A model generated the notes under the pieces. The model did not search any database, was not told the origin of the DNA, and worked only from the letters and a program-made list of their open reading frames with translations. A DNA stretch of 64,000 bases from Clostridia bacterium (lineage in GTDB: Bacteria > Bacillota > Clostridia > Oscillospirales > CAG-272), in assembly GCA_017420755.1 (NCBI GenBank), contig JAFQOG010000023.1:36186-100185 (forward strand). The letters run 5' to 3'. Made by a program: the position numbers and the translations under genes. Positions 1 through 64,000 of this stretch are shown here, one piece after another. The stretch's first letter is position 1, and each line of letters begins with the position of its first letter.

Positions 1-869
1 ACGAAATCAAGGTCAAATTCAACGCCACACTCGTTTGCAATGGCTGGGAGGTGAAGCATACTGTTAGTTGAGCAACCAAGTGCCATATCGGCAGTGATTG
101 CGTTTTTAATAGCTGCCTCAGTCATAATATCTCTTGGTCTGATATTTTTCTTTATAAGCTCCATAACCTGCATACCGGCATGCTTTGCAAGCTCAATTCT
201 TGCAGAATATACAGCAGGAATTGTTCCGTTGCCGCATAAGCCCATGCCAAGGACCTCGGTTAAGCAATTCATAGAGTTTGCTGTGTACATACCCGAGCAA
301 GAGCCACAGGTAGGACACGCCTTATTTTCAAATTCGCAGAGTCCACACTCGTCAAGTGTTCCAGCTTTATATGAGCCAACTGCCTCAAACATACTGGAAA
401 GACTTGTCTTATGTCCGTCAACACGGCCGGCAAGCATAGGTCCACCACTAACAAAAACAGTTGGAATATTTAGTCTTGCAGCAGCCATAAGTAAGCCTGG
501 TACGTTTTTGTCGCAGTTTGGAATCATAACAAGGCCATCAAAGCCGTGTGCCATTACCATTGCCTCAGTTGAGTCAGCAATTAAATCACGAGTAACGAGT
601 GAATATTTCATACCAACGTGCCCCATAGCAATACCATCGCATACAGCGATAGCCGGGAACATAATTGGAGTTCCGCCTGCCATAGCAACGCCAAGCTTTA
701 CAGCCTCAGTAATTTTATCAAGGTTCATATGTCCCGGTACTATCTCATTATATGAGCTGACAATACCGATAAGGGGACGGTCAAGCTCCTCCTTGGTTAA
801 GCCAAGTGCTTTATATAATGAACGGTGTGGGGCATTATGTGAACCATTTACAATTGTATCTTTTATCAT
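1..869 (-). CDS. ilvD: Dihydroxy-acid dehydratase (3' part beyond window)
   Basis: Catalyses dehydration of 2,3-dihydroxy-isovalerate and 2,3-dihydroxy-3-methylvalerate to the 2-keto acids, the third common step of valine and isoleucine synthesis. The 289 visible residues open [18 protein letters not shown], and [24 protein letters not shown] and [12 protein letters not shown] are the IlvD/Edd Fe-S and active-site segments. The start is chosen because GGAG lies 7 nt upstream. It is the last visible gene of the leuA-ilvB-ilvN-ilvC-ilvD operon; about half of the usual ~550-residue protein lies outside the window. Edd (6-phosphogluconate dehydratase) is the only close alternative and the operon context excludes it. 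Confidence 0.96.
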
Positions 870-889
870 TTTTGCACTCCGTTTATTGT

Positions 890-922
890 TAACGGGAGGG
901 GCAACCCCTCCCCTACAATTTT
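890..922. repeat. GC-rich short inverted repeat, copy 1
   Basis: GGGAGGGG-caa-CCCCTCCC followed by CTACA sits between ilvC and ilvD. The same motif, again ending in CTCCCCTACA, lies at 47584-47610 between two unrelated genes. It is far more GC-rich than its surroundings and looks like a dispersed miniature hairpin element. Inside the ilv operon it could tune expression of ilvD relative to ilvC, but no T-run follows it, so it is not a canonical terminator. Confidence 0.7.
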
Positions 923-932
923 AGATTTTTGA

Positions 933-2524
<1,592 letters not shown>

Positions 2525-2525
2525 C

Positions 2526-4211
2526 TTATTTCTCCCCCTTTTCTGTAATTATATCGTCAATTGAGCCACCTGGTGGGAGCATCGGAAGAACGAATTCATC
2601 CTTATCAATTGCCGTGTCAATAACAACAGGACCATTGATTGTAATCGCCTTTTTAAACGCCTTTTCGAATTCCTCTAAATTGGTTGCCCTCATACCTGTT
2701 GCACCAAAAGCCTCAGCGAGCTTAACAAAGTCGGTCTTTCTTTCGAGAACCGTGTTTGAAAATCTCTTGCCAAAGAATAGGTTTTGCCATTGACGAACCA
2801 TACCGAGAACGCCGTTGTTACAAAGAACTATTACAAGTGGAACATTATATGTAACTGCTGTTGCAAGCTCGTTTAGGTTCATACCAAAGCTACCATCTCC
2901 AGTTACTAAAACTGTTGGGTCGTTTGTTGCAACCCTTGCACCGATTGCAGCGCCAAGACCGAAGCCCATTGTACCAAGACCACCACTTGAAACAAAGCGT
3001 CTTGTTGTATCAAATTTAGCGTATTGAGCAGCCCACATCTGGTGCTGACCAACGTCTGTTGTGATTATTGTTCTTGGCAACTTATATTTATTGATTACGT
3101 CGAACATCATCTTTGGTGTCATACGATCACCAGCTATCTTTTCAGCCTTCTTTGCGATTTCTTCTTCCTTTGCCTTGTAAGAATGAACCTCTTTTATCCA
3201 TTCTGGCTTTTCGCTCTTTTCAACCTTGTCTAAAATTCTTAAAAATGAATCGCGAACATCGGCAACAATACCGAGGTCGACATTTACATTTTTATTAATC
3301 TCAGCGAAATCGGGATCAAGCTGAATAATCTTTGAATTTTTAGCAAACTTTGCTGTGTTACCTGTTGCTCTATCACTAAAGCGAACACCAACACCAATTA
3401 TGAGGTCGGCGTGCTTTTGAGAAATTGAAGATGCGTAATGTCCGTGCATACCTTGCATTCCAAGGAATCTATCATAATCATCCGGAACTGCTGAAAGACC
3501 CATAAATGAGCAACCGATACAAGCATCAATTTTTTCAGCAAGCTCAATTATTTCCTTGCCCATTTTAAGACCAGCAGCGCCACCACCGATATAGATATAA
3601 GGCTTTTTAGCCTCGTTGATAAGAGCAACTGCCTCATCAATTGAAGCCTCATCTGCCTTTGGAAGTGGAATTTTTTCTACAATTCCTTGTGGCTCAAAAT
3701 CATAAACCGCAACCTGAACATCCTTCGGTACGTCAACAAGAACTGGACCCGGTCTGCCTGATTTTGCGATTTGGAAAGCCTCACGAATTGAGTCTGCCAA
3801 ATCCTCCACTTTATTTACAAAATAATTGTGCTTTGTTATTGGCAATGTAACGCCTGTAATATCAATTTCTTGGAATGAGTCCTTACCGATAAGTGAGCAA
3901 GGAACGTTTCCTGTAATTGCTACCATCGGGATTGAGTCAAGCATTGCTGTTGCAATACCAGTAACTAAGTTGGTAGCACCTGGGCCTGAGGTTGCAATAC
4001 AAACGCCAACCTTACCCGTTGCACGTGAGTAGCCGTCTGCTGCGTGAGCAGCGCCCTGCTCGTGTGCTGTTAAGATGTGATTGATTCTATCACTATTTTT
4101 ATAAAGTGCATCATAAATATTAATAACTTGTCCGCCTGGATAACCGAAAACGTCGGTGGTTCCCTGCTCAATAAGCGTATTGATAATTATCTCTGCGCCT
4201 GTCATTTTCAT
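2526..4211 (-). CDS. ilvB: Acetolactate synthase large (catalytic) subunit
   Basis: Thiamine-diphosphate and FAD enzyme that condenses pyruvate with pyruvate or 2-ketobutyrate. The 561 residues contain the catalytic Glu in LTAHEQGAAHAADGYSRATG near residue 50, the central FAD/Rossmann domain, and the C-terminal TPP motif GDGSFGMNLNELATA ... CNNGVLGMVRQWQ. GGAGG is 8 nt before the ATG. It sits between leuA and ilvN. Oxalyl-CoA decarboxylase and glyoxylate carboligase share this fold, but the paired ilvN and operon make the ALS call firm. Confidence 0.96.
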   Translation of the reverse strand: MKMTGAEIIINTLIEQGTTDVFGYPGGQVINIYDALYKNSDRINHILTAHEQGAAHAADGYSRATGKVGVCIATSGPGATNLVTGIATAMLDSIPMVAITGNVPCSLIGKDSFQEIDITGVTLPITKHNYFVNKVEDLADSIREAFQIAKSGRPGPVLVDVPKDVQVAVYDFEPQGIVEKIPLPKADEASIDEAVALINEAKKPYIYIGGGAAGLKMGKEIIELAEKIDACIGCSFMGLSAVPDDYDRFLGMQGMHGHYASSISQKHADLIIGVGVRFSDRATGNTAKFAKNSKIIQLDPDFAEINKNVNVDLGIVADVRDSFLRILDKVEKSEKPEWIKEVHSYKAKEEEIAKKAEKIAGDRMTPKMMFDVINKYKLPRTIITTDVGQHQMWAAQYAKFDTTRRFVSSGGLGTMGFGLGAAIGARVATNDPTVLVTGDGSFGMNLNELATAVTYNVPLVIVLCNNGVLGMVRQWQNLFFGKRFSNTVLERKTDFVKLAEAFGATGMRATNLEEFEKAFKKAITINGPVVIDTAIDKDEFVLPMLPPGGSIDDIITEKGEK

Positions 4212-4234
4212 ATTGTTTTCCTCCTTTTTGGGGG

Positions 4235-5893
4235 TTATTTATTTAGCATTATATTTACTGCACTTACAAGTGCCTTTACTGAGGAAACGATAATATCGCT
4301 ATCAATTCCTGCACCGTAATATGCTTTATCGTTAAACTTAATGCTTACGTATGAGGATGCCTTGGAGCTTGATTTACCCTCAAGGTCGTGCTCTGTGTAG
4401 CTGTCAAATATGTAATCAATACCGATTACATCCTTTATGGCATTGGAAACGGCGTCTAAGCGTCCATTTCCCTCGGAGACTCGAACATACGAAACTCCGT
4501 TATATTTAATTGTACATTCAGCAACGATGCCACCATCCTTATCGGTATAAACTGCTCTTTCGACATCGACTGGTGTATTAACATTAACAAAATCGCGAAT
4601 AAAGATGTCGTAAACCTCTTTTGGTTGGAGTTCTCTATGCTCGTGGTCTGAAATGCTCTTGACGTGGTAGCCAAACGCCTCTCTCATTTTAGGAGGTAAT
4701 ACGTGCTTGAATTGTGTTTCGAGTATGTAACCAATTCCACCCTTACCTGATTGAGAGTTAATTCTAATAACGTCAGCCTCATAGACTCTACCAACGTCGG
4801 TTGGGTCGATTGGAAGATATGGAACGTTCCAAATCTTATTTTCGCCCTCTCTAAACTTCATACCCTTAGCAATTGCGTCTTGGTGCGAGCCACTAAATGC
4901 AGCAAAGACAAGCTGACCGCTGTATGGCTGTCTTTCATAAACGTGCATTCTTGTAACCTTTTCATAAACCTCAGTAATTGCAGGAAGGTTTGAAAAATCA
5001 AGTCCTGGATCAACGCCCTGTGAGTACATATTAAGAGCGAGTGTAATAATGTCAACATTACCAGTTCTTTCGCCATTTCCAAAGAGCGTGCCCTCAATTC
5101 TATCGCCACCTGCTAAAAGTCCCATTTCGCTATCTGCCACAGCGCAGCCACGGTCATTGTGTGGGTGGAGCGAGATTATTACATTCTCACGACAGTTAAG
5201 GTTCTTTGACATATATTCAACCTGATTTGCATAAACGTGAGGCATTGAGTGCGAAACGGTAACAGGAAGATTGATAATAACCTTGTTATCGGGTGTCGGC
5301 TTCCAGATATTTATGACCTCGTTACAAATTTCAAGAGCAAATCCCGGCTCGGTGCCTGTAAAGCTTTCAGGAGAATATTCAAATGTAACCTTACCCTTTG
5401 CCTTTGCCTTATATTCATTACACAGATTTGCACCGAATTTGGCAATTTCAATAATTTCTTCCTTGCTTTTTTTGAAAACCTGCTCTCTTTGAGCAACAGA
5501 TGTAGAGTTATATAAGTGAACAACTGCGTGCTTTGCGCCATCGATTGCCTCGAAGGTTTTAGCAATGATGTGCTCTCTTGATTGAGTAAGCACTTGAATT
5601 GTTACATCATCGGGTATTAAATTGTTTTCAATAAGTGTTCTACAAAACTCGTATTCAGTTTCAGATGCAGCTGGGAAGCCGATTTCAATTTCCTTAAATC
5701 CAACCTTGCAAAGTAGCTTAAAAAACTCCAGCTTTTCCTCAAGTGACATCGGAATAATTAAAGCTTGGTTGCCGTCACGCAAGTCAACGCTACACCAAAT
5801 TGGTGGATTTTCAATTGAGTCCTTTTTCGCCCAATCCATTGTAACACCGGATGGAGCAAAATATTGTTTTGAATACTTTTTGAAATTTTCCAT
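4235..5893 (-). CDS. leuA: 2-isopropylmalate synthase
   Basis: Condenses 2-ketoisovalerate with acetyl-CoA, the committed step of leucine synthesis. The start is placed at MENFKKYSKQYF, where AGAAAGGA lies 7 nt upstream; an upstream ATG 27 nt earlier lacks a ribosome binding site. The 552-residue product has the HMGL-like TIM barrel with SVDLRDGNQALI (metal and catalytic residues near 45), HPHNDRGCAVAD, GNGERTGNVDI, and a C-terminal leucine allosteric domain from about residue 420. The long form with the PIWCSVDLRDGNQAL signature is the yeast/actinobacterial-type LeuA. It is the first gene behind the leucine T-box. Confidence 0.96.
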   Translation of the reverse strand: MENFKKYSKQYFAPSGVTMDWAKKDSIENPPIWCSVDLRDGNQALIIPMSLEEKLEFFKLLCKVGFKEIEIGFPAASETEYEFCRTLIENNLIPDDVTIQVLTQSREHIIAKTFEAIDGAKHAVVHLYNSTSVAQREQVFKKSKEEIIEIAKFGANLCNEYKAKAKGKVTFEYSPESFTGTEPGFALEICNEVINIWKPTPDNKVIINLPVTVSHSMPHVYANQVEYMSKNLNCRENVIISLHPHNDRGCAVADSEMGLLAGGDRIEGTLFGNGERTGNVDIITLALNMYSQGVDPGLDFSNLPAITEVYEKVTRMHVYERQPYSGQLVFAAFSGSHQDAIAKGMKFREGENKIWNVPYLPIDPTDVGRVYEADVIRINSQSGKGGIGYILETQFKHVLPPKMREAFGYHVKSISDHEHRELQPKEVYDIFIRDFVNVNTPVDVERAVYTDKDGGIVAECTIKYNGVSYVRVSEGNGRLDAVSNAIKDVIGIDYIFDSYTEHDLEGKSSSKASSYVSIKFNDKAYYGAGIDSDIIVSSVKALVSAVNIMLNK

Positions 5894-5944
5894 AGTTAAA
5901 TCCTTTCTTTGAGTGAGCATGGGATGTGTAAACCGGATGCTTTA

Positions 5945-5990
5945 AAAACAAAAAGCCTCTTTACGCAACTATCCCTGTGCATAAAGAGAC
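5945..5990 (-). terminator. T-box regulated intrinsic terminator
   Basis: Read on the minus strand, a 13-base arm beginning GTCTCTTTATGC pairs with an arm ending GCGTAAAGAGGC, followed by TTTTTGTTTTT. It lies between the T-box motif and leuA and is the default OFF structure, expected to be disrupted when uncharged tRNA-Leu stabilises the antiterminator. Confidence 0.9.
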
Positions 5991-6217
5991 GAAGATTTCT
6001 CCGCGGTACCACTCTTACTTGACGAATAAACGCCCACTCGTGTTCTGTCAATCAACAAAACTCCTCGCTAACGGGAGGACCCGTCCAAATCTACTAGATA
6101 AAAATCGTTGGGTTGGAAACTCCAGGATGAGACAAATATATTCCCCTTATTGCCTTGCACCGTACGGCAACTCTCTTAAAAGGCTCGTATATTTTATTTC
6201 CCTTCTTTGTCTATATG
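5945..6217 (-). ncRNA. T-box riboswitch leader, leucine (CUC specifier)
   Basis: The minus strand carries the hallmark AGTGGTACCGCGG at 6013-6001. Its TGGT bulge pairs with the ACCA end of a tRNA that has A73, as tRNA-Leu does. Stem I is seen upstream: an AGAGAG element, a distal loop with GGTGCAAGGC, and a returning arm with TCTCATCCTGGAG in which CTC followed by A (6131-6129) occupies the specifier position. CTC is a leucine codon, which fits leuA as the first gene. The leader ends in the terminator at 5945-5990. Identity as a T-box is certain; the specifier assignment was read by eye. Confidence 0.93.
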
Positions 6218-6223
6218 CTATGT

Positions 6224-6252
6224 ATTTTAAACTATTTATTTTAATTTGTCAA
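6224..6252 (-). promoter_or_regulatory. leuA-ilv operon promoter
   Basis: Minus-strand TTGACA (6252-6247), 17-nt spacer, TAAAAT (6229-6224), a near-consensus sigma-A promoter starting the T-box transcript around 6217. Confidence 0.88.
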
Positions 6253-6327
6253 TAGTTATTTTATATTTTTTTATTATATACGCAAAAAAATTTTTATATT
6301 TAGTTGATTAAGTTAACGATTTACAAA

Positions 6328-6353
6328 AAAAGCAAGCCGTTTGGCTTGCTTTT
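6328..6353 (-). terminator. ilvE terminator
   Basis: AAGCAAGCC-gttt-GGCTTGCTT hairpin followed by a T-run on the minus strand, immediately after the ilvE stop codon. Symmetric enough to work in both directions. Confidence 0.9.
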
Positions 6354-6355
6354 CC

Positions 6356-7423
6356 TTATTTTGTTACTGTGTGAATCCAACCGTACTTGTCTTCCTTTTT
6401 GCCCCATTGGATTCCTGTCAAGGTGTCATAAAGCTCTTGTGTTACTTTACCGATTTTTCCACCATTTACATCATATTCCTTGCCGTTATATGAGAATCTG
6501 CCGATTGGTGAAACGACTGCAGCTGTGCCACAGCCCCAAGCCTCCTCAAGCTTGCCGTTTTCAAGTGCCTCCACCAACTCGTCAACTGAAAGGAGTCTTT
6601 CATTAACCTTGTATCCCATATCCTTTAAAACAGCGATGCATGATTTTCTTGTAATACCAGGCAAGATTGAGCCTGTGAGCATTGGTGTAACAATTTCACC
6701 ATCAATCTTGAACATAACATTCATAGCGCCAACCTCTTCGATATACTTTCTATGTACACCGTCAAGCCAAAGAACCTGTGAATATCCAACCCTTGCAGCC
6801 TTCTCGCCAGCTCGGTTAGATGCCGCATAGTTACCACCGCATTTAACAGCGCCAGTGCCACCCTTAACTGCTCTTACATCCTCGGATTCAATCATAATTT
6901 TAACAGGGTTGATTCCCTCTGCATAATAGCTACCACTTGGGGAAGCTATAATCATAAATGTTGCTCTTTGAACGGTATGAACACCGAGAGTTTCATCATT
7001 ACCAAACATATAAGGACGAAGGTAAAGTGATGTGCCAAATGAATAAGGAACGAAGTCCTTTTCAAGCTCTACAAATGTTGTCAATGCTTGTAAAAAGTCG
7101 TTTTCATCTATTTTAGGTAGGCACATTCTTTCAGCTGAATCGTTCATTCTTCTTATGTTTTCCATAGGTCTAAACAAACGAATTTCGCCAGATTCTGTTC
7201 TGTATGCCTTTAATCCCTCAAAAATTTCAGCACCATAGTGCAAAACAGTTGATGCTGGGTGCAAGGAGATTCTGCCAAATGGCTCGATTCTTGCATTGAA
7301 CCAGCCCTTACCCGCCTCATAGTCCATTACGAACATATGGTCAGAAAAGAACTTTCCAAAGCCAAGCTCATTTTCAGGAATCATTTTTTTAGGGGATGTT
7401 GTTTTAGTAATTTTAATTTCCAT
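6356..7423 (-). CDS. ilvE: Branched-chain amino acid aminotransferase
   Basis: PLP enzyme transferring an amino group between glutamate and the keto acids of Leu, Ile and Val. The start at MEIKITKTTSP is set by GAGGTG 6-7 nt upstream; a longer frame begins 12 codons earlier without a site. The 355-residue protein is a fold-type IV (class IV) aminotransferase of the eukaryote-like 350-residue branch. The PLP lysine lies in LDGVHRKYIEEVGAMN, and the phosphate loop in the C-terminal domain is TGSILPGITRKSC. It has its own promoter and terminator, so it is separate from, though adjacent to, the T-box operon. Confidence 0.95.
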   Translation of the reverse strand: MEIKITKTTSPKKMIPENELGFGKFFSDHMFVMDYEAGKGWFNARIEPFGRISLHPASTVLHYGAEIFEGLKAYRTESGEIRLFRPMENIRRMNDSAERMCLPKIDENDFLQALTTFVELEKDFVPYSFGTSLYLRPYMFGNDETLGVHTVQRATFMIIASPSGSYYAEGINPVKIMIESEDVRAVKGGTGAVKCGGNYAASNRAGEKAARVGYSQVLWLDGVHRKYIEEVGAMNVMFKIDGEIVTPMLTGSILPGITRKSCIAVLKDMGYKVNERLLSVDELVEALENGKLEEAWGCGTAAVVSPIGRFSYNGKEYDVNGGKIGKVTQELYDTLTGIQWGKKEDKYGWIHTVTK

Positions 7424-7480
7424 AGTTTTCACCTCGAATAGGCAAGGAGCATATTTCAATCTATAAGTATGATAGAAATA

Positions 7481-7509
7481 ATCATATCACACATATTTTA
7501 TCAAGTCAA
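7481..7509 (-). promoter_or_regulatory. ilvE promoter
   Basis: Minus-strand TTGACT (7509-7504), 17-nt spacer, TATGAT (7486-7481). No T-box or riboswitch is visible in the short leader. Confidence 0.7.
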
Positions 7510-7566
7510 TATTTTTAAAGCAATTTTTCGAAAAAATTTTAGCACTTTAAAGTGATAAAATAATAA

Positions 7567-7595
7567 GGAAGAAAAACCAAGCCGATTTTTCTTCC
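7567..7595 (-). terminator. Terminator of HAD hydrolase gene
   Basis: GGAAGAAAAA (7567-7576) pairs with TTTTTCTTCC (7586-7595) around a 9-nt loop. T-rich sequence follows on the minus strand. Confidence 0.65.
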
Positions 7596-7603
7596 CTGTT
7601 TTT

Positions 7604-8251
7604 TCATATAAGTAGCTTCTCAATCTCGTTAGCTGAATCGAAAACATAGGTTGCACCAGCATTTTCAAGCTCCTCTCTTGAGCCATAGCCGAAGGTTACA
7701 CCTATTGAATCGATGCCGAATTTGTTTGCGCTATTGATATCAAACATACGGTCACCAACCATAATGGTTGCTTCTTTTTTTGCCCCCGATGTTTCAAATG
7801 CATATTTCATAACCTCATCCTTGGTCGCACGGGTTTTTTCATCCATTGTGGCGCCACAAGCGAAGTCGAAATATTTCATAATATCAAAATGGTTGAGAAT
7901 TTTATGGGCATACTCCTCAGGCTTTGAGGTGCATAAAACAACCTTGTAGCCATTTGCCTTAAGACCTTTCAAAAGAGATTCTATTCCCTCGTAAACATAG
8001 CATTCAAAAATACCTTTTTCACGATAATATTCACGATAAATTTTTATACCCAGTGTCGCTTTTTCGTCATCAAAGCCATAAAATTCCTTGAAGGAATGAG
8101 CAAGAGGTGGTCCGATAAATTTAAGTGCCTTTTCCTTTATTTCATTTATTCCAAATTTTTTTAGCGCATATAAAACGGAATTAGACACTCCCTCGCCTGA
8201 ATCTATAACTGTGCCATCCAAATCAAAGAAAACGGTGTTGTATTTTGCCAT
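7604..8251 (-). CDS. HAD superfamily hydrolase, phosphoglycolate phosphatase-like
   Basis: A 215-residue haloacid-dehalogenase phosphatase of subfamily IA. Motif I is FFDLDGTVIDSG (nucleophile Asp near residue 10), motif II VVLCTSKP with the Ser/Thr near 108, motif III Lys near 143 in ATKDEV, and motif IV VGDRMFDINSA. The helical cap lies between about residues 18 and 85. The family (Gph, PgmB and YfnB-like proteins) hydrolyses small phosphomonoesters, and the substrate cannot be read from sequence. It stands alone between ilvE and the divergent MATE gene, with its own promoter and terminator. Confidence 0.88.
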   Translation of the reverse strand: MAKYNTVFFDLDGTVIDSGEGVSNSVLYALKKFGINEIKEKALKFIGPPLAHSFKEFYGFDDEKATLGIKIYREYYREKGIFECYVYEGIESLLKGLKANGYKVVLCTSKPEEYAHKILNHFDIMKYFDFACGATMDEKTRATKDEVMKYAFETSGAKKEATIMVGDRMFDINSANKFGIDSIGVTFGYGSREELENAGATYVFDSANEIEKLLI

Positions 8252-8280
8252 TTTTTGAGTCTCCTTATTTTGTTAAATAA

Positions 8281-8309
8281 ATACTAACATAAAGCAATAA
8301 ATTTGTCAA
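8281..8309 (-). promoter_or_regulatory. Promoter of HAD hydrolase gene
   Basis: Minus-strand TTGACA (8309-8304), 17-nt spacer, TAGTAT (8286-8281). Confidence 0.65.
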
Positions 8310-8357
8310 GAAAAAGGAGCTATACTTAAATATTTTATTTTACTATGATATTTAATA

Positions 8358-8385
8358 TTGACTTTTCTGTTGGCTTTGATATAAT
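8358..8385 (+). promoter_or_regulatory. Promoter of MATE transporter gene
   Basis: TTGACT (8358-8363), 16-nt spacer, TATAAT (8380-8385); AGGAGG follows at about 8404, just before the start codon. Confidence 0.75.
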
Positions 8386-8414
8386 ATATGTCGAGATTAT
8401 TTTAGGAGGTTTTT

Positions 8415-9767
8415 ATGAAAATTCAGTTGTCTGACCATTTTACATATAAAAGACTTTTGCGCTTTTCATTCCCTTCTATTATTATGATGATTTTCACATC
8501 TATTTATGGTGTTGTTGACGGTCTTTTTGTTTCCAATTTCATAAATGATGGTGGTGCTTCATTCGAGGCTGTTAACTTTATAATGCCATATCTTATGATT
8601 TTAGGTGTGGTTGGATTTATGTTTGGCACAGGCGGTGGTGCTCTCATTGCAAAGCACTTAGGTATGGGCGAACGCGATAAAGCGAACTCTCTTTTCTCAT
8701 TGTTCATTTATTTGCCCGCTATTTTGGGAGTTATTATTGCGATTATTGGATTATTTTTATTAAAGCCAATGGCTATTTTCTTGGGGGCTGAGGCCGGCTC
8801 GGAGATGCTCTCTCTTTCTTTGCGCTATGGTCAAATTTGCCTAATAGGATTACCATTTGCTATGCTACAAATGGAGTTCCAAGGACTATTTTCAACTGCC
8901 GAAAAGCCTAAGTTAGGCCTTATTTTCACTGTCGCCTCAGGTGTTACGAACATTATACTCGATGCTTTATTTATTGCCGGCTTTGGCTGGGGTGTCGAGG
9001 GCGCTGCTCTTGCTACAATTTTAGGGCAGTTTGTTGGATTTATAGGTCCTATTATTTATTTTGCAAGACCTAATTCAAGTCTTTTGCGACTTACTAAATT
9101 CAAGTTTGATGGCCGTGCTGTATGGCAAGCCTGCTCAAACGGCTCAAGTGAGCTTATGTCAAATGTTTCAATGTCGCTTGTTGGTATGCTATACAATTTT
9201 CAGCTTATCAAATACGCGCCAGATTTTGGCATTAAGGCTTATGGTGTTTTGATGTATGTCAACTTTATATTCATTTCTGTTTTTATTGGATATGTCGTTG
9301 CTGTTGCTCCTATTATTAGCTATAATTTCGGCGCGCAAAACCACAAGGAGCTCAGAAATGTTTTCAAAAAAAGCCTTGTAATAATCGGCGTTCTTTCTCT
9401 TGTTATGTTTATATCCTCAGAGCTTCTTTCCGTTCCTATGGCAAGTATTTTTATAAGGTATGATGAAGCAACAAGACTTGAAACGATTAAAGCGTTCTTG
9501 ATTTACTCGTTCTCGTTTTTGTTCGCCGGCTTTGCAATTTTTGGCTCATCTTTCTTTACTGCGCTTAATAACGGCCCTATTTCAGCGCTGATATCGTTTT
9601 TGAGAACCCTGCTTTTCCAGGTTATCGCTGTTCTTGTCCTGCCACTTCTCTTTCCAGATAACTTACAGGTTGTTGGTATTTGGCTCTCCGTTGTTGTCGC
9701 AGAATTCCTTGCGCTTATAATTACATTTGTTTTCATAATTGCCAAACGAAAAAAGTATCACTATTAG
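8415..9767 (+). CDS. MATE family efflux transporter
   Basis: A 450-residue integral membrane protein with about 12 transmembrane helices in two repeats, the length and layout of MATE (multidrug and toxin extrusion) antiporters, which export cationic drugs or metabolites using Na+ or H+. Recognisable segments are FGTGGGALIAKHLGMGERDKA near 75-95, where the family has its G-x-G-x-A region, and PIISYNFGAQNHKEL near 300, which repeats it in the second half. AGGAGG precedes the ATG. It is a monocistronic unit. Substrate unknown; MATE genes of this type are numerous in Clostridia. Confidence 0.92.
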   Translation: MKIQLSDHFTYKRLLRFSFPSIIMMIFTSIYGVVDGLFVSNFINDGGASFEAVNFIMPYLMILGVVGFMFGTGGGALIAKHLGMGERDKANSLFSLFIYLPAILGVIIAIIGLFLLKPMAIFLGAEAGSEMLSLSLRYGQICLIGLPFAMLQMEFQGLFSTAEKPKLGLIFTVASGVTNIILDALFIAGFGWGVEGAALATILGQFVGFIGPIIYFARPNSSLLRLTKFKFDGRAVWQACSNGSSELMSNVSMSLVGMLYNFQLIKYAPDFGIKAYGVLMYVNFIFISVFIGYVVAVAPIISYNFGAQNHKELRNVFKKSLVIIGVLSLVMFISSELLSVPMASIFIRYDEATRLETIKAFLIYSFSFLFAGFAIFGSSFFTALNNGPISALISFLRTLLFQVIAVLVLPLLFPDNLQVVGIWLSVVVAEFLALIITFVFIIAKRKKYHY

Positions 9768-9803
9768 TTTTTTAATAATTTTCAAATTATTTGAAATTTA
9801 CTA

Positions 9804-9832
9804 TTGACAAAACGAAAGTGCTTTGCTATAAT
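9804..9832 (+). promoter_or_regulatory. tRNA-Pro promoter
   Basis: Perfect consensus: TTGACA (9804-9809), 17-nt spacer, TATAAT (9827-9832), 11 nt upstream of the mature tRNA 5' end. Confidence 0.9.
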
Positions 9833-9843
9833 AGTATGGCAAT

Positions 9844-9919
9844 CGAGATGTAGCGCAGTTGGTAGCGCGCATGGTTTGGGACCATGATGCCGCAGGTTCG
9901 AATCCTGTCATCTCGACCA
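9844..9919 (+). tRNA. tRNA-Pro (anticodon UGG)
   Basis: Folds as a full cloverleaf: acceptor CGAGATG / CATCTCG with A73 and encoded CCA; D stem GCGC/GCGC; anticodon stem CATGG/CCATG around loop TTTGGGA (anticodon TGG, reads CCA); T stem GCAGG/CCTGT around TTCGAAT. Single gene with its own promoter and terminator. Its 3' end is repeated in the elements that follow it. Confidence 0.97.
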
Positions 9920-9920
9920 T

Positions 9921-9957
9921 AAAAACGACTTACTCATTTGAGTAGGTCGTTTTTATT
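9921..9957 (+). terminator. tRNA-Pro terminator
   Basis: AAAAACGACTTACTC-attt-GAGTAGGTCGTTTTT followed by ATTTT, beginning two bases after the CCA end. Confidence 0.9.
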
Positions 9958-10099
9958 TTCTATGATGAACGAGGATTCGACCTTCCTTCAAGCCTTGCTT
10001 GAATCAGGTGCGCAAAATTGCCCTAAGGTGTGATAGCTTGCTAATCTAAGCCGTGGGCAATTCAACGGAACGCAGTGGAGTCATCCTGTCAGCCGACCA
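9948..10099. repeat. tRNA-Pro-derived structured element, copy 1
   Basis: About 152 bp sharing ordered blocks with the element at 10168-10322: CGTTTTTATTTTCT, GATTCGACCT, ATAGCTTGCT, CGTGGG and CCTGTC..CGACCA. Its first hairpin is TTCAAGC-ctt-GCTTGAA; in the second copy the equivalent stem has a different sequence but still pairs. Its left end (AGGATTCGACC near 9971) resembles the reverse complement of the tRNA T arm and its right end resembles the tRNA 3' end in degraded form. It contains no plausible gene. Confidence 0.75.
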
Positions 10100-10112
10100 T
10101 TTACTTTTCAAA

Positions 10113-10155
10113 TCCCTCAGTCTGCAAAGCAGACAGCTCCCTTTACAAAGGAGCC
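10113..10155. repeat. Double-hairpin dispersed repeat, copy 1
   Basis: TCCCTCAGTCTGC-aaa-GCAGAC then GCTCCCTTTacAAAGGAGC: two adjacent hairpins. The same arrangement with about 85% similar sequence lies at 54206-54249 behind uxaC. Here it sits between the two tRNA-derived elements, as if inserted. Confidence 0.75.
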
Positions 10156-10167
10156 TTTCGGGTATGC

Positions 10168-10322
10168 CGTTTTTATTTTCTCTGAGATGACGATTCGACC
10201 TGCCTTTGCGACTTGTCGCAAATCAGGTTCGCCTATCGACCAAGCCGAAAATAGCTTGCTGATTTGAGGCGTGGGAAGTGTTACGAGCAACATAGTTGCG
10301 ATGCTTCCTGTCATCTCGACCA
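10168..10322. repeat. tRNA-Pro-derived structured element, copy 2
   Basis: 155 bp. The right end (10306-10322) repeats the last 17 bases of tRNA-Pro exactly, including CCA. The left end (GAGATGACGATTCGACC from 10184) matches the reverse complement of the tRNA T arm and acceptor with small gaps, so GAGATGAC (10184-10191) and GTCATCTC (10310-10317) are terminal inverted repeats. Internal stems include TTTGCGAC-tt-GTCGCAAA and GCAAC-ata-GTTGC. A 68-codon minus-strand open frame across it has no ribosome binding site and is not called. Confidence 0.78.
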
Positions 10323-10326
10323 CACG

Positions 10327-10368
10327 TCTCTAATTCGAACCACAGGGATTATGATGCCGAATTGGAGA
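10327..10368. repeat. Inverted repeat with tRNA-like loop, behind copy 2
   Basis: TCTCTAATTCG (10327-10337) pairs with CGAATTGGAGA (10358-10368) with one mismatch. The 20-nt loop contains GGGATTATGATGCC, close to GGGACCATGATGCC of the tRNA anticodon arm. It looks like a further tRNA fragment. Confidence 0.5.
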
Positions 10369-10372
10369 TTTG

Positions 10373-10405
10373 AAAAAAGACTACTCACACGAGTAGTCTT
10401 TTCGT
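10373..10405. terminator. Bidirectional terminator behind ADP-ribosylglycohydrolase gene
   Basis: AAAAGACTACTC-acac-GAGTAGTCTTTT with T-runs on both sides. The ACTAC/GTAGT core resembles the tRNA-Pro terminator at 9921-9957, so it may have been copied with the tRNA-derived repeats. On the minus strand it would end the gene at 10437-11990. Confidence 0.8.
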
Positions 10406-10436
10406 TTTAATATAATATTTCAGCTTGAAAAAGCCT

Positions 10437-11990
10437 TTATTTCGCAAAAAAGCTTACTTTAAACAAATTCATGCTTGCATGGCCTTCCATATATATGTCA
10501 AAAACAACATCGAATTTATCCCCTTCAACCTGCTTGGGCAAAATGTGGAAGGTCTTTTCAATCATATCGCCGTTGCAATTGCTCAAAGGCATAGTGGAAA
10601 CCTTTTCTTTTATTTCTACTCCATCAGACGTATATGCACGAATGGTAAGCCAATGTTGTATTTTCGACTCTCCATTGTCATAGATTTTCAATTTGATAGT
10701 TGTTTCCTTTCCGTTTTCAAAAAAGAAATCGTTTTCATAAATTGCTTGCATTTTAAAAAGAGAAAACTCTTTGAAAATAGAATAATGAGGCAAGCTCATT
10801 AGCTCTGTCGTACTAAAATATTCGCTTTCTCTATTGCCAAATGCGCCCCTGTAATAAAGCTCATCGGCATCCTTACAATAAAAATTGTCAATTGGAAACA
10901 CCTCTAAGCCATCGTCTGTTATATCGTATGTGTCAGCACTCAACATTTTAGGTATGCATCGAATAATCTCATCCGTCATTTCCTGTGTAGAATGAGGCAA
11001 AAAGAATGGCATATTCATCGTCATTCCGAAATCAAGCGTATTAAGCGATGCTGTAATAATCACGTCGTTTATTGGCTTTATCCATTTTTCGGGAAGCTGA
11101 GAATTTCCAAGAATAATACCCATTGTCGCCGCCAAGCTTCCAGCTGTGCAATCGGCATCTTCGCCACAATTAACAGCAAGAAGCATACTCTTGCCAAAAT
11201 CCCCCTCGCCATACAGCAAGCCCATAATGGCGATTGCTATATTCTGTGGAGCATCAAATCCAGCAGGGGCAGGATTATATTGTTTTAGCTTGATATCCTT
11301 TAGCTTTGTATGCTGATACGAAAAAGCACCAGCAACCTCTTTAAAAATAACGTCTCTTGTTTGCTCATATGTCTTTCCACTCTCATAGCAATTTATGACT
11401 AGAGTAATTCCCTTGTGAAGAGCACTTGTCTTGGGAATATAACTAAGTCCAATATCAATGAGCTTCCTTATGTCACTTTCTACAAAAGCAGAGCTTTGCA
11501 CGGCAGCCCAAAACACCTCGCCATATGTTCCCTCATCTGCGTGGTCGATTGAAGAATCAAAATATGCGTAGCGAGTTGCAATTTCAGGGTGACCTGGACA
11601 AAGACATGCCCAAATTTCACTGCGAATAAATGAGCCGCAGCTGTCTTTATAGCTATTGAAGTGATAGCCTGATATTGGAGTGGGAATACCACGTCTTAAA
11701 TTTGATTTACCAACCCCATACTCTGCCCAACTCGGATTGACAAATATATTATAATATTCTGCCAAGATTTCCGAATTCACGCACCTTCCAAATCTTCTTA
11801 CAGCGTTCAAGGAAGAAATCTGCAAGTCTAAATCATCATTAGGCTGGGGATTGCTTTCAATATTCGGTTGAATAAAATATTCAATGTCAAAAAATCCATT
11901 CTTTCCTTCGAGAGGAGCACCAAGTGTTCCACCTACGTTTTTACCATTAAAGCAACCGAGTATTTTATCCCTTAAAATCTTTTTGTCCAT
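10437..11990 (-). CDS. ADP-ribosylglycohydrolase-fold protein
   Basis: 517 residues. The first ~330 match the ADP-ribosylglycohydrolase (DraG/ARH) family: an N-terminal KILGCFNGKNVGGTLGAPLEG segment where these enzymes have G-x-A-x-G-D-A-x-G, and the late metal and ribose motif VNCGEDADCTAGSLAATMG near residue 280, which holds the family's conserved Asp pair. The remaining ~180 residues form a beta-rich extension not typical of DraG. Family members remove ADP-ribose from proteins or cleave other N- or O-glycosidic bonds. There is no signal peptide. It is divergent from the beta-helix gene and adjacent to other probable glycan genes, so a metabolic glycoside substrate is as likely as ADP-ribosyl protein. 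Confidence 0.82.
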   Translation of the reverse strand: MDKKILRDKILGCFNGKNVGGTLGAPLEGKNGFFDIEYFIQPNIESNPQPNDDLDLQISSLNAVRRFGRCVNSEILAEYYNIFVNPSWAEYGVGKSNLRRGIPTPISGYHFNSYKDSCGSFIRSEIWACLCPGHPEIATRYAYFDSSIDHADEGTYGEVFWAAVQSSAFVESDIRKLIDIGLSYIPKTSALHKGITLVINCYESGKTYEQTRDVIFKEVAGAFSYQHTKLKDIKLKQYNPAPAGFDAPQNIAIAIMGLLYGEGDFGKSMLLAVNCGEDADCTAGSLAATMGIILGNSQLPEKWIKPINDVIITASLNTLDFGMTMNMPFFLPHSTQEMTDEIIRCIPKMLSADTYDITDDGLEVFPIDNFYCKDADELYYRGAFGNRESEYFSTTELMSLPHYSIFKEFSLFKMQAIYENDFFFENGKETTIKLKIYDNGESKIQHWLTIRAYTSDGVEIKEKVSTMPLSNCNGDMIEKTFHILPKQVEGDKFDVVFDIYMEGHASMNLFKVSFFAK

Positions 11991-12020
11991 ACTTTCCTCT
12001 TCTCTGTTTATATTGATTTG

Positions 12021-12049
12021 ATTATATCACGAAATCTATCATATGTCAA
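12021..12049 (-). promoter_or_regulatory. Promoter of ADP-ribosylglycohydrolase-fold gene
   Basis: Minus-strand perfect consensus TTGACA (12049-12044), 17-nt spacer, TATAAT (12026-12021). Confidence 0.88.
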
Positions 12050-12070
12050 TCTTGGCAAATTGTTGGGAAA

Positions 12071-12087
12071 AGCAAATAATATTTGCT
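12071..12087. promoter_or_regulatory. Palindromic operator candidate between divergent promoters
   Basis: AGCAAAT-aat-ATTTGCT, a 17-bp perfect palindrome (7-bp arms). It lies between the minus-strand promoter at 12021-12049 and the plus-strand promoter at 12096-12124, only 8 bp upstream of the latter -35. This is the size and position of a dimeric repressor or activator site. Confidence 0.5.
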
Positions 12088-12095
12088 ATACATAA

Positions 12096-12124
12096 TTGAC
12101 TTCATTTACTTTTCAAGGTATAAT
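12096..12124 (+). promoter_or_regulatory. Promoter of beta-helix gene
   Basis: TTGACT (12096-12101), 17-nt spacer, TATAAT (12119-12124). Confidence 0.85.
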
Positions 12125-12150
12125 TAAGAAAAACGCTTTTGAGGTGGATT

Positions 12151-14484
12151 ATGTTTTATACCTATTTAACGCAAAACGAGGGGAAATATGGCTTTGGTGT
12201 CTCTTCTGAGCTTCTTTATAAGAAACTGCCGATTGGTCTTTGCTATTTTGAGGTGTTTGAGGACAAAAAAGAGGCTAAAAGTCGCGAGGAGTGTCTAAAA
12301 AAGCTGTCTTACAAAAAGCTTTCCGCTTTGATTTGTAGCAAAAAGGGCGTGGGCTTTACCTGTCATAAAGAGGGCGAAAAAACGATTATTTCTCTAAAAA
12401 ATGGTATTTACAATCTAACAAGCGCGATTTTAGTTAAGGGCGAAAATATCGAGATTCGAGGAGAAAACAACACCACTATACAAGGCTCTATCAAAATTGA
12501 TGGCTGGGTAGATGAGGGTAATGGCATATTCTCTGCAAGCACGAAATATGATGCTGATGCGCTTTATATAAACGGCGAAAAATACCAAATGGCACGCTTC
12601 CCTAAATATAATCCTAATATAAAAATTTTCGGTGGTTTTTCAAGAGACGTTTTGTCGCGAGCTAAGGCTGACGAATGGAAAAATCCACGTGGTGCTTACA
12701 TACACGCAATGCACCTGCACAATTGGGGTGGCTTTTCCTATGAGGTAACTGGCAAGGATGAAAACGGAAGCCTTACCTACATTGGTGGATGGCAAAATAA
12801 CAGGCAAATGGGTATGCACTCCGATTTTAAGTACATAGAAAACGTGCGTGAGGAGATGACTCTGCCTGGGGAATGGTATTTTGATAAGGAAAATGGACGT
12901 GTTTATGTTATTTTAAAAGAGGGACATAGCTTAGATAGTGCTGAAATTTGCGTAAATTCAAGCTTTTTTGTATTTAAGAATTGTAAAAACGTAACCGTTG
13001 AAAATATAAAATTTAGACGTGCGAAAAGAACCTTTATGTTAACAAACGAGCCACTTTTACGAAGTGACTGGACCATATATAGAGGTGGTGCGATTTATTT
13101 TACAAATTCAAGTGACTCATCAGTTTCTAAATGCTCATTTTTTGATATTGGTACAAATGGCGTTTTCGTCGATGGCAAAAACAAAAATATCACGATTTCA
13201 AAATGTCATTTTTGCGACCTTGGAGCTAGTGGTGTTTGCTTTGTTGGTAAGCCAAGCTCGGTAAGGAATCCATTATTTGATGCCACAACGAGTCAAAGCT
13301 TTCTTGAAATAGACAAAAAAAGAGGTCCAAAAAGCAACGAATATCCTAAGAACTGCTCCGTTGAAGATTGCTTGATTGAGCACGTTGGTATAGTTGAAAA
13401 GCAGGCGACTGGTGTTGAGATTTCTATGTCTTATGGTATTAGTGTCATTGACACAAGCATTTATGATGCGTCCCGTGCAGGAATAAACATTTCTGAGGGT
13501 ACGTTTGGTGGTCATATAATTGACGGATGCGATGTTTTTGACACGGTTAAGGAAACGGGTGACCACGGTAGCTTTAACTCATGGGGTAGAGACAGATTCT
13601 GGCATCTTAGTGACTTAGCGCAGAATGAAATTTACAAGTATGCAAAGCTTGACAGTCTTGGCAAAACGATTATACGAAACTCAAGATTCCGTTGTGACAG
13701 AGGCTGGGATATTGACCTTGACGATGGCTCATCAAATTATGAAATTTACAATAATTTATGCTTAAATGGTGGTATAAAGCTACGCGAGGGCTTTAACCGA
13801 CATGTTCATAACAATATAACGGTAAACAACTCTGTGCATTTGCATGTTTGGTATGAAAACAGCGGGGACGTGGTTGAAAATAACATTATTTTCACGGAAT
13901 ATCAACCGATTATGATGGAACATGGCTTTGGAAAAAGCATTAATTTCAATGTTTTACATTCAAAAAATACCAAGGGTATTAAAAAAGCACATGAGCTTGA
14001 AAAAATCACAGGTATGGACAAGGGCTCAGTTAAAACAAGGTGCATTTTTAAAGATGTAAGGCACGGCGACTACAGGCTGATTTCTCCCAAAGTTAGTGGC
14101 TTTGAAGATTTTCCTTGTGAGTTTGGTGTAAGGTATGAGCCACTTAAAAGGCTTGCTAAGTCTCCCCTTTTACCCAAAATCAATCAAAGACAAAAAAAGA
14201 ACAAGTCAAATATCATTACTCTATTTGATATGAGGCTTAAAAACATTGAAACCGACGGTGAAATGACAGTATTTGCAACGGCAGGTCATAACGGTGTTCT
14301 TGTCTTGGACGTTGACCAATTTGCAGGGGCATCGGCAAAAGGTATTCTGCCCTGTGATGTAATCGTTGCGCTTGGTGACAAAGAGGTAAACTCTCTTTTA
14401 GACCTTGAGGGAATTACGAAGGGTGAATTTCTTTCATCAAAAATTACTGTATGGCGCGCGCCTTCACGTATAGTTTTAAATTAA
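12151..14484 (+). CDS. Right-handed beta-helix protein with degenerate GIY-YIG N-terminus and PDZ-like C-terminus
   Basis: 777 residues; the ATG is chosen because GAGGTGG lies just upstream. Three parts are visible. Residues ~1-62 (MFYTYL, YGFGVSSEL, then EVFEDKKEAKSREECLKKLS) resemble a shortened YhbQ/UPF0213-type GIY-YIG domain, but the catalytic Arg is replaced by Lys and the middle loop is missing, so nuclease activity is unlikely. Residues ~85-650 form a pectate-lyase-like beta helix with repeated N-x-T-I/V-x-x-C patterns and a conserved-looking HGSFNSWGRDRFW segment, as in GH141-like polysaccharide-active proteins. Residues ~690-775 look like a PDZ domain (GVLVLDVDQ, then ILPCDVIVALGDKEV). 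No signal peptide is present, so it appears cytoplasmic. Enzymatic role inferred, not shown. Confidence 0.75.
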   Translation: MFYTYLTQNEGKYGFGVSSELLYKKLPIGLCYFEVFEDKKEAKSREECLKKLSYKKLSALICSKKGVGFTCHKEGEKTIISLKNGIYNLTSAILVKGENIEIRGENNTTIQGSIKIDGWVDEGNGIFSASTKYDADALYINGEKYQMARFPKYNPNIKIFGGFSRDVLSRAKADEWKNPRGAYIHAMHLHNWGGFSYEVTGKDENGSLTYIGGWQNNRQMGMHSDFKYIENVREEMTLPGEWYFDKENGRVYVILKEGHSLDSAEICVNSSFFVFKNCKNVTVENIKFRRAKRTFMLTNEPLLRSDWTIYRGGAIYFTNSSDSSVSKCSFFDIGTNGVFVDGKNKNITISKCHFCDLGASGVCFVGKPSSVRNPLFDATTSQSFLEIDKKRGPKSNEYPKNCSVEDCLIEHVGIVEKQATGVEISMSYGISVIDTSIYDASRAGINISEGTFGGHIIDGCDVFDTVKETGDHGSFNSWGRDRFWHLSDLAQNEIYKYAKLDSLGKTIIRNSRFRCDRGWDIDLDDGSSNYEIYNNLCLNGGIKLREGFNRHVHNNITVNNSVHLHVWYENSGDVVENNIIFTEYQPIMMEHGFGKSINFNVLHSKNTKGIKKAHELEKITGMDKGSVKTRCIFKDVRHGDYRLISPKVSGFEDFPCEFGVRYEPLKRLAKSPLLPKINQRQKKNKSNIITLFDMRLKNIETDGEMTVFATAGHNGVLVLDVDQFAGASAKGILPCDVIVALGDKEVNSLLDLEGITKGEFLSSKITVWRAPSRIVLN

Positions 14485-14487
14485 AAT

Positions 14488-14524
14488 AAAAAAGGGATGC
14501 TGATTATTGAGCAGTCCCTTTTTG
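14488..14524 (+). terminator. Terminator of beta-helix gene
   Basis: Imperfect hairpin AAAGGGAtGCT-gattattg-AGCagTCCCTTT followed by TTG, starting directly after the stop codon. Confidence 0.7.
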
Positions 14525-14642
14525 TTGTTTGAAGAATAATAGTAAAAACGGAATCGCGAAATGAAGCGGCTTTTCCCTAACATTGTGTATAAATTTTACT
14601 TTCCTTGAATAAAATTACACAAGTAATTATTCGAGGTGAGAT

Positions 14643-15170
14643 ATGAAGAAACGTTCGATTGGACTTTGGCAGCTAATGGGGTTTGCCGTGGCATCCTTTG
14701 GTGGAACAATTTTGCACTTTTTATATGATTGGCTTGGCAAAGTTGTTTGGATTGCTCCATTTTCAGGTGTGAATGAATCAACTTGGGAGCATATGAAGCT
14801 TCTCTTTTGGCCAACATTTCTTTTTGCTATCCTTCAAAGCTTTTTCTTTTACGACCGACGGGACTTTTGGTGTATAAAGCTACGGGGAATTATACTTGGA
14901 CTTATTATGATTCCCATAATTTTTTATACATATAACGGTGTAATTGGACACTCACCCGACTGGATAAACATTGCTATTTTCTTTATCTCTCTGATTATTA
15001 GCTATGCTTATGAAATGCGAGAACTAAAAAAAGAAACCGTGCGCAATTGCTCACCAAAATTAGCTCTTATTATACTATCTATAATCGCTGTTTTATTTGT
15101 AGTATTTACATTTTTTACCCCTCAAATTAACATTTTTAAAGACCCTTTAACTCTGACATATGGAATATAG
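14643..15170 (+). CDS. Small integral membrane protein, DUF6512-like
   Basis: 175 residues with about five to six predicted transmembrane helices and a short charged loop (EMRELKKETVRN) before the last. The pattern GTILHFLYDW followed by FSGVNESTWEHMKLLFWP recalls the uncharacterised DUF6512 family, whose conserved NES.WEHLK motif sits at the first loop; this name is from memory. GAGGTG is placed before the ATG and the gene has its own terminator. Function unknown; nothing in the sequence suggests transport or catalysis. The neighbours are glycan-related genes. Confidence 0.7.
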   Translation: MKKRSIGLWQLMGFAVASFGGTILHFLYDWLGKVVWIAPFSGVNESTWEHMKLLFWPTFLFAILQSFFFYDRRDFWCIKLRGIILGLIMIPIIFYTYNGVIGHSPDWINIAIFFISLIISYAYEMRELKKETVRNCSPKLALIILSIIAVLFVVFTFFTPQINIFKDPLTLTYGI

Positions 15171-15205
15171 AAAAAACCGATGAGCTTTAACTCATCGGTT
15201 TTTAA
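15171..15205 (+). terminator. Terminator of small membrane protein gene
   Basis: AAAAACCGATGAG-ctttaa-CTCATCGGTTTTT followed by AATTTTT. Confidence 0.92.
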
Positions 15206-15247
15206 TTTTTGAACCTTTGAATTTTTCCTATCTTTTTATTTTGCTTA

Positions 15248-15276
15248 TTGAATACCGACTTTTTTTATTGTATAAT
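15248..15276 (+). promoter_or_regulatory. Promoter of DUF6259-like gene
   Basis: TTGAAT (15248-15253), 17-nt spacer, TATAAT (15271-15276). Confidence 0.7.
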
Positions 15277-15313
15277 AAAAATGTATAAGTTTATCACTTT
15301 TAGGAGATAATAA

Positions 15314-17371
15314 ATGTTCAAAATTTGTAAAAACAATATTGAAGCCCTTTTAGACGAAGAAAAGGGTACACTTTCTTTAATAAAATTAGGCACTCATACC
15401 ATTTCTTCTCCTTGCTCTAAGATTTTTGTGGCGAGGCTAAGAAACAAGGCGGGGGAATGCTTCTACATTGATTCAACCAAAGCAAAAAAAGTGTCGTTGG
15501 TTGATAAAAGCATCTTTTATACCGCCTATGAAGAGCCTTTTTCTTCTGTTGCTGTCAAGGTTAATTTTAACATTGATTCTTTCATTTCTTGGCGAATTGA
15601 AGTTGAGAATATACCAAATGAATATGCACTTGAATGGGTGGAGTTCCCTAAAATATGCTTACCAAGGCTGGTAGACAACGACCCAAATGGCGGAAAAATT
15701 TTGTTTTCTTACGATGAGGGTATGCTCCTTTCTGACGAAACTGCATTACCACGATATGAGCCTGAATTTCCTATGTCGGGTGCATATTTTATTTTTCCAA
15801 ATATGGTTTCATCCCAGTTTTTAGCTTATTTGTTCGATGATGTTGGCTTATATATTGGTGCACACGACAAAGAAAGAGGCTTTAAGGGCATTGATTTTTA
15901 TCAGCTCGATGACTGTGTTGCCTTGCAAATACGCCTTTACTCTGGCGTTGACTATGGCGAAGACTACAAGCAAAACTTCCCTATTGTCTGGAAAAGCTGT
16001 GGTGCTGGTTGGAAAAGCGCTGCCGAAATATATAGAAAATGGTTTGAAAACAATTTACCCGAGAACCTTGTGCCATTGCCACAAAACAAAAAGCTTCCAG
16101 AGTGGTATAAGGGCTCACCCTTAATTGTTACCTACCCTGTTCGTGGAATGCACGACACTGACAGTATGGAGCCAAATGCACTATTTCCATACACAAATGC
16201 TCTTCCTCATTTAAATAAAATAAAGGAAGCAACCAACGCGCAAATTATGGCACTTTTGATGCATTGGGAGGGTACAGCCCCATGGGCGCCTCCTTACGTT
16301 TGGCCTCCATTCGGTGGTGAAGACGAGTTCAATAGATTTAAAGATATTCTACATAGTAATGGTGATTTATTCGGTGTATATTGCTCCGGCTTTGGCTACA
16401 CCCTAAGAAGCACACTGATTGAAAGCTATAACTGTGAAGAAAAAATAAAGAATGAGGATGTTTTAAGTGGTGTATGCCACTCACCTGCAAATAAGGCTGA
16501 GCTTGGAAGAACATGTACGCCTTATCAGCGATACGGCTACGATATTTGCCCTGCATCAAAGCGTGGACAAGAATTACTTGACGAGGGATTTTCGCCTGTA
16601 TTTAATAGTGGCGTTGACTATGCACAAATACTTGACCAAAACCATGGTGGCGGTCAATATATGTGTTATGCAAGAAGCCATAACCACCCACCTATGCCAG
16701 GGGAGTGGATGACAAAGAATATGCAAAATCTTCTTGAAGAATGGAACAAAAAAGCACCGAATATGCTTTTTGGTTGTGAAAGTGCTGCTGCTGAGCCATT
16801 CATAGGCAATCTTTTAATGAGCGACAATAGATTTGAATTAAATTATCCCTTTGGTGAGGTTGTTCCTCTCTACGCATATATCTATCACGAATATGTAAGA
16901 AACTTTATGGGCAACCAATGCGGTTGTCCCTTTGAGCCAACTATAGACACGCTTCGCTATCGCCTTGCTTATTCGTTTTCTATTGGTGATATTATGACGC
17001 TTGTTTTATCTCCTAATGGTGAACTTATGTCGCATTGGAGCACCCGAGATTTTAGCATGCCTCCAAGCATGGAAAAAACGCTTCTTTTCATAAAAAATAT
17101 GGTGAGCTTTTATAATAATGGTGCAAAAGAATACCTTTATGGTGGCAAAATGATAAATGCCCAAGAGGTAAAGTGTGAAAAAATAACGATTCCTATGGTA
17201 AGAGGACGAAAGGAAATCACCTTGCCGCGTCTTCTCTCTTCTACTTGGGAGGCAAAGGATGGAAAAACAGCTTATATTATCGTTAACCCTGAGGAGCAAC
17301 CCATCTCATTCTCGCTAAATAACGAGATGTACGAGGTCCCTGCCCTTGATGCAGTTTTGATTATAAGATAA
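15314..17371 (+). CDS. DUF6259-like putative glycoside-acting protein
   Basis: 685 residues with AGGAG 8 nt before the ATG. The N-terminal ~230 residues are beta-rich and resemble the sandwich domains of glycoside hydrolases. The rest resembles a TIM barrel, with segments such as YPVRGMHDTDSMEPNAL near 275, MALLMHWEGTAPWAPPYVWPP near 315 and a late FGCESAAAEPFIG. The many exposed Trp and acidic residues suggest carbohydrate binding. The overall pattern recalls DUF6259 proteins, which are found with carbohydrate-utilisation genes; this assignment is from memory. No signal peptide, so an intracellular role. It faces the Gfo/Idh/MocA dehydrogenase gene across a shared terminator. Confidence 0.65.
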   Translation: MFKICKNNIEALLDEEKGTLSLIKLGTHTISSPCSKIFVARLRNKAGECFYIDSTKAKKVSLVDKSIFYTAYEEPFSSVAVKVNFNIDSFISWRIEVENIPNEYALEWVEFPKICLPRLVDNDPNGGKILFSYDEGMLLSDETALPRYEPEFPMSGAYFIFPNMVSSQFLAYLFDDVGLYIGAHDKERGFKGIDFYQLDDCVALQIRLYSGVDYGEDYKQNFPIVWKSCGAGWKSAAEIYRKWFENNLPENLVPLPQNKKLPEWYKGSPLIVTYPVRGMHDTDSMEPNALFPYTNALPHLNKIKEATNAQIMALLMHWEGTAPWAPPYVWPPFGGEDEFNRFKDILHSNGDLFGVYCSGFGYTLRSTLIESYNCEEKIKNEDVLSGVCHSPANKAELGRTCTPYQRYGYDICPASKRGQELLDEGFSPVFNSGVDYAQILDQNHGGGQYMCYARSHNHPPMPGEWMTKNMQNLLEEWNKKAPNMLFGCESAAAEPFIGNLLMSDNRFELNYPFGEVVPLYAYIYHEYVRNFMGNQCGCPFEPTIDTLRYRLAYSFSIGDIMTLVLSPNGELMSHWSTRDFSMPPSMEKTLLFIKNMVSFYNNGAKEYLYGGKMINAQEVKCEKITIPMVRGRKEITLPRLLSSTWEAKDGKTAYIIVNPEEQPISFSLNNEMYEVPALDAVLIIR

Positions 17372-17402
17372 AAACGAGTGCAAAACGCACTCGTTTTTCT
17401 TT
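17371..17402. terminator. Bidirectional terminator
   Basis: AAAACGAGTGC-aaaac-GCACTCGTTTTT between convergent genes, with A- and T-runs on opposite sides so that it can serve both. Confidence 0.9.
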
Positions 17403-18563
17403 TTATAACTCTGGGATTTCAATTTCAATTTCTCTGCCGAGGTTGGCTGATTTGATAATACCATCAATTATTGCTTGGTTTATTACGATTTGCTCACTTG
17501 GGACAGGAGCCTTTCCACCTGTGATGATTGCATCAAGGAATGAACGGAGCTTTTCATAGAAGATGTCAGGAGACGCTAAAATTGGAATCTCGGTGCAAAC
17601 CTGAGAGCCAGCCATCTCGCTATATATTTTCATAGGTCCGCCAACAGAGCCATTCCAGCATTCAGTTGATGGAATACGGAGTGAACCCTTTTTACCCATA
17701 ATTATTGTGTCGCCAGGGGTGTCAAGGTTCATTGCCCACGCAATACGGAAGTCAAGAATAATTCCACCCTCTAAGCGAATAAAGCCAGCGGCGAAGTCCT
17801 CAACGCCAAACTTTTCTGCATATTCAGGATGCCATGTGTAGGTTTTTGGGTCCTTGCCGAAGAAATCCGATTTATATCCACTAACGGTTAGTGGCTTTGG
17901 ATATCCAATTGCGTTCAGAACCATATCAAGTGAATAACAACCAATATCACCCATTGCACCAATTCCTGCGGTTTCATCCTCAATAAAGGTTGTACCATAT
18001 GGGGTAGGAATTCCTCTTCTGCGTCCACCACCTGTTTGGATATAGTAAATATCACCTAAAATTCCGGACTCTACAATTTCCTTGATTTTCTTCATATTTG
18101 GGTCCATTCTTGGTTGGAAGCCGATAGAAAGGATTTTTCCACTTTCCTTTTCGGCACGGCGCATTTCAACAGCTTCATCAAGAGTAACTGACATTGGCTT
18201 TTCGCAAAGAACGTTTACGCCCTTTTTTAACGCATATATTGTACACTCTGCGTGAGTTCTATTATATGTACAAATGGAAACTGCATCAAGCTCCTCATTA
18301 TCAAGAAGCTCCTTGTGTGATGGGTAGCATCTTGCACCCTCAATTTCCCACTTTTTTGCAAACCTTTCAGCCTTGCCAGGAACAAGGTCGGCAAGTGCAA
18401 CTATCTCAACGTCTTCCATTTCCTTATATTTGTTTGCGTGTGCATCAGCAATCCAGCCAGTACCAATAATACCAACCTTTAGCTTTCTTTGTGATGTAAT
18501 TTGTTCTTTTTTAGGAGCATTTTTAAATTCATTCATAATGCTCATGCTATCTTTTTTAGCCAT
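17403..18563 (-). CDS. Gfo/Idh/MocA family oxidoreductase
   Basis: 386 residues. The NAD(P)-binding Rossmann domain begins near residue 27 with KVGIIGTGWIADAHANKY (GxGxxA), and the family signature CEKPMSVTLDEA near 135 contains the E-K-P motif. The alpha/beta C-terminal domain includes GDIGCYSLDMVLNAIGYP, where the catalytic Asp and His/Tyr positions lie. The family oxidises or epimerises sugars, inositols and amino sugars. The first ~25 residues are an unconserved extension. It has its own promoter; the neighbouring DUF6259-like and beta-helix genes suggest a sugar or sugar-acid substrate. Confidence 0.9.
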   Translation of the reverse strand: MAKKDSMSIMNEFKNAPKKEQITSQRKLKVGIIGTGWIADAHANKYKEMEDVEIVALADLVPGKAERFAKKWEIEGARCYPSHKELLDNEELDAVSICTYNRTHAECTIYALKKGVNVLCEKPMSVTLDEAVEMRRAEKESGKILSIGFQPRMDPNMKKIKEIVESGILGDIYYIQTGGGRRRGIPTPYGTTFIEDETAGIGAMGDIGCYSLDMVLNAIGYPKPLTVSGYKSDFFGKDPKTYTWHPEYAEKFGVEDFAAGFIRLEGGIILDFRIAWAMNLDTPGDTIIMGKKGSLRIPSTECWNGSVGGPMKIYSEMAGSQVCTEIPILASPDIFYEKLRSFLDAIITGGKAPVPSEQIVINQAIIDGIIKSANLGREIEIEIPEL

Positions 18564-18599
18564 AATTTATCCTCCAAAAATCTATTTATAGCTACAACT

Positions 18600-18629
18600 A
18601 TTTTACCATTATTAAAAACTGAATGTCAA
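18600..18629 (-). promoter_or_regulatory. Promoter of Gfo/Idh/MocA gene
   Basis: Minus-strand TTGACA (18629-18624), 18-nt spacer, TAAAAT (18605-18600). Confidence 0.75.
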
Positions 18630-18660
18630 TATAATCAATTAAATTTTGTGTTAATATTAT

Positions 18661-18692
18661 AAAAAGAACCGAGTCAAGCTCGGTTCCTTTTT
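18661..18692. terminator. Terminator of LRR protein gene
   Basis: AAAAAGAACCGAG-tcaag-CTCGGTTCCTTTTTT, read on the minus strand right after the stop codon; T-runs on both strands. Confidence 0.9.
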
Positions 18693-21600
18693 TATTCTCC
18701 ATATGCTGTATTTACGTTTGTAGCCTTCAAAACATAGTCTCCAGCTTCAACATCAAGGCTCGAATCCTTTTGATACTGAATGAATGAAATTTTATTGTTT
18801 GCAATAGCATAAGCTGAGAAAATAAAATTACATTCGCGACTTGCCTCTGTTGTCATACCAAGGAGCTTAACCTCAATGTGTCTGAAGTTTCTATTATTAA
18901 GTGCAATTTGGCATCCACGAACACCTTCTGCAAGCTTGTTGTTTTCATTAACTACGCCATATTTTTCAACATCTGTTGCTTCTGCAACCAAGAATCCAAT
19001 CTCAATATCACCAAGAATATCCTCGTAATATTGAAGCGCTTCCTTGTTTACTCTATAACGAGAGATGATACCTGTTTTTTCTTCATCAACTGAATAGCCA
19101 AGCACTATAATTATAGCCTCGCGCTCGATTGTTTCTATACAATCACAATCAGGACATACACCAATTTCCAAGCCGGTGCTTCCAAATCCATTTTCATAAA
19201 CAAGTGTTTTGTCGCAAATGTGAGCATCAGAAATAGCTGATATTTCCTTCGCTTCACTTTCGTGGCAAATTAAACAGGTATAAACAATTTCGCCAGTTGA
19301 ATCTTTGGTTGGCATACTTGTAATAACGCCACCGTCAAATACGTGCTCTTTCTTTTCAACTACTTCACTTGAAACAGTTTCGCCACAAACAAAGCAGGTT
19401 TCCGTTATTGAGCCAGCTTGTGTACAGGTTGCTTCTGTTGTTACAAACTTTCCACCATGACTAAAGGCAACGCTTGGGTGAACAACCCTGTCAGCACTAT
19501 TCGATACGTACCAAGCTTTACCTTCTCCGCAGTCCATAAATACTACCTTATTTATTCTATCGCTATAATTTTGCGCTTTAATAGCATTAGCGAATAAATC
19601 AATAGCGGCCGTGCTTTCCATATATATTGTTGTACCATTGATTCCTGAAAGAACCGCTTGACCAGACACTGTAACATATCCCTTGATATACAAGTATTTT
19701 GTGCCTGTATTACTTGTGAATTCCTGACCTAAGTCAAGTGCGGTTTCAGGGGTGTCACCACCCTCAATATATACGGTTAGCAAACTATTTGAATCATTAA
19801 ATGCAAATTTTTCGTGCAGGTCGCAGCCTTTCTTAATCACTACTTCTCTTATTAGGTTGCCGTTTATATTTACCTTACTACCTACATAAGTAAGAGCTGT
19901 ATTAAATTCATATGGAATATCATTTGATTTTGCTTTTACAGAGCTTAAGCAAAGTGTCTCAAGCCTTGTGATAGTTCCCTTGAAAATAAACTCTTCAAGT
20001 GTTGCGCCACCACCCATACAGAAGGTTTCTTGCTCAAGAGCGGTAACGCCCTTACCAACAACTATGTTTTTAAGCGTTGAAATATCACCGAAGCATCCAG
20101 CACCCGAGCCGCCTGCAATTCTTGTAACAGTATCGGGAATATAGATGCTTTTTATTGATTTAGCCTTAAAGCCCTTTATTGTTTTTACCTCTACCAAATT
20201 TCCATCAACCATAGCATATGATGGGAAGTAAATTACTGCATTATTAAATTCAGCAGCGCCCGGAGTTGCAACACCATTTGCGTCAACTGTAACGTACTGC
20301 ATTGTTGCATCAAACAAGCCATATCCCTCAATATAGCACTTATTAACAAGGCTAATTTCCTCAGTATCTACAGCTTGATTGCAAAACTCACAAACTTTTG
20401 TGATTGTTAGGTAGCCATCTCTTGAAATTTGATAGTTCTCTAAGGTTGCACTGTGCTTAATATTTGAAATAAAGTGTGCTGATTCGCCATAGCCACAAAC
20501 AGTACAAATGTATTCGTAGTAGCCGTTTGATTGGCAGGTTGGCTCTTTAATTATAGTTTCATATACGTGCTTGCCGTATTCTGAGCCTTGAAAAACAACA
20601 TCCTCGTGTCCACATGCATAGCAAACATATGCTTCTTTTTCATAGTTTGTACAGTTAGGGAGTGAATGAATTGTTTCGCTTGTATATGCATGTTCACCCT
20701 CGCCCTTATATGTAATTGTTCCATCTCTTTTAGCAGTATAGCATTTTAATTCTTCGCACTCATAGAAGATAACTGCTTCCATTCTTTCATTACCGCTTTT
20801 TTCAGCAGCTGTTGAAACAAGTCCTTCAATCATTTCATATGTTGGCATATAAACGCTTGTTGAATTCGAAGAAAATACGTGATTTTGATTCGCTTCAACT
20901 GCACCTGTAAAGATGATTTTCATTCCGCCAGATGCACCACTGAACAATTCTTGTGGTAGCTGTCTTACCGTACCTTTTGCAACCTTAATTACTACCTGCT
21001 CAAAGCTTGTGCCGTTAAAGCAACGATAGTTAAGCACGCAATTTTCAGGAACGACAATTGAGCCATTTGCCTTACTTGAAACAAATGCATTTGGACCGAT
21101 ATATTCAACATTTGGAGATAAGGTAATGCTTGTTTCATTTAAAATAGTTGCTCCATTAAAAGCAAGCTCTTCAAAGCGAATTACCTCTGACAAATCAAGC
21201 TCCATCGCTGTCATGCCACCACTCGATGGTGAGCAGCTATTAAATGCATATACACCAATAGTTGTTGGCTTTGATTTGCAAACAAAAACCTCAAAGCCGC
21301 TTGAACCACTAAAGGTTTCTCTTTCAAAGGTTGAAAGACCTGAGCCGATATATGCCTTTGTAATTGTTGAGTTGCCAAATGTACCTTTTCTATCGCCACC
21401 AGCAATAGAGGTAACGCTATCTGGAACGTAAATGTTATAGCTTAAGCTTTGGAACAAATTGGAGTTGATTTTTGTAAGTGCATATGTTGTTCCTTCGTAG
21501 GTTACGCTTGATGGAAATACCAAGTCGCCGCCAGCAAATGAGCCTCTGCCAGAAACTGCGGCTGTATTAGTTTCGTCATCAAGAGTATAAACAAGACCAC

Positions 21601-21766
21601 TTGTAGGGGATGGAATAGTTACCCCGTCAAGTCCTGCAATTGTACATTCACCGAGTACAAGATTAGTTCCATCATCTGTAATTTGGGTTGCCGCACCAAC
21701 AGAAAGTGCAAAAACAGCCAAGAGCGATAATGTTAGAACTACAAATATTGCTAATTTCTTTTTCAT
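18692..21766 (-). CDS. Secreted leucine-rich-repeat (BspA-type) protein with Cys-pair modules
   Basis: 1024 residues with a classical signal peptide (MKKKLAIFVVLTLSLLAVFALSVGAA). Two blocks of BspA/LRR_5 repeats are visible, about 40-350 and 480-760, with turns such as LYIPDSVTSIAGG and IYIPDTVTRIAGG. Between and after them lie C-x2-C modules: CYACGHED, CTVCGYGE, CEFCNQ, CFVCGE, CLICHE and CPDCDC. No LPxTG or other anchor is seen at the C-terminus, so the protein may be secreted or held non-covalently. BspA-type proteins are common adhesion or host-interaction proteins of gut Clostridia. Monocistronic. The role of the Cys modules (metal ribbons or disulfides) is not known. Confidence 0.85.
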   Translation of the reverse strand: MKKKLAIFVVLTLSLLAVFALSVGAATQITDDGTNLVLGECTIAGLDGVTIPSPTSGLVYTLDDETNTAAVSGRGSFAGGDLVFPSSVTYEGTTYALTKINSNLFQSLSYNIYVPDSVTSIAGGDRKGTFGNSTITKAYIGSGLSTFERETFSGSSGFEVFVCKSKPTTIGVYAFNSCSPSSGGMTAMELDLSEVIRFEELAFNGATILNETSITLSPNVEYIGPNAFVSSKANGSIVVPENCVLNYRCFNGTSFEQVVIKVAKGTVRQLPQELFSGASGGMKIIFTGAVEANQNHVFSSNSTSVYMPTYEMIEGLVSTAAEKSGNERMEAVIFYECEELKCYTAKRDGTITYKGEGEHAYTSETIHSLPNCTNYEKEAYVCYACGHEDVVFQGSEYGKHVYETIIKEPTCQSNGYYEYICTVCGYGESAHFISNIKHSATLENYQISRDGYLTITKVCEFCNQAVDTEEISLVNKCYIEGYGLFDATMQYVTVDANGVATPGAAEFNNAVIYFPSYAMVDGNLVEVKTIKGFKAKSIKSIYIPDTVTRIAGGSGAGCFGDISTLKNIVVGKGVTALEQETFCMGGGATLEEFIFKGTITRLETLCLSSVKAKSNDIPYEFNTALTYVGSKVNINGNLIREVVIKKGCDLHEKFAFNDSNSLLTVYIEGGDTPETALDLGQEFTSNTGTKYLYIKGYVTVSGQAVLSGINGTTIYMESTAAIDLFANAIKAQNYSDRINKVVFMDCGEGKAWYVSNSADRVVHPSVAFSHGGKFVTTEATCTQAGSITETCFVCGETVSSEVVEKKEHVFDGGVITSMPTKDSTGEIVYTCLICHESEAKEISAISDAHICDKTLVYENGFGSTGLEIGVCPDCDCIETIEREAIIIVLGYSVDEEKTGIISRYRVNKEALQYYEDILGDIEIGFLVAEATDVEKYGVVNENNKLAEGVRGCQIALNNRNFRHIEVKLLGMTTEASRECNFIFSAYAIANNKISFIQYQKDSSLDVEAGDYVLKATNVNTAYGE

Positions 21767-21801
21767 AAAAGCTCCTTCAAATTTTTTATAATTATACTAT
21801 A

Positions 21802-21830
21802 ATTTTACAACTATTTATTTCATTTGTCAA
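21802..21830 (-). promoter_or_regulatory. Promoter of LRR protein gene
   Basis: Minus-strand TTGACA (21830-21825), 17-nt spacer, TAAAAT (21807-21802); GAAGGAG precedes the start codon. Confidence 0.8.
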
Positions 21831-21841
21831 GTATATTATAT

Positions 21842-21876
21842 AAAACAGCCATAGTCAAATCTCTATGGCTGTTTTC
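21842..21876 (-). terminator. Terminator of the LURP-araM-HAD operon
   Basis: AAAACAGCCATAG-tcaaatct-CTATGGCTGTTTT immediately after the HAD stop codon. Confidence 0.9.
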
Positions 21877-22605
21877 TTAGTCTTTTAAAAGCTCACTGAC
21901 AACTATCTCAAAATCTCTATAATCGTCAATCTTTAAATAGTTAAAATCGGATTTATATACACTTTCATCATTGCCACCTGTACCGTAATCATCACCTATG
22001 TAGCAAACCTCGTTATGCTCTATTCCATTTTCCTTGCAGTATAGGTCAAGGGCATAATACTTATTGTATGGCTTTGGTGACATATCAAAGGAGGATGAGC
22101 CTCCAACAAAGACATTGTAGCTATCAAAGCAGGCAGAAACCTCGTCATAAATAGCACGGCGCTTCTTTCTATCAGGGTCAAATGCGAGCTTGTCCTCTTG
22201 AATTGCTTTTGTACCTAATATTGGAAAGGTTACGCAGCCCGAAGGATGAAACTCTACATTATTGCCACGAAAGCTGGTAAAGCCATATTTTTCCCTAAAA
22301 TATGTAACCTTCTTTTCTATCGCTTCCTTATCGGTTTCAAACGTTATATCCCTTTTAATATCCATTTCGCCTGTTTTTTTATTATAGGTTGCGTATTGAA
22401 GACCATAGTTTCCTACAATGTCTATGGGGTATTTGTCCATTTGGTTAAAAATTCTTGCAACCTGACCTGCGCCCACCATTATTAGCTTATACTTTTTAGC
22501 AAGCTCATCAAGCACTGCCCTGTTTTTTTCTCCAAGCTTTTCTCTATGCTGGGTCAAGGTGCCGTCTAAATCCATAGCGATAAGCTTAATTTTAGTTCTG
22601 TCCAT
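21877..22605 (-). CDS. HAD-IIB hydrolase, phosphomannomutase-like
   Basis: 242 residues. HAD motif I is AMDLDGTLTQHREKL near residue 11, motif II VGAGQ near 43, and motif IV CYIGDDYGTGGNDESVY near 205. The cap between 85 and 180 is of the IIB (Cof/PMM/sucrose-phosphatase) type, and GNYGLQYATY recalls eukaryotic phosphomannomutase and trehalose- or mannosyl-glycerate phosphatases. The ATG follows the araM stop by one base, with AGGAG inside the end of araM, so the two are translationally coupled. The neighbour makes sn-glycerol 1-phosphate, so a phosphatase acting on that compound or a derivative is a reasonable but untested idea. Confidence 0.8.
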   Translation of the reverse strand: MDRTKIKLIAMDLDGTLTQHREKLGEKNRAVLDELAKKYKLIMVGAGQVARIFNQMDKYPIDIVGNYGLQYATYNKKTGEMDIKRDITFETDKEAIEKKVTYFREKYGFTSFRGNNVEFHPSGCVTFPILGTKAIQEDKLAFDPDRKKRRAIYDEVSACFDSYNVFVGGSSSFDMSPKPYNKYYALDLYCKENGIEHNEVCYIGDDYGTGGNDESVYKSDFNYLKIDDYRDFEIVVSELLKD

Positions 22606-22606
22606 T

Positions 22607-23863
22607 TTATTCTCCTAAGTCGTAATTATACCAAAGAATAGTATATCTATCCTTTAAATCCTTTGCGTATTTTATAGCATTTTTAATTTTTTCATCACCA
22701 TAAAGCTCATAATATTCGCGTATGTCAAGCTCGCAAAGCGATAGCATTTCTTCAATTTCCTTCGCGCTTGGCATCTTTGATAGAATATCATTTATTTCTT
22801 CTTTATTTGCTTTATATATTGGTATTCTATTTTCTTTATATCTGCCTATTTTTTCTTGCAAAGCAATACAGCCATCAGCAACTGAGCCATATACTTCATT
22901 CATTTTGCTTATATACTCTTTTCTTGGTTCGTTATATTGCTCTTTTGGAAGGCTCTTTTCTAAAAGCTTTTCCCTTATTCTTGCAGTTGCAACCGTGGAA
23001 TAAGCGACATCTATTCCGTGTGGGAAGTACGGCTCATTTTTTACAATTCCCGTTATTTCAAAGAAGTGAGAAAGGTGGTGCTCACTGCCTGATGCGGGAC
23101 GAGAGGTTGTTGCAAAGCTCATCATTATTCCAACAACAATAAGAGCCTCTGTTAGCGCTCTTACGCTTTCCTCTTTTCTACTTAAAAGACCCTCTGCTGT
23201 ATTCAGAGTTTTTTCTATCATTTCATAAGTTGTGTCATATATGTATTGGCAAAAATATTCACCATTTACAACCCGAGAAAGCTCCCAGTCATTAAGTGCG
23301 GAATATTTTCCTATAATATCGCCATAGCCTGCTTTTATCATCTCCATTGGCGCAGTTCTTAAAACCTCGGTATCGGCAACTATGGCAAGTGGCAAACCAG
23401 CTGAAACAGTTTCCTTCATTCCCTTTAAAATCATAGCAGCACCGCTTGATGCATAGCCATCCATTGATGGTGCTGTTGCAACTATCATATATGGAATACC
23501 CGAAAAACGGGAAACGTATTTGCAAAGGTCTTGAATAACGCCTGAGCCGATTCCGATTATGAGGTCTATACCGTTTATATACTCATTTACCTTATCTATT
23601 GCTTCCTCGTCGGGAATAAGCACCTTGTCGCCAGGAAAAATCACCCTTTTTATGCTTTTGTCATTGATTGCGCTTTCAACGCCATCCTTCCCTGCACTAT
23701 ATGTATTTTCATCAGCCACTATTAAAATATTCTCATATTTTTTTGTGAGCTCCTTTAGATGTCTTGTCGCGTTCTTTTCGATATATACATTTTCAATAGG
23801 GCAAGCGTGAAATTTTCCACATGCTTCGCATTTAACGCCCTTTAAAATTACATTTATATCCAT
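22607..23863 (-). CDS. sn-glycerol-1-phosphate dehydrogenase (AraM/EgsA-like)
   Basis: 418 residues of the iron/zinc-containing polyol dehydrogenase fold. GIGSGVIQDLCKYVS near 105 binds NAD(P), and VATAPSMDGYASSGAAM is the segment characteristic of glycerol-1-phosphate dehydrogenases. Probable metal ligands are the Asp in KAGYGDIIGK, the His pair in SGSEHHLSHFFE and the His in FPHGIDVAYST. An N-terminal C-x2-C-x5-C segment (CEACGKFHACP) is an additional possible metal site. AraM enzymes reduce dihydroxyacetone phosphate to the archaeal-type stereoisomer; in Bacillus the product feeds a glycerol-prenyl ether. No PcrB prenyltransferase lies in this window. Second gene of a three-gene operon. 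Confidence 0.88.
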   Translation of the reverse strand: MDINVILKGVKCEACGKFHACPIENVYIEKNATRHLKELTKKYENILIVADENTYSAGKDGVESAINDKSIKRVIFPGDKVLIPDEEAIDKVNEYINGIDLIIGIGSGVIQDLCKYVSRFSGIPYMIVATAPSMDGYASSGAAMILKGMKETVSAGLPLAIVADTEVLRTAPMEMIKAGYGDIIGKYSALNDWELSRVVNGEYFCQYIYDTTYEMIEKTLNTAEGLLSRKEESVRALTEALIVVGIMMSFATTSRPASGSEHHLSHFFEITGIVKNEPYFPHGIDVAYSTVATARIREKLLEKSLPKEQYNEPRKEYISKMNEVYGSVADGCIALQEKIGRYKENRIPIYKANKEEINDILSKMPSAKEIEEMLSLCELDIREYYELYGDEKIKNAIKYAKDLKDRYTILWYNYDLGE

Positions 23864-23878
23864 AGCTTCTCCTTTATT

Positions 23879-24358
23879 CTAAGACAAATGCTCCCTAGAG
23901 CATTTCTCAGCATCTATTGAAATTACCACCATAAGAGAAATCAAAGCATCCTCTTCGTTGTTTACATCAATTGAATATGTATCCGTCCAGTTCCAAATCT
24001 CTTTTTTTATTGTTGCAACCGAAGCGCCTTCTGAATTTAATATGGTGTAATCCCATTCAATCCAGTTGCCCTCTATTTTCCAACCGTTGTAATCGACATT
24101 AAATTTTGGGCGAAAAAATGTTATCTCCTTCTTTACAACGCCTATTTTGGTTTCTCCTAAATACATTTCAAATTTTGGGGAAAATGTCCATATTTTTTGC
24201 TTGATAGTTGCAAGTTCATTTTCGTTCTTGTCATAAATTTTAAATTTATGACCCCACGAGGGCTTGCCCTTTACAATGTAAACCGTGTTACCGCTTTCGT
24301 CAAAAATATCGTAGCTGTCAAACCACGAAAGAAAACGTTGTTTAAACAAAAGCTTCAT
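23879..24358 (-). CDS. LURP-one-related (tubby-like fold) protein
   Basis: 159 residues; the start at MKLLFKQRFLSW is fixed by GGAGG 5 nt upstream. The sequence is a series of short beta strands rich in aromatic residues (SYDIFDESGNTVYIVKG, KFKIYDKNENELATIKQK, WIEWDYTILN), the pattern of LURP-one-related / YxjI proteins, which share the membrane-associated tubby C-terminal fold. No membrane segment or signal peptide. First gene of an operon with the G1P dehydrogenase and HAD phosphatase genes (15-nt and 1-nt gaps), which suggests a link with lipid headgroups. Biochemical role unknown. Confidence 0.8.
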   Translation of the reverse strand: MKLLFKQRFLSWFDSYDIFDESGNTVYIVKGKPSWGHKFKIYDKNENELATIKQKIWTFSPKFEMYLGETKIGVVKKEITFFRPKFNVDYNGWKIEGNWIEWDYTILNSEGASVATIKKEIWNWTDTYSIDVNNEEDALISLMVVISIDAEKCSREHLS

Positions 24359-24387
24359 ATTTTCCTCCAAATTTTTATTCTAAATAC

Positions 24388-24416
24388 ATTATATATGTTT
24401 TCATACTTGATTGCAA
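24388..24416 (-). promoter_or_regulatory. Promoter of LURP-araM-HAD operon
   Basis: Minus-strand TTGCAA (24416-24411), 17-nt spacer, TATAAT (24393-24388). Confidence 0.75.
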
Positions 24417-24428
24417 TACGTATAAATT

Positions 24429-24455
24429 AAAAAAGAGCCTTTTGGCTCTTTTTTA
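24429..24455 (-). terminator. Terminator of flavodiiron/ZIP/rubredoxin operon
   Basis: AAAAGAGCC-tttt-GGCTCTTTTTT, with T-runs on both strands, next to the rubredoxin stop codon. Confidence 0.92.
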
Positions 24456-24611
24456 TTCTGCTTTTGAGAAGCTGATTTTGCCGACACCGCAGAGTGGACA
24501 AACGAAGTCCTCGGGCAAATCCTCCCATTTTGTGCCGGGAGCGATGCCGTTATCTGGATCGCCTAACTCTTCATCGTATTCGTATCCGCATACATCACAT
24601 ACGTATTTCAT
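24453..24611 (-). CDS. Rubredoxin
   Basis: 52 residues; the start at [15 protein letters not shown] is set by GGAGG upstream, not the longer frame. C-x2-C-G near residue 5 and C-P-L-C-G near 38 are the four Fe ligands, and [16 protein letters not shown] is the classical rubredoxin loop. It carries single electrons in the cytoplasm, most likely to the flavodiiron protein encoded first in this operon. Length is typical of the family. Confidence 0.97.
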
Positions 24612-24656
24612 TTTCTTTTCCTCCGTTAAATTTATAATATGCCACACAATGTGGTT

Positions 24657-25412
24657 TTATCCTAAAAGATGGTCGAAGCCGAGCATTAAAATAAAGCCAG
24701 CAATTAAAGAATAGGTTGCAAATCTTTCGTTCCCGTGTGAATGGGTTTCCGGTATCATTTCATCACTCACAACATAAATCATAGTGCCACCTGCAAAGGC
24801 AAGTGCAAATGGAAGTATTGCCTGGGAAATACTTACGGCAAAATAACCAATAAGCGTGCCAACAACCTCAACAATTCCCGTTGCCATAGCAATCAAAAGC
24901 GTACGCTTCTTGGAAATTCCCGATGCTATCATCGGTGCTATTATAACCATACCCTCTGGAATGTTTTGAAGTGCAATTCCACCGGCTATTGTAAGGGCGT
25001 GAGCTGTGTTTTCCGAGCCAAAGCTAACACCCGCGGCAATTCCCTCAGGTAAATTATGTATAGCTATTGCTATAACAAAAAGCAAAACCTTGTTCAAATC
25101 CTCGGTTTTATGAGGATGCTTTTCGATATCCACACCCGTCATTTTGTGTAGGTGAGGCACCAATTTATCAATAAGATTAAGACAAACTGCACCTGTCAAA
25201 ATGCCCGCTATTGTTATAAGAATAGATCCCTTTTTATCAGTTATTGAGGGAACGATAAGTCCAACAATTGCGGCACATAGCATAACGCCGGCAGCAAACG
25301 AGAGAACGATATCGTTAAAGCGCCTTGAGGGTCTTTTAAAAACAAATCCAAGAAGCGAACCAAAAACGGTTGCGCCTCCCACGCCAAGCGCAGTTAAAAG
25401 TACTATTTCCAT
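24657..25412 (-). CDS. ZIP family divalent metal transporter
   Basis: 251 residues and eight predicted transmembrane helices. Helix IV has HNLPEGIAAGVSFG and helix V ALQNIPEGMVIIAPM, the two metal-binding signatures of the ZupT/GufA branch of ZIP transporters. The cytoplasmic loop between helices III and IV contains several His residues (VPHLHKMTGVDIEKHPHKTED). The likely cargo is Zn2+, Fe2+ or Mn2+. It lies 21 nt behind the flavodiiron gene and before rubredoxin, both iron proteins, so iron import is plausible. Confidence 0.92.
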   Translation of the reverse strand: MEIVLLTALGVGGATVFGSLLGFVFKRPSRRFNDIVLSFAAGVMLCAAIVGLIVPSITDKKGSILITIAGILTGAVCLNLIDKLVPHLHKMTGVDIEKHPHKTEDLNKVLLFVIAIAIHNLPEGIAAGVSFGSENTAHALTIAGGIALQNIPEGMVIIAPMIASGISKKRTLLIAMATGIVEVVGTLIGYFAVSISQAILPFALAFAGGTMIYVVSDEMIPETHSHGNERFATYSLIAGFILMLGFDHLLG

Positions 25413-25433
25413 TTTACCCTCCTTTTATTTATT

Positions 25434-26594
25434 TTAGTTCAAAAGCGCCTTTGCTAATGTCTTTATTTCTTCTCTGTTTTGTTCAGTCATTGAGGAACGA
25501 ATAGTCACGTCGGCTTCTAAAATATCTAAGCCTTTTAAATTTGCCAATGCTTCTCTGATTTTCTTACCAGCACTTGGCGCCCAAGAGCCGTTTTCAATGA
25601 TTGCGATTTTTCTGTTTTTATAGCCTCTTTCAAGTAGCTCATATAAAAACTCACGCATAAATGGGAAAATGTCATTATTATAGGTTGTTGTTGCAAGAAC
25701 CATTGTACCATATCTAAATGCATCCTCGATAGCCTCGTGCTTGTCAACCCTTGCAAGGTCATTTAAAACAACCTTAGGACAACCATTTTCTAAAAGCTCA
25801 TCCCTTAAAAGCTCAACTGCCTTTTTGGTGTTTCCATACACTGAGGTGTATGAAATAACAACTCCCTCACTCTCGACCTCGTAGCTTGTCCAAGTTTTAT
25901 ATAGGTCAATATAGTAGCTTAAATTCTCATTTAAAACAGGACCATGAAGTGGACAAATAGTGTTTATTTCGAACGCGCTTGCCTTTTTGAGAAGATTTGA
26001 AGCCTGCATACCATATTTGCCGACAATTCCAAAATAATATCTTCGTGCTTCACATGCCCAGCCGTCTTCATCTTGTACATCAAGTGCACCGAATTTTCCA
26101 AATGCATCAGCTGAGAAAAGAACCTTATCATAAGAATCATATGTCATTATAACCTCAGGCCAATGAACCATTGGAGCTGTTATAAAGGTCAAATTATGCT
26201 TGCCAAGTGACAAGGTGTCATTTTCCTTAACAACTATTCGACTATCGATATAGTCGCTTCCGAAAAACTGCTTCATCATAAGAAACGCCTTATCACTTGC
26301 CACTATTTGAGCATTTGGGTATTCTCTTTTGAAGGTTGTTATATTAGATGAATGGTCAGGCTCCATATGCTGAACTATTAAGTAGCTTGGCTCTTTGCCA
26401 TTTAGCTCTCTTTTAAGATTTTGCATCCAAGCATCACCAAAGCGAGCATCAACCGTATCAAAGACCGCTATTTTTTCATCCAAAATCACATATGAATTAT
26501 ATGACATTCCGTTAGGCACATCAAATTGCCCCTCGAATAAATCTATTAAATGGTCGTTTACACCAATATACTTTATATCGTTTGTTATTTTCAT
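25434..26594 (-). CDS. Flavodiiron protein (O2/NO reductase)
   Basis: 386 residues; the start at MKITNDIKYIGV follows GAGGTG, while the longer frame has no site. The N-terminal metallo-beta-lactamase-like domain holds the diiron ligands HMEPDHSS (H-x-E-x-D-H, about 80), the His in APMVHWPE, the Asp in SADAFGKFG and the His in CPLHGP near 227. The C-terminal flavodoxin domain (~250-386) shows VISYTSVYGNTKKA and ENGSWAPSAGK. Such proteins (FprA, ROO) reduce O2 to water or NO to N2O in anaerobes using rubredoxin as donor; the rubredoxin gene is in the same operon. Class A, with no fused rubredoxin. Confidence 0.95.
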   Translation of the reverse strand: MKITNDIKYIGVNDHLIDLFEGQFDVPNGMSYNSYVILDEKIAVFDTVDARFGDAWMQNLKRELNGKEPSYLIVQHMEPDHSSNITTFKREYPNAQIVASDKAFLMMKQFFGSDYIDSRIVVKENDTLSLGKHNLTFITAPMVHWPEVIMTYDSYDKVLFSADAFGKFGALDVQDEDGWACEARRYYFGIVGKYGMQASNLLKKASAFEINTICPLHGPVLNENLSYYIDLYKTWTSYEVESEGVVISYTSVYGNTKKAVELLRDELLENGCPKVVLNDLARVDKHEAIEDAFRYGTMVLATTTYNNDIFPFMREFLYELLERGYKNRKIAIIENGSWAPSAGKKIREALANLKGLDILEADVTIRSSMTEQNREEIKTLAKALLN

Positions 26595-26616
26595 AATATT
26601 CACCTCTTGCATCATT

Positions 26617-26645
26617 ATTTTATCATATATATCTTTCCATTTCAA
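26617..26645 (-). promoter_or_regulatory. Promoter of flavodiiron/ZIP/rubredoxin operon
   Basis: Minus-strand TTGAAA (26645-26640), 17-nt spacer, TAAAAT (26622-26617). Confidence 0.7.
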
Positions 26646-26666
26646 GAAATATTATTGCCAAAATCA

Positions 26667-26695
26667 TTGTATTTTTCAACATACTGTGTTAAAAT
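26667..26695 (+). promoter_or_regulatory. Promoter of serine hydrolase gene
   Basis: TTGTAT (26667-26672), 17-nt spacer, TAAAAT (26690-26695). Weak -35. Confidence 0.5.
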
Positions 26696-26725
26696 TTTAA
26701 TAACTAATTATGCGTGAGGAAAAGT

Positions 26726-28204
26726 ATGTTTAAAAACGTAACACCTGAATCAGTTGGCATAAAATCAAAATATGTCAAGGAATTCATTTCAAAGCTTGAA
26801 AAAAGAAAAATACATATGCATAGTGTCATTTTGTGCCGTTCATACGATATTTTTGGCGAATTTTATTGGGCGCCATTTGACAAGGATTTTTTACATAGAA
26901 TGTACTCCCAAACAAAAAGCTATGTTTCCGTAGCTATTGGGCTTTTGCTTGATGAGGGAAAGCTATCACTTGACGATAAAATAGCGGATTATTTTCCTGA
27001 AAAAATAGACTCTTTCATTCCTGATTCGTTAAAAAACCAAACTGTTAAAAACATGCTAATGATGTCAACTGTTGGTTTTGGTCAATTCTGGTTTAGAAAT
27101 ACCGACAAGGATAGATGCCACATTTATTTCAATAGGCAATGCGAAACAAGATATCCTGGCACTATTTGGGAATACGATAGCCAAGGCTCACAGGTCCTTT
27201 GCTGTCTTGTTGAAAAGCTATCTGGTAAGACCTTATTTGACTATTTAACCGAAAAGGTTTTTTCACATTTAGGAACATTTAAAACCGCAACTATTTTAAA
27301 AACACCAACTGGTGAAAGCTGGGGCGACTCTGCCCTTCTTTGCACCTCAAGAGATATGCTTTCATTTGGCAGATTTGTTATGAACTATGGCGTTTGGAAC
27401 GGCAAGCGTATTTTAAGTGAGGAATATTTAAAAATAGCAACATCGAATCTAATCGATAATCAAGAAACCGCCTTTAAGGATGTACTTGGTCACGGCTACG
27501 GATACCAAATTTGGAGAACCGAGAAAAACGGATTTGCCTTTGTCGGAATGGGCGATCAGCTTACAATTTGCCTTCCTGATTATGACTTGATTTTTGTTTG
27601 TACCGCAGACAATCAAGGCTCCGGATTTTCCCGTGAAATTATTCTTTCTTATTTCTTTGACATCATTGTTGACAACCTTGAAAACGCACCACTTTCAGAG
27701 GATAAAGCTTCATATAATGATATGATAGAAGCAACAAGTAATCTTTCGCTATTTAGTTTAAAGGGACAAGAATTTTCACCTTGGCAAGAAAAAATTGATG
27801 GTGTAAAATATACTTTTACGCAAAATGAGCTTGGCTTAAAGGATTTAACGTTTAAGTTTGATTCAAATGGTGGAACTCTATACTACACCAACGAAAACGG
27901 TGAACTGGAATTGAAATTCAAATTAAATGCAAATTATTTTGATAAGTTCCCCGAGCTTGGGTATTCTGGTGATGTTGGTGGTGTTTCAACGACTGACGGC
28001 TCAAAATATGACTGTGCAACCTCAGGCGCTTGGCTTTGTGACAATAAAATAATGCTGTTTTCCCAAATAATAGATAGATATTTTGGAAATGTATCTATGT
28101 GCTTTGGCTTTAATAAGGACAAAATCACAGTTACCTTTTATAAAACTGCAGAGGACTTTTTGTTGAATTACAATGGTCAAGCATTCGGTGAGCGCTCATT
28201 TTAA
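26726..28204 (+). CDS. Beta-lactamase-family serine hydrolase
   Basis: 492 residues; ATG preferred over an in-frame GTG four codons upstream because GAGGA lies just before it. The first ~320 residues are a class C beta-lactamase / esterase-fold domain: S-x-x-K in MYSQTKSYVSV near 65, Y-x-S in WEYDSQGS, and H-x-G in GHGYGYQIW. LLDEGKLSLDDKIADYFPE is the family's typical segment. The ~150-residue C-terminal part is beta-rich and may be a lipocalin-like appended domain. No signal peptide, so probably a cytoplasmic esterase, amidase or peptidase and not a drug-resistance enzyme. Monocistronic with its own terminator. Confidence 0.87.
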   Translation: MFKNVTPESVGIKSKYVKEFISKLEKRKIHMHSVILCRSYDIFGEFYWAPFDKDFLHRMYSQTKSYVSVAIGLLLDEGKLSLDDKIADYFPEKIDSFIPDSLKNQTVKNMLMMSTVGFGQFWFRNTDKDRCHIYFNRQCETRYPGTIWEYDSQGSQVLCCLVEKLSGKTLFDYLTEKVFSHLGTFKTATILKTPTGESWGDSALLCTSRDMLSFGRFVMNYGVWNGKRILSEEYLKIATSNLIDNQETAFKDVLGHGYGYQIWRTEKNGFAFVGMGDQLTICLPDYDLIFVCTADNQGSGFSREIILSYFFDIIVDNLENAPLSEDKASYNDMIEATSNLSLFSLKGQEFSPWQEKIDGVKYTFTQNELGLKDLTFKFDSNGGTLYYTNENGELELKFKLNANYFDKFPELGYSGDVGGVSTTDGSKYDCATSGAWLCDNKIMLFSQIIDRYFGNVSMCFGFNKDKITVTFYKTAEDFLLNYNGQAFGERSF

Positions 28205-28222
28205 CACATTTTAAAATAAATT

Positions 28223-28252
28223 AGGATAGGCCTTTATGCCTATCCTTTTTTA
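28223..28252 (+). terminator. Terminator of serine hydrolase gene
   Basis: AGGATAGGC-ctttat-GCCTATCCTTTTTT. Confidence 0.92.
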
Positions 28253-28269
28253 TTAAATTTTTTTACTTT

Positions 28270-28321
28270 AACAAAATATAAACAAAACATAAACCTTTAA
28301 CTAACAAGACATAACTATAAT
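28270..28321 (+). promoter_or_regulatory. Site A: 11-bp phased operator and promoter of cls
   Basis: Consecutive 11-bp units AACAAAATATA, AACAAAACATA, AACCTTTAACT and AACAAGACATA (starting 28270, 28281, 28292, 28303), then a perfect -10 TATAAT at 28316, 35 bp after the start of the second unit. No consensus -35 is present, so activator dependence is likely. Direct repeats with 11-bp period are the usual target of OmpR/PhoB-class regulators, and one such regulator gene lies at 34599. Confidence 0.8.
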
Positions 28322-28360
28322 ACTAATTATAATCGATAAATATGCTTTGGAGGCGAGGAT

Positions 28361-29926
28361 ATGAAAAGAAAATATCAAGTCAATACCGGCGACAAAACAA
28401 TTGAGCGAGAATATAACTACATTCCTGTACGATACATCGTTGCAGTTCTTATAACAATTTTTGAAATTGTTGCAATTATTGGAATTGTGGTTGCGTGCTG
28501 TTATTACATCCCTTACTTTTATATAGCAGCGTTTATAACTGAAATATTTTGCGTAATTAAGATTATAGCCTCAGACGACAACCCCGATTATAAGGTGCCG
28601 TGGCTTTTGTTCGTTCTTATCTTGCCTATTGCAGGATTTATGCTTTACTTTATCTTTTATTCAAGAAAGCTACAAAAGAAATATATACGCCGTCTGAATG
28701 AACTAAAAAAGTATAGATATGAAAAAGAGCAAGAAAAAATTCTTACAGAGCTTGACAAAAAGAATCTTCACGCATCATCACAAGCAAAAATGCTGTGTCA
28801 TATTGCAGAGGCAAGCGTGTTTGAAAACACAAAGGTGACCTACCACCCTCTTGGAGAAAGCATGTGGCAAGCAATGCTTTGCGACCTTGAAGCAGCCAAG
28901 AGCTTTATATTTATGGAATATTTCATTATTGAAGAAGGTGGATTTTGGAATTCTATATTAGATATTTTAAAAAGGAAGGCAAAAAACGGAGTTACTGTTC
29001 GTTTGCTCTACGATGATATTGGCTGTATGAGTACGCTTCCTGGAAGCTATCACAAGCAGCTTGCAAAAATGGGAATAGAAGCAACTCCATTCTCTCGCTT
29101 ACGTGGACAAGCAGACAGCGAATTCAACAATAGAAGTCACCGCAAAATTTGCGTAATCGATGGCAAGGTAGGATATACAGGTGGTGTCAATATCGCTGAC
29201 GAATATATAAATAAAGTAGAACGCTTTGGGCATTGGAAGGACACGGCTATACGTCTTGAGGGTGAGGCTGTATGGGAAATGACAAAAATGTTTCTTGTTG
29301 ATTACGGCATCAATGTAAAAAAGCTACCACCTGTTCCCGAAAACATCTATCCAACGGAAAACACAATACGCGCTGAGGGGTATGTAATTCCATTTGGTGA
29401 TGGTCCACGCCCCTTGTACGACCGCAGAGTTGGAAAGAGCGTTATTCAAAACATGTTAAATACTGCCACTCGATATATGTATATGACAACACCATATCTG
29501 ATTATAGACAGTGAACTTTGTCAAAGCATTGAAAATGCAGCTTTAAGGGGCGTTGATGTGCGAATCATCGTTCCACACATCCCGGATAAGAAGCTTGTTT
29601 TTGGTATAACAAGAAGCTTTTATCATCGTTTGATGAAGGCTGGTGTGAAAATTTACGAATATAAGCCTGGCTTTATTCACGCAAAAAGCTACGTTTGTGA
29701 TGACGAATATGCAATGATTGGCACAATAAATCTTGACTATCGCAGTCTTGTTCACCATTTTGAAAATGGTGTTTGGATGTATCGCTGTGATTCAATAATG
29801 GATATAAAAAAGGATATTGAAGAAACGATGGAAAAATCCATAGAGGTTAATCCAAAAATGTTAAAGACCGGTCTTTTTACACGCTTTGTTCGCTCAGTAG
29901 TAAGAATATTTGCACCAATGCTGTAA
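28361..29926 (+). CDS. cls: Cardiolipin synthase (phospholipase D family)
   Basis: 521 residues. Two or three N-terminal transmembrane segments (about 25-52, 55-75 and 80-105) are followed by two phospholipase D domains. The HKD motifs are HRKICVIDGKVGYTGG near 260 and HAKSYVCDDEYAMIGTIN near 438, both with His, Lys and Asp in register. Bacterial Cls joins two phosphatidylglycerols into cardiolipin at the membrane. GGAGG stands before the ATG. The promoter carries the 11-bp phased operator shared with the downstream transporter and two-component genes, so cardiolipin remodelling is probably one output of that regulatory system. Confidence 0.93.
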   Translation: MKRKYQVNTGDKTIEREYNYIPVRYIVAVLITIFEIVAIIGIVVACCYYIPYFYIAAFITEIFCVIKIIASDDNPDYKVPWLLFVLILPIAGFMLYFIFYSRKLQKKYIRRLNELKKYRYEKEQEKILTELDKKNLHASSQAKMLCHIAEASVFENTKVTYHPLGESMWQAMLCDLEAAKSFIFMEYFIIEEGGFWNSILDILKRKAKNGVTVRLLYDDIGCMSTLPGSYHKQLAKMGIEATPFSRLRGQADSEFNNRSHRKICVIDGKVGYTGGVNIADEYINKVERFGHWKDTAIRLEGEAVWEMTKMFLVDYGINVKKLPPVPENIYPTENTIRAEGYVIPFGDGPRPLYDRRVGKSVIQNMLNTATRYMYMTTPYLIIDSELCQSIENAALRGVDVRIIVPHIPDKKLVFGITRSFYHRLMKAGVKIYEYKPGFIHAKSYVCDDEYAMIGTINLDYRSLVHHFENGVWMYRCDSIMDIKKDIEETMEKSIEVNPKMLKTGLFTRFVRSVVRIFAPML

Positions 29927-29940
29927 AATTTATTTTTTAT

Positions 29941-29997
29941 AACATTTTGGAAACAATTCTTCAACAAAACGCAAAAAACGAGATAATAAAATATAAT
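29941..29997 (+). promoter_or_regulatory. Site B: 11-bp phased operator and promoter
   Basis: Units AACATTTTGGA, AACAATTCTTC and AACAAAACGCA at 29941, 29952 and 29963, exactly 11 bp apart. The -10 is TAAAAT at 29987, 35 bp after the second unit start (TATAAT at 29992 is an alternative). Same arrangement as sites A, C and D. Confidence 0.75.
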
Positions 29998-30028
29998 CAC
30001 AAAAGAAAAACGAGGAAATTAAAGGATT

Positions 30029-30409
30029 ATGGAAAATAACGTTTTTACCTATCAATATTCAGCATCAAAAAACAAAGAAATTGAAAGCATTAGAAAAAAG
30101 TACCTACCCAAGGAGGAAAACAAGCTTGAAACACTAAAGCGTCTTGACTCTCGTGTTCAAAGTGCAGGAATGCTTGAAGCGCTTTGTCTTGGCGTTGTGG
30201 GAATTCTCATTTTTGGAATTGGAATGCGCTTCTTTCTTAATGTGTTTGCCGGAGGAGCCATATTCGCTGCTCTATTTATGATAATAGGTACAATTTTGAT
30301 GTTGCCTGCTTATCCACTATATAGATGGATAGCGAAAAAAAGAAAGGCTGAGCTAACGCCAGAGATTCTTCGTCTCTCCGAAGAAATAATAAATTCTCAA
30401 AATTCTTAA
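30029..30409 (+). CDS. Small two-helix membrane protein (paralogue of the gene at 37225)
   Basis: 126 residues. A charged N-terminal half (FTYQYSASKNKEIESIRKKYLPKEENKL, about residues 6-45) is followed by two transmembrane helices (about 50-72 and 78-98) and a basic tail ending TPEILRLSEEIIN. The 137-residue protein at 37225 repeats the same plan: VFSYNYSAKEQAEIKKIREKY, RLRRLDASV, two helices, APEIIRLTDEL. A truncated third copy follows at 30484. Both ends are predicted cytoplasmic. Function unknown. Its own promoter has the phased operator, so it is part of the proposed envelope regulon. Confidence 0.8.
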   Translation: MENNVFTYQYSASKNKEIESIRKKYLPKEENKLETLKRLDSRVQSAGMLEALCLGVVGILIFGIGMRFFLNVFAGGAIFAALFMIIGTILMLPAYPLYRWIAKKRKAELTPEILRLSEEIINSQNS

Positions 30410-30414
30410 AGATT

Positions 30415-30466
30415 AACAAAACGCAAACAATTTTTAAAAAAATCAAAAATAAACGGCTGTTATAAT
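30415..30466 (+). promoter_or_regulatory. Site C: 11-bp phased operator and promoter
   Basis: Units AACAAAACGCA (30415) and AACAATTTTTA (30426), then TATAAT at 30461, 35 bp after the second unit start. It probably drives the transcript through the gene remnant at 30484, the 89-residue protein and both ABC transporter pairs. Confidence 0.78.
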
Positions 30467-30483
30467 CAAATCATCACAACTCT

Positions 30484-30627
30484 ATGATTATCGGCATTGT
30501 CATTGGAATTGTTGGAATGGCATTAGCAGCTATAAACTATCCAATTTACAAGGGTATTATTAATAGAAGAAAGAAAAAATATGGCGCTGAAATTTTATCC
30601 CTCAGCGAAAAAATAATAAATAATTAA
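30484..30627 (+). pseudogene. C-terminal remnant of a small two-helix membrane protein
   Basis: An open frame of 47 codons translates to a sequence matching only the second helix and tail of the paralogues at 30029 and 37225 (IGIVIGIVGMALAAINYPIY, then EILSLSEKIIN). The N-terminal YSA..IRKKY half and the first helix are missing. There is no ribosome binding site at the ATG, which lies only about 10 nt after the expected transcription start from site C. The simplest reading is a third paralogue whose 5' half was lost by deletion that left its promoter. It could still be translated as a 47-residue single-helix peptide. Confidence 0.7.
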
Positions 30628-30653
30628 ATTAAACATATAAGGAGATAACTACT

Positions 30654-30923
30654 ATGGGATTAAGAGCATTTTTCAAAAGAGCATTTGGTGATATGAAGGA
30701 AAGCACCAAGGCACAGCACGAGGTTGATAAGGCAAACTTTGCAGCAGCAAAGGCAGAATCAAAGGCACAATGGGAGGAAGCTAAGGCAACTGGCGACCCT
30801 AAGTGTCGCAAGGCTGTTATGCAAGCAAAGCGCGATAAGCAAATTGCAGAAGCTAACGAGCGCAAGGCGGCAGCAGAGGCTCGCATTGAGGCAGTAAAAA
30901 AGGAAGAAATCTCAGAAGAATAA
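30654..30923 (+). CDS. Small charged, Ala-rich helical protein
   Basis: 89 residues with AAGGAG 9 nt before the ATG. The start is amphipathic and basic (MGLRAFFKRAFGDMKES). The rest is one long Ala/Lys/Glu helix (residues ~18-85: KAQHEVDKANFAAAKAESK and KRDKQIAEANERKAAAEAR) with coiled-coil-like spacing, broken only at GDPKCRKAV. No membrane helix. It is not a family I recognise. As the first intact gene of the transcript that also encodes two ABC transporters, it may be a peripheral membrane or scaffold protein; this is inference. Codon use is like the neighbours. Confidence 0.8.
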   Translation: MGLRAFFKRAFGDMKESTKAQHEVDKANFAAAKAESKAQWEEAKATGDPKCRKAVMQAKRDKQIAEANERKAAAEARIEAVKKEEISEE

Positions 30924-30928
30924 GCGAA

Positions 30929-30951
30929 AAGCGAGCTATACTGGCTCGCTT
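30929..30951 (+). other. Intercistronic hairpin
   Basis: AAGCGAGC-tatactg-GCTCGCTT between the 89-residue protein gene and the first ABC gene. No T-run follows, so it is more likely an mRNA-stability or partial-attenuation element than a terminator. Confidence 0.55.
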
Positions 30952-30975
30952 ATATCGCACTATATAGGAGTAAAA

Positions 30976-31884
30976 ATGAACGCTATTGAAATTAGAAATC
31001 TTTCAAAAAGCTTTCGCGGAATGTTTGCGGTTGACCACCTAAATATGACTGTTCCGCAGGGAGCAATTTATGGCTTTATCGGTGAAAACGGTTCTGGAAA
31101 ATCAACCACTGAAAAGCTTATTTGTGGTCATCTTGTGCCAGACGGTGGCGAAATTAAGCTATTTGGCAGAGATTACACCGACCCGGGAGTTAGAGTGCGC
31201 GTAGGCGCTTTGATTGAAAATGCAGGATGCTTCCCCAGCTCAAGCATATACCAAAACCTAAAAATGCAATGTATAAACTTGGGCATTAAAAATGCAGATG
31301 AGGAAATTAATCGTGTGCTTGAGATTGTACGTATGGAGAACAACGCAAATATTAAATTTAAAAGCTGCTCTCTTGGTATGAAGCAACGTGTTGGCATCGC
31401 TATGGCATTACTCGGCGACCCGGCTCTATTGATTCTTGACGAGCCGATCAATGGTCTTGACACTGATGGTATGCGAATTATGCGTGAAATTCTTATTGAT
31501 ATCACACAAAAATACGGCTGCACAGTGCTTATCTCCTCGCACCTGCTTGGCGAGCTTGAAAAAATTGCAACCCATTATGGCATTATCCGTCAAGGAAAAA
31601 TGATAATGGAAATGAGTGCCGAAGAAATGGATTCAAGAGCGCAGGTGTTTACCTCTCTTAAAACTCAAGATATGGATGGTGCTTTGCGCTTGTTATCTAA
31701 AAAATATGAGGATGTAAGACAAGAGGACGGATACATACGCATTTACGACGTGCAAGACGTTGAAAGAATAGTTTCTTTTCTTATAGAGAATGGTCATGTA
31801 GTAAGTGAAATCAAGAAAAACAAGATTGGACTTGAGGAATACTACATTGAAATTATGTCAAAGCAAGGAGGTAAAAAACAATGA
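30976..31884 (+). CDS. ABC transporter ATP-binding protein, BcrA type (pair 1)
   Basis: 302 residues. Walker A GENGSGKST near 40, a signature segment CSLGMKQRVGIAMAL near 133 in place of LSGGQ as in bacitracin/lantibiotic exporters of the BcrA type, Walker B LLILDEPINGLD, and H-loop ISSHLLGE. The C-terminal ~85 residues are the regulatory extension usual in the BcrA group. It powers the ABC-2 permease of the next gene, with which it overlaps by 4 nt (ATGA). The likely role is export or detoxification of membrane-active peptides. A second near-copy lies at 32732. Confidence 0.93.
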   Translation: MNAIEIRNLSKSFRGMFAVDHLNMTVPQGAIYGFIGENGSGKSTTEKLICGHLVPDGGEIKLFGRDYTDPGVRVRVGALIENAGCFPSSSIYQNLKMQCINLGIKNADEEINRVLEIVRMENNANIKFKSCSLGMKQRVGIAMALLGDPALLILDEPINGLDTDGMRIMREILIDITQKYGCTVLISSHLLGELEKIATHYGIIRQGKMIMEMSAEEMDSRAQVFTSLKTQDMDGALRLLSKKYEDVRQEDGYIRIYDVQDVERIVSFLIENGHVVSEIKKNKIGLEEYYIEIMSKQGGKKQ

Positions 31885-32717
31885 CAAAGGAATTAAATTT
31901 TAAATCTCCAAGCTTCTTTGAAAGAATCAAAAGCATGCTGGGTGTGGACTTCTATCGTCTATTCCACACTCCCCTGTTTTACATTTTCCTTGTAATTTCG
32001 GCTATTATTCCTGCTATGGTTTCGTGCCTTACTATGATGCCGGACCAAAGTGGAAACACAATGGAGCCACTATATTCTAATGTATGGCAAATTATCGCTG
32101 CATCCGAGCCACTTTATGTTGTTAGATCCATTGCCGACTATGCAAACATGAATATGGTATTTATTTTTGGCGGTATAATGGTTTCCATTTTTATTGGACA
32201 CGACTACAAAAGCGGTTACGTTAAGCAGCTTTTCACAACTCACGCAAAGAAGCAAGACTATATGATTTCAAAGTCCCTTACTTGCGCCTTTGCTATGGCT
32301 TGTATGTGTTTGACATATTTAATCGGTGGAATTGCAGGTGGCGCCTTTGCTGGCTACGCTTGGGATATAAACGTTGGTTCTCTTATTATTGCAATTCTTG
32401 GAAAAATTATTATGTCTCTTGGATGGGCGAGCCTATATACATTTCTTAACATCATTTTCAGAAGATATTTTGGTGTATCCGTTGGTGCTTCATTCTTCTT
32501 TGGCACAGGAATTCTTATAATCGGTGTTGCCGCAATTGTTGAAAGCCTTTCACTTCCTGCAAGCTTTTTGAATGTTTTCCTTTATGGCTCATCTGTAAAT
32601 GCGTGTCTTACAAGCAATATTGGAACACTTATTGTTTGCATTTGGGTATCTTTTGCCTGGGCATTTATTTACAATGTTGCAGGAACATATATCCTAAACA
32701 AGAGCGATGTTTACTAA
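31881..32717 (+). CDS. ABC-2 type transporter permease (pair 1)
   Basis: 278 residues with six predicted transmembrane helices and the N-terminal cytoplasmic segment MLGVDFYRLFHTPLFYIFL typical of BcrB-like ABC-2 permeases. A long first extracellular loop (about residues 55-95) precedes GHDYKSGYVKQLFTTHAKK, the cytoplasmic coupling region. Partner of the ATPase encoded immediately upstream. Similar in length and layout to the permease at 33631, so the two ATPase-permease pairs arose by tandem duplication. Confidence 0.9.
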   Translation: MTKELNFKSPSFFERIKSMLGVDFYRLFHTPLFYIFLVISAIIPAMVSCLTMMPDQSGNTMEPLYSNVWQIIAASEPLYVVRSIADYANMNMVFIFGGIMVSIFIGHDYKSGYVKQLFTTHAKKQDYMISKSLTCAFAMACMCLTYLIGGIAGGAFAGYAWDINVGSLIIAILGKIIMSLGWASLYTFLNIIFRRYFGVSVGASFFFGTGILIIGVAAIVESLSLPASFLNVFLYGSSVNACLTSNIGTLIVCIWVSFAWAFIYNVAGTYILNKSDVY

Positions 32718-32731
32718 TTGGAGGTCGAAAA

Positions 32732-33631
32732 ATGAATGCTATTGAAATTAAAAATTTAACAAAAAGCTTCGGCCAAAAGCAAGCTCTTTGTGGGCTGAAT
32801 ATGACTGTTCCCCAAGGCGCGATTTACGGCTTTATCGGTGAAAACGGCTCTGGAAAATCCACAACCGAAAAAATCATTTGTGGTCTTATTCACGAAAATG
32901 GTGGAAGTGTTAAGCTTTACGGCAAACCACACACCGATTTGGATGTTCGTGCAAGCATGGGTGTGCTTATTGAAGCCCCAGGCTGCTTCCCTTCTCTTAG
33001 TGTTTGGAACAACATGATGATTCAAGCAGCCAATCTAAGAATCAAGGATGCAAAAAAAGAGGTAGTAAAGGTTTTAAAGGCTGTTCGAATGGAGGGTGCG
33101 GCAGGGAACAAATACAAAAACTGCTCCCTTGGTATGAAGCAACGCATTGGAATTGCCATGGCTTTGCTTGGTAATCCCAAATTGTTGGTTCTTGACGAGC
33201 CTATAAACGGATTGGATGCTGACGGAATGAGAATTATGCGTGAGATTTTGACAGACATAACAAAATCAGGCGCAACAGTTGTTATTTCCTCTCACGTTCT
33301 TGGCGAGCTTGAAAAAATTGCAACCCATTACGGCATTATTAAGGGTGGAAAAATGATAGTTGAAATGACCGCTGAGGAGCTTGAGGCAAGCTGTCGTACA
33401 TACATTGCGCTCAAGGCGAGGGATATGAATGCTGCAAGACTTCTCCTTTCTTCTAAGTTCTCTCGCGTGGTTGAGGATAAGGCAGGCTATTTAAGAGTTT
33501 ACGACGAGGTAAAGAACGAAGAAATAGTAAAGCAACTTTATGACAATGGAATTGTTGTAACAGAAATCAAGAACGACAAAATTGGTCTTGAGGAATATTA
33601 TATCGACTTGATGAAGGAGGCAAGAAAATAA
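32732..33631 (+). CDS. ABC transporter ATP-binding protein, BcrA type (pair 2)
   Basis: 299 residues; the start at MNAIEIKNLTKSFGQK is chosen because GGAGG lies 7 nt upstream, not the longer frame that overlaps the previous gene. Walker A GENGSGKST, signature CSLGMKQRIGIAMAL, Walker B LLVLDEPINGLD and H-loop ISSHVLGE repeat those of the first ATPase almost word for word, as does the C-terminal tail IGLEEYYIDLM. The stop overlaps the following permease start by 1 nt. Confidence 0.93.
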   Translation: MNAIEIKNLTKSFGQKQALCGLNMTVPQGAIYGFIGENGSGKSTTEKIICGLIHENGGSVKLYGKPHTDLDVRASMGVLIEAPGCFPSLSVWNNMMIQAANLRIKDAKKEVVKVLKAVRMEGAAGNKYKNCSLGMKQRIGIAMALLGNPKLLVLDEPINGLDADGMRIMREILTDITKSGATVVISSHVLGELEKIATHYGIIKGGKMIVEMTAEELEASCRTYIALKARDMNAARLLLSSKFSRVVEDKAGYLRVYDEVKNEEIVKQLYDNGIVVTEIKNDKIGLEEYYIDLMKEARK

Positions 33632-34464
33632 TGTCAAGCACATTCGAAAAAAACACCTTTGGCAAACGCTTTGGAAGTATGCTTAAGGTAGATTTTAAGA
33701 GATTATTTCTCTCACGCACCTTTTATATAATTCTTGCGATTTGCCTTGTTGCTCCTGTTTTAATTTTGGTGATGACCACGATGATGGACGGAACTGTTAA
33801 TGTCAACCCTCAAACAGGTGTAGAAATGGTTATTGAGGGATTTGACAACACCTGGCAAATCATCGGCTCGGTAAGCACAGGCGCACAGCCAAGCACAGAG
33901 AGCGGTGCCGCCGGAATGGCTATGGACATGAGCATCACAAGCATGTGCAACATCAATATGCTCTATTTTGCAATTTCCACCCTCGTTTGCATTTTTGTAG
34001 CAAATGATTTTAGAAGTGGATATTCCAAAAATCTCTTTACAGTTCGTGCAAAAAAGACCGATTATGTGGCATCTAAAACAGTTGTATTAATTTTTGGTGC
34101 AGCTATGATGGTTTTCGCCTTCTTTGTTGGTTCACTAATTGGTGGTGCGATATCTGGTCTTTCATTTAATATGGTTGGATTTAATGTAGTAAACCTTATT
34201 ATGTGTATTCTTTCAAAAATGGTTTTGGTTAGCATATTTGTGCCGATTTATCTTATTATGAGTGTGATTGCAAAGCAAAGGCTTTGGATGTCTATTCTGC
34301 TTTCTATGGTAGTTGGAATGTTCTTATTTATGATAATTCCTATGGTTTCACCTCTAAATGCTACAATTGAACACGTGCTTATTTGTGCGGTTGGTGGCTT
34401 CGGCTTTTCCATAGGTCTTGGAGCTGTTAGCAATCTTATTTTGAAAAAAACAAGTCTTGTATAA
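33631..34464 (+). CDS. ABC-2 type transporter permease (pair 2)
   Basis: 277 residues and six predicted transmembrane helices. It starts with a cytoplasmic MLKVDFKRLFLSRTFYIIL segment parallel to that of pair 1, then a longer extracellular loop (about residues 50-115, with TNVNPQTGVEM-like polar sequence) and the coupling segment NDFRSGYSKNLFTVRAKK. The differing external loops of the two permeases suggest different ligands. Last gene before a strong terminator, ahead of the two-component system. Confidence 0.9.
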   Translation: MSSTFEKNTFGKRFGSMLKVDFKRLFLSRTFYIILAICLVAPVLILVMTTMMDGTVNVNPQTGVEMVIEGFDNTWQIIGSVSTGAQPSTESGAAGMAMDMSITSMCNINMLYFAISTLVCIFVANDFRSGYSKNLFTVRAKKTDYVASKTVVLIFGAAMMVFAFFVGSLIGGAISGLSFNMVGFNVVNLIMCILSKMVLVSIFVPIYLIMSVIAKQRLWMSILLSMVVGMFLFMIIPMVSPLNATIEHVLICAVGGFGFSIGLGAVSNLILKKTSLV

Positions 34465-34468
34465 AGCA

Positions 34469-34505
34469 AAGGGCAACGCAAAAACAGCGTTGCCCTTCTA
34501 TTTTA
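34469..34505 (+). terminator. Terminator of ABC transporter operon
   Basis: AAGGGCAACGC-aaaaaca-GCGTTGCCCTT followed by CTATTTTAT. Confidence 0.85.
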
Positions 34506-34525
34506 TAGAAAAAATTTCAAAAAAG

Positions 34526-34566
34526 GTAAAAACGCAAACAAAACTTTAACATTTATATGATATAAT
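34526..34566 (+). promoter_or_regulatory. Site D: 11-bp phased operator and promoter of the two-component operon
   Basis: Units GTAAAAACGCA, AACAAAACTTT and AACATTTATAT at 34526, 34537 and 34548, then TATAAT at 34561, 35 bp after the first unit start. Same geometry as sites A-C. It implies autoregulation by the response regulator encoded just downstream. Confidence 0.78.
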
Positions 34567-34598
34567 ATGTTTGGATTTTGAGCTTGGAGGATTAAAAT

Positions 34599-35270
34599 AT
34601 GTTTAAAATTTTAGTTGTAGAGGATGACAGAGATTTAAATCGCTCTGTTTGCTCATTTTTAAACAATAGTGGATATGAAACAACAGGCTGTCTTGATGCT
34701 GAGAGCGCTTATGACGAGATGTATAAAACAACATTTGACCTTATAGTATCTGATATAATGATGCCAAAAGTTGATGGCTTTGAATTTGCCAAAGCTGTGC
34801 GCTCATTAAACAGTGATATTCCTATTTTGTTTATGACTGCACGCGATGATTTTGCATCAAAGCAAAGAGGATTTCGTATCGGTATTGACGATTATATGAT
34901 AAAGCCCATTGACCTTGATGAGCTATTTCTTAGAATCGGTGCTCTTCTTCGTCGCTCAAAAATTGCTTCAAGCCGTCGCTTAGAGATTGGAAGCTTCACT
35001 ATGGATGCTGACGAGCGCTCAGCAACCTTAAACGGTGAGGAAATATCCTTTACAGCAAGAGAATTTGACCTTCTCTACAAGCTTTTATCATATCCAAAGA
35101 AAACATTCACTCGCACACAGCTTATGGATGAATTTTGGGACATAGATTCTCAAACTGGCACAAGAACAGTTGACGTATATATGACAAAGCTTCGTGCAAA
35201 GCTCTCAAAATGTGACTCATTTGAAATTCAAACCGTTCATGGTCTTGGCTACAAGGCGGTGATAAAATGA
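34599..35270 (+). CDS. OmpR/PhoB-family response regulator
   Basis: 223 residues. The receiver domain (1-118) has the acidic pair VEDDRD near 8-10, the phospho-acceptor Asp in IVSDIMMPKVDG near 52, Thr in FMTARDD and Lys in YMIKPID. The winged-helix DNA-binding domain (about 128-222) has the OmpR-type recognition region TRTVDVYMTKLRAKL and wing VHGLGYKAV. It overlaps the histidine kinase gene by 4 nt. Members bind tandem direct repeats with 10-11 bp spacing, which matches sites A-D found at four promoters here, including its own. Confidence 0.95.
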   Translation: MFKILVVEDDRDLNRSVCSFLNNSGYETTGCLDAESAYDEMYKTTFDLIVSDIMMPKVDGFEFAKAVRSLNSDIPILFMTARDDFASKQRGFRIGIDDYMIKPIDLDELFLRIGALLRRSKIASSRRLEIGSFTMDADERSATLNGEEISFTAREFDLLYKLLSYPKKTFTRTQLMDEFWDIDSQTGTRTVDVYMTKLRAKLSKCDSFEIQTVHGLGYKAVIK

Positions 35271-36364
35271 AAAGCGAGAAAAAATATAGAAATATTGTTA
35301 GTACAATCAGCAATTTCTTTATTTTCTTTTTGCTTGCTGCCTTTGTAACAACATGTTGTATTACACTATTTATCTCCACGTTGCAGGATTCCATTGGCAG
35401 AGAGTTTACACAAAATGAAATAACTCTTGCTGCTAAAATCACAATGGTAAACGTTGTGTTAATCAGTATTTTAATGGCAACAATTGACTTTCTTCGTCGT
35501 AAAATTACTGTAGAGCGTCCTGTAAAAAGAATTACCAGCGCAACTGATAAAATGATTGCTGGTGATTTTAGTGTTCGCATCGAGCCAATTTCAAAATTCG
35601 CAACAGATGATAGCTTTAATGAAATTATTGATTGCATTAATAAAATGGCTGAGGAGCTATCCGGGGTTGAGACCCTGCGCTCGGATTTTATTGCAAATGT
35701 CTCCCACGAAATGAAGACACCGCTTGCTGTGATGCAAAACTATGGAACTCTTTTACAGTCTCCCGATTTAACCGAGGAAAAGCGTGTGGAATATGCAAAG
35801 GCAATAACCGATGCCTCTCGCCGTCTTTCCGATATGATGACAAATGTTCTAAAGCTAAATCGCTTAGAAAACCAACAAATATACCCACACCCAGCGACCT
35901 TTAATCTTGGAGAGCAGCTTTGTGAAAGCCTTCTCCAATATGAAAGCGTATGGGAGAAAAAAAGCATTGATATAGATACCGATATTGAAGAAAACGTTCT
36001 TGTTTCTGCCGATTCAGAGCTTTTATCGCTCGTTTGGAGCAATCTTTTTTCAAACGCCTTTAAATTCACTGACGAGGGTGGAAGGGTATCTCTTTCGCTC
36101 ACAACTGACGAGAAATATGCTATTGTTAAAATCGCTGACACCGGATGCGGAATGAATGCTGAGGTTGGCGCGCATATGTTCGAAAAATTCTATCAAGGCG
36201 ACTCCTCTCGTTCAACACAGGGAAATGGTCTTGGTCTTGCTCTTGTTAAGCGAGTAGTTGATATTATGCAATGCGAAATCAGTGTTGAAAGTGAGGTTGG
36301 CGTTGGAACAACCTTTACAGTCAAAATCAGAAGGAGCGAAAATGAATTGGAAAAAAATAGGTAA
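35267..36364 (+). CDS. Membrane sensor histidine kinase
   Basis: 365 residues. Transmembrane helices at about 13-37 and 57-74 enclose only ~20 external residues, so it lacks a real extracellular sensor, like intramembrane-sensing kinases. A HAMP-like linker (PVKRITSATDKMIAGDFSVRI) is followed by the H-box SHEMKTPLAVMQNYG near 147, N-box SNLFSNAFKF, G1 DTGCGM and G2 GNGLGLALVKRV. The signal probably comes through a partner membrane protein; candidates are the ABC transporters or the multi-helix protein encoded next. It overlaps both neighbouring genes. Confidence 0.95.
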   Translation: MKSEKKYRNIVSTISNFFIFFLLAAFVTTCCITLFISTLQDSIGREFTQNEITLAAKITMVNVVLISILMATIDFLRRKITVERPVKRITSATDKMIAGDFSVRIEPISKFATDDSFNEIIDCINKMAEELSGVETLRSDFIANVSHEMKTPLAVMQNYGTLLQSPDLTEEKRVEYAKAITDASRRLSDMMTNVLKLNRLENQQIYPHPATFNLGEQLCESLLQYESVWEKKSIDIDTDIEENVLVSADSELLSLVWSNLFSNAFKFTDEGGRVSLSLTTDEKYAIVKIADTGCGMNAEVGAHMFEKFYQGDSSRSTQGNGLGLALVKRVVDIMQCEISVESEVGVGTTFTVKIRRSENELEKNR

Positions 36365-37235
36365 GGCGCTCTTATATCCGCACATAGCGATTATGATTGC
36401 TTTAGTTCCAATAGCAACGGCTTTTCTTGTCTTATCAATGGTATTTCTCGGGACAGAATCTTGGGTTTCGATTATCTCATATGTTCTTTCCGCATACACC
36501 CTAACCACTTGGTGCTTCAAAATCCCTTATTTGATTAAGTTTTTCAAAACCTTCAAGGAAGAAAATAAGCTTGTTGTAAGATGGAGGAGCGACGCACGTC
36601 TACGTGTAAGCGTAATGCTTTACGGCTCCCTTGCTTGGAACAGCTTATATGGTATTTTCCAATTGTTTTTGGGCTTTTATCACAACACCTTTTGGTTCTA
36701 CTCCTTTGGTGTATACTACATTTGCTTGGCAGTAATGCGTTTCTTTTTATTATTGCATACAAGAAAGCACGCTCCAGGTGTTAAAATGCAGAGCGAATTA
36801 CAAAAATACCGTGCTTGTGGATGGATATTATTATTAATGAACTTATCACTGGCGCTTATTGTGTTCTTTATGATTTATTGGAATAGAACCTTTAATCACC
36901 ATATGATTACAACTATTGCAATGGCTGCATATACCTTCTCTGCATTTACAGTAGCTATTGTAAATGTCGTGAAATATAGAAAATACAACAGCCCTGTCTT
37001 TTCATCCACCAAGGCGATTAGCTTAGCGGCGGCATTTGTTTCAATGCTAACGCTTGAATCCACAATGCTTACAACCTTTAGCGACGGAACAATGACAGTC
37101 GGCACACAGAAATTGATGCTCGGCTTAACGGGTGGCGTTATTATACTTTTCATCGTAGCAACGGCTATTTATATGATTGTTCATGGAACAAAAAAACTTA
37201 ACACATTAAAATCAGAGGTTAATAATGGAAAATAA
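36342..37235 (+). CDS. Multi-pass membrane protein of unknown function
   Basis: 297 residues; the start at MNWKKIGKALLYPHIAIM is chosen for AAGGAG just upstream and overlaps the kinase gene by 23 nt. About seven or eight transmembrane helices with short loops; the charged cytoplasmic segment KFFKTFKEENKLVVRWRSDARLR lies after helix 2. No catalytic or transport signature that I recognise. Its tight translational coupling to the histidine kinase suggests an accessory sensor or modulator. It also overlaps the following small membrane protein gene. Confidence 0.8.
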   Translation: MNWKKIGKALLYPHIAIMIALVPIATAFLVLSMVFLGTESWVSIISYVLSAYTLTTWCFKIPYLIKFFKTFKEENKLVVRWRSDARLRVSVMLYGSLAWNSLYGIFQLFLGFYHNTFWFYSFGVYYICLAVMRFFLLLHTRKHAPGVKMQSELQKYRACGWILLLMNLSLALIVFFMIYWNRTFNHHMITTIAMAAYTFSAFTVAIVNVVKYRKYNSPVFSSTKAISLAAAFVSMLTLESTMLTTFSDGTMTVGTQKLMLGLTGGVIILFIVATAIYMIVHGTKKLNTLKSEVNNGK

Positions 37236-37638
37236 TAATCAAGAGCAAAACGTATTCTCTTATAATTATTCTGCAAAGGAGCAAGCAGAGATAAAGAAAA
37301 TTCGTGAAAAATATACGCCTCCAACAGATGTTGAAGACAAAATGGAGCGCTTGCGAAGGTTAGATGCAAGTGTAACTCAAACAGCACAGATTGTGGCACT
37401 TATATTAGGTATAATAGGCACTCTTATTCTCGGATTTGGAATGAGTCTTATTCTAACTAATCTTTCAAGCATGATTGGTCTTAGCCATAATGTTGCAATG
37501 GCAGTTGGCATTGTCATTGGTATTTTGGGTGGTGGTGCGGCAAGTCTTGCCTTCCCTATTTACAATGTAATCGTAAAGGAAAGACGCAAAAAGCTTGCTC
37601 CAGAAATTATTCGTCTAACCGACGAATTGATGAAATAA
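37225..37638 (+). CDS. Small two-helix membrane protein (paralogue of the gene at 30029)
   Basis: 137 residues. The charged head has VFSYNYSAKEQAEIKKIREKY and RLRRLDASVT; transmembrane helices lie at about 60-83 and 93-115; the basic tail is KERRKKLAPEIIRLTDELMK. It overlaps the preceding gene by 11 nt and ends the two-component operon. The same architecture in the gene at 30029 and the fragment at 30484 shows a small local family whose members all lie behind phased-operator promoters. Function unknown. Confidence 0.82.
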   Translation: MENNNQEQNVFSYNYSAKEQAEIKKIREKYTPPTDVEDKMERLRRLDASVTQTAQIVALILGIIGTLILGFGMSLILTNLSSMIGLSHNVAMAVGIVIGILGGGAASLAFPIYNVIVKERRKKLAPEIIRLTDELMK

Positions 37639-37651
37639 TGCTTTCATAAAT

Positions 37652-37686
37652 AAAAATGGCGGATAAAATGTCCGCCATTTTCTTTT
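37652..37686. terminator. Bidirectional terminator after two-component operon
   Basis: AAATGGCGGA-taaaatg-TCCGCCATTTT followed by CTTTTT; also placed to end the convergent hydrolase gene. Confidence 0.9.
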
Positions 37687-38420
37687 TACTCCATAAATAA
37701 AGCGATAATTTCAACTGTTTCTTTTATTTGCTCCTCATTGGAAATGGACGCCTCATTATCCCCATTTTGAGAGCCATACATACCGAAGCCTGCATGGTTT
37801 CCACCTTTAATAACATACTCTGTTAGATTTGATAAATTTGATTTGTTTTTTTCGTATTTTTCTCGATTCATTATACCGTCGTTTTCGCCATAAATTGACA
37901 AAACTCGAATATCACTTCCTGAAAAATCTGCCGTTGAATATGAGCCAAGAAGAATCAAGCCATCGTAATCTTCTATATTCTTTTCAAGATATGATGCAAC
38001 CATAGAGCCACCAAGAGAATGTCCCCCTAAAAACCATTTTTCAATTTGAGGAAATTCCTCCTTTATTCCCTCTGCGCCATTTACATTAAAAACCGCCAAA
38101 TTAAATGGCATCTCTACTATTACTGACAAAATTCCATTATTTGCGCACTCAGCCATCAAAGGATAATATGCCTCGGCTTCAACCTTGCCACCTGGATAGA
38201 AAATAAAGCCTGCCTTAGGATTTTCTGGTACAAATGCAATCTTATTTTTATCAATTTCAGTTTTTACGACCTGGCTATCTTCTAAAAAAGCATCTACAAG
38301 CTCGTTTTCTGCATGATAATATATTGAAAAATAGATGCCCATTGCTACAATAATCGCTATTAAAACAGCGAACACTGTGCTAATGATGGATATAAGAATT
38401 ATTCGCTTTTTTCGTGTCAT
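37686..38420 (-). CDS. Membrane-anchored alpha/beta hydrolase
   Basis: 244 residues. One N-terminal transmembrane helix (about 8-32, preceded by MTRKKR) anchors an extracytoplasmic alpha/beta-hydrolase domain. The nucleophile Ser is in FLGGHSLGGSMVASYL near 134, the acid is the Asp in IYGENDGIMNRE near 180 and the His is in IKGGNHAGFGMYG near 210. The FIFYPGGKVEAEAYYPL segment forms the oxyanion region. These features fit the Abhydrolase_5/dienelactone-hydrolase-like group. Substrate unknown: small esters or cell-wall-linked acyl groups are possible. Monocistronic. Confidence 0.87.
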   Translation of the reverse strand: MTRKKRIILISIISTVFAVLIAIIVAMGIYFSIYYHAENELVDAFLEDSQVVKTEIDKNKIAFVPENPKAGFIFYPGGKVEAEAYYPLMAECANNGILSVIVEMPFNLAVFNVNGAEGIKEEFPQIEKWFLGGHSLGGSMVASYLEKNIEDYDGLILLGSYSTADFSGSDIRVLSIYGENDGIMNREKYEKNKSNLSNLTEYVIKGGNHAGFGMYGSQNGDNEASISNEEQIKETVEIIALFME

Positions 38421-38497
38421 CTTTATTCTCCTTAGGTGATTTTATAGGATTATATCATATTTTTACATCTTATTCAACACTTTTTGCGCTTATAATA

Positions 38498-38527
38498 TTG
38501 ACATTTTATAATACGCTGTGCTATAAT
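38498..38527 (+). promoter_or_regulatory. Promoter of symporter/iorAB operon
   Basis: TTGACA (38498-38503), 18-nt spacer, TATAAT (38522-38527). GAGGAG follows just before the start codon. Confidence 0.82.
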
Positions 38528-38578
38528 TTTTATTATAATTTTATTACTTTAAAGCACTAAAGCATTCGAGGAGTCACT

Positions 38579-40126
38579 ATGATTTGGATTGATTACGTTA
38601 TTATGGGGATTTTCGCTCTTGCCATGATTGGTATAGCGATATATACAAGAAGCCGTTCAAGCTCTGTTAATGACTTTTTGCTCGCCGGCAAAAAGGGACT
38701 TAATGGTTGGATGACAGCGTTTGCCTACGGAACTACATATTTTTCAGCTGTTATATTTATAGGGTATGCAGGAAAGTTTGGAAGCTCCTTTGGTCTTGCA
38801 TCTGTTTGGATAGGCATTGGTAATGCAATAATTGGTACTCTTGTTGCTTGGCTTGTTCTTGCAAAGCGTACAAAAAATATGACCCAGCGTCTTGGTGCAA
38901 AAACAATGCCCGGTTTTTTCGAAAAAAGATATGGCTCTACTAAATTAAAATTAGTTAGTGCTGTTGTTATCTTCATTTTCTTAATTCCATATTCGGCATC
39001 TGTTTATAGTGGAATCAGCAGTCTTTTTGAAACTGTATATGGAATTCCCGGCTGGGCTGTTATGCTTGCCTTGGCAGTTATCACTGCAATTTATCTATTC
39101 TTTGGTGGATATTTCGCAACTGCTCTTTCTGATTTTATTCAAGGTATTATTATGATTATTGGCGTTGTGCTCATGATTATCTTCTTTATGAAGCATCAAA
39201 ACGTAAATTGGGATATCAGCGCACTTGTTAACAACAAAAACCTCACATGGTTCACATTCAATGCCGATAACAACCACATTATTTACGGTAACACCACCTC
39301 GCTTCTTGCACTTATAGGTCTTACATCATTTGGTGTGTGGGCACTACCGCAAACAATACATAAGTATTATGCCATTAGAGATAAAAAGGCAATTTATCAA
39401 GGAATTATTGTAAGCACCGCATTTGCTTTGCTTATTGGATTTATCGCATATTTTTCAGGTGCACTAAGCTACTTTTTCCCAGAGGTAATCGGCACCAATC
39501 CAGATAAATTTATCCCACTTATGCTTAACGCTGTTATTCCTGTTGGTCTTATGGGAATTATTGCAGTTCTTATATTGTCAGCAAGTATGTCAACGCTATC
39601 CTCTGTTTCACTCGCCAGTGCTTCAGTTGTTGCAGTTGATTTATACAAGGGAGCAATCAACAAAAAGGCTAACGACAAAAAGGTAAACTGGGTAATGAGA
39701 GGTCTTTGCCTTGCATTTATTGTTATTTCCGTTGTGTTAGCTATTTTAAACGAAGAATTCGGTCTTGCTGCTATTGCTTATATGATGGGCATTAGCTGGG
39801 GTACGCTTGCGGGCTGCTTTATGGGTCCTTACGTGCTGGGTGTTCTTTGGAAGAGGGTTACAGTACCTTCTGTATGGGCATCAATCATTAGCTCGCTTGT
39901 ATTAACCGTTGTGCTTATATTCACTCTCGGTTATTTCCACCCTGCTTCTAACGGCTCATTTGGAAGCATTATTAAAAACGGTATTGCTTGCTCTCCGCTT
40001 ATTGGTGTAATTTGTATGGCATTCTCGGTTATTATTACTGTTATTGTTACCTTGTGGACTAAAAAGCCAAGCGATGAAATTCTTTACGAAGCATTTGATA
40101 AGCCAATTGAGGGCGAAATAAAATAA
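38579..40126 (+). CDS. Sodium:solute symporter (SSS family)
   Basis: 515 residues and about 13 transmembrane helices. DFLLAGKKGLNGWMTAFAYGTTYFSAV near 30-60 is the classic SSS helix I region with the Na2-site residues, and LILSASMSTLSSVSLASASVVAVDLYKG near 330-360 is the helix VIII signature. The family takes up proline, sugars, pantothenate, acetate or phenylacetate with Na+. Lying at the head of an operon with two phenylacetate-CoA ligase genes and iorAB, it may carry an arylacetate, as the SSS member PaaL does in Pseudomonas; this is inference. Confidence 0.9.
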   Translation: MIWIDYVIMGIFALAMIGIAIYTRSRSSSVNDFLLAGKKGLNGWMTAFAYGTTYFSAVIFIGYAGKFGSSFGLASVWIGIGNAIIGTLVAWLVLAKRTKNMTQRLGAKTMPGFFEKRYGSTKLKLVSAVVIFIFLIPYSASVYSGISSLFETVYGIPGWAVMLALAVITAIYLFFGGYFATALSDFIQGIIMIIGVVLMIIFFMKHQNVNWDISALVNNKNLTWFTFNADNNHIIYGNTTSLLALIGLTSFGVWALPQTIHKYYAIRDKKAIYQGIIVSTAFALLIGFIAYFSGALSYFFPEVIGTNPDKFIPLMLNAVIPVGLMGIIAVLILSASMSTLSSVSLASASVVAVDLYKGAINKKANDKKVNWVMRGLCLAFIVISVVLAILNEEFGLAAIAYMMGISWGTLAGCFMGPYVLGVLWKRVTVPSVWASIISSLVLTVVLIFTLGYFHPASNGSFGSIIKNGIACSPLIGVICMAFSVIITVIVTLWTKKPSDEILYEAFDKPIEGEIK

Positions 40127-40147
40127 TTATAGAAAGTTAGATATATC

Positions 40148-41449
40148 ATGATTTGGTCAAAGGAAGAAACTCTCCCAAGAGAGGAATTAGAAAAATTACA
40201 GCTTGAGCGCCTAAAGGAAACCGTTAATCGTGTTTACGAAAAGGTGCCAGCATATAGAAAGAAAATGGACGATGCCGGTGTTAAGCCTGAGGACATAAAG
40301 GAACTAAAGGATTTAGCTAAGCTACCATTCGTTACAAAACAGGATATGCGTGATAACTATCCATTTGGACTTTTTGCTGTTCCAAAGGATAAGCTTGTTA
40401 GAATTCACGCCTCAAGCGGAACAACTGGTAAACCAACTGTTGTAGGTTATACCCAAGGCGACCTTGAAACATGGACTGAGTGCGTTTCAAGAATTGCTTG
40501 TATGGGCGGGGCAACCGATAAGGATGTTGCTCAGATTTGCTTTGGATATGGTATGTTTACCGGTGCTTTAGGCCTACACTATGGTCTTGAAAAAATAGGT
40601 GCAGCTATTGTACCTTCCTCTACCGGTAACTCGCAAAAGCAAATTATGTATATGCAGGATTTTGAAACCTCACTTTTGGTGGCTACTCCTTCATATGCTT
40701 TACGCTTAGCTGAGGTTGCGCGTGAGATGGGTGTCGAGCCACAAAGAGATTTAAAGGTGAAAATTGCGCTTGTTGGCAGTGAGCTACTAACCGATGCTAT
40801 GCGCGAGGAAATGCATAAATTCTGGGGTGAGGATTTACTTATCACCACTAACTATGGTATGAGTGAGTTAATGGGCCCTGGCGTTTCTGGCGAGTGTCTT
40901 GAGCATTGTGGCTTACATATAAACGAGGACTACTTTATCCCTGAAATTATTGACCCAAAAACAGGTGAGGTTCTCCCTGCCGGTGAGCAAGGCGAGCTTG
41001 TTATTACCTGCATAAAGAAAGAGGGCTTACCTCTTATTAGATATAGAACAAAGGACATTACCCGTTTATTCTACGACAAATGTAAATGTGGCAGAACCCT
41101 TTGCCGTATGGAAAATCTATGTGGCAGAAGCGACGATATGCTTAAAATTCGTGGTGTTAACGTGTTCCCAAGTCAGATTGAGGAGGTTATTCTCTCCGTT
41201 GCCGAGCTTGGCCCACACTATGAAATTATTCTTGAGCGCGAGGGCTATCTTGACAAATTAACTGTTAAGGTTGAGCTTGCACATTCTACTGACTCATTTA
41301 GCGAGCTTGAGAAAATTAAAAAAGAAGTACAAGGTAAATTAAAGATAATTCTTGGTCTTGATGCCAAGGTAATGCTTGAGTCTCCTAACACGCTACAGCG
41401 TTTTGAGGGCAAAGCAAAAAGAGTTAAGGATTTAAGAGGTATAAAATAA
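40148..41449 (+). CDS. Phenylacetate-CoA ligase (first copy)
   Basis: 433 residues of the ANL adenylating superfamily. [16 protein letters not shown] near 83 is the P-loop, NYGMSELMGPGVSGEC near 238 the substrate/AMP motif, and YRTKD then [20 protein letters not shown] near 325-345 the hinge and C-terminal domain motifs, all diagnostic of PaaK-type ligases. It converts phenylacetate (or indoleacetate, 4-hydroxyphenylacetate) with ATP and CoA to the thioester. The stop codon overlaps the iorA start. A paralogue lies at 43778 on the other side of iorAB. Confidence 0.9.
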   Translation: MIWSKEETLPREELEKLQLERLKETVNRVYEKVPAYRKKMDDAGVKPEDIKELKDLAKLPFVTKQDMRDNYPFGLFAVPKDKLVRIHASSGTTGKPTVVGYTQGDLETWTECVSRIACMGGATDKDVAQICFGYGMFTGALGLHYGLEKIGAAIVPSSTGNSQKQIMYMQDFETSLLVATPSYALRLAEVAREMGVEPQRDLKVKIALVGSELLTDAMREEMHKFWGEDLLITTNYGMSELMGPGVSGECLEHCGLHINEDYFIPEIIDPKTGEVLPAGEQGELVITCIKKEGLPLIRYRTKDITRLFYDKCKCGRTLCRMENLCGRSDDMLKIRGVNVFPSQIEEVILSVAELGPHYEIILEREGYLDKLTVKVELAHSTDSFSELEKIKKEVQGKLKIILGLDAKVMLESPNTLQRFEGKAKRVKDLRGIK

Positions 41450-43188
41450 TGGCAAAGAAAACTATAATGCTCGGTAACGAGGCTATTGCAAGAGGTGCAT
41501 ACGAGGCTGGAGTTAAGCTATCAAGCGCTTACCCAGGAACCCCAAGCACCGAAATTAGCGAATATTTAGCTAAATATGATGAAATTTATACAGAGTGGGC
41601 GCCTAACGAAAAGGTTGCAACTGAGGTTGCTATCGGTGCTTCCTTCTCGGGAGTACGTAGCTTAGCTTGTATGAAGCACGTTGGCTTAAACGTAGCATCC
41701 GACCCACTATATACCTTTGCATATACAGGTGTAAACGGTGGCTCAGTTATCGTTGTTGCTGACGACCCAGGTCTTGCTTCCTCTCAAAACGAGCAAGACA
41801 CAAGAATGGTAGCAAGAAGCGCTCACGTTCCTGTGCTTGAGCCTTCTGATAGCCAAGAGGCAAAGGATTTTGTAAAAATTGCTTATGAAATAAGTGAAAA
41901 ATATGATACGCCTGTTATTCTAAGAACTACAACTAAGCTTGCTCACTCACAAAGCGCTGTTGAGCTATGTGAACGAGTTGAGGTTACAGACAAGGAATAT
42001 TCAAGAAACGTAGCAAAATACGTTATGATGCCGGCATCCGCTATTGGCAGACACTTAGTGGTTGAGGACAGAGAAAATCGCTTAGCTAAGGATGCGGCTG
42101 CTTTATCTATAAACAAAATGGAGATGGGCGACACTAAGGTTGGCTTTATCACCGCCGGAATTGCTTATCAATATGTAAAAGAGGTTTGTCCAAACGCTAG
42201 CATTTTAAAGCTTGGTCTTACCAACCCTCTCTCAAAGGAATTAATTGCTGACTTCTGCTCTAAAGTAGAAACCGTTTATGTTTTTGAGGAGCTTGAGCCA
42301 GTCATTGAGGAGCAAGTAAGAGCTTGGGGCTTTAATGTAATTGGTAAAGAGGTATTTACCCGTCAGGGCGAATACAGTGCTAACCTACTCAAACGCGTTC
42401 TTTTTGGAAATGACGATAGTGTATTTGAGAAGCAAGAGGCTCCTAACCGTCCTCCTATTCTCTGCCCAGGCTGTCCACATAGAAGCGTTTATTCCGTTCT
42501 TAACAAGCTAAAGATTCACGCAAGTGGAGATATTGGATGCTATACTCTCGGTGCAGTACCACCACTTGGTGTTGTTGATACTTGTGTTTGTATGGGCGCA
42601 TCTATTTCAGCTCTTCACGGCATGGAAAAGGGTAAGGGCAAGGATTACATAAAGAATTGGGTTGCAGTTATTGGTGACTCAACATTCCTACATACCGGTG
42701 TAAACTCACTTATCAATTTGGTTTATAATAAATCCACTGCTACTGTTATGATTCTTGACAACCGTACAACCGGTATGACAGGACATCAAGACCACGCAGC
42801 AACCGGTAAAACATTGAAGGGCGAGGAAACCTATGCTATTAACCTTGCTGAGCTTTGCCGTTCTATTGGCGTTAAGAATGTAATTGAGGTTAACGCGTTT
42901 GACACTAAGGAGCTTGAAAGAATTGTTAAGGAAAGCACCCAGAGTGATGAATTGACAGTTATTATTACAAAAGCACCTTGTGTGCTTTTGAAGGGACAAA
43001 AGTTCCCGAATGTTTGCAAGTCTAACCCTGAAGCTTGCAAAAAATGCGGAATGTGCCTAAAGATTGGTTGCCCTGCTATTACAAGGAATTCTGATGGTAC
43101 AATTAAAATCGATGAGACAATGTGTAATGGCTGTGGTCTTTGCAAGAGCTATTGCAAATTCAATGCTATAGAAACGGTGGAAAGATAA
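41449..43188 (+). CDS. iorA: Indolepyruvate ferredoxin oxidoreductase, alpha subunit
   Basis: 579 residues. The N-terminal pyrimidine-binding domain holds GNEAIARGAYEAGVKLSSAYPGTPSTEI. The TPP domain has GDIGCYTLGAVPP and GDSTFLHTGVNSL ... LDNRTTGMTG near 390-430. The C-terminus carries two 4Fe-4S motifs: C-x2-C-x2-C-x4-CP and C-x2-C-x2-C-x3-C between residues 525 and 570. The enzyme oxidatively decarboxylates arylpyruvates to arylacetyl-CoA with ferredoxin, or runs in reverse. It overlaps the preceding ligase gene by 1 nt; iorB follows 2 nt after its stop. Confidence 0.95.
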   Translation: MAKKTIMLGNEAIARGAYEAGVKLSSAYPGTPSTEISEYLAKYDEIYTEWAPNEKVATEVAIGASFSGVRSLACMKHVGLNVASDPLYTFAYTGVNGGSVIVVADDPGLASSQNEQDTRMVARSAHVPVLEPSDSQEAKDFVKIAYEISEKYDTPVILRTTTKLAHSQSAVELCERVEVTDKEYSRNVAKYVMMPASAIGRHLVVEDRENRLAKDAAALSINKMEMGDTKVGFITAGIAYQYVKEVCPNASILKLGLTNPLSKELIADFCSKVETVYVFEELEPVIEEQVRAWGFNVIGKEVFTRQGEYSANLLKRVLFGNDDSVFEKQEAPNRPPILCPGCPHRSVYSVLNKLKIHASGDIGCYTLGAVPPLGVVDTCVCMGASISALHGMEKGKGKDYIKNWVAVIGDSTFLHTGVNSLINLVYNKSTATVMILDNRTTGMTGHQDHAATGKTLKGEETYAINLAELCRSIGVKNVIEVNAFDTKELERIVKESTQSDELTVIITKAPCVLLKGQKFPNVCKSNPEACKKCGMCLKIGCPAITRNSDGTIKIDETMCNGCGLCKSYCKFNAIETVER

Positions 43189-43190
43189 TT

Positions 43191-43763
43191 ATGACAAAGA
43201 ATATAATGATTGTAGGTGTGGGCGGACAAGGCACACTCCTTACAAGTAGAATTATCGGTAAGGTTGCCCTTGAGGGTGGCTATGATGTTAAAATTTCAGA
43301 GGTGCACGGTATGGCTCAACGTGGTGGTAGCGTTGTTACCTTTGTTAGATACGGAGAGAAGGTTTGTGAGCCTGTTGTCGAGGAGGGTCAAGCAGATGTT
43401 ATCATCGCTTTTGAGCGCCTCGAGGCTTTAAGATATGCACACTTTTTAAAGAAGGACGGCGTTTTAGTGGTTAACGATTGCAGAATCGACCCTATGACTG
43501 TTGTTATAGGTGCTAAGGAATACCCAGAAGGAATTTTAGAGGGATTAAAGAAAAACCATACTCTTTACTCCATTGACGGACAAAAAATCGCTTTAGAATT
43601 AGGCAACTCAAAGGTTCTTAACTCTGTAGTGCTTGGATTTGCTGCTCCATTTATCGGCTTTGACAAGGAAGCTTGGCTAAATGTTGTTGAAACAACTGTT
43701 CCGCCTAAAACTATTGAAATAAACAAAAAAGCTTTCGCATATGGCTACGAGGCAGAAAGATAA
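43191..43763 (+). CDS. iorB: Indolepyruvate ferredoxin oxidoreductase, beta subunit
   Basis: 190 residues; the start at [21 protein letters not shown] is chosen because the longer frame runs through the end of iorA. The Rossmann-like gamma/beta domain of 2-oxoacid:acceptor oxidoreductases has [14 protein letters not shown] near 8-20, [18 protein letters not shown] near 45 (the CoA/AMP region) and [14 protein letters not shown]. Partner of IorA. The ribosome binding site is modest (GGTGG), consistent with translation coupled to iorA. Confidence 0.94.
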
Positions 43764-43777
43764 TAGAGGAAAAAGCA

Positions 43778-45076
43778 ATGATTTGGAATGAAACAAAAGA
43801 ATGTATGTCAAGAGACCAAATGACAAATCTGCAAAGTGCAAGACTTGTTAAGCTTGTTGACTATGTTTATCATAATGTTGAGTTTTATAGAAAGAAAATG
43901 CAAGCAATTGATTTAATGCCTGGTGATATTAAGTCTATTGAGGACATTACAAAGCTTCCTTTCACAACTAAGGATGACTTGCGTGATAATTATCCATTTG
44001 GACTTTTTGCTGTTCCTAACTCTGAAATTGTAAGAATCCACGCGTCCAGCGGCACAACTGGTAAAGCAACAGTTGTTGGCTATACCAGATATGACCTTGA
44101 CATTTGGGCTGAATGTGTTGCAAGATGCTTATCTATGGCTGGTGTTGGCAAGGATGACATTATCCAAATTGCTTACGGCTATGGCTTGTTTACCGGTGGC
44201 TTAGGCGCTCACGGTGGTGCTGAGAAGATTGGTGCAACTGTTGTTCCTATGAGCACAGGTAACTCTAAAAAGCTAACAACTATGATGGTTGACTTTGGCG
44301 CAACTGCTATTGCTTGTACCCCATCATATCTACTACATATTTCTGAGGTGCTTGAAAACGAGGGACTTCTTGATAAAATCAAGCTAAAGGCTGCTATTTG
44401 CGGTGCTGAGCCTTGGACAGAAAAAATGCACAAGGAAATTGAAACAAAATTAAACATCAATGCATTCGACATCTATGGTCTATCTGAGGTTATGGGTCCA
44501 GGTGTTGCTTGCGACTGTCAATATCACAAGGGACTTCACGTTTGTGAGGACCACTTCTACCCTGAAATTCTTAATACTGCAACATTACAACCGGTTAGAG
44601 ATGGCGAAACCGGTGAGCTTGCGTTTACTACTCTTACAAAAGAGGGCATTCCTCTCATTCGTTATAGAACTAAGGATTTAACAAGCATCGACCACTCTAC
44701 CTGTGATTGTGGAAGAACAAGCGCTCGTATTTCAAGATTCAAGGGCAGAGTTGACGATATGCTTATTATCAGAGGCGTTAACGTATTCCCAAGCCAAATC
44801 GAGGCTGCGCTTTGCGAGGTTGAGGAGGTTACACCTCACTATATGATGATTGTTGACCGTGTTAACAATCTTGATACTCTTGAGGTTCAGGTTGAGCTTG
44901 ATTCTAAATATTACACAGACGAGGTAAGAGCTATTGAGGCGCTTACTAAGAAGATTTCACACGTTATTTTACAAGCACTCGGCATTAATGCTAAGGTTAA
45001 GATTGTTGAGCCACAGACTCTTGTCAGAAGCGAGGGTAAGGCTGTACACGTGCTTGACAAGCGTAAATTATATTAA
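43778..45076 (+). CDS. Phenylacetate-CoA ligase (second copy)
   Basis: 432 residues with the same motifs as the first copy: [38 protein letters not shown] and [20 protein letters not shown]. Substrate-pocket segments differ between the copies (for instance NYGMSELMGP against [11 protein letters not shown], and GMFTGALGLHYG against [12 protein letters not shown]), so they may prefer different aryl acids, or one may run toward ATP formation. Found as a pair around iorAB. Confidence 0.9.
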
Positions 45077-45091
45077 TAAAGGAGAAATACT

Positions 45092-45520
45092 ATGTTTGCA
45101 AAACAACTAACTGTATTTATTGAAAACCGTTCAGGTCGTCTTTCTGAGGTTTTGAATGTTTTAAAGGAAAATAATGTTAATATTCTTTCACTAAGCCTTG
45201 CTGACACAACCGAGTTTGGTCTTCTCCGTCTTATCGTTGACAACGCTAAGCTTGGCAAGGAAAAGCTTTCAGAAAATGGATTTTCTTCACTTCTTTCTGA
45301 TGTTTCAATTATTGAAATTCCACACAAGGCAGGTAGTCTACAAGCGCTTCTTAAGGTTATTGACAACAATGGTATAAACATTGAATATATGTATGGTCTT
45401 TCAATCGGCTCAAGTGAGGCACACGTTGTATTAAAGGCAAATGACACTAAGCGTGTTGATGAAATTTTAACAGAAAACGGTGTTAAAACCATCACCTGTG
45501 AGGAGCTTGCAAAGCTATAA
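45092..45520 (+). CDS. Tandem ACT-domain protein
   Basis: 142 residues made of two ACT domains (about 1-68 and 70-140): QLTVFIENRSGRLSEVLNVLK and IIEIPHKAGSLQALLKVIDN with the ligand-binding N-R/K-x-G-x-L turns. Stand-alone ACT proteins of this kind are often encoded beside phenylacetate-CoA ligase and iorAB genes and are expected to bind amino acids. It probably senses an aromatic amino acid for the operon's enzymes. AAGGAG is placed before the ATG. Confidence 0.88.
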   Translation: MFAKQLTVFIENRSGRLSEVLNVLKENNVNILSLSLADTTEFGLLRLIVDNAKLGKEKLSENGFSSLLSDVSIIEIPHKAGSLQALLKVIDNNGINIEYMYGLSIGSSEAHVVLKANDTKRVDEILTENGVKTITCEELAKL

Positions 45521-45538
45521 TTATAACTGAGGCAAAAA

Positions 45539-46348
45539 ATGATAATAGATTTTCACACGCATATATTTCCTGACAAAATCGCACCTAAAACTATTGAATT
45601 TTTATCGGGCAAGGGTGGTATTCCACCATTTGCCGAGGGCACTAATGCTTCTCTTATTTCTAAAATGGAGGAAGCAAGGGTTGATATTTCAGTTACCTTG
45701 CCGGTAGTAACCAGTCCACATCAATTTGATAGTATAAATCGCTTTGCCTGTGAAATTAACGAGCTATACAAGGATAAATTGCCTAAGCTCATTTCCTTTG
45801 GCGGTATTCATCCCCTTTGCGAAAACATCGAGGACAAGATGAAATTCATAAAGGAATGTGGCTTTAAGGGTGTTAAAATTCATCCTGACTATCAGGGCGA
45901 GTTTATTACCCACGAGGGTTATGTTAAAATTTTAGAGTGTGCGCGCGACCTTGATTTAATTGTCGTTACGCATGCAGGAGTTGACTGCGGATTTTTAGGT
46001 CAGCCTGTTAAATGCACTCCTTCTCTTGCAAAAGAGCTAATTAAAAAGGTACCTTATTCCAAATTTGTTTTAGCGCATTTAGGTGCTAATGAAATGACGG
46101 ATGAGGTGTTAAATACTCTTTGTGGCGAGGATGTTTATTTTGATACAGCCTATGTCCTGCGTGCAACTGACGAAAAAACCTTTAAAGAGGTAGTTAAAAA
46201 ACACGGAGCTGACAAAATTTTATTTGCAACCGACTCTCCTTGGAGCGATATAAAAAATGATGTTTCCATCTTAAAATCATATAATCTCGACAAGGAAACC
46301 GAGGAAAAAATTCTATATAAAAATGCGAAGGCTTTGCTTTCGATATAG
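45539..46348 (+). CDS. Amidohydrolase-2 family metal-dependent hydrolase
   Basis: 269 residues, TIM-barrel. The H-x-H pair is IIDFHTHIFPDK near residue 6, further ligands are the His in GVKIHPDYQGEF and VVTHAGVDCG, HLGANEMTDEV near 180 and the Asp in FATDSPWSD near 228. These are the ligand positions of the amidohydrolase-2 (ACMSD/resorcylate decarboxylase-like) group, whose members hydrolyse or decarboxylate aromatic and other acids. In this operon a role in deacylating or decarboxylating an aryl compound is possible, but the substrate is unknown. Confidence 0.85.
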   Translation: MIIDFHTHIFPDKIAPKTIEFLSGKGGIPPFAEGTNASLISKMEEARVDISVTLPVVTSPHQFDSINRFACEINELYKDKLPKLISFGGIHPLCENIEDKMKFIKECGFKGVKIHPDYQGEFITHEGYVKILECARDLDLIVVTHAGVDCGFLGQPVKCTPSLAKELIKKVPYSKFVLAHLGANEMTDEVLNTLCGEDVYFDTAYVLRATDEKTFKEVVKKHGADKILFATDSPWSDIKNDVSILKSYNLDKETEEKILYKNAKALLSI

Positions 46349-46356
46349 GTATTATT

Positions 46357-47550
46357 ATGAACTACAATGAAAAAATGTATGGGCTTGGCAGCAAGCGCTC
46401 AATAATCAGAGAAATTTTTGAATATAGCAAGGCTCGCGCAAAGGAAATCGGTGCTGAAAATGTTTACGATTTCAGCCTTGGTAACCCAAGTGTACCAGCA
46501 CCGGCTGAAGTAAATGAGGCTATTGCTAATTTACTTAAAACCGAAAGCTCTGTGCTTTTACACGGCTATACCTCGGCACAAGGAGATTTAGGTGTAAGAA
46601 CTGCTATTTCTAATAGTATTAACGAAAGATTTGGCGCTGGGATCAACCCAAATTTAATTTATATGACCTGTGGTGCGGCAGCTTCTCTTTCCATCTGCCT
46701 AAAGGCAGTATTTGAGGGCAATGACGAGGAATGTATTGTTTTTGCACCTTTCTTTACAGAATACAGAGTGTTTATTGAAAACGCAGGTGGCAAAATTGTT
46801 GTAAGCACTCCTAAGGAAAAGACCTTCCAGGTTGATATTGAGGATTTTGAAAAGAAGATAAACGAAAAAACAAGAGCTGTTATTGTTAACTCTCCTAACA
46901 ACCCAAGCGGTGTTGTATATTCCGAGGAAACAATCAAGGCACTTTGCGAGGTTTTAAAGAAAAAGCAAGAGGAATATGGCAAGGTGATTTATTTAATTGC
47001 TGACGAGCCATATAGAGAGCTTGTTTATTCGGGTGTTACAGTTCCTTATCTTATGAACTACTATGACAACACTTTGGTTTGCTACTCATATTCTAAATCA
47101 CTCTCCTTGCCCGGTGAGAGAATTGGTTATATTGCAGTTAACCCCAAAATGCAGGATGCTCAAAACGTATATTTATGCGTTTGCGGTGCAGGTCGCTCAC
47201 TTGGCTATGTTTGTGCGCCCAGTCTATTCCAGCAGGTTATTAAAAATTGCTTAAATGCTAAGGTAAACATTGAGGCTTACAAGGAAAACCGCGATTTGCT
47301 TTACGACAACCTAACCGAATACGGCTACGAGTGTGTAAAGCCTGATGGCGCTTTTTACCTCTTTGTAAAGGCGTTAGAGCCTGATGCTTACAAATTCTAC
47401 GAAAAGGCTAAAAAACACGAAATTTTAGTTGTTCCTTGCGACGATTTTGGTGTAAGCGGCTATGTAAGAATTGCTTACTGCACATCAAAAGCGACAGTTC
47501 TCGGCGCTTTGCCTGCGTTTAAGGCTTTGGCAGAAGAGTATAGAAAATAA
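46357..47550 (+). CDS. Pyridoxal-phosphate aminotransferase, class I/II
   Basis: 397 residues. DFSLGNPSVPAPAEV near 41 is the substrate segment, VNSPNNPSGVVYSEE near 175 contains the cofactor-binding Asn, LIADEPYRELVYSG holds the Asp that pairs with the PLP ring nitrogen, and CYSYSKSLSLPGERIGYIAV near 245 holds the Schiff-base Lys. The family includes aromatic and aspartate aminotransferases. As the last gene of the iorAB operon it most likely interconverts phenylalanine, tyrosine or tryptophan and the matching arylpyruvate. Confidence 0.88.
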   Translation: MNYNEKMYGLGSKRSIIREIFEYSKARAKEIGAENVYDFSLGNPSVPAPAEVNEAIANLLKTESSVLLHGYTSAQGDLGVRTAISNSINERFGAGINPNLIYMTCGAAASLSICLKAVFEGNDEECIVFAPFFTEYRVFIENAGGKIVVSTPKEKTFQVDIEDFEKKINEKTRAVIVNSPNNPSGVVYSEETIKALCEVLKKKQEEYGKVIYLIADEPYRELVYSGVTVPYLMNYYDNTLVCYSYSKSLSLPGERIGYIAVNPKMQDAQNVYLCVCGAGRSLGYVCAPSLFQQVIKNCLNAKVNIEAYKENRDLLYDNLTEYGYECVKPDGAFYLFVKALEPDAYKFYEKAKKHEILVVPCDDFGVSGYVRIAYCTSKATVLGALPAFKALAEEYRK

Positions 47551-47551
47551 C

Positions 47552-47580
47552 AAAAAGGTGTCTTTATGACACCTTTTTTA
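47552..47580 (+). terminator. Terminator of symporter/iorAB operon
   Basis: AAAAAGGTGTC-tttat-GACACCTTTTTT. Confidence 0.93.
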
Positions 47581-47583
47581 ATT

Positions 47584-47610
47584 TCGGGAGGAGCAAGCCC
47601 CTCCCCTACA
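47584..47610. repeat. GC-rich short inverted repeat, copy 2
   Basis: CGGGAGGAGCAAGCCCCTCCCCTACA, close to the copy at 890-922. Here it lies between the iorAB-operon terminator and the end of the convergent 5'-nucleotidase gene. Confidence 0.7.
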
Positions 47611-47617
47611 TTATTAA

Positions 47618-48529
47618 TTATTTATTCTCTGTTTGCTTATATGGCACTCTTGCCGAAGGAACAAGTCTTGATGCTTTATCGGTATGCACGCTTTGGTCGT
47701 CGAAAAAGATATTTGCGCCAAAGGATTTTAAAATTTCGCTCTTCTCTATGCCACCGAGGAAAAATGCCTCGTCAATTCTTACATCCCAAGCGCGTAAGGT
47801 TCTTATAACTCTTTCGTGGGCTGGGGTATTACGTGCAGTTACCAAGGCTGTTCTTATTGGCATTTCGTTTGTATCCTTGAACTGGTTTTGAATTAAAGAA
47901 ATGGTCTTTAAAAGCTTTGCAAACGGACCCTCAGGGAGTGGCTTTTTTGCGTTTTCCTCCTCGTGCTTGGCAAATGCCTCAAGTCCCTTTTCCTTGTAGA
48001 TTTTTTCAGACTCGTCAGAGAAAATAACAGCGTCTCCATCAAATGCGATTCTGATTTGAGGAGTTGGCTCACTTGGATTTATCGGCAAATTGGCGTGTGA
48101 GCAGATAATGCCTGCTGCTATATTTGCGTTGATTGCCTCTTGCACATCCTCCTCATTTGCAGATAGAAACAAATCTGTTTTAAAGGTATTGAGATATGGC
48201 GCTATTGAGTTGCCACCGATAAGCGCGGCGCGAGAAATATCAAGCCCATAGTGCTTAATTGAGTTGAAAATTCTTAGGCTTGTATCAGCACTGTTTTTTG
48301 ACATAATTATAATCTCTGTCATATGCTTATCCTTGCAATTAAGGTTATGTAGAGCTTTGACAAGTGGGAACGCTGTGCCTGGCTTTAAAATATCATTTTC
48401 ATGCTCGATTTGATAATCAGAGTAAGCCTTTAATCCCTGTTCCTCGTATATTCTATTTTCCTCCTCAAGGTCGAAAAGTGCGCGAGAGGAAATTCCAACA
48501 ACCAATTTATCGTCAAGTGAAAGTGCCAT
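47618..48529 (-). CDS. Cytosolic 5'-nucleotidase (NT5C1-like)
   Basis: 303 residues; the start at MALSLDDKLVVGISSRALF follows AGGAG, while the longer open frame extends into the promoter. The sequence matches the 5'-nucleotidase family that includes animal cN-I: VVGISSRALFDLEEENRIY in the HAD-like motif I position, IIIMSKNSADTSLRIFNSI, RIAFDGDAVIFSDESEKI near 165 and FFLGGIEKSEILKSFGANIFFDDQ near the end. It dephosphorylates nucleoside 5'-monophosphates. Monocistronic with a good promoter; no functional link to its neighbours is evident. Confidence 0.88.
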   Translation of the reverse strand: MALSLDDKLVVGISSRALFDLEEENRIYEEQGLKAYSDYQIEHENDILKPGTAFPLVKALHNLNCKDKHMTEIIIMSKNSADTSLRIFNSIKHYGLDISRAALIGGNSIAPYLNTFKTDLFLSANEEDVQEAINANIAAGIICSHANLPINPSEPTPQIRIAFDGDAVIFSDESEKIYKEKGLEAFAKHEEENAKKPLPEGPFAKLLKTISLIQNQFKDTNEMPIRTALVTARNTPAHERVIRTLRAWDVRIDEAFFLGGIEKSEILKSFGANIFFDDQSVHTDKASRLVPSARVPYKQTENK

Positions 48530-48562
48530 AAATCTATCTCCTTTGTTATTTTTACTGTATTT

Positions 48563-48591
48563 ATTGTACCATAATTTTGTTATAATGTCAA
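48563..48591 (-). promoter_or_regulatory. Promoter of 5'-nucleotidase gene
   Basis: Minus-strand TTGACA (48591-48586), 17-nt spacer, TACAAT (48568-48563). Confidence 0.8.
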
Positions 48592-48632
48592 TATTATAGT
48601 GTCGCAAAAACACGACAGTTGGTGCTCTGCAA

Positions 48633-48657
48633 TAAAAAAGCGCCCGATTGGGCGCTC
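48633..48657 (-). terminator. Terminator of GH4 gene
   Basis: Minus-strand GAGCGCCC-aatc-GGGCGCTTTTTT directly after the stop codon. Confidence 0.92.
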
Positions 48658-48661
48658 TCAA

Positions 48662-50047
48662 TTATAGGTTATAGTCCTTTAAATATGCTTTGGTGTTCTC
48701 TACCATTTCGTCAAAGAGCTTTCTTGCATCTTCCGTACTGCAAGTAACGAGTGGGTCGCCTATAAATGCGCTGAATATAGCATCCATATCACGGTTTTTA
48801 ATTGCCTCAGCAAGTGCCTCTTGCTCGCCGCAAATTTTTGAAACGAGTGGATATATAGAATTTGGAATATTGCCTGCAAGAACCGGCTTTAACTCGTTTG
48901 TACGGAATATAGCATTGGTTTCAACTACTGCACCTAATGGTAGGTTAGGAATTTGTCCTACGTTTGGAATATTAACGTTTGTAATTAAATCACAAAGACC
49001 AAGAAGCGCTCTCATTTGGTTAACTCCCTCTTCGCCTGTTTTCCAAATTTCAACCTCAGCCTCTCCTGAAACAAGCTTGCGGCTTCTTTCAAGTCGGTTT
49101 TTAAGGTCCTCTTTTCTCCAAGAAACAGGGGTAAGACCAAATTTCATTTCGCTAACTCGTTCTGGACTTTCAAGATACCATTTGCCTGGGCAGAACTCAG
49201 CCAAGTGCCTGTCACCTGCCGCGGAAATATAGCCAAATTTTTTGAAGAGGTCAAAAGTCACCTTGCCGGCACAAGCAAAGGAGTTGTTCATCCAGTTGTT
49301 ATCCGGCTTTGCAGGAAGTCCGTCAGCATATTTTTCACAGTATTTTGCGTAGTATGGGAACAGGTCAATGCCTTGATAAGTAGCACTTGTTAGCCAAGTA
49401 AAGTGGTTTACTGCAACAGGATTTACCTTGATTTCCTCTCTTGTAGCCTTCTTGCCGAGGAATTCATCAACCACCCACGTGAGCAGTCTTTGTGTTCCAA
49501 AAACCTCGTGACAACAGCCAAACGCCTTGATTTCAGGGAAGGTTTGGTAAAGTGCTTTTACGCATAGAGTCATTGGGTTTGTATAGTTGATAACCCACGC
49601 ATTTGGACAATATTCCTTAACGTAATTTGCAATTTCCTCAAACATAGGAATAGTACGCATTGCTCTTACAATTCCACCAGGGCCGGTTGTATCACCTACC
49701 GACTGATAAATTCCATACTTTTCAGGAGTATGAACATCGCTCTCCATCTCGTCAAATGTACCGGGCAAGATTGAAATTACAACAAAATCAGCACCGCTCA
49801 GAGCTTCCTTTGGTGTTTTTGCCGCATAGTAATTCCACTGTGATTTTGTGTCCTTGCAGTCCTTATATTTATTACCTATAATCTCGTTAGCCTCGGCAGC
49901 CTCAAAATCTATATCGTATAGGTAAACATCGCCACTCATATCCTCGTTGGCAGCGAGGTCGCTCATAAGTCCCCATGCCCAACCACGTGAGCCGCCACCT
50001 ATATATGCAATTTTAACCTCTTTTGCCTTGTTTTCCTCAAAAATCAT
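48662..50047 (-). CDS. Glycoside hydrolase family 4, candidate alpha-galacturonidase
   Basis: 461 residues. The NAD-binding fold starts with KIAYIGGGSRGWAWGLMSDLA near 11. NYTNPMTLCVKALYQ near 150 and the C-H-E-V tetrapeptide in FGCCHEVFGTQRL near 178 are GH4 landmarks, with metal-binding His in AVNHFTWL near 208. GH4 enzymes use NAD+ and Mn2+ in an oxidation-elimination mechanism on alpha- or beta-glycosides. The gene is divergent from uxaBAC, so cleavage of alpha-galacturonosides (as for LplD-type enzymes) is the most attractive reading; alpha-glucosidase is the main alternative. Cytoplasmic. Confidence 0.85.
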   Translation of the reverse strand: MIFEENKAKEVKIAYIGGGSRGWAWGLMSDLAANEDMSGDVYLYDIDFEAAEANEIIGNKYKDCKDTKSQWNYYAAKTPKEALSGADFVVISILPGTFDEMESDVHTPEKYGIYQSVGDTTGPGGIVRAMRTIPMFEEIANYVKEYCPNAWVINYTNPMTLCVKALYQTFPEIKAFGCCHEVFGTQRLLTWVVDEFLGKKATREEIKVNPVAVNHFTWLTSATYQGIDLFPYYAKYCEKYADGLPAKPDNNWMNNSFACAGKVTFDLFKKFGYISAAGDRHLAEFCPGKWYLESPERVSEMKFGLTPVSWRKEDLKNRLERSRKLVSGEAEVEIWKTGEEGVNQMRALLGLCDLITNVNIPNVGQIPNLPLGAVVETNAIFRTNELKPVLAGNIPNSIYPLVSKICGEQEALAEAIKNRDMDAIFSAFIGDPLVTCSTEDARKLFDEMVENTKAYLKDYNL

Positions 50048-50082
50048 AATTTACTCCTTATAAATATTTGATTTATACGTTA

Positions 50083-50185
50083 ATTATATCACAGTTTTCT
50101 TTTTTTTGGTATAAAAGTTTGAAAATTTTTCAACTATTTATAAAAATATACTATCTTTTTTTGGTAATTTATATTAAAATATAAT
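50083..50185. promoter_or_regulatory. Divergent GH4 / uxa control region
   Basis: The minus strand has TATAAT (50088-50083) toward GH4 and the plus strand TATAAT (50180-50185) toward uxaB. Neither has a recognisable -35 at the right distance. Between them lies the perfect 15-bp palindrome TTGAAAA-t-TTTTCAA (50119-50133). The layout suggests one regulator controlling both directions. Confidence 0.6.
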
Positions 50186-50211
50186 TAGTTTTATTTTTGT
50201 GAGGATTTATT

Positions 50212-51471
50212 ATGGAAAGAACAGAAAGGTTTATTCAATTTGGTGAGGGTGGGTTTTTGCGTGGCTTTGCCGATTGGATGATTCAAAAAATAAATGATGA
50301 AGCTGACTTTGAGGGTAGCGTTGTTGTGGTTCAGCCAATTAAGGATGGACTTTGCGATGTGCTTTCAAGTCAAGGATGCAAATATACACATTTAATTCGT
50401 GGCGAGGAAGGATATGAATCCAGCGTTATTGACGTTATTTCTCGTTGTGTGAAGCCATATGATGATTTTGATTCGTACTTAGCTCTTGCCAGTCAGCCCG
50501 AATTAAGATATATCATTTCAAACACAACCGAATCGGGCATTGCTTTTGTCCCAAGTGATAAGGACACAGATGCGCCACCATCATCTTTCCCAGCCAAGCT
50601 TACTTTGCTTCTGAAAAAAAGATTTGACTTAGGACTTAGTGGATTTATTTTCTTACCTTGCGAGCTTATTGACCGTAACGGAGATAATCTAAAGGTTTGT
50701 ATTTTAAAATACTCAGACCTTTGGGGCTATGGCAACGAGTTTAAGGCTTGGGTTGAAAAGGAAAATGTATTTACCAACACCTTGGTTGATAGAATTAACA
50801 CAGGCTACCCCAAGGGCGAGGATATCGAACTTACCTTTGATGACAAGATGGTAAACACATCTGAATTTTTCCATCTTTGGGTTATCGAAACCGACTATGA
50901 CCTTGAAAAGGAGCTACCATTTAAGGCGGCTGGGCTTAATGTTATAGTTACTCCCGATGCACTCGAAAAATATAGAACTCGTAAGGTTCGTATTTTAAAT
51001 GGTGCGCACACCTCACTCGTGCCTTTTGCTTTGCTTTCTGGCTTTGATACTGTTAAATCCTGCGTTGATGATGCCAAAATGAATGCTTACATTAGAAGAT
51101 GTATTTTTGACGAAATCATCCCAACTCTTGATTTGCCAAAGGACGAGCTTATTGAGTACGCAGAAAACGTTTTGGTACGCTTCTCTAACCCTTATATTAA
51201 GCACTATTTAAGCTCTATTGCGCTTAACTCTGTTAGCAAATTTAAGGTTAGAGTATTGCCTTCCATTCTTGAATATAAAAGACGCTTTGGCGTTTACCCA
51301 AAAACTCTTGTTTTTGCTCTTAAAAAGCTACTTGAGTTTTATAAGACCGATATGACAAATGACGACCCCGAAATTTGCGCATTCTTAAAAAGTGCAACAA
51401 CTAAAGAGGCTTTAGCTAATAACAAGCTATGGGGCACAGATTTATCCGATTTATTAGGAGATTTAGAATGA
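50212..51471 (+). CDS. uxaB: Tagaturonate reductase (altronate oxidoreductase)
   Basis: 419 residues of the mannitol dehydrogenase / polyol long-chain family. FIQFGEGGFLRGFADWM near residue 7 begins the NAD-binding domain, ISNTTESGIAF near 103 and FLPCELIDRNGD near 145 are typical UxaB segments, and KVRILNGAHTSLVPFALLSG near 262 holds the catalytic Lys/Asn/His region. It reduces tagaturonate from galacturonate to altronate with NADH. First gene of the uxaBAC operon, overlapping uxaA by ATGA. Confidence 0.93.
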   Translation: MERTERFIQFGEGGFLRGFADWMIQKINDEADFEGSVVVVQPIKDGLCDVLSSQGCKYTHLIRGEEGYESSVIDVISRCVKPYDDFDSYLALASQPELRYIISNTTESGIAFVPSDKDTDAPPSSFPAKLTLLLKKRFDLGLSGFIFLPCELIDRNGDNLKVCILKYSDLWGYGNEFKAWVEKENVFTNTLVDRINTGYPKGEDIELTFDDKMVNTSEFFHLWVIETDYDLEKELPFKAAGLNVIVTPDALEKYRTRKVRILNGAHTSLVPFALLSGFDTVKSCVDDAKMNAYIRRCIFDEIIPTLDLPKDELIEYAENVLVRFSNPYIKHYLSSIALNSVSKFKVRVLPSILEYKRRFGVYPKTLVFALKKLLEFYKTDMTNDDPEICAFLKSATTKEALANNKLWGTDLSDLLGDLE

Positions 51472-52835
51472 TAATCAACAAGCTTGACAATGTTGAAATA
51501 AATCTTGACAATGGACACAAGTATGCTCTTTGCGATATAAGAGAGGGCGAAAATGTCATAAAATACGGAAATCCAATAGGACACGCAGCAGTCGATATAA
51601 AAAAGGGTGAACACGTGCACACTCACAATATGAAAACTAATCTTTCAGGTGAGCTTACATATGAGTATTCAGGTGGTGTTGCCTATTCTTATACCGAAAG
51701 TGATAAAACATTTCTTGGCTATGTGCGTGAAAATGGCGACATTGGCATAAGAAATGAGATTTGGATTTTGCCAACTGTTGGCTGCGTAAATAAAATCGCA
51801 GAAAAGTTAGCTTCCTTGACGGACACCTTTGCATTTACTCATCCGTTTGGCTGCTCACAATTAGGAGATGACCAAAAGACAACTCAGCTGATTTTAAAGG
51901 GACTTGTTAATCATCCAAACGCCGGTGGTGTTTTAGTGCTTGGATTGGGGTGTGAAAACAACAATATAGATGAGTTTAAAAAGGTGCTTGGCAAGTGGAA
52001 TGATGATAGAGTTAAATTCCTTAACTGTCAAGACCACAATGACGAAATTGGCGAGGGTGTTAAGCTTATTGACGAATTAAAGAAATATGCCTCGAAATTT
52101 GAAAAAACACCAGTACCTGTGTCTAAATTGCGCGTTGGATTAAAGTGTGGTGGCAGTGATGGCTATAGCGGAATTTCGGCAAACCCACTTCTCGGTCACT
52201 TTAGCAATACGCTTACCTCATTCGGTGGCTCTGTGGTGCTGACCGAAGTGCCTGAAATGTTCGGTGCTGAGCATCTTTTGATGGAAAGGGCTGAAAACTA
52301 CGAGGTATTTGAAAATACTGTTTCTTTAATAAATAATTTCAAAAGCTATTATGTTTCACACAATCAAGTGGTTTACGAAAACCCTTCTCCCGGCAACAAG
52401 GCGGGCGGAATTACAACGCTTGAGGAAAAATCGCTTGGATGTATTCAAAAGGGTGGCGCTTGTGTTGTTCGCGATGTACTTGACTATGGCGATACAATTA
52501 AAAAATCCGGACTTTCCCTTTTAAATGGCCCGGGTAATGACATTGTGGCTATTACCAATTTAACTGCTTGTGGCGCGCACATGATACTATTTACAACCGG
52601 TCGTGGCACCCCTCTCGGTGCGCCCGTACCAACTGTTAAAGTGGCGACAAACAATAATTTAGCAACTAAAAAATCTTCTTGGATTGATTTTGATGCTTCC
52701 CCTACACTTTTAGGCAAGGATTTAGATGATGAGTTCTTTGACTACGTACTAAATGTAGCAAGTGGAAAGGAAACAAAAAATGAAGAAAACGGATACCGTG
52801 AAATTTCAATTTTCAAGGACGGAGTTACACTATGA
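51468..52835 (+). CDS. uxaA: Altronate dehydratase
   Basis: 455 residues; the start at MIINKLDNVEINLDNG overlaps the uxaB stop (ATGA), which is preferred over a longer frame. An N-terminal SAF domain (about 1-80, with VHTHNMKTNLSGE holding the metal-binding His pair) is followed by the UxaA catalytic region: GCVNKIAEKL, HPFGCSQLGDDQKTT and LGCENNNIDEF with candidate Fe-ligand Cys, LRVGLKCGGSDGYSGISANP near 220 and TTGRGTPLGAPVPTVKVATN. It converts altronate to 2-keto-3-deoxygluconate. Confidence 0.94.
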   Translation: MIINKLDNVEINLDNGHKYALCDIREGENVIKYGNPIGHAAVDIKKGEHVHTHNMKTNLSGELTYEYSGGVAYSYTESDKTFLGYVRENGDIGIRNEIWILPTVGCVNKIAEKLASLTDTFAFTHPFGCSQLGDDQKTTQLILKGLVNHPNAGGVLVLGLGCENNNIDEFKKVLGKWNDDRVKFLNCQDHNDEIGEGVKLIDELKKYASKFEKTPVPVSKLRVGLKCGGSDGYSGISANPLLGHFSNTLTSFGGSVVLTEVPEMFGAEHLLMERAENYEVFENTVSLINNFKSYYVSHNQVVYENPSPGNKAGGITTLEEKSLGCIQKGGACVVRDVLDYGDTIKKSGLSLLNGPGNDIVAITNLTACGAHMILFTTGRGTPLGAPVPTVKVATNNNLATKKSSWIDFDASPTLLGKDLDDEFFDYVLNVASGKETKNEENGYREISIFKDGVTL

Positions 52836-54199
52836 AAACTATAATTAATGATGAATTTTTACTAAATACAAAAACTGCGAAGGAGCTATACGAGATAGCA
52901 AAGGATATGCCAATTATCGACTATCACTGCCATCTTGACCCTAAGCTTATCGCTATTGACTATAAGTTTGACAATTTAGGAGAGCTTTTCCTCGGTGGCG
53001 ACCACTACAAATGGCGTATGATGCGTTCCTTTGGAATTGATGAAAGATATGTGACAGGAGATGCTACATTTAAAGAAAAATTTAAGGCTTTTGCCACTGC
53101 CTTACAATATGCTATCGGCAATCCTCTTTACCACTGGACACATCTTGAGTTAAAAAGATATTTCGGCATTGATGAGGCCTTGTGCGAGGAAAACGCTGAC
53201 GAAATTTACGAAAAATGTACCACTCTTTTAAGAACTGATGAGTATTCTGCCCGTAATCTTATTAAAAACTCAAATGTTGAGGTTGTTTGCACAACCGACG
53301 ACCCAATTGACACACTTGAATATCACGACCAAATAAAAGATAGTGAATTTAGTGTAAAGGTGCTCCCTGCATTCAGACCCGACAAGGCAGTAAACATTCA
53401 TAAGGAAACATTCTTGCCTTATATTGAAAAGGCTGGGGTTAAGAGCTACGAGGAGTTAAAGTCTTGGCTTTCAAGTCGTCTTGATTTCTTCCACTCAAAG
53501 GGCTGTCGTTTATCCGACCACGGTCTTGATTTTGTTCCATACACATTAGGCGATGCTTCTAATATTTTCAACAAGGCACTAAATGGTGAAGCTTTAACAA
53601 AAGAAGAAATTGATGCTTATATGACCGACTTGCTTGTTTTCTTCGGCAAGGAATATGCAAAGCGTGGCTGGTGTATGCAAATCCACGTTGGTGCTATTAG
53701 AAACAACAACACTAAAATGTATAAAAGGCTCGGTCCTGACACAGGCTATGACAGCATAGCAGAAACTAACCTCGGTGAAAATCTTTCAAAGCTACTTGAT
53801 ACATTGGAAATGGACGATTCTTTACCCAAAACCATTCTCTATTCGCTAAATCCAAAGGACAATTATGTTTTAGCTACTCTTATGGGTTGCTTCCAAGGAG
53901 CTGAAGCAAGAGGCAAAATTCAGCTCGGCTCTGGCTGGTGGTTCAACGACCAAAAGGACGGTATGGAGGAACAATTAAAGGCTCTTGGTAACCTTGGAGT
54001 TCTTGGCTCCTTTGTTGGTATGCTGACCGACTCACGTAGCTTTGTTTCTTACACAAGACACGATTATTTCCGTAGGATTTTATGCAATCTAATTGGCGAT
54101 TGGGTTGAAAATGGACTCTATCCAAACGATAAAGCTATGCTTGAAAAGATTATTCGTGGCATTTCCTACGAGAATGCGAATAGTTATTTTGGGTTTTAA
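52832..54199 (+). CDS. uxaC: Uronate isomerase
   Basis: 455 residues, a divergent amidohydrolase-superfamily barrel. PIIDYHCHLDPKLIAID near 28 carries the H-x-H metal pair, VCTTDDPIDTLEYH near 150 and LSDHGLDFVP near 225 are UxaC segments, and MQIHVGAIRNNN near 285 and GSGWWFNDQKDGMEEQL near 365 complete the pattern. It isomerises galacturonate to tagaturonate (and glucuronate to fructuronate). It overlaps uxaA by ATGA and ends the operon; the genes for KDG kinase and aldolase are not in the window. Confidence 0.96.
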   Translation: MKTIINDEFLLNTKTAKELYEIAKDMPIIDYHCHLDPKLIAIDYKFDNLGELFLGGDHYKWRMMRSFGIDERYVTGDATFKEKFKAFATALQYAIGNPLYHWTHLELKRYFGIDEALCEENADEIYEKCTTLLRTDEYSARNLIKNSNVEVVCTTDDPIDTLEYHDQIKDSEFSVKVLPAFRPDKAVNIHKETFLPYIEKAGVKSYEELKSWLSSRLDFFHSKGCRLSDHGLDFVPYTLGDASNIFNKALNGEALTKEEIDAYMTDLLVFFGKEYAKRGWCMQIHVGAIRNNNTKMYKRLGPDTGYDSIAETNLGENLSKLLDTLEMDDSLPKTILYSLNPKDNYVLATLMGCFQGAEARGKIQLGSGWWFNDQKDGMEEQLKALGNLGVLGSFVGMLTDSRSFVSYTRHDYFRRILCNLIGDWVENGLYPNDKAMLEKIIRGISYENANSYFGF

Positions 54200-54205
54200 T
54201 TAAAA

Positions 54206-54249
54206 TCCCTCCGTCTGCTATCGCAGACACCTCCCTTTTCAAAGGAGGC
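54206..54249. repeat. Double-hairpin dispersed repeat, copy 2
   Basis: TCCCTCCGTCTGC-tatc-GCAGAC then CTCCCTTTtcAAAGGAG, the same two-hairpin plan as 10113-10155. It lies 7 bp after the uxaC stop codon and before its terminator. Confidence 0.75.
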
Positions 54250-54260
54250 TACTGATATAG

Positions 54261-54290
54261 AAAAAGCACTTGCAATCGCAAGTGCTTTTT
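54261..54290. terminator. Terminator of uxaBAC operon and lipoprotein gene
   Basis: AAAAAGCACTTGC-aatc-GCAAGTGCTTTTT, a fully paired 13-bp stem with T-runs on both strands. Nearly identical (27 of 30 bases) to the terminator at 56384-56413 on the other side of the lipoprotein gene. Confidence 0.93.
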
Positions 54291-54297
54291 GGTTTGA

Positions 54298-56193
54298 TTA
54301 TTCTAAAATTTCTACACTGACAATTTCCTTGGTGAATTTATCTATTGTATAAAGATATCCACCACCCCATATGTCAACATCCTGATTTATATCGCCTACA
54401 TATTCGGGATAAATAAACACGTAATGGTAATAATCATATTGTCCATCTATGGTTTTTGCTTTATATACAAAGCCCTCTGGCAAGGCTTGCTTTTCACTTG
54501 AAGAAAAATGCTCTAACGCTATCACAACAGCACCTTGTGAATCTGTAAAATCTGCCAATCCGTCAATATAGATTGTAGCATTGACTGTCTTTACCGATAC
54601 ATTTTCAGGTAACTCGCCTATTTCGTCCTTTGGCACAACTATAACACACGAGTTTTCATATAATATCGCATCAACGAGCTCACCCTTTGAAGCATACTCA
54701 TTATTCGTGAAATAAACTATATCCCCAACAAGTCTTGCATCACTTATGTCGAGCTCGCGATGATGCCAATTAGGTATAACAAAAACATAGTTATTCTCAA
54801 ATGTACTCTCGGTTATTTTTTTCAGCCCTTCGCTGTTTTCAATACAAGAGCCGAGAGCATTTACATATTCCTCATACGTTGTAAACACATCATTTTTATG
54901 ATATTTACTTCCCACATTTGCGTAAATTACATACGGGTTCTTTGGAAAATAGGTGCCATTTTGGGAGCTTATATAGCTGACGCGGATTTTTTTGACACAT
55001 TCAAGAACGCTTAATTTATCAAGTAGCTCATCTTGGCATGTGAAATAGGTATCAAAATCAGGGAAGGTAATTAAAATCATATTGTTTGGAAGGTCTTGAG
55101 TGTCAATATGAATATCTTTTCTATCAGAGCTATTCCACGGGTTAAACTGATTTAAAACATTTCTTATCCAGCTATATGCCAAGCTTTTTTCTTCTGTGCA
55201 TTCAACTAAAACAGTGTAGCTATATACATTTGGTGCATATGCGATAAATTCGTTTCCATTTTGATCCTTACAAATATATCCCATATCAAATTTTGTCGGG
55301 TCTTTTTTATCTTCTATTTTTTCCATTTCATCGCCAAAGTTGTGGTAATCAAGGTCGAAGGAAACCTTTTCATTTCTTGGCTCGATTGGTGACAAGCCAG
55401 CCTTTAGATCGCGTGGGTCAAAAATGAATATAGAGGCAATAGGATGCTTTTCGGCAGGGAAACCCCAAGCGTCAAATTGCTCCTTTACTCTTTTTTGGTC
55501 GGTAACGAGGTAAATATATCTTCCCGTACACTCCTCTAAAGTCTTATATTCACCGCCTCTATTGATGATAACATATTCATCCTTTATATCATACTCAGCC
55601 CTTATCCTGTCAATAGTGCTTGCAGTTAAAACCTCTTTAGTAACGCTTGCGTATTTAAAGGAATATGAAACCACCTCTCCATATAGCTCCGTTCTGCCCG
55701 GATAGCTTTCTAGAATGTACATATCACCTGTGTACTCAATAGTGATAGTATCGCCTGCAACTATATCGTCCGGTATTGTAACGTTTTCAAAGCCATATAC
55801 TAACTTACTATAATCAACAAGCAAGGTTGCAGTGCTTTCGTGATGGAATCCGTAGTCGTAGTTAAATTGCCAAGTCACTGTTTGCGTATTTTTTGATGGT
55901 ACTTCTGGCTTTTCAGTATCCTTGCTTGTGTCAGTTGCAGAATCGTCATTTGTGTCCGTTTTCTTGTCATTTGAGTCATTTTCGCCATTTGTTTCGGTTG
56001 AGGACGACTCGTTTTCTGTGCTTGTTTCTGTTTTGTCTACCAAATCGCTATCAGAATCAGTTGCACTTTCGGTCTCTGTGTCTGGCTCTGTTCCTGTGTT
56101 GGACGCTGTATCGGTATCTATATTGCCACTACATCCACACAATAGTATTACGCCTAAAAGCAACGCAATTAAATAAAAATAACCTTTTTTCAT
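54298..56193 (-). CDS. Lipoprotein of unknown function with Ser/Thr/Asp-rich linker
   Basis: 631 residues. The signal peptide MKKGYFYLIALLLGVILL ends in lipobox L-C-G-C (Cys21), so the protein is lipid-anchored outside the membrane. Residues ~22-95 form a low-complexity linker of Thr, Ser, Asp, Glu and Asn (SATDSDSDLVDKTETSTEN and similar) of the cell-wall-spanning kind. The remaining ~530 residues are mostly beta strands with repeated motifs such as DTITIEYTGDMYILESYPG and NVSVKTVNATIYIDGL; no known domain is recognised. Monocistronic. May be a bacterial surface or sensing protein; no function assigned. Confidence 0.8.
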   Translation of the reverse strand: MKKGYFYLIALLLGVILLCGCSGNIDTDTASNTGTEPDTETESATDSDSDLVDKTETSTENESSSTETNGENDSNDKKTDTNDDSATDTSKDTEKPEVPSKNTQTVTWQFNYDYGFHHESTATLLVDYSKLVYGFENVTIPDDIVAGDTITIEYTGDMYILESYPGRTELYGEVVSYSFKYASVTKEVLTASTIDRIRAEYDIKDEYVIINRGGEYKTLEECTGRYIYLVTDQKRVKEQFDAWGFPAEKHPIASIFIFDPRDLKAGLSPIEPRNEKVSFDLDYHNFGDEMEKIEDKKDPTKFDMGYICKDQNGNEFIAYAPNVYSYTVLVECTEEKSLAYSWIRNVLNQFNPWNSSDRKDIHIDTQDLPNNMILITFPDFDTYFTCQDELLDKLSVLECVKKIRVSYISSQNGTYFPKNPYVIYANVGSKYHKNDVFTTYEEYVNALGSCIENSEGLKKITESTFENNYVFVIPNWHHRELDISDARLVGDIVYFTNNEYASKGELVDAILYENSCVIVVPKDEIGELPENVSVKTVNATIYIDGLADFTDSQGAVVIALEHFSSSEKQALPEGFVYKAKTIDGQYDYYHYVFIYPEYVGDINQDVDIWGGGYLYTIDKFTKEIVSVEILE

Positions 56194-56245
56194 AACAGTG
56201 TCCCCCTTATTATCTTTTCACTTATAAAAACGAATTTGATAAAGA

Positions 56246-56274
56246 AAAGGTTGCTACCACTCTAACCTTTTCCT
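56246..56274 (-). other. Leader hairpin upstream of lipoprotein gene
   Basis: GAAAAGGTT-gctaccactct-AACCTTTTC lies in the untranslated leader between the promoter at 56284 and the start codon. Stem of 9 bp, no clear T-run. May affect mRNA stability. Confidence 0.5.
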
Positions 56275-56283
56275 TTCAATTTT

Positions 56284-56313
56284 ATTGTATCATCTCTATT
56301 TTCTTAGTGTCAA
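56284..56313 (-). promoter_or_regulatory. Promoter of lipoprotein gene
   Basis: Minus-strand TTGACA (56313-56308), 18-nt spacer, TACAAT (56289-56284). The -35 lies in the left arm of the 11-bp inverted repeat TAGTGTCAAGG / CCTTGACACTA (56305-56315 and 56366-56376). Confidence 0.72.
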
Positions 56314-56383
56314 GGGTTGGAATTATATTTCCATTTTTTGTCACAAACTTTTCAGAAAACACACACCTTGACACTATAATCAC

Positions 56384-56413
56384 AAAAAGCACCTGCAAGC
56401 GCAAGTGCTTTTA
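56384..56413. terminator. Terminator of pepD
   Basis: AAAAGCAC-c-TGC-aagc-GCA-a-GTGCTTTT, one mismatch in the stem; see the near-identical hairpin at 54261-54290. Confidence 0.85.
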
Positions 56414-56418
56414 TTCTA

Positions 56419-57852
56419 TTATTTTTTTAAAAAGGTACAAAGAGTTTCGTAAATTCTATCCATCGAATCAATTTCCATTGTTTCACATGGGGTATGTAAA
56501 TCGTGTACATTTGCACCAACAGAAATTGCCGAAAGACCCTTTACCCTTGATGTAATGATTCCACATTCAAGTCCTGCATGAATTAAGGTTGGCTCTGTTT
56601 TTCTGCCTGTTGCTATTTCGTAGGCTCTTTGCCATTTTGTAACAAGAGGAGAATCAGCCTCGTCCTGCCACGAGGGGTATTTTTCGTGATGATAATAGCT
56701 TGCGCCTATCTTGTCTGCCAAAGCTTCAAGCTCTCTCGTCGAATAATCAAGTCCTGCCTCGGTATATGAGCGCGAGGAAAAGCCGATTTTAATTTCTTTT
56801 TCCTTCGTTCTGATTCTTGCTAAGTTTCTTGAAATTGACGGCAGAACAGGTGCTACCTCGCGATATTTTAAAACGGCATTTGGGAGTGATAATATCTTTA
56901 ATACTTTTTCAGTATCCTCAAGGGAAACAACGGCTGACGTGTCTGTTTTTTCAATAGTAACGGATAAATTTTCATCCTCTTTCGCGAATACAGACGTTAG
57001 TGCCATTTCCTTTATTTTATCGAATTCATTCTCTAATTTCTCTGAATTTATAGGCACAATCAGAGCCTCGCACTCACGAGGAATTGCATTGTCCTTATCT
57101 CCTCCTGAAATATACGAAAGATTAAACTTGGTTATTTGGTTTATCATAGAAAGGATTTTACCCATTAATATGTGAGCATTAAGACGTTTTTTGTCAATAT
57201 CCTCGCCAGAATGTCCACCACAAAGACCGCCTATTGTAATTTTGTACGCTGGTTTATCGTTTTTCTCCTTCTTAACCTGCAAGGTCATTTCTGTTCTCAC
57301 CCCACCACAGCAACCGATAATAACGGTATTTTCTTCGGCTGAATCGAGGTTTATCATTTGCTTTGATTCGACCCTTGAATAATCAAATTTTCCAGCGCCA
57401 ACAAGACCGATTTCCTCACTTGATGTAAAAAGGCATTCTATTTTCGGATGAGAAAGCGAGTTGTCATCCAAAATGGCTAACATAATTGCAACACCAAAGC
57501 CGTCGTCAGCCCCCAGGGTTGTGCCATTTGCCCTTAAAATATTCTCTTCTTGAATTAGTTTAATTGGGTCGGTATCAAAATTATGATTTGTTGCCACATT
57601 CTTTTCACAGACCATGTCAGTATGTGCTTGAAGCATAACCGGTATTTCATTTTCCCTACCCTGTGTCGCATTTTTAACTACAAAAACGTTATTATCATCG
57701 TCTATATAGTATTCTAAACCACGTTCCTTTGCGAAATTTACTATGTAATTTGCAACTGCCTTTTCATTGCCTGATGCGCGTGGGATTTTTGAAATTTCTT
57801 CAAAATAATAAAATGGCTTTTCGTTTTTTACTCCCGTAATAGCTTTTAGCAT
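56419..57852 (-). CDS. pepD: Aminoacyl-histidine dipeptidase (beta-Ala-His dipeptidase)
   Basis: 477 residues of the M20C family. Metal-binding and catalytic segments are MLQAHTDMVCEKN near 78, TTLGADDGFGVAIMLAIL near 115, CLFTSSEEIGLVGA near 145 with the Glu-Glu pair, INLDSAEENTVIIG near 173, and a late AGLECGIITSR with HDLHTPCETMEI near 455. KISKIPRASGNEKAVANYIV-like sequence near the start (EEISKIPRASGNEKAVANY) is typical of PepD. It hydrolyses dipeptides such as carnosine and Xaa-His in the cytoplasm. Length matches the family. Confidence 0.94.
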   Translation of the reverse strand: MLKAITGVKNEKPFYYFEEISKIPRASGNEKAVANYIVNFAKERGLEYYIDDDNNVFVVKNATQGRENEIPVMLQAHTDMVCEKNVATNHNFDTDPIKLIQEENILRANGTTLGADDGFGVAIMLAILDDNSLSHPKIECLFTSSEEIGLVGAGKFDYSRVESKQMINLDSAEENTVIIGCCGGVRTEMTLQVKKEKNDKPAYKITIGGLCGGHSGEDIDKKRLNAHILMGKILSMINQITKFNLSYISGGDKDNAIPRECEALIVPINSEKLENEFDKIKEMALTSVFAKEDENLSVTIEKTDTSAVVSLEDTEKVLKILSLPNAVLKYREVAPVLPSISRNLARIRTKEKEIKIGFSSRSYTEAGLDYSTRELEALADKIGASYYHHEKYPSWQDEADSPLVTKWQRAYEIATGRKTEPTLIHAGLECGIITSRVKGLSAISVGANVHDLHTPCETMEIDSMDRIYETLCTFLKK

Positions 57853-57961
57853 TGCTTTCTCCTTAATTTATGCTTTGCCGTTTTATGGCATATCTTTCTA
57901 TGATTTATTTTATCACCACAAGTCAAAAATGTAAATAGGTTGTTAAAAGTATTTATTTTTC

Positions 57962-57990
57962 TTGACAGAGAGTTAATATTATTATATAAT
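57962..57990 (+). promoter_or_regulatory. ATP synthase operon promoter
   Basis: Perfect consensus TTGACA (57962-57967), 17-nt spacer, TATAAT (57985-57990). The leader of about 50 nt has AAAGGAGG before atpI. Confidence 0.92.
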
Positions 57991-58045
57991 ATTATTTGCA
58001 TATTATATGCCATTTTTTGGCTATCGATTTTGAAAGGAGGTACCT

Positions 58046-58457
58046 ATGAAAAAGATTGATCCTGTCATTTGGAAGGAAACCGGCTTTATTGCCCTTGTAT
58101 CATTTATTTTGAGTGTTTTAATGCAATCCATTTTCCTTATTATCAGCCATTGGGTCGTGGGTGCGTGGGACTACACCGTTATTCTTGGAAACTTACTTGG
58201 CTATCTTTTTGCTGTTGGCAACTTTTTCCTCATGTGCTTAACAGTTCAAAAGGCGCTTACAAAGGATGAAAAGGATGCGGCTAACTTTGTTAGACTTTCA
58301 CAAATGGGACGTATGCTTTTGCTTTTCCTTGTTGCCTTGGCAGCGTATTTCATTCCTGTTTTCAACATTATTGCAGTTGTAATTCCTTTCTTATTCCCGA
58401 GAATCGCAATCATGTTTAGGCCTCTTGCTTCAATGATAAAGCAAAGGAGGAATAAAA

Positions 58458-58465
<8 letters not shown>
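58046..58465 (+). CDS. atpI: ATP synthase subunit I (AtpI-like assembly protein)
   Basis: 139 residues with four predicted transmembrane helices and a basic C-terminus (MIKQRRNKNE). AAAGGAGG precedes the ATG. AtpI/Atp-I proteins vary in sequence and are recognised by size, hydropathy and place as the first gene before atpB; here the next gene overlaps by 8 nt. They help assemble the c-ring and, in some anaerobes, the Na+-type rotor. Sequence motifs alone would not identify it. Confidence 0.75.
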
Positions 58466-59680
<1,215 letters not shown>

Positions 59681-59697
59681 TTTATAGGAATTATTAG

Positions 59698-60219
59698 ATG
59701 ATGTTTGCTGCTGTTGAGGTTCAATCGTTAGGTGTCATCTCTTTAAACCTTTGGTCTATTCTCTTTTCACTTTTAAACCTTGTTATACTTTTTGTGCTCG
59801 CTAAAAAATTTCTTTATAAGCCTGTAAAAAAGATGCTTAATGAACGTCAGGCGACTATTGATGCAAGCTATAAAAAGGCTGAGGAAGCTGAATTATCTGC
59901 TCAAAAAAGCAAGGAAGAATATGAAAAAAGACTTGAAAGCGCCAAGGATGAGGCTGATGACATTATAAAAAATGCCGTATCAACCGCTAAGGCTCGCGAA
60001 AAGGACATAATCGCTGACGCCAAGGAGGAATCCGAGCATATTATAAGACAAGCTAAAGAAAATGCTGAGCTTGAAATTAAAAGGTCTCAAGAGGTTATCA
60101 AGGATGAAATTGTTGATGTTTCAACCAAGCTGACCGAAAAGCTTCTTGAAAGAGAAATCAATATGGAAAACAACAAGGATATTGTTGACTCCTTTATTGA
60201 TGAATTAGGTGAAGAATAA
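59698..60219 (+). CDS. atpF: F-type ATP synthase subunit b
   Basis: 173 residues. One N-terminal membrane helix (LWSILFSLLNLVILFVLAKKF, about 19-39) is followed by a long charged coiled coil (KPVKKMLNERQATIDASYKK onward) that forms the peripheral stalk. Length and layout are standard. Its stop overlaps the atpH start (TAATG). Confidence 0.92.
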   Translation: MMFAAVEVQSLGVISLNLWSILFSLLNLVILFVLAKKFLYKPVKKMLNERQATIDASYKKAEEAELSAQKSKEEYEKRLESAKDEADDIIKNAVSTAKAREKDIIADAKEESEHIIRQAKENAELEIKRSQEVIKDEIVDVSTKLTEKLLEREINMENNKDIVDSFIDELGEE

Positions 60220-60746
60220 TGGCAGATTTAAGTAAGGAATACGCCTCTGCCTTATTTTCACTCGCCTATGAGAAGAATTTAATCAATGAGATTAAAGAGG
60301 ACATTGATGCTTTACGTAAGGTTGTCAAGGAGAATCCTGAATATTTAGATATTCTTTCCTCCCCCGCTCTTACCTTGTCAAATAGACTCTCTCTCATTGA
60401 CGAGGCATTTGGCGATAAAAACGAATATGTTGTTTCATTTTTAAAGCTACTTTGTGAAAATAGAAATATTGCTACGCTAAATGAATGTATTGACGAATTT
60501 TTCTTGCTTATAACCGAGCTTGAAAACAGAACCGTAGCAAAGATTTATTATGCCTTTGAATTGACAGATTTACAAAAGGAAAAGCTTGTTTCAAAATTAA
60601 AAGGCATAACCAAAAAAGAAATTGACCCTATCTATATTGAGGATACGGGTTTAATTGGTGGAATTAAGATTGAGCTTGATGGCAAGGTGCTTGACGGCTC
60701 ACTTTCAAGCCGTTTAAATAACATTAAGGGAGTGATTGGTAAATGA
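60219..60746 (+). CDS. atpH: F-type ATP synthase subunit delta
   Basis: 175 residues. The helical N-terminal domain has [18 protein letters not shown] and [17 protein letters not shown], and the C-terminal signature [22 protein letters not shown]-like segment ([19 protein letters not shown]) is diagnostic of OSCP/delta. It connects the peripheral stalk to F1. Overlaps atpA by ATGA. Confidence 0.95.
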
Positions 60747-62233
60747 GTACACCCCAAGAAATCAGTAACGTTATTAAGTTACAAATAGAAAACTACAAGG
60801 AACGTGCAAAGATGCTTGAAACAGGCAAGGTTATCCTTGTTGGTGATGGTATTGCGCGTGTTTATGGTCTTGAAAACTGTATGGCAAATGAGCTGCTTGA
60901 GTTTGATGATGGTAGCTTTGGAATGGCACAAAATCTTGAAAAGGAAACTGTGTCGGTTGCAGTTTTATCAAACAAAAACAATATAAAAGAGGGCTCAATA
61001 GTAAAAAGAACGGGCAAGGTTTTATCTGTTCCTGTTGGTGAGAAATTCCTTGGCAGAGTTGTAAATGCGCTTGGCGAGCCTATTGATGGCAAGGGACCAA
61101 TTGAAAATAGTGGCTTCCGCCCTATCGAATCTGAGGCACCCGGAATTATCGAAAGAAAAAGCGTTTGTGTTCCTCTTCAAACAGGAATTAAGGCTATTGA
61201 CAGTATGATTCCTATTGGTCGTGGTCAACGTGAGCTCATCATTGGTGACCGTCAAACCGGTAAAACCGAAATTGCTATTGATACAATTATAAATCAAAAG
61301 AATACTGGTGTTATCTGTATTTATGTCGCTATCGGTCAAAAGAGCACATCCGTTGCTCAGCTTGCGTCCGAGCTTTATGCAAATGGTGCTATGGACTATA
61401 CAATTATAGTTTCTGCAACAGCTGCTGAAAGTGCTCCGCTTCAGTATATCGCTCCATACAGTGGATGTGCAATGGCTGAATATTTCCGTGAGCAAGGCAA
61501 GGATGTATTAATTATATATGATGATTTAAGTAAGCACGCAGTAGCTTATAGAGCTCTTTCCTTGCTTATTCGCCGCCCACCAGGACGTGAGGCTTATCCA
61601 GGTGACGTATTCTATCTACACTCAAGACTTCTTGAGCGTGCAGCTTGTGTTGACGAGGCATATGGTGGTGGCTCAATAACGGCGCTTCCTATCATTGAAA
61701 CGCAAGCAGGTGACGTTTCTGCTTATATTCCAACAAACGTAATTTCAATTACAGACGGACAAATATTCCTTGAAACCGAGCTTTTCCACGCCGGCATTAT
61801 GCCTGCTATTAACCCTGGTATTTCTGTTAGCCGTGTTGGTGGCTCTGCTCAGCTCAAGGGTATGAAAAAAGTTGCCGGTGAGCTTAAGCTTCTCTATTCA
61901 CAATACAGAGAGCTTCAGTCTTTTGCTCAATTCGGTAGTGACCTTGATGCAGACACAAAGAGACGCTTAGCACTTGGCGAAAGAATAGTTGAGGTATTAA
62001 AGCAAGGCAGAAACGAGCCTATTCGTGTTGGATGCCAGGTTGCCATTGTTTATGCTGTTATTAACGGATATTTAGACAAAGTTGATGTTAAAAACGTACA
62101 TGAATACGAGAAAAATCTATTTGCTAAGCTTGAAAACTCGTACACTGGATGGCTAAAACGTATTGAAGATGGATATTTTGAAGAGTCAGATATCGACGAG
62201 CTTAAATCCATTTTACAAGAAATGAAGGTGTAA
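60743..62233 (+). CDS. atpA: F-type ATP synthase subunit alpha
   Basis: 496 residues. The N-terminal beta-barrel (about 25-95) is followed by the nucleotide-binding domain with Walker [15 protein letters not shown] near 170, [19 protein letters not shown]-like Walker B region ([17 protein letters not shown]), and the signature [17 protein letters not shown] near 355. The C-terminal helical domain is complete. Non-catalytic nucleotide-binding subunit of F1. Standard length for the family. Confidence 0.97.
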
Positions 62234-62236
62234 TTT

Positions 62237-64000
<1,764 letters not shown>

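Follow-up and report, generated by a model that had tools for sequence, protein, structure and literature searches.

In the window, the whole stretch of 64,000 nucleotides that was analysed, four promoters carry short units repeated every 11 bp at fixed distances before the -10 hexamer. These promoters very probably belong to a compact, mostly local and autoregulated regulon of a single OmpR/PhoB-class two-component system, whose phosphorylated regulator would activate them through the repeated units and so replace the -35 element. Sequence computation, as described below, shows the operator with its register and conservation and ties it to the regulator clade.

Genes of the locus

The features of the locus are collected in Table 1. 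None of the small proteins has a Pfam or NCBIfam profile over cut-off. The multi-span protein mem follows the kinase in 14 of the 15 relatives' loci, and is absent from that position in L054.

Table 1. Predicted genes, promoters and terminator-like hairpins of the locus, in window coordinates.
Feature	Position	Strand	Evidence and remarks
Terminator-like hairpin 5' of cls promoter	28223..28246	+	pattern match
cls promoter	28270..28321	+	AAC units 28270, 28281, 28292, 28303; -10 TATAAT 28316
cls, cardiolipin synthase, 521 aa	28361..29926	+	TIGR04265 343.2 bits, cut-off 290
sm1 promoter	29941..29992	+	AAC units 29941, 29952, 29963; -10 TAAAAT 29987
sm1, 126 aa, two predicted membrane segments	30029..30409	+	no family over cut-off
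Promoter of smU remnant, p89 and two ABC pairs	30415..30466	+	AAC 30415, 30426, then degenerate units; -10 TATAAT 30461
smU, C-terminal remnant, 47 aa	30484..30627	+	small membrane protein, about 121 aa in relatives
p89, small charged protein	30654..30923	+	no predicted membrane segment, no family
A1, ABC ATPase	30976..31884	+	PF00005; TIGR03740 below cut-off
M1, probable ABC-2 type permease	31881..32717	+	PF12730 23.4 bits, below cut-off 27; hydrophobic segments
A2, second ABC ATPase	32732..33631	+	likeness to A1 read from sequence
M2, probable second permease	33631..34464	+	hydrophobic segments; no NCBIfam family over cut-off
Terminator-like hairpin between M2 and regulator promoter	34469..34497	+	pattern match
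Regulator promoter	34529..34566	+	AAAACGC; AACA units 34537, 34548; extended -10 TGA-TATAAT at 34561
Response regulator, receiver + winged helix	34599..35270	+	PF00072 88.6 bits, PF00486 76.4 bits, both above cut-off
Histidine kinase	35267..36364	+	PF00512, PF02518; membrane segments 18-36, 58-76, loop of about 21 residues
mem, multi-span membrane protein, regulator operon	36342..37235	+	no known family
sm3, small membrane protein, sm family	37225..37638	+	last gene of regulator operon

An earlier sequence-only reading had placed the regulator in the OmpR/PhoB class. This assignment is borne out by a receiver and a Trans_reg_C winged helix that both score over cut-off, together with a direct-repeat operator of 11-bp period near the promoter. 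The same reading called the exporters BcrA-type, and this name is not retained: the first ATPase, which alone was scanned, scores 203.1 bits against a TIGR03740 cut-off of 309.75. For this ATPase the same score does not support identification as a lantibiotic-protection ABC transporter (LanF/BcrA type).

The operator comb and the two promoter classes

The operator unit has the consensus AACAWWWYNNN and a period of 11 bp, with AAC starting 46, 35, 24 and 13 bp 5' of the -10 hexamer. AAC units had been described in 11-bp register at all four promoters, and the register is indeed found at each of them; the unit that had been put at 34526, however, reads GTAAAAACGCA and not AAC. A -10 hexamer starting 35 bp after an AAC unit, also claimed for all four, is present at the cls, sm1 and third promoters, but the regulator promoter has its true units at distances of 24 and 13 bp from the -10, still in the 11-bp register. 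No consensus -35 is present, as had been stated: the best match to TTGACA is 2/6 at every window promoter (spacings 15-19).

The sm1 promoter also contains a perfect TATAAT at 29992, but TAAAAT at 29987 is taken as its -10 because the orthologous promoters in L049 and L051 have their -10 there. The cls gene may have a second, ordinary promoter, since a second possible -10 (AAGACA-16-TATAAT, 10/12, at 28306-28333) was picked up by a pattern scan, although that scan returned 15 promoter-like sites where 20.6 are expected in shuffles.

In regulator promoters the element stands at its fixed spacing in 16/16 cases, and in 77/79 of a second set which has at least four contigs in common with the first. 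Among 76 sequences, the core of the regulator promoter is 90.6% identical between orthologue pairs; identity at fourfold sites is 35.6%, and for the 12 upstream bp the figure is 36.1%. The -10 is preceded by TGN in 72 of 75 regulator promoters and in only 3 of 59 targets. The window's regulator promoter matches the model of the target sites weakly (13.4 bits, rank 6 in its genome), and the two site classes are therefore related but not identical.

In both promoter classes the unit 13 bp before the -10 is conserved, and it falls within the spacer. This would suit a regulator that binds the units as a repressor and is freed under stress, its proximal units, between the usual -35 and -10, blocking the polymerase; the extended -10 of the regulator promoter could moreover fire unaided. 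At the targets, however, there would be little to repress, because the extended -10 is rare (3/59) and the window promoters have no -35, and the sites reach upstream to about -58. We consider repression quite unlikely, and activation remains the preferred reading.

Distribution in relatives

The host is a bacterium related to gut Clostridia, and its relatives keep the same circuit. An orthologue of the regulator is present in 136 of the 395 sampled genomes of the family. Sites are found in 119 of these 136 genomes, against 28 of the 259 that are without the orthologue. In a smaller genome set, at a threshold of 1e-4, the corresponding figures are 13/14 and 0/21. The 17 genomes that have the regulator and no site at 1e-4 were searched with stricter filters, which lose weak matches. 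Among the 28 site-bearing genomes without a near orthologue, 11 hold a regulator of 55-61% identity and 2 a split one; for the other 15 the search gave no regulator orthologue, and of those assemblies 10 are less than 90% complete and 5 are not.

In the divergent clade of the regulator, the comb scores at least 31 bits at 7 of 11 regulator promoters and 11-18 bits at 3 more. It is absent at 8 bits from all 15 paralogues of 44-49% identity and from one of 34%, while one paralogue locus (L043) has a partial match of 13.2 bits (E 0.016). No site stands before the cls genes of genomes that lack a near orthologue (27 loci; the best match has 10.0 bits, E 0.15). The sites follow this regulator clade, including its divergent branch, and not the 44-49% paralogues.

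Almost all of the sites in the loci (91/93) precede genes for small membrane proteins, two small soluble families, cardiolipin synthase or an ABC exporter. A few sites stand before unrelated genes: an epimerase-like gene in L128, and genes for proteins of 458 aa (L257), 377 aa (L273, L277) and 191 aa (L279). Where targets are inverted relative to the regulator (L090, L099, L102, L110, L135) the site stays before the gene. Of the candidate family genes that head operons, 104/128 have a site, and 21 of the 24 without one are ABC ATPases scoring below 100 bits; leaving these out, the proportion is 104/107. The search of relatives that the sequence-only reading had proposed thus found the comb kept at the orthologues, and since 104 of 107 operon-head genes have the site, these relatives do not combine loss of the repeats with retention of the genes and the two-component system.

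These distributions also bear on whether some other DNA-binding protein uses the units, the two-component system being a mere neighbour and itself a target. The 15 of 28 site-bearing genomes for which the follow-up gave no orthologue are in its favour, although 10 of those assemblies are the incomplete ones. The tracking of the regulator clade argues against it, as does a unit spacing typical of the regulator's own DNA-binding class, and it appears very unlikely.

Tests against chance

Within the window, the + strand has two runs of at least three AAC units at period 11 and the - strand has none. Periods 9 and 12 also give two AAC runs of three, on the - strand, though only at 28270 is there a run of four. 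Taken alone, the raw count of runs within the window is weak evidence.

A register test was run on 1.43 Mb, consisting of the window and 91 regulator loci. The comb register occurs 59 times outside regulator promoters, against 0-4 times for each of 54 other combinations of offset and period. A model trained without the window scores the window's target promoters at 56.9 bits (30415), 44.1 bits (sm1) and 37.8 bits (cls), with the next window match at 1.8 bits and a maximum of 13.9 bits in 200 Markov-1 windows. In a search of the whole genome the same three promoters take the top three ranks (E 1.2e-9, 1.1e-7 and 3.6e-4, respectively), and E falls below 0.03 nowhere else; the 30415 promoter is the best match in the genome even though it was outside the training set. 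With a matrix built from the 16 regulator promoters only (threshold 6 bits), the window ranking after the regulator promoter itself is cls at 20.0 bits and then 30418 at 10.3 bits, with the sm1 site below threshold; under this matrix shuffles score 10 bits or higher at a rate of about 0.25 per window, their maximum being 18 bits.

The loci contain 93 sites of at least 14 bits, whereas the reversed model and five column-shuffled models give none; part of the training of the site sets had used the loci later counted. Between the lowest and the highest threshold, the matches of a phase-rotated control went from 58-84 to 15-58. Since rotation leaves most units in phase with each other, this control was set aside and the register test used in its place. 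The first long pattern had no match in the genome, and a search with the short consensus AACAAAACGCAAA, one mismatch being allowed, did not discriminate (18 matches, against 15 for the backward control). On sequence grounds, the register test, the window-free scores and the genome ranking are strong evidence that the operator comb is real and beyond chance, and at that level we regard it as confirmed.

The C of AAC reaches frequencies of 93, 100 and 85% in three of the units, in part through selection; the unselected A, W and Y positions after AAC are likewise fixed. Phased A-tracts or a UP-like element, bending DNA or binding polymerase with no specific operator, would also be A-rich, phased by one helical turn and 5' of the -10, but are extremely unlikely given this composition, the single set of families downstream, the empty column-shuffled searches and the lack of the element in all 21 orthologue-less genomes at 1e-4.

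Proposed regulon and mechanism

The local, autoregulated OmpR/PhoB-class regulon predicted by the sequence-only reading is well supported by the retention of the operator in orthologous loci, its tracking of the regulator clade, and the restriction of genome matches with E <0.03 to three targets. Binding and activation by the regulator, the signal, and protection of the envelope by the regulon are inferred. The phosphorylated regulator would bind head to tail along a single helix face, over 11-bp AACAWWWYNNN units that span roughly -58 to -22, substitute for the absent -35 element and bring polymerase to the -10. Target promoters have up to four units and no extended -10, and in this scheme should therefore be silent when the regulator is missing. 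The regulator promoter, with two conserved units (24 and 13) and the extended -10 TGN, would be expected to give a basal level together with autoregulation. The kinase has almost no outer domain and so probably senses a disturbance of the membrane or cell envelope inside the membrane, perhaps with help from mem and sm3. The output would be cardiolipin synthesis, small membrane proteins and small soluble proteins, the last perhaps attaching to the membrane, with ABC exporters in some genomes.

More tentatively, this may be a previously undescribed membrane-repair system of gut Clostridia whose effectors are new families. The two-span small membrane (sm) proteins would be anchors and the small soluble proteins would coat the membrane, doing, with cardiolipin, the type of work done by PspA and LiaH while being unrelated to them. 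One small soluble protein has amphipathic repeats of 11 residues (GYKKIENGVVE-like), two sequences giving 25 and 22 identities at lag 11; these repeats may resemble those of synuclein or apolipoprotein.

No paper on this regulon was found among the matches listed, judged by title and start of abstract, in a search with subscription journals mostly outside its coverage. Every one of the 80 named relatives is a metagenome-assembled genome, which suggests that little of the circuit has been studied in culture. The analysis gives a defined operator, regulator and target set for one circuit, with the regulator in 136 of the 395 sampled family genomes, and its exact register means that both binding and the logic of the promoters can be tested directly in a reporter host. 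The sites also place several uncharacterised small-protein families in one functional context, alongside cardiolipin synthesis.

Comparison with known systems

The PhoP box of B. subtilis has four TTAACA-like repeats and replaces the -35 element. PhoB of E. coli and PhoP of B. subtilis are described as binding head to tail to tandem 11-bp direct repeats, with seven well conserved and four less conserved positions (PMC4415409). The units here are likewise 11-bp and tandem, but the targets are non-phosphate families. No PhoU domain was found on the window's contig, and the only ones found in the genome are in frames of 563 and 613 aa on other contigs. A Pho regulon is rejected on the lack of PhoU nearby and on targets from other families.

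WalR/VicR is reported to recognise two hexamers at 11-bp spacing, TGTWAH-N5-TGTWAH (PMC4168254). The reverse complement of that site, DTWACA-N5-DTWACA, resembles the TTAACA-like units here, although it has two half sites as reported, against a four-unit comb at a fixed place. A WalRK identity is rejected, the kinase having no PAS match and the unit being AACAWWWYNNN in a four-unit comb.

LiaR is a NarL-type regulator. In the account available for B. subtilis, LiaRS-LiaIH combines a membrane protein, LiaI, with a membrane-attaching LiaH in a rather limited regulon induced by membrane damage (PMC8144471). The likeness to that account lies in the pairing of a membrane protein with a partner that here may attach to the membrane, and in the limited regulon. 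No PspA-family, GerE or LiaF match was found among the ten window proteins scanned, and a LiaFSR identity is rejected on these absences.

In EdsRS-ClsT of Bacillus anthracis, as described, a two-component system raises its own operon and one other on envelope damage, these including ABC-2 type exporter genes and a cardiolipin synthase (PMC7157781). In what that paper gives of them, the DNA-binding domain of EdsR is of GerE type and EdsS has a HisKA_3 domain, against Trans_reg_C and HisKA here; the two operons are without small membrane or repeat proteins, unlike this regulon; and the term 'direct repeat' is absent from its main text (PMC7157781). An EdsR-like identity is rejected on these domains. 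The two systems have in common autoregulation and a regulon with cardiolipin synthase and an ABC-2 exporter, assigned here by operator sites only. EdsRS-ClsT is the nearest analogue, yet it has another type of regulator.

Operator register

The deciding test for the observation of a comb of AAC units is that of its register. The window and 91 loci, together 92 sources with 1,434,387 bases in all (regulator promoters left out), were scanned for every TAnnnT hexamer agreeing with TATAAT at five or more positions; a hexamer was counted if AAC stood at three or more of the four comb positions. Period 11, with positions 13, 24, 35 and 46 bp before the hexamer, gave 59 counts, against 0–4 for each of 54 other combinations of period (9–13) and offset. 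Because columns after AAC that lay outside the selection are also fixed, the unit is written AACAWWWYNNN. The A following AAC is found in 97% of units one and two, the next three A/T positions are 100% in unit one and at least 98% in unit two, and the C or T after these is 100% and 98%, respectively. The third unit is looser.

The sequence-only reading placed AAC units, repeating every 11 bp, before four operons in the window, each with an AAC 35 bp before the -10 hexamer. The repeats are present at all four, and the distance holds at the promoters of cls (cardiolipin synthase), sm1 (small membrane protein) and the operon starting near 30415, but the unit at 34526, before the OmpR/PhoB-class response regulator, was wrong: it reads GTAAAAACGCA and has no AAC. 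At every one of the four promoters, a search for a -35 element gave at most 2/6 matches to TTGACA (spacings 15–19).

AAC units and -10 hexamers of the four window promoters
Promoter	AAC	-10	Distance
cls	28281	28316	exactly 35 bp
sm1	29952	29987	exactly 35 bp
30415 operon	30426	30461	exactly 35 bp
Regulator	34537 and 34548	34561 (TATAAT)	24 and 13 bp; 11-bp register unchanged

A possible second cls promoter lies at 28306-28333 (AAGACA-16-TATAAT, with a second TATAAT at 28328); the scan that yielded it gave 15 promoter-like sites in all, versus 20.6 in shuffles. The first gene of the 30415 operon is a remnant of smU (47 residues, C-terminal, at 30484-30627), a protein of about 121 aa in relatives. 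Its promoter is retained and lies ahead of p89 (an 89-residue protein) and the exporters.

Sites in the window and its genome

A matrix trained on 57 sites, all from other loci, scored the three target promoters of the window at 56.9, 44.1 and 37.8 bits. The next score in the window was 1.8, and the maximum on 200 Markov-1 windows was 13.9 bits. The window's genome was searched with a model built on sequence alone from all 59 sites, scoring 150 of 2309 first-look candidates. First comes the 30415 promoter (E 1.2e-9), a site outside the training set; sm1 and cls, both used in training, come second and third. Below them the next match reaches E 0.04, and rank six is the regulator promoter with 13.4 bits. 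From this ranking, the regulon in this genome (completeness about 87%) appears to consist of these four promoters.

Regulator promoters in relatives

Orthologues of the regulator with at least 71% identity occur in 14 of 58 other family genomes of the first search (15 genes, two in G016). Two or three regulator copies are seen in some genomes (G385, G016, G226 and G369). All 16 regulator promoters of this set, the window's among them, share one element with fixed spacing, the first units being weaker in L060 and L063. The second set, the best 80 of 587 confirmed stretches from a species-level genome collection, consists of MAGs (80/80), 55 of them from ruminant gut samples (sheep, goat, deer, yak, buffalo). 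As at least four contigs are common to both sets, their counts are not summed. One of the 80 loci was too short for comparison; 75 of the 79 usable promoters match at least 16 positions of a 26-base template, the element is visible at the extract edge in L113 and L120, and is not seen in L125 and L129. Among the 75, AAC stands at 24 in 74 and at 13 in 74. Pairwise identity (76 sequences) is 90.6% for the promoter core and 36.1% for the 12 bp directly upstream of it; fourfold sites of the regulator gene give 35.6%. In L142, whose assembly bears the label Anaeroplasmataceae, the regulator (76%) occurs together with a target site, by transfer or misbinning.

Genes behind the sites

A near-identical 92-source set (1,433,619 bases) contains 93 sites of at least 14 bits; a reversed model and five column-shuffled models gave none at this threshold. 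By a permissive protein comparison, 91 of the 93 lie before genes of five kinds: 52 before small membrane proteins, 19 before a small repeat protein, 10 before p89-like proteins, 9 before cardiolipin synthase and 1 before the first ABC ATPase. Of the remaining two, one is a tandem site and one stands before an epimerase-like gene. Some genes have two sites, and one pair (L078) is a single comb read one unit apart. Conversely, 104 of 128 candidate family genes heading operons have a site, a count that is partly circular because 59 of the sites defined the model. ABC ATPases under 100 bits make up 21 of the 24 without one; the real misses are an sm1 (L090), a first ABC ATPase (L127) and a repeat protein (L128). 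Where fetched, sites off the regulator's contig (G030, G039, G048, G051) precede the same families or a p89-like protein. In G039 (contig C49, L202) this protein has 139 aa, and some 1 kb away lies a paralogue of mem, a membrane protein encoded in the regulator operon.

Link to the regulator clade

At the sequence level, the evidence supports the proposal that the local response regulator controls the four operons. A site at E 1e-4 was found in 13 of 14 genomes with an orthologue versus 0 of 21 without, the 21 being picked from 44 and several of the 13 having supplied training sites. Across 395 family genomes, the figures are 119/136 and 28/259 (Fisher P 7e-54, relatedness not corrected). Among the 28 exceptions, a regulator of 55–61% identity, just below the cut-off, is present in 11 and one in pieces in two; follow-up found no regulator in the other 15, of whose assemblies 10 are less than 90% complete. 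In this divergent clade (L286–L296), 7 of 11 regulators have the four-unit comb at their own promoters with a score of at least 31 bits, three have it weakly and one has none. Seven of the 11 cases belong to the window's own genus; other sites in divergent-clade genomes lie before a 377-aa protein (L273, L277).

The comb is absent at 15 paralogues of 44–49% identity and one of 34%. In the first genome set, 15 paralogue promoters reach at most 18/26 template matches. The cardiolipin synthase loci taken from 27 of 39 genomes without a near orthologue (synthases 36–63% identical) showed no site.

Proposed mechanism and comparison with known systems

Judged by their distances, the units would cover the place of the missing -35, from about -58 to -22 as counted from the likely start. 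Since TGN precedes the -10 in 3 of 59 targets versus 72 of 75 regulator promoters, we propose that the targets are activator-dependent and the regulator operon leaky and autoregulated. Two membrane segments, separated by about 21 residues, suggest that the kinase may belong to a class that senses within the membrane.

The cardiolipin synthase scores above its family cut-off; family-profile scans gave no family above cut-off for the small proteins. One small family preceded by the operator (L056, L203, L204) has 11-residue repeats (GYKKIENGVVE-like) with helical amphipathicity, which hint at membrane attachment. A serine hydrolase of beta-lactamase fold lies at 26714-28204; it matches 3-succinylated cholic acid synthase weakly, at 179.9 bits against a cut-off of 800.

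An envelope-stress role for the regulon is plausible. The closest described circuit found is EdsRS, which answers envelope damage and combines autoregulation, ABC-2 exporter genes and a cardiolipin synthase (PMC7157781). Its regulator is of GerE type, so the window circuit would work like EdsRS without being a member. What is new here is the operator with its fixed register, together with effector families that are uncharacterised.
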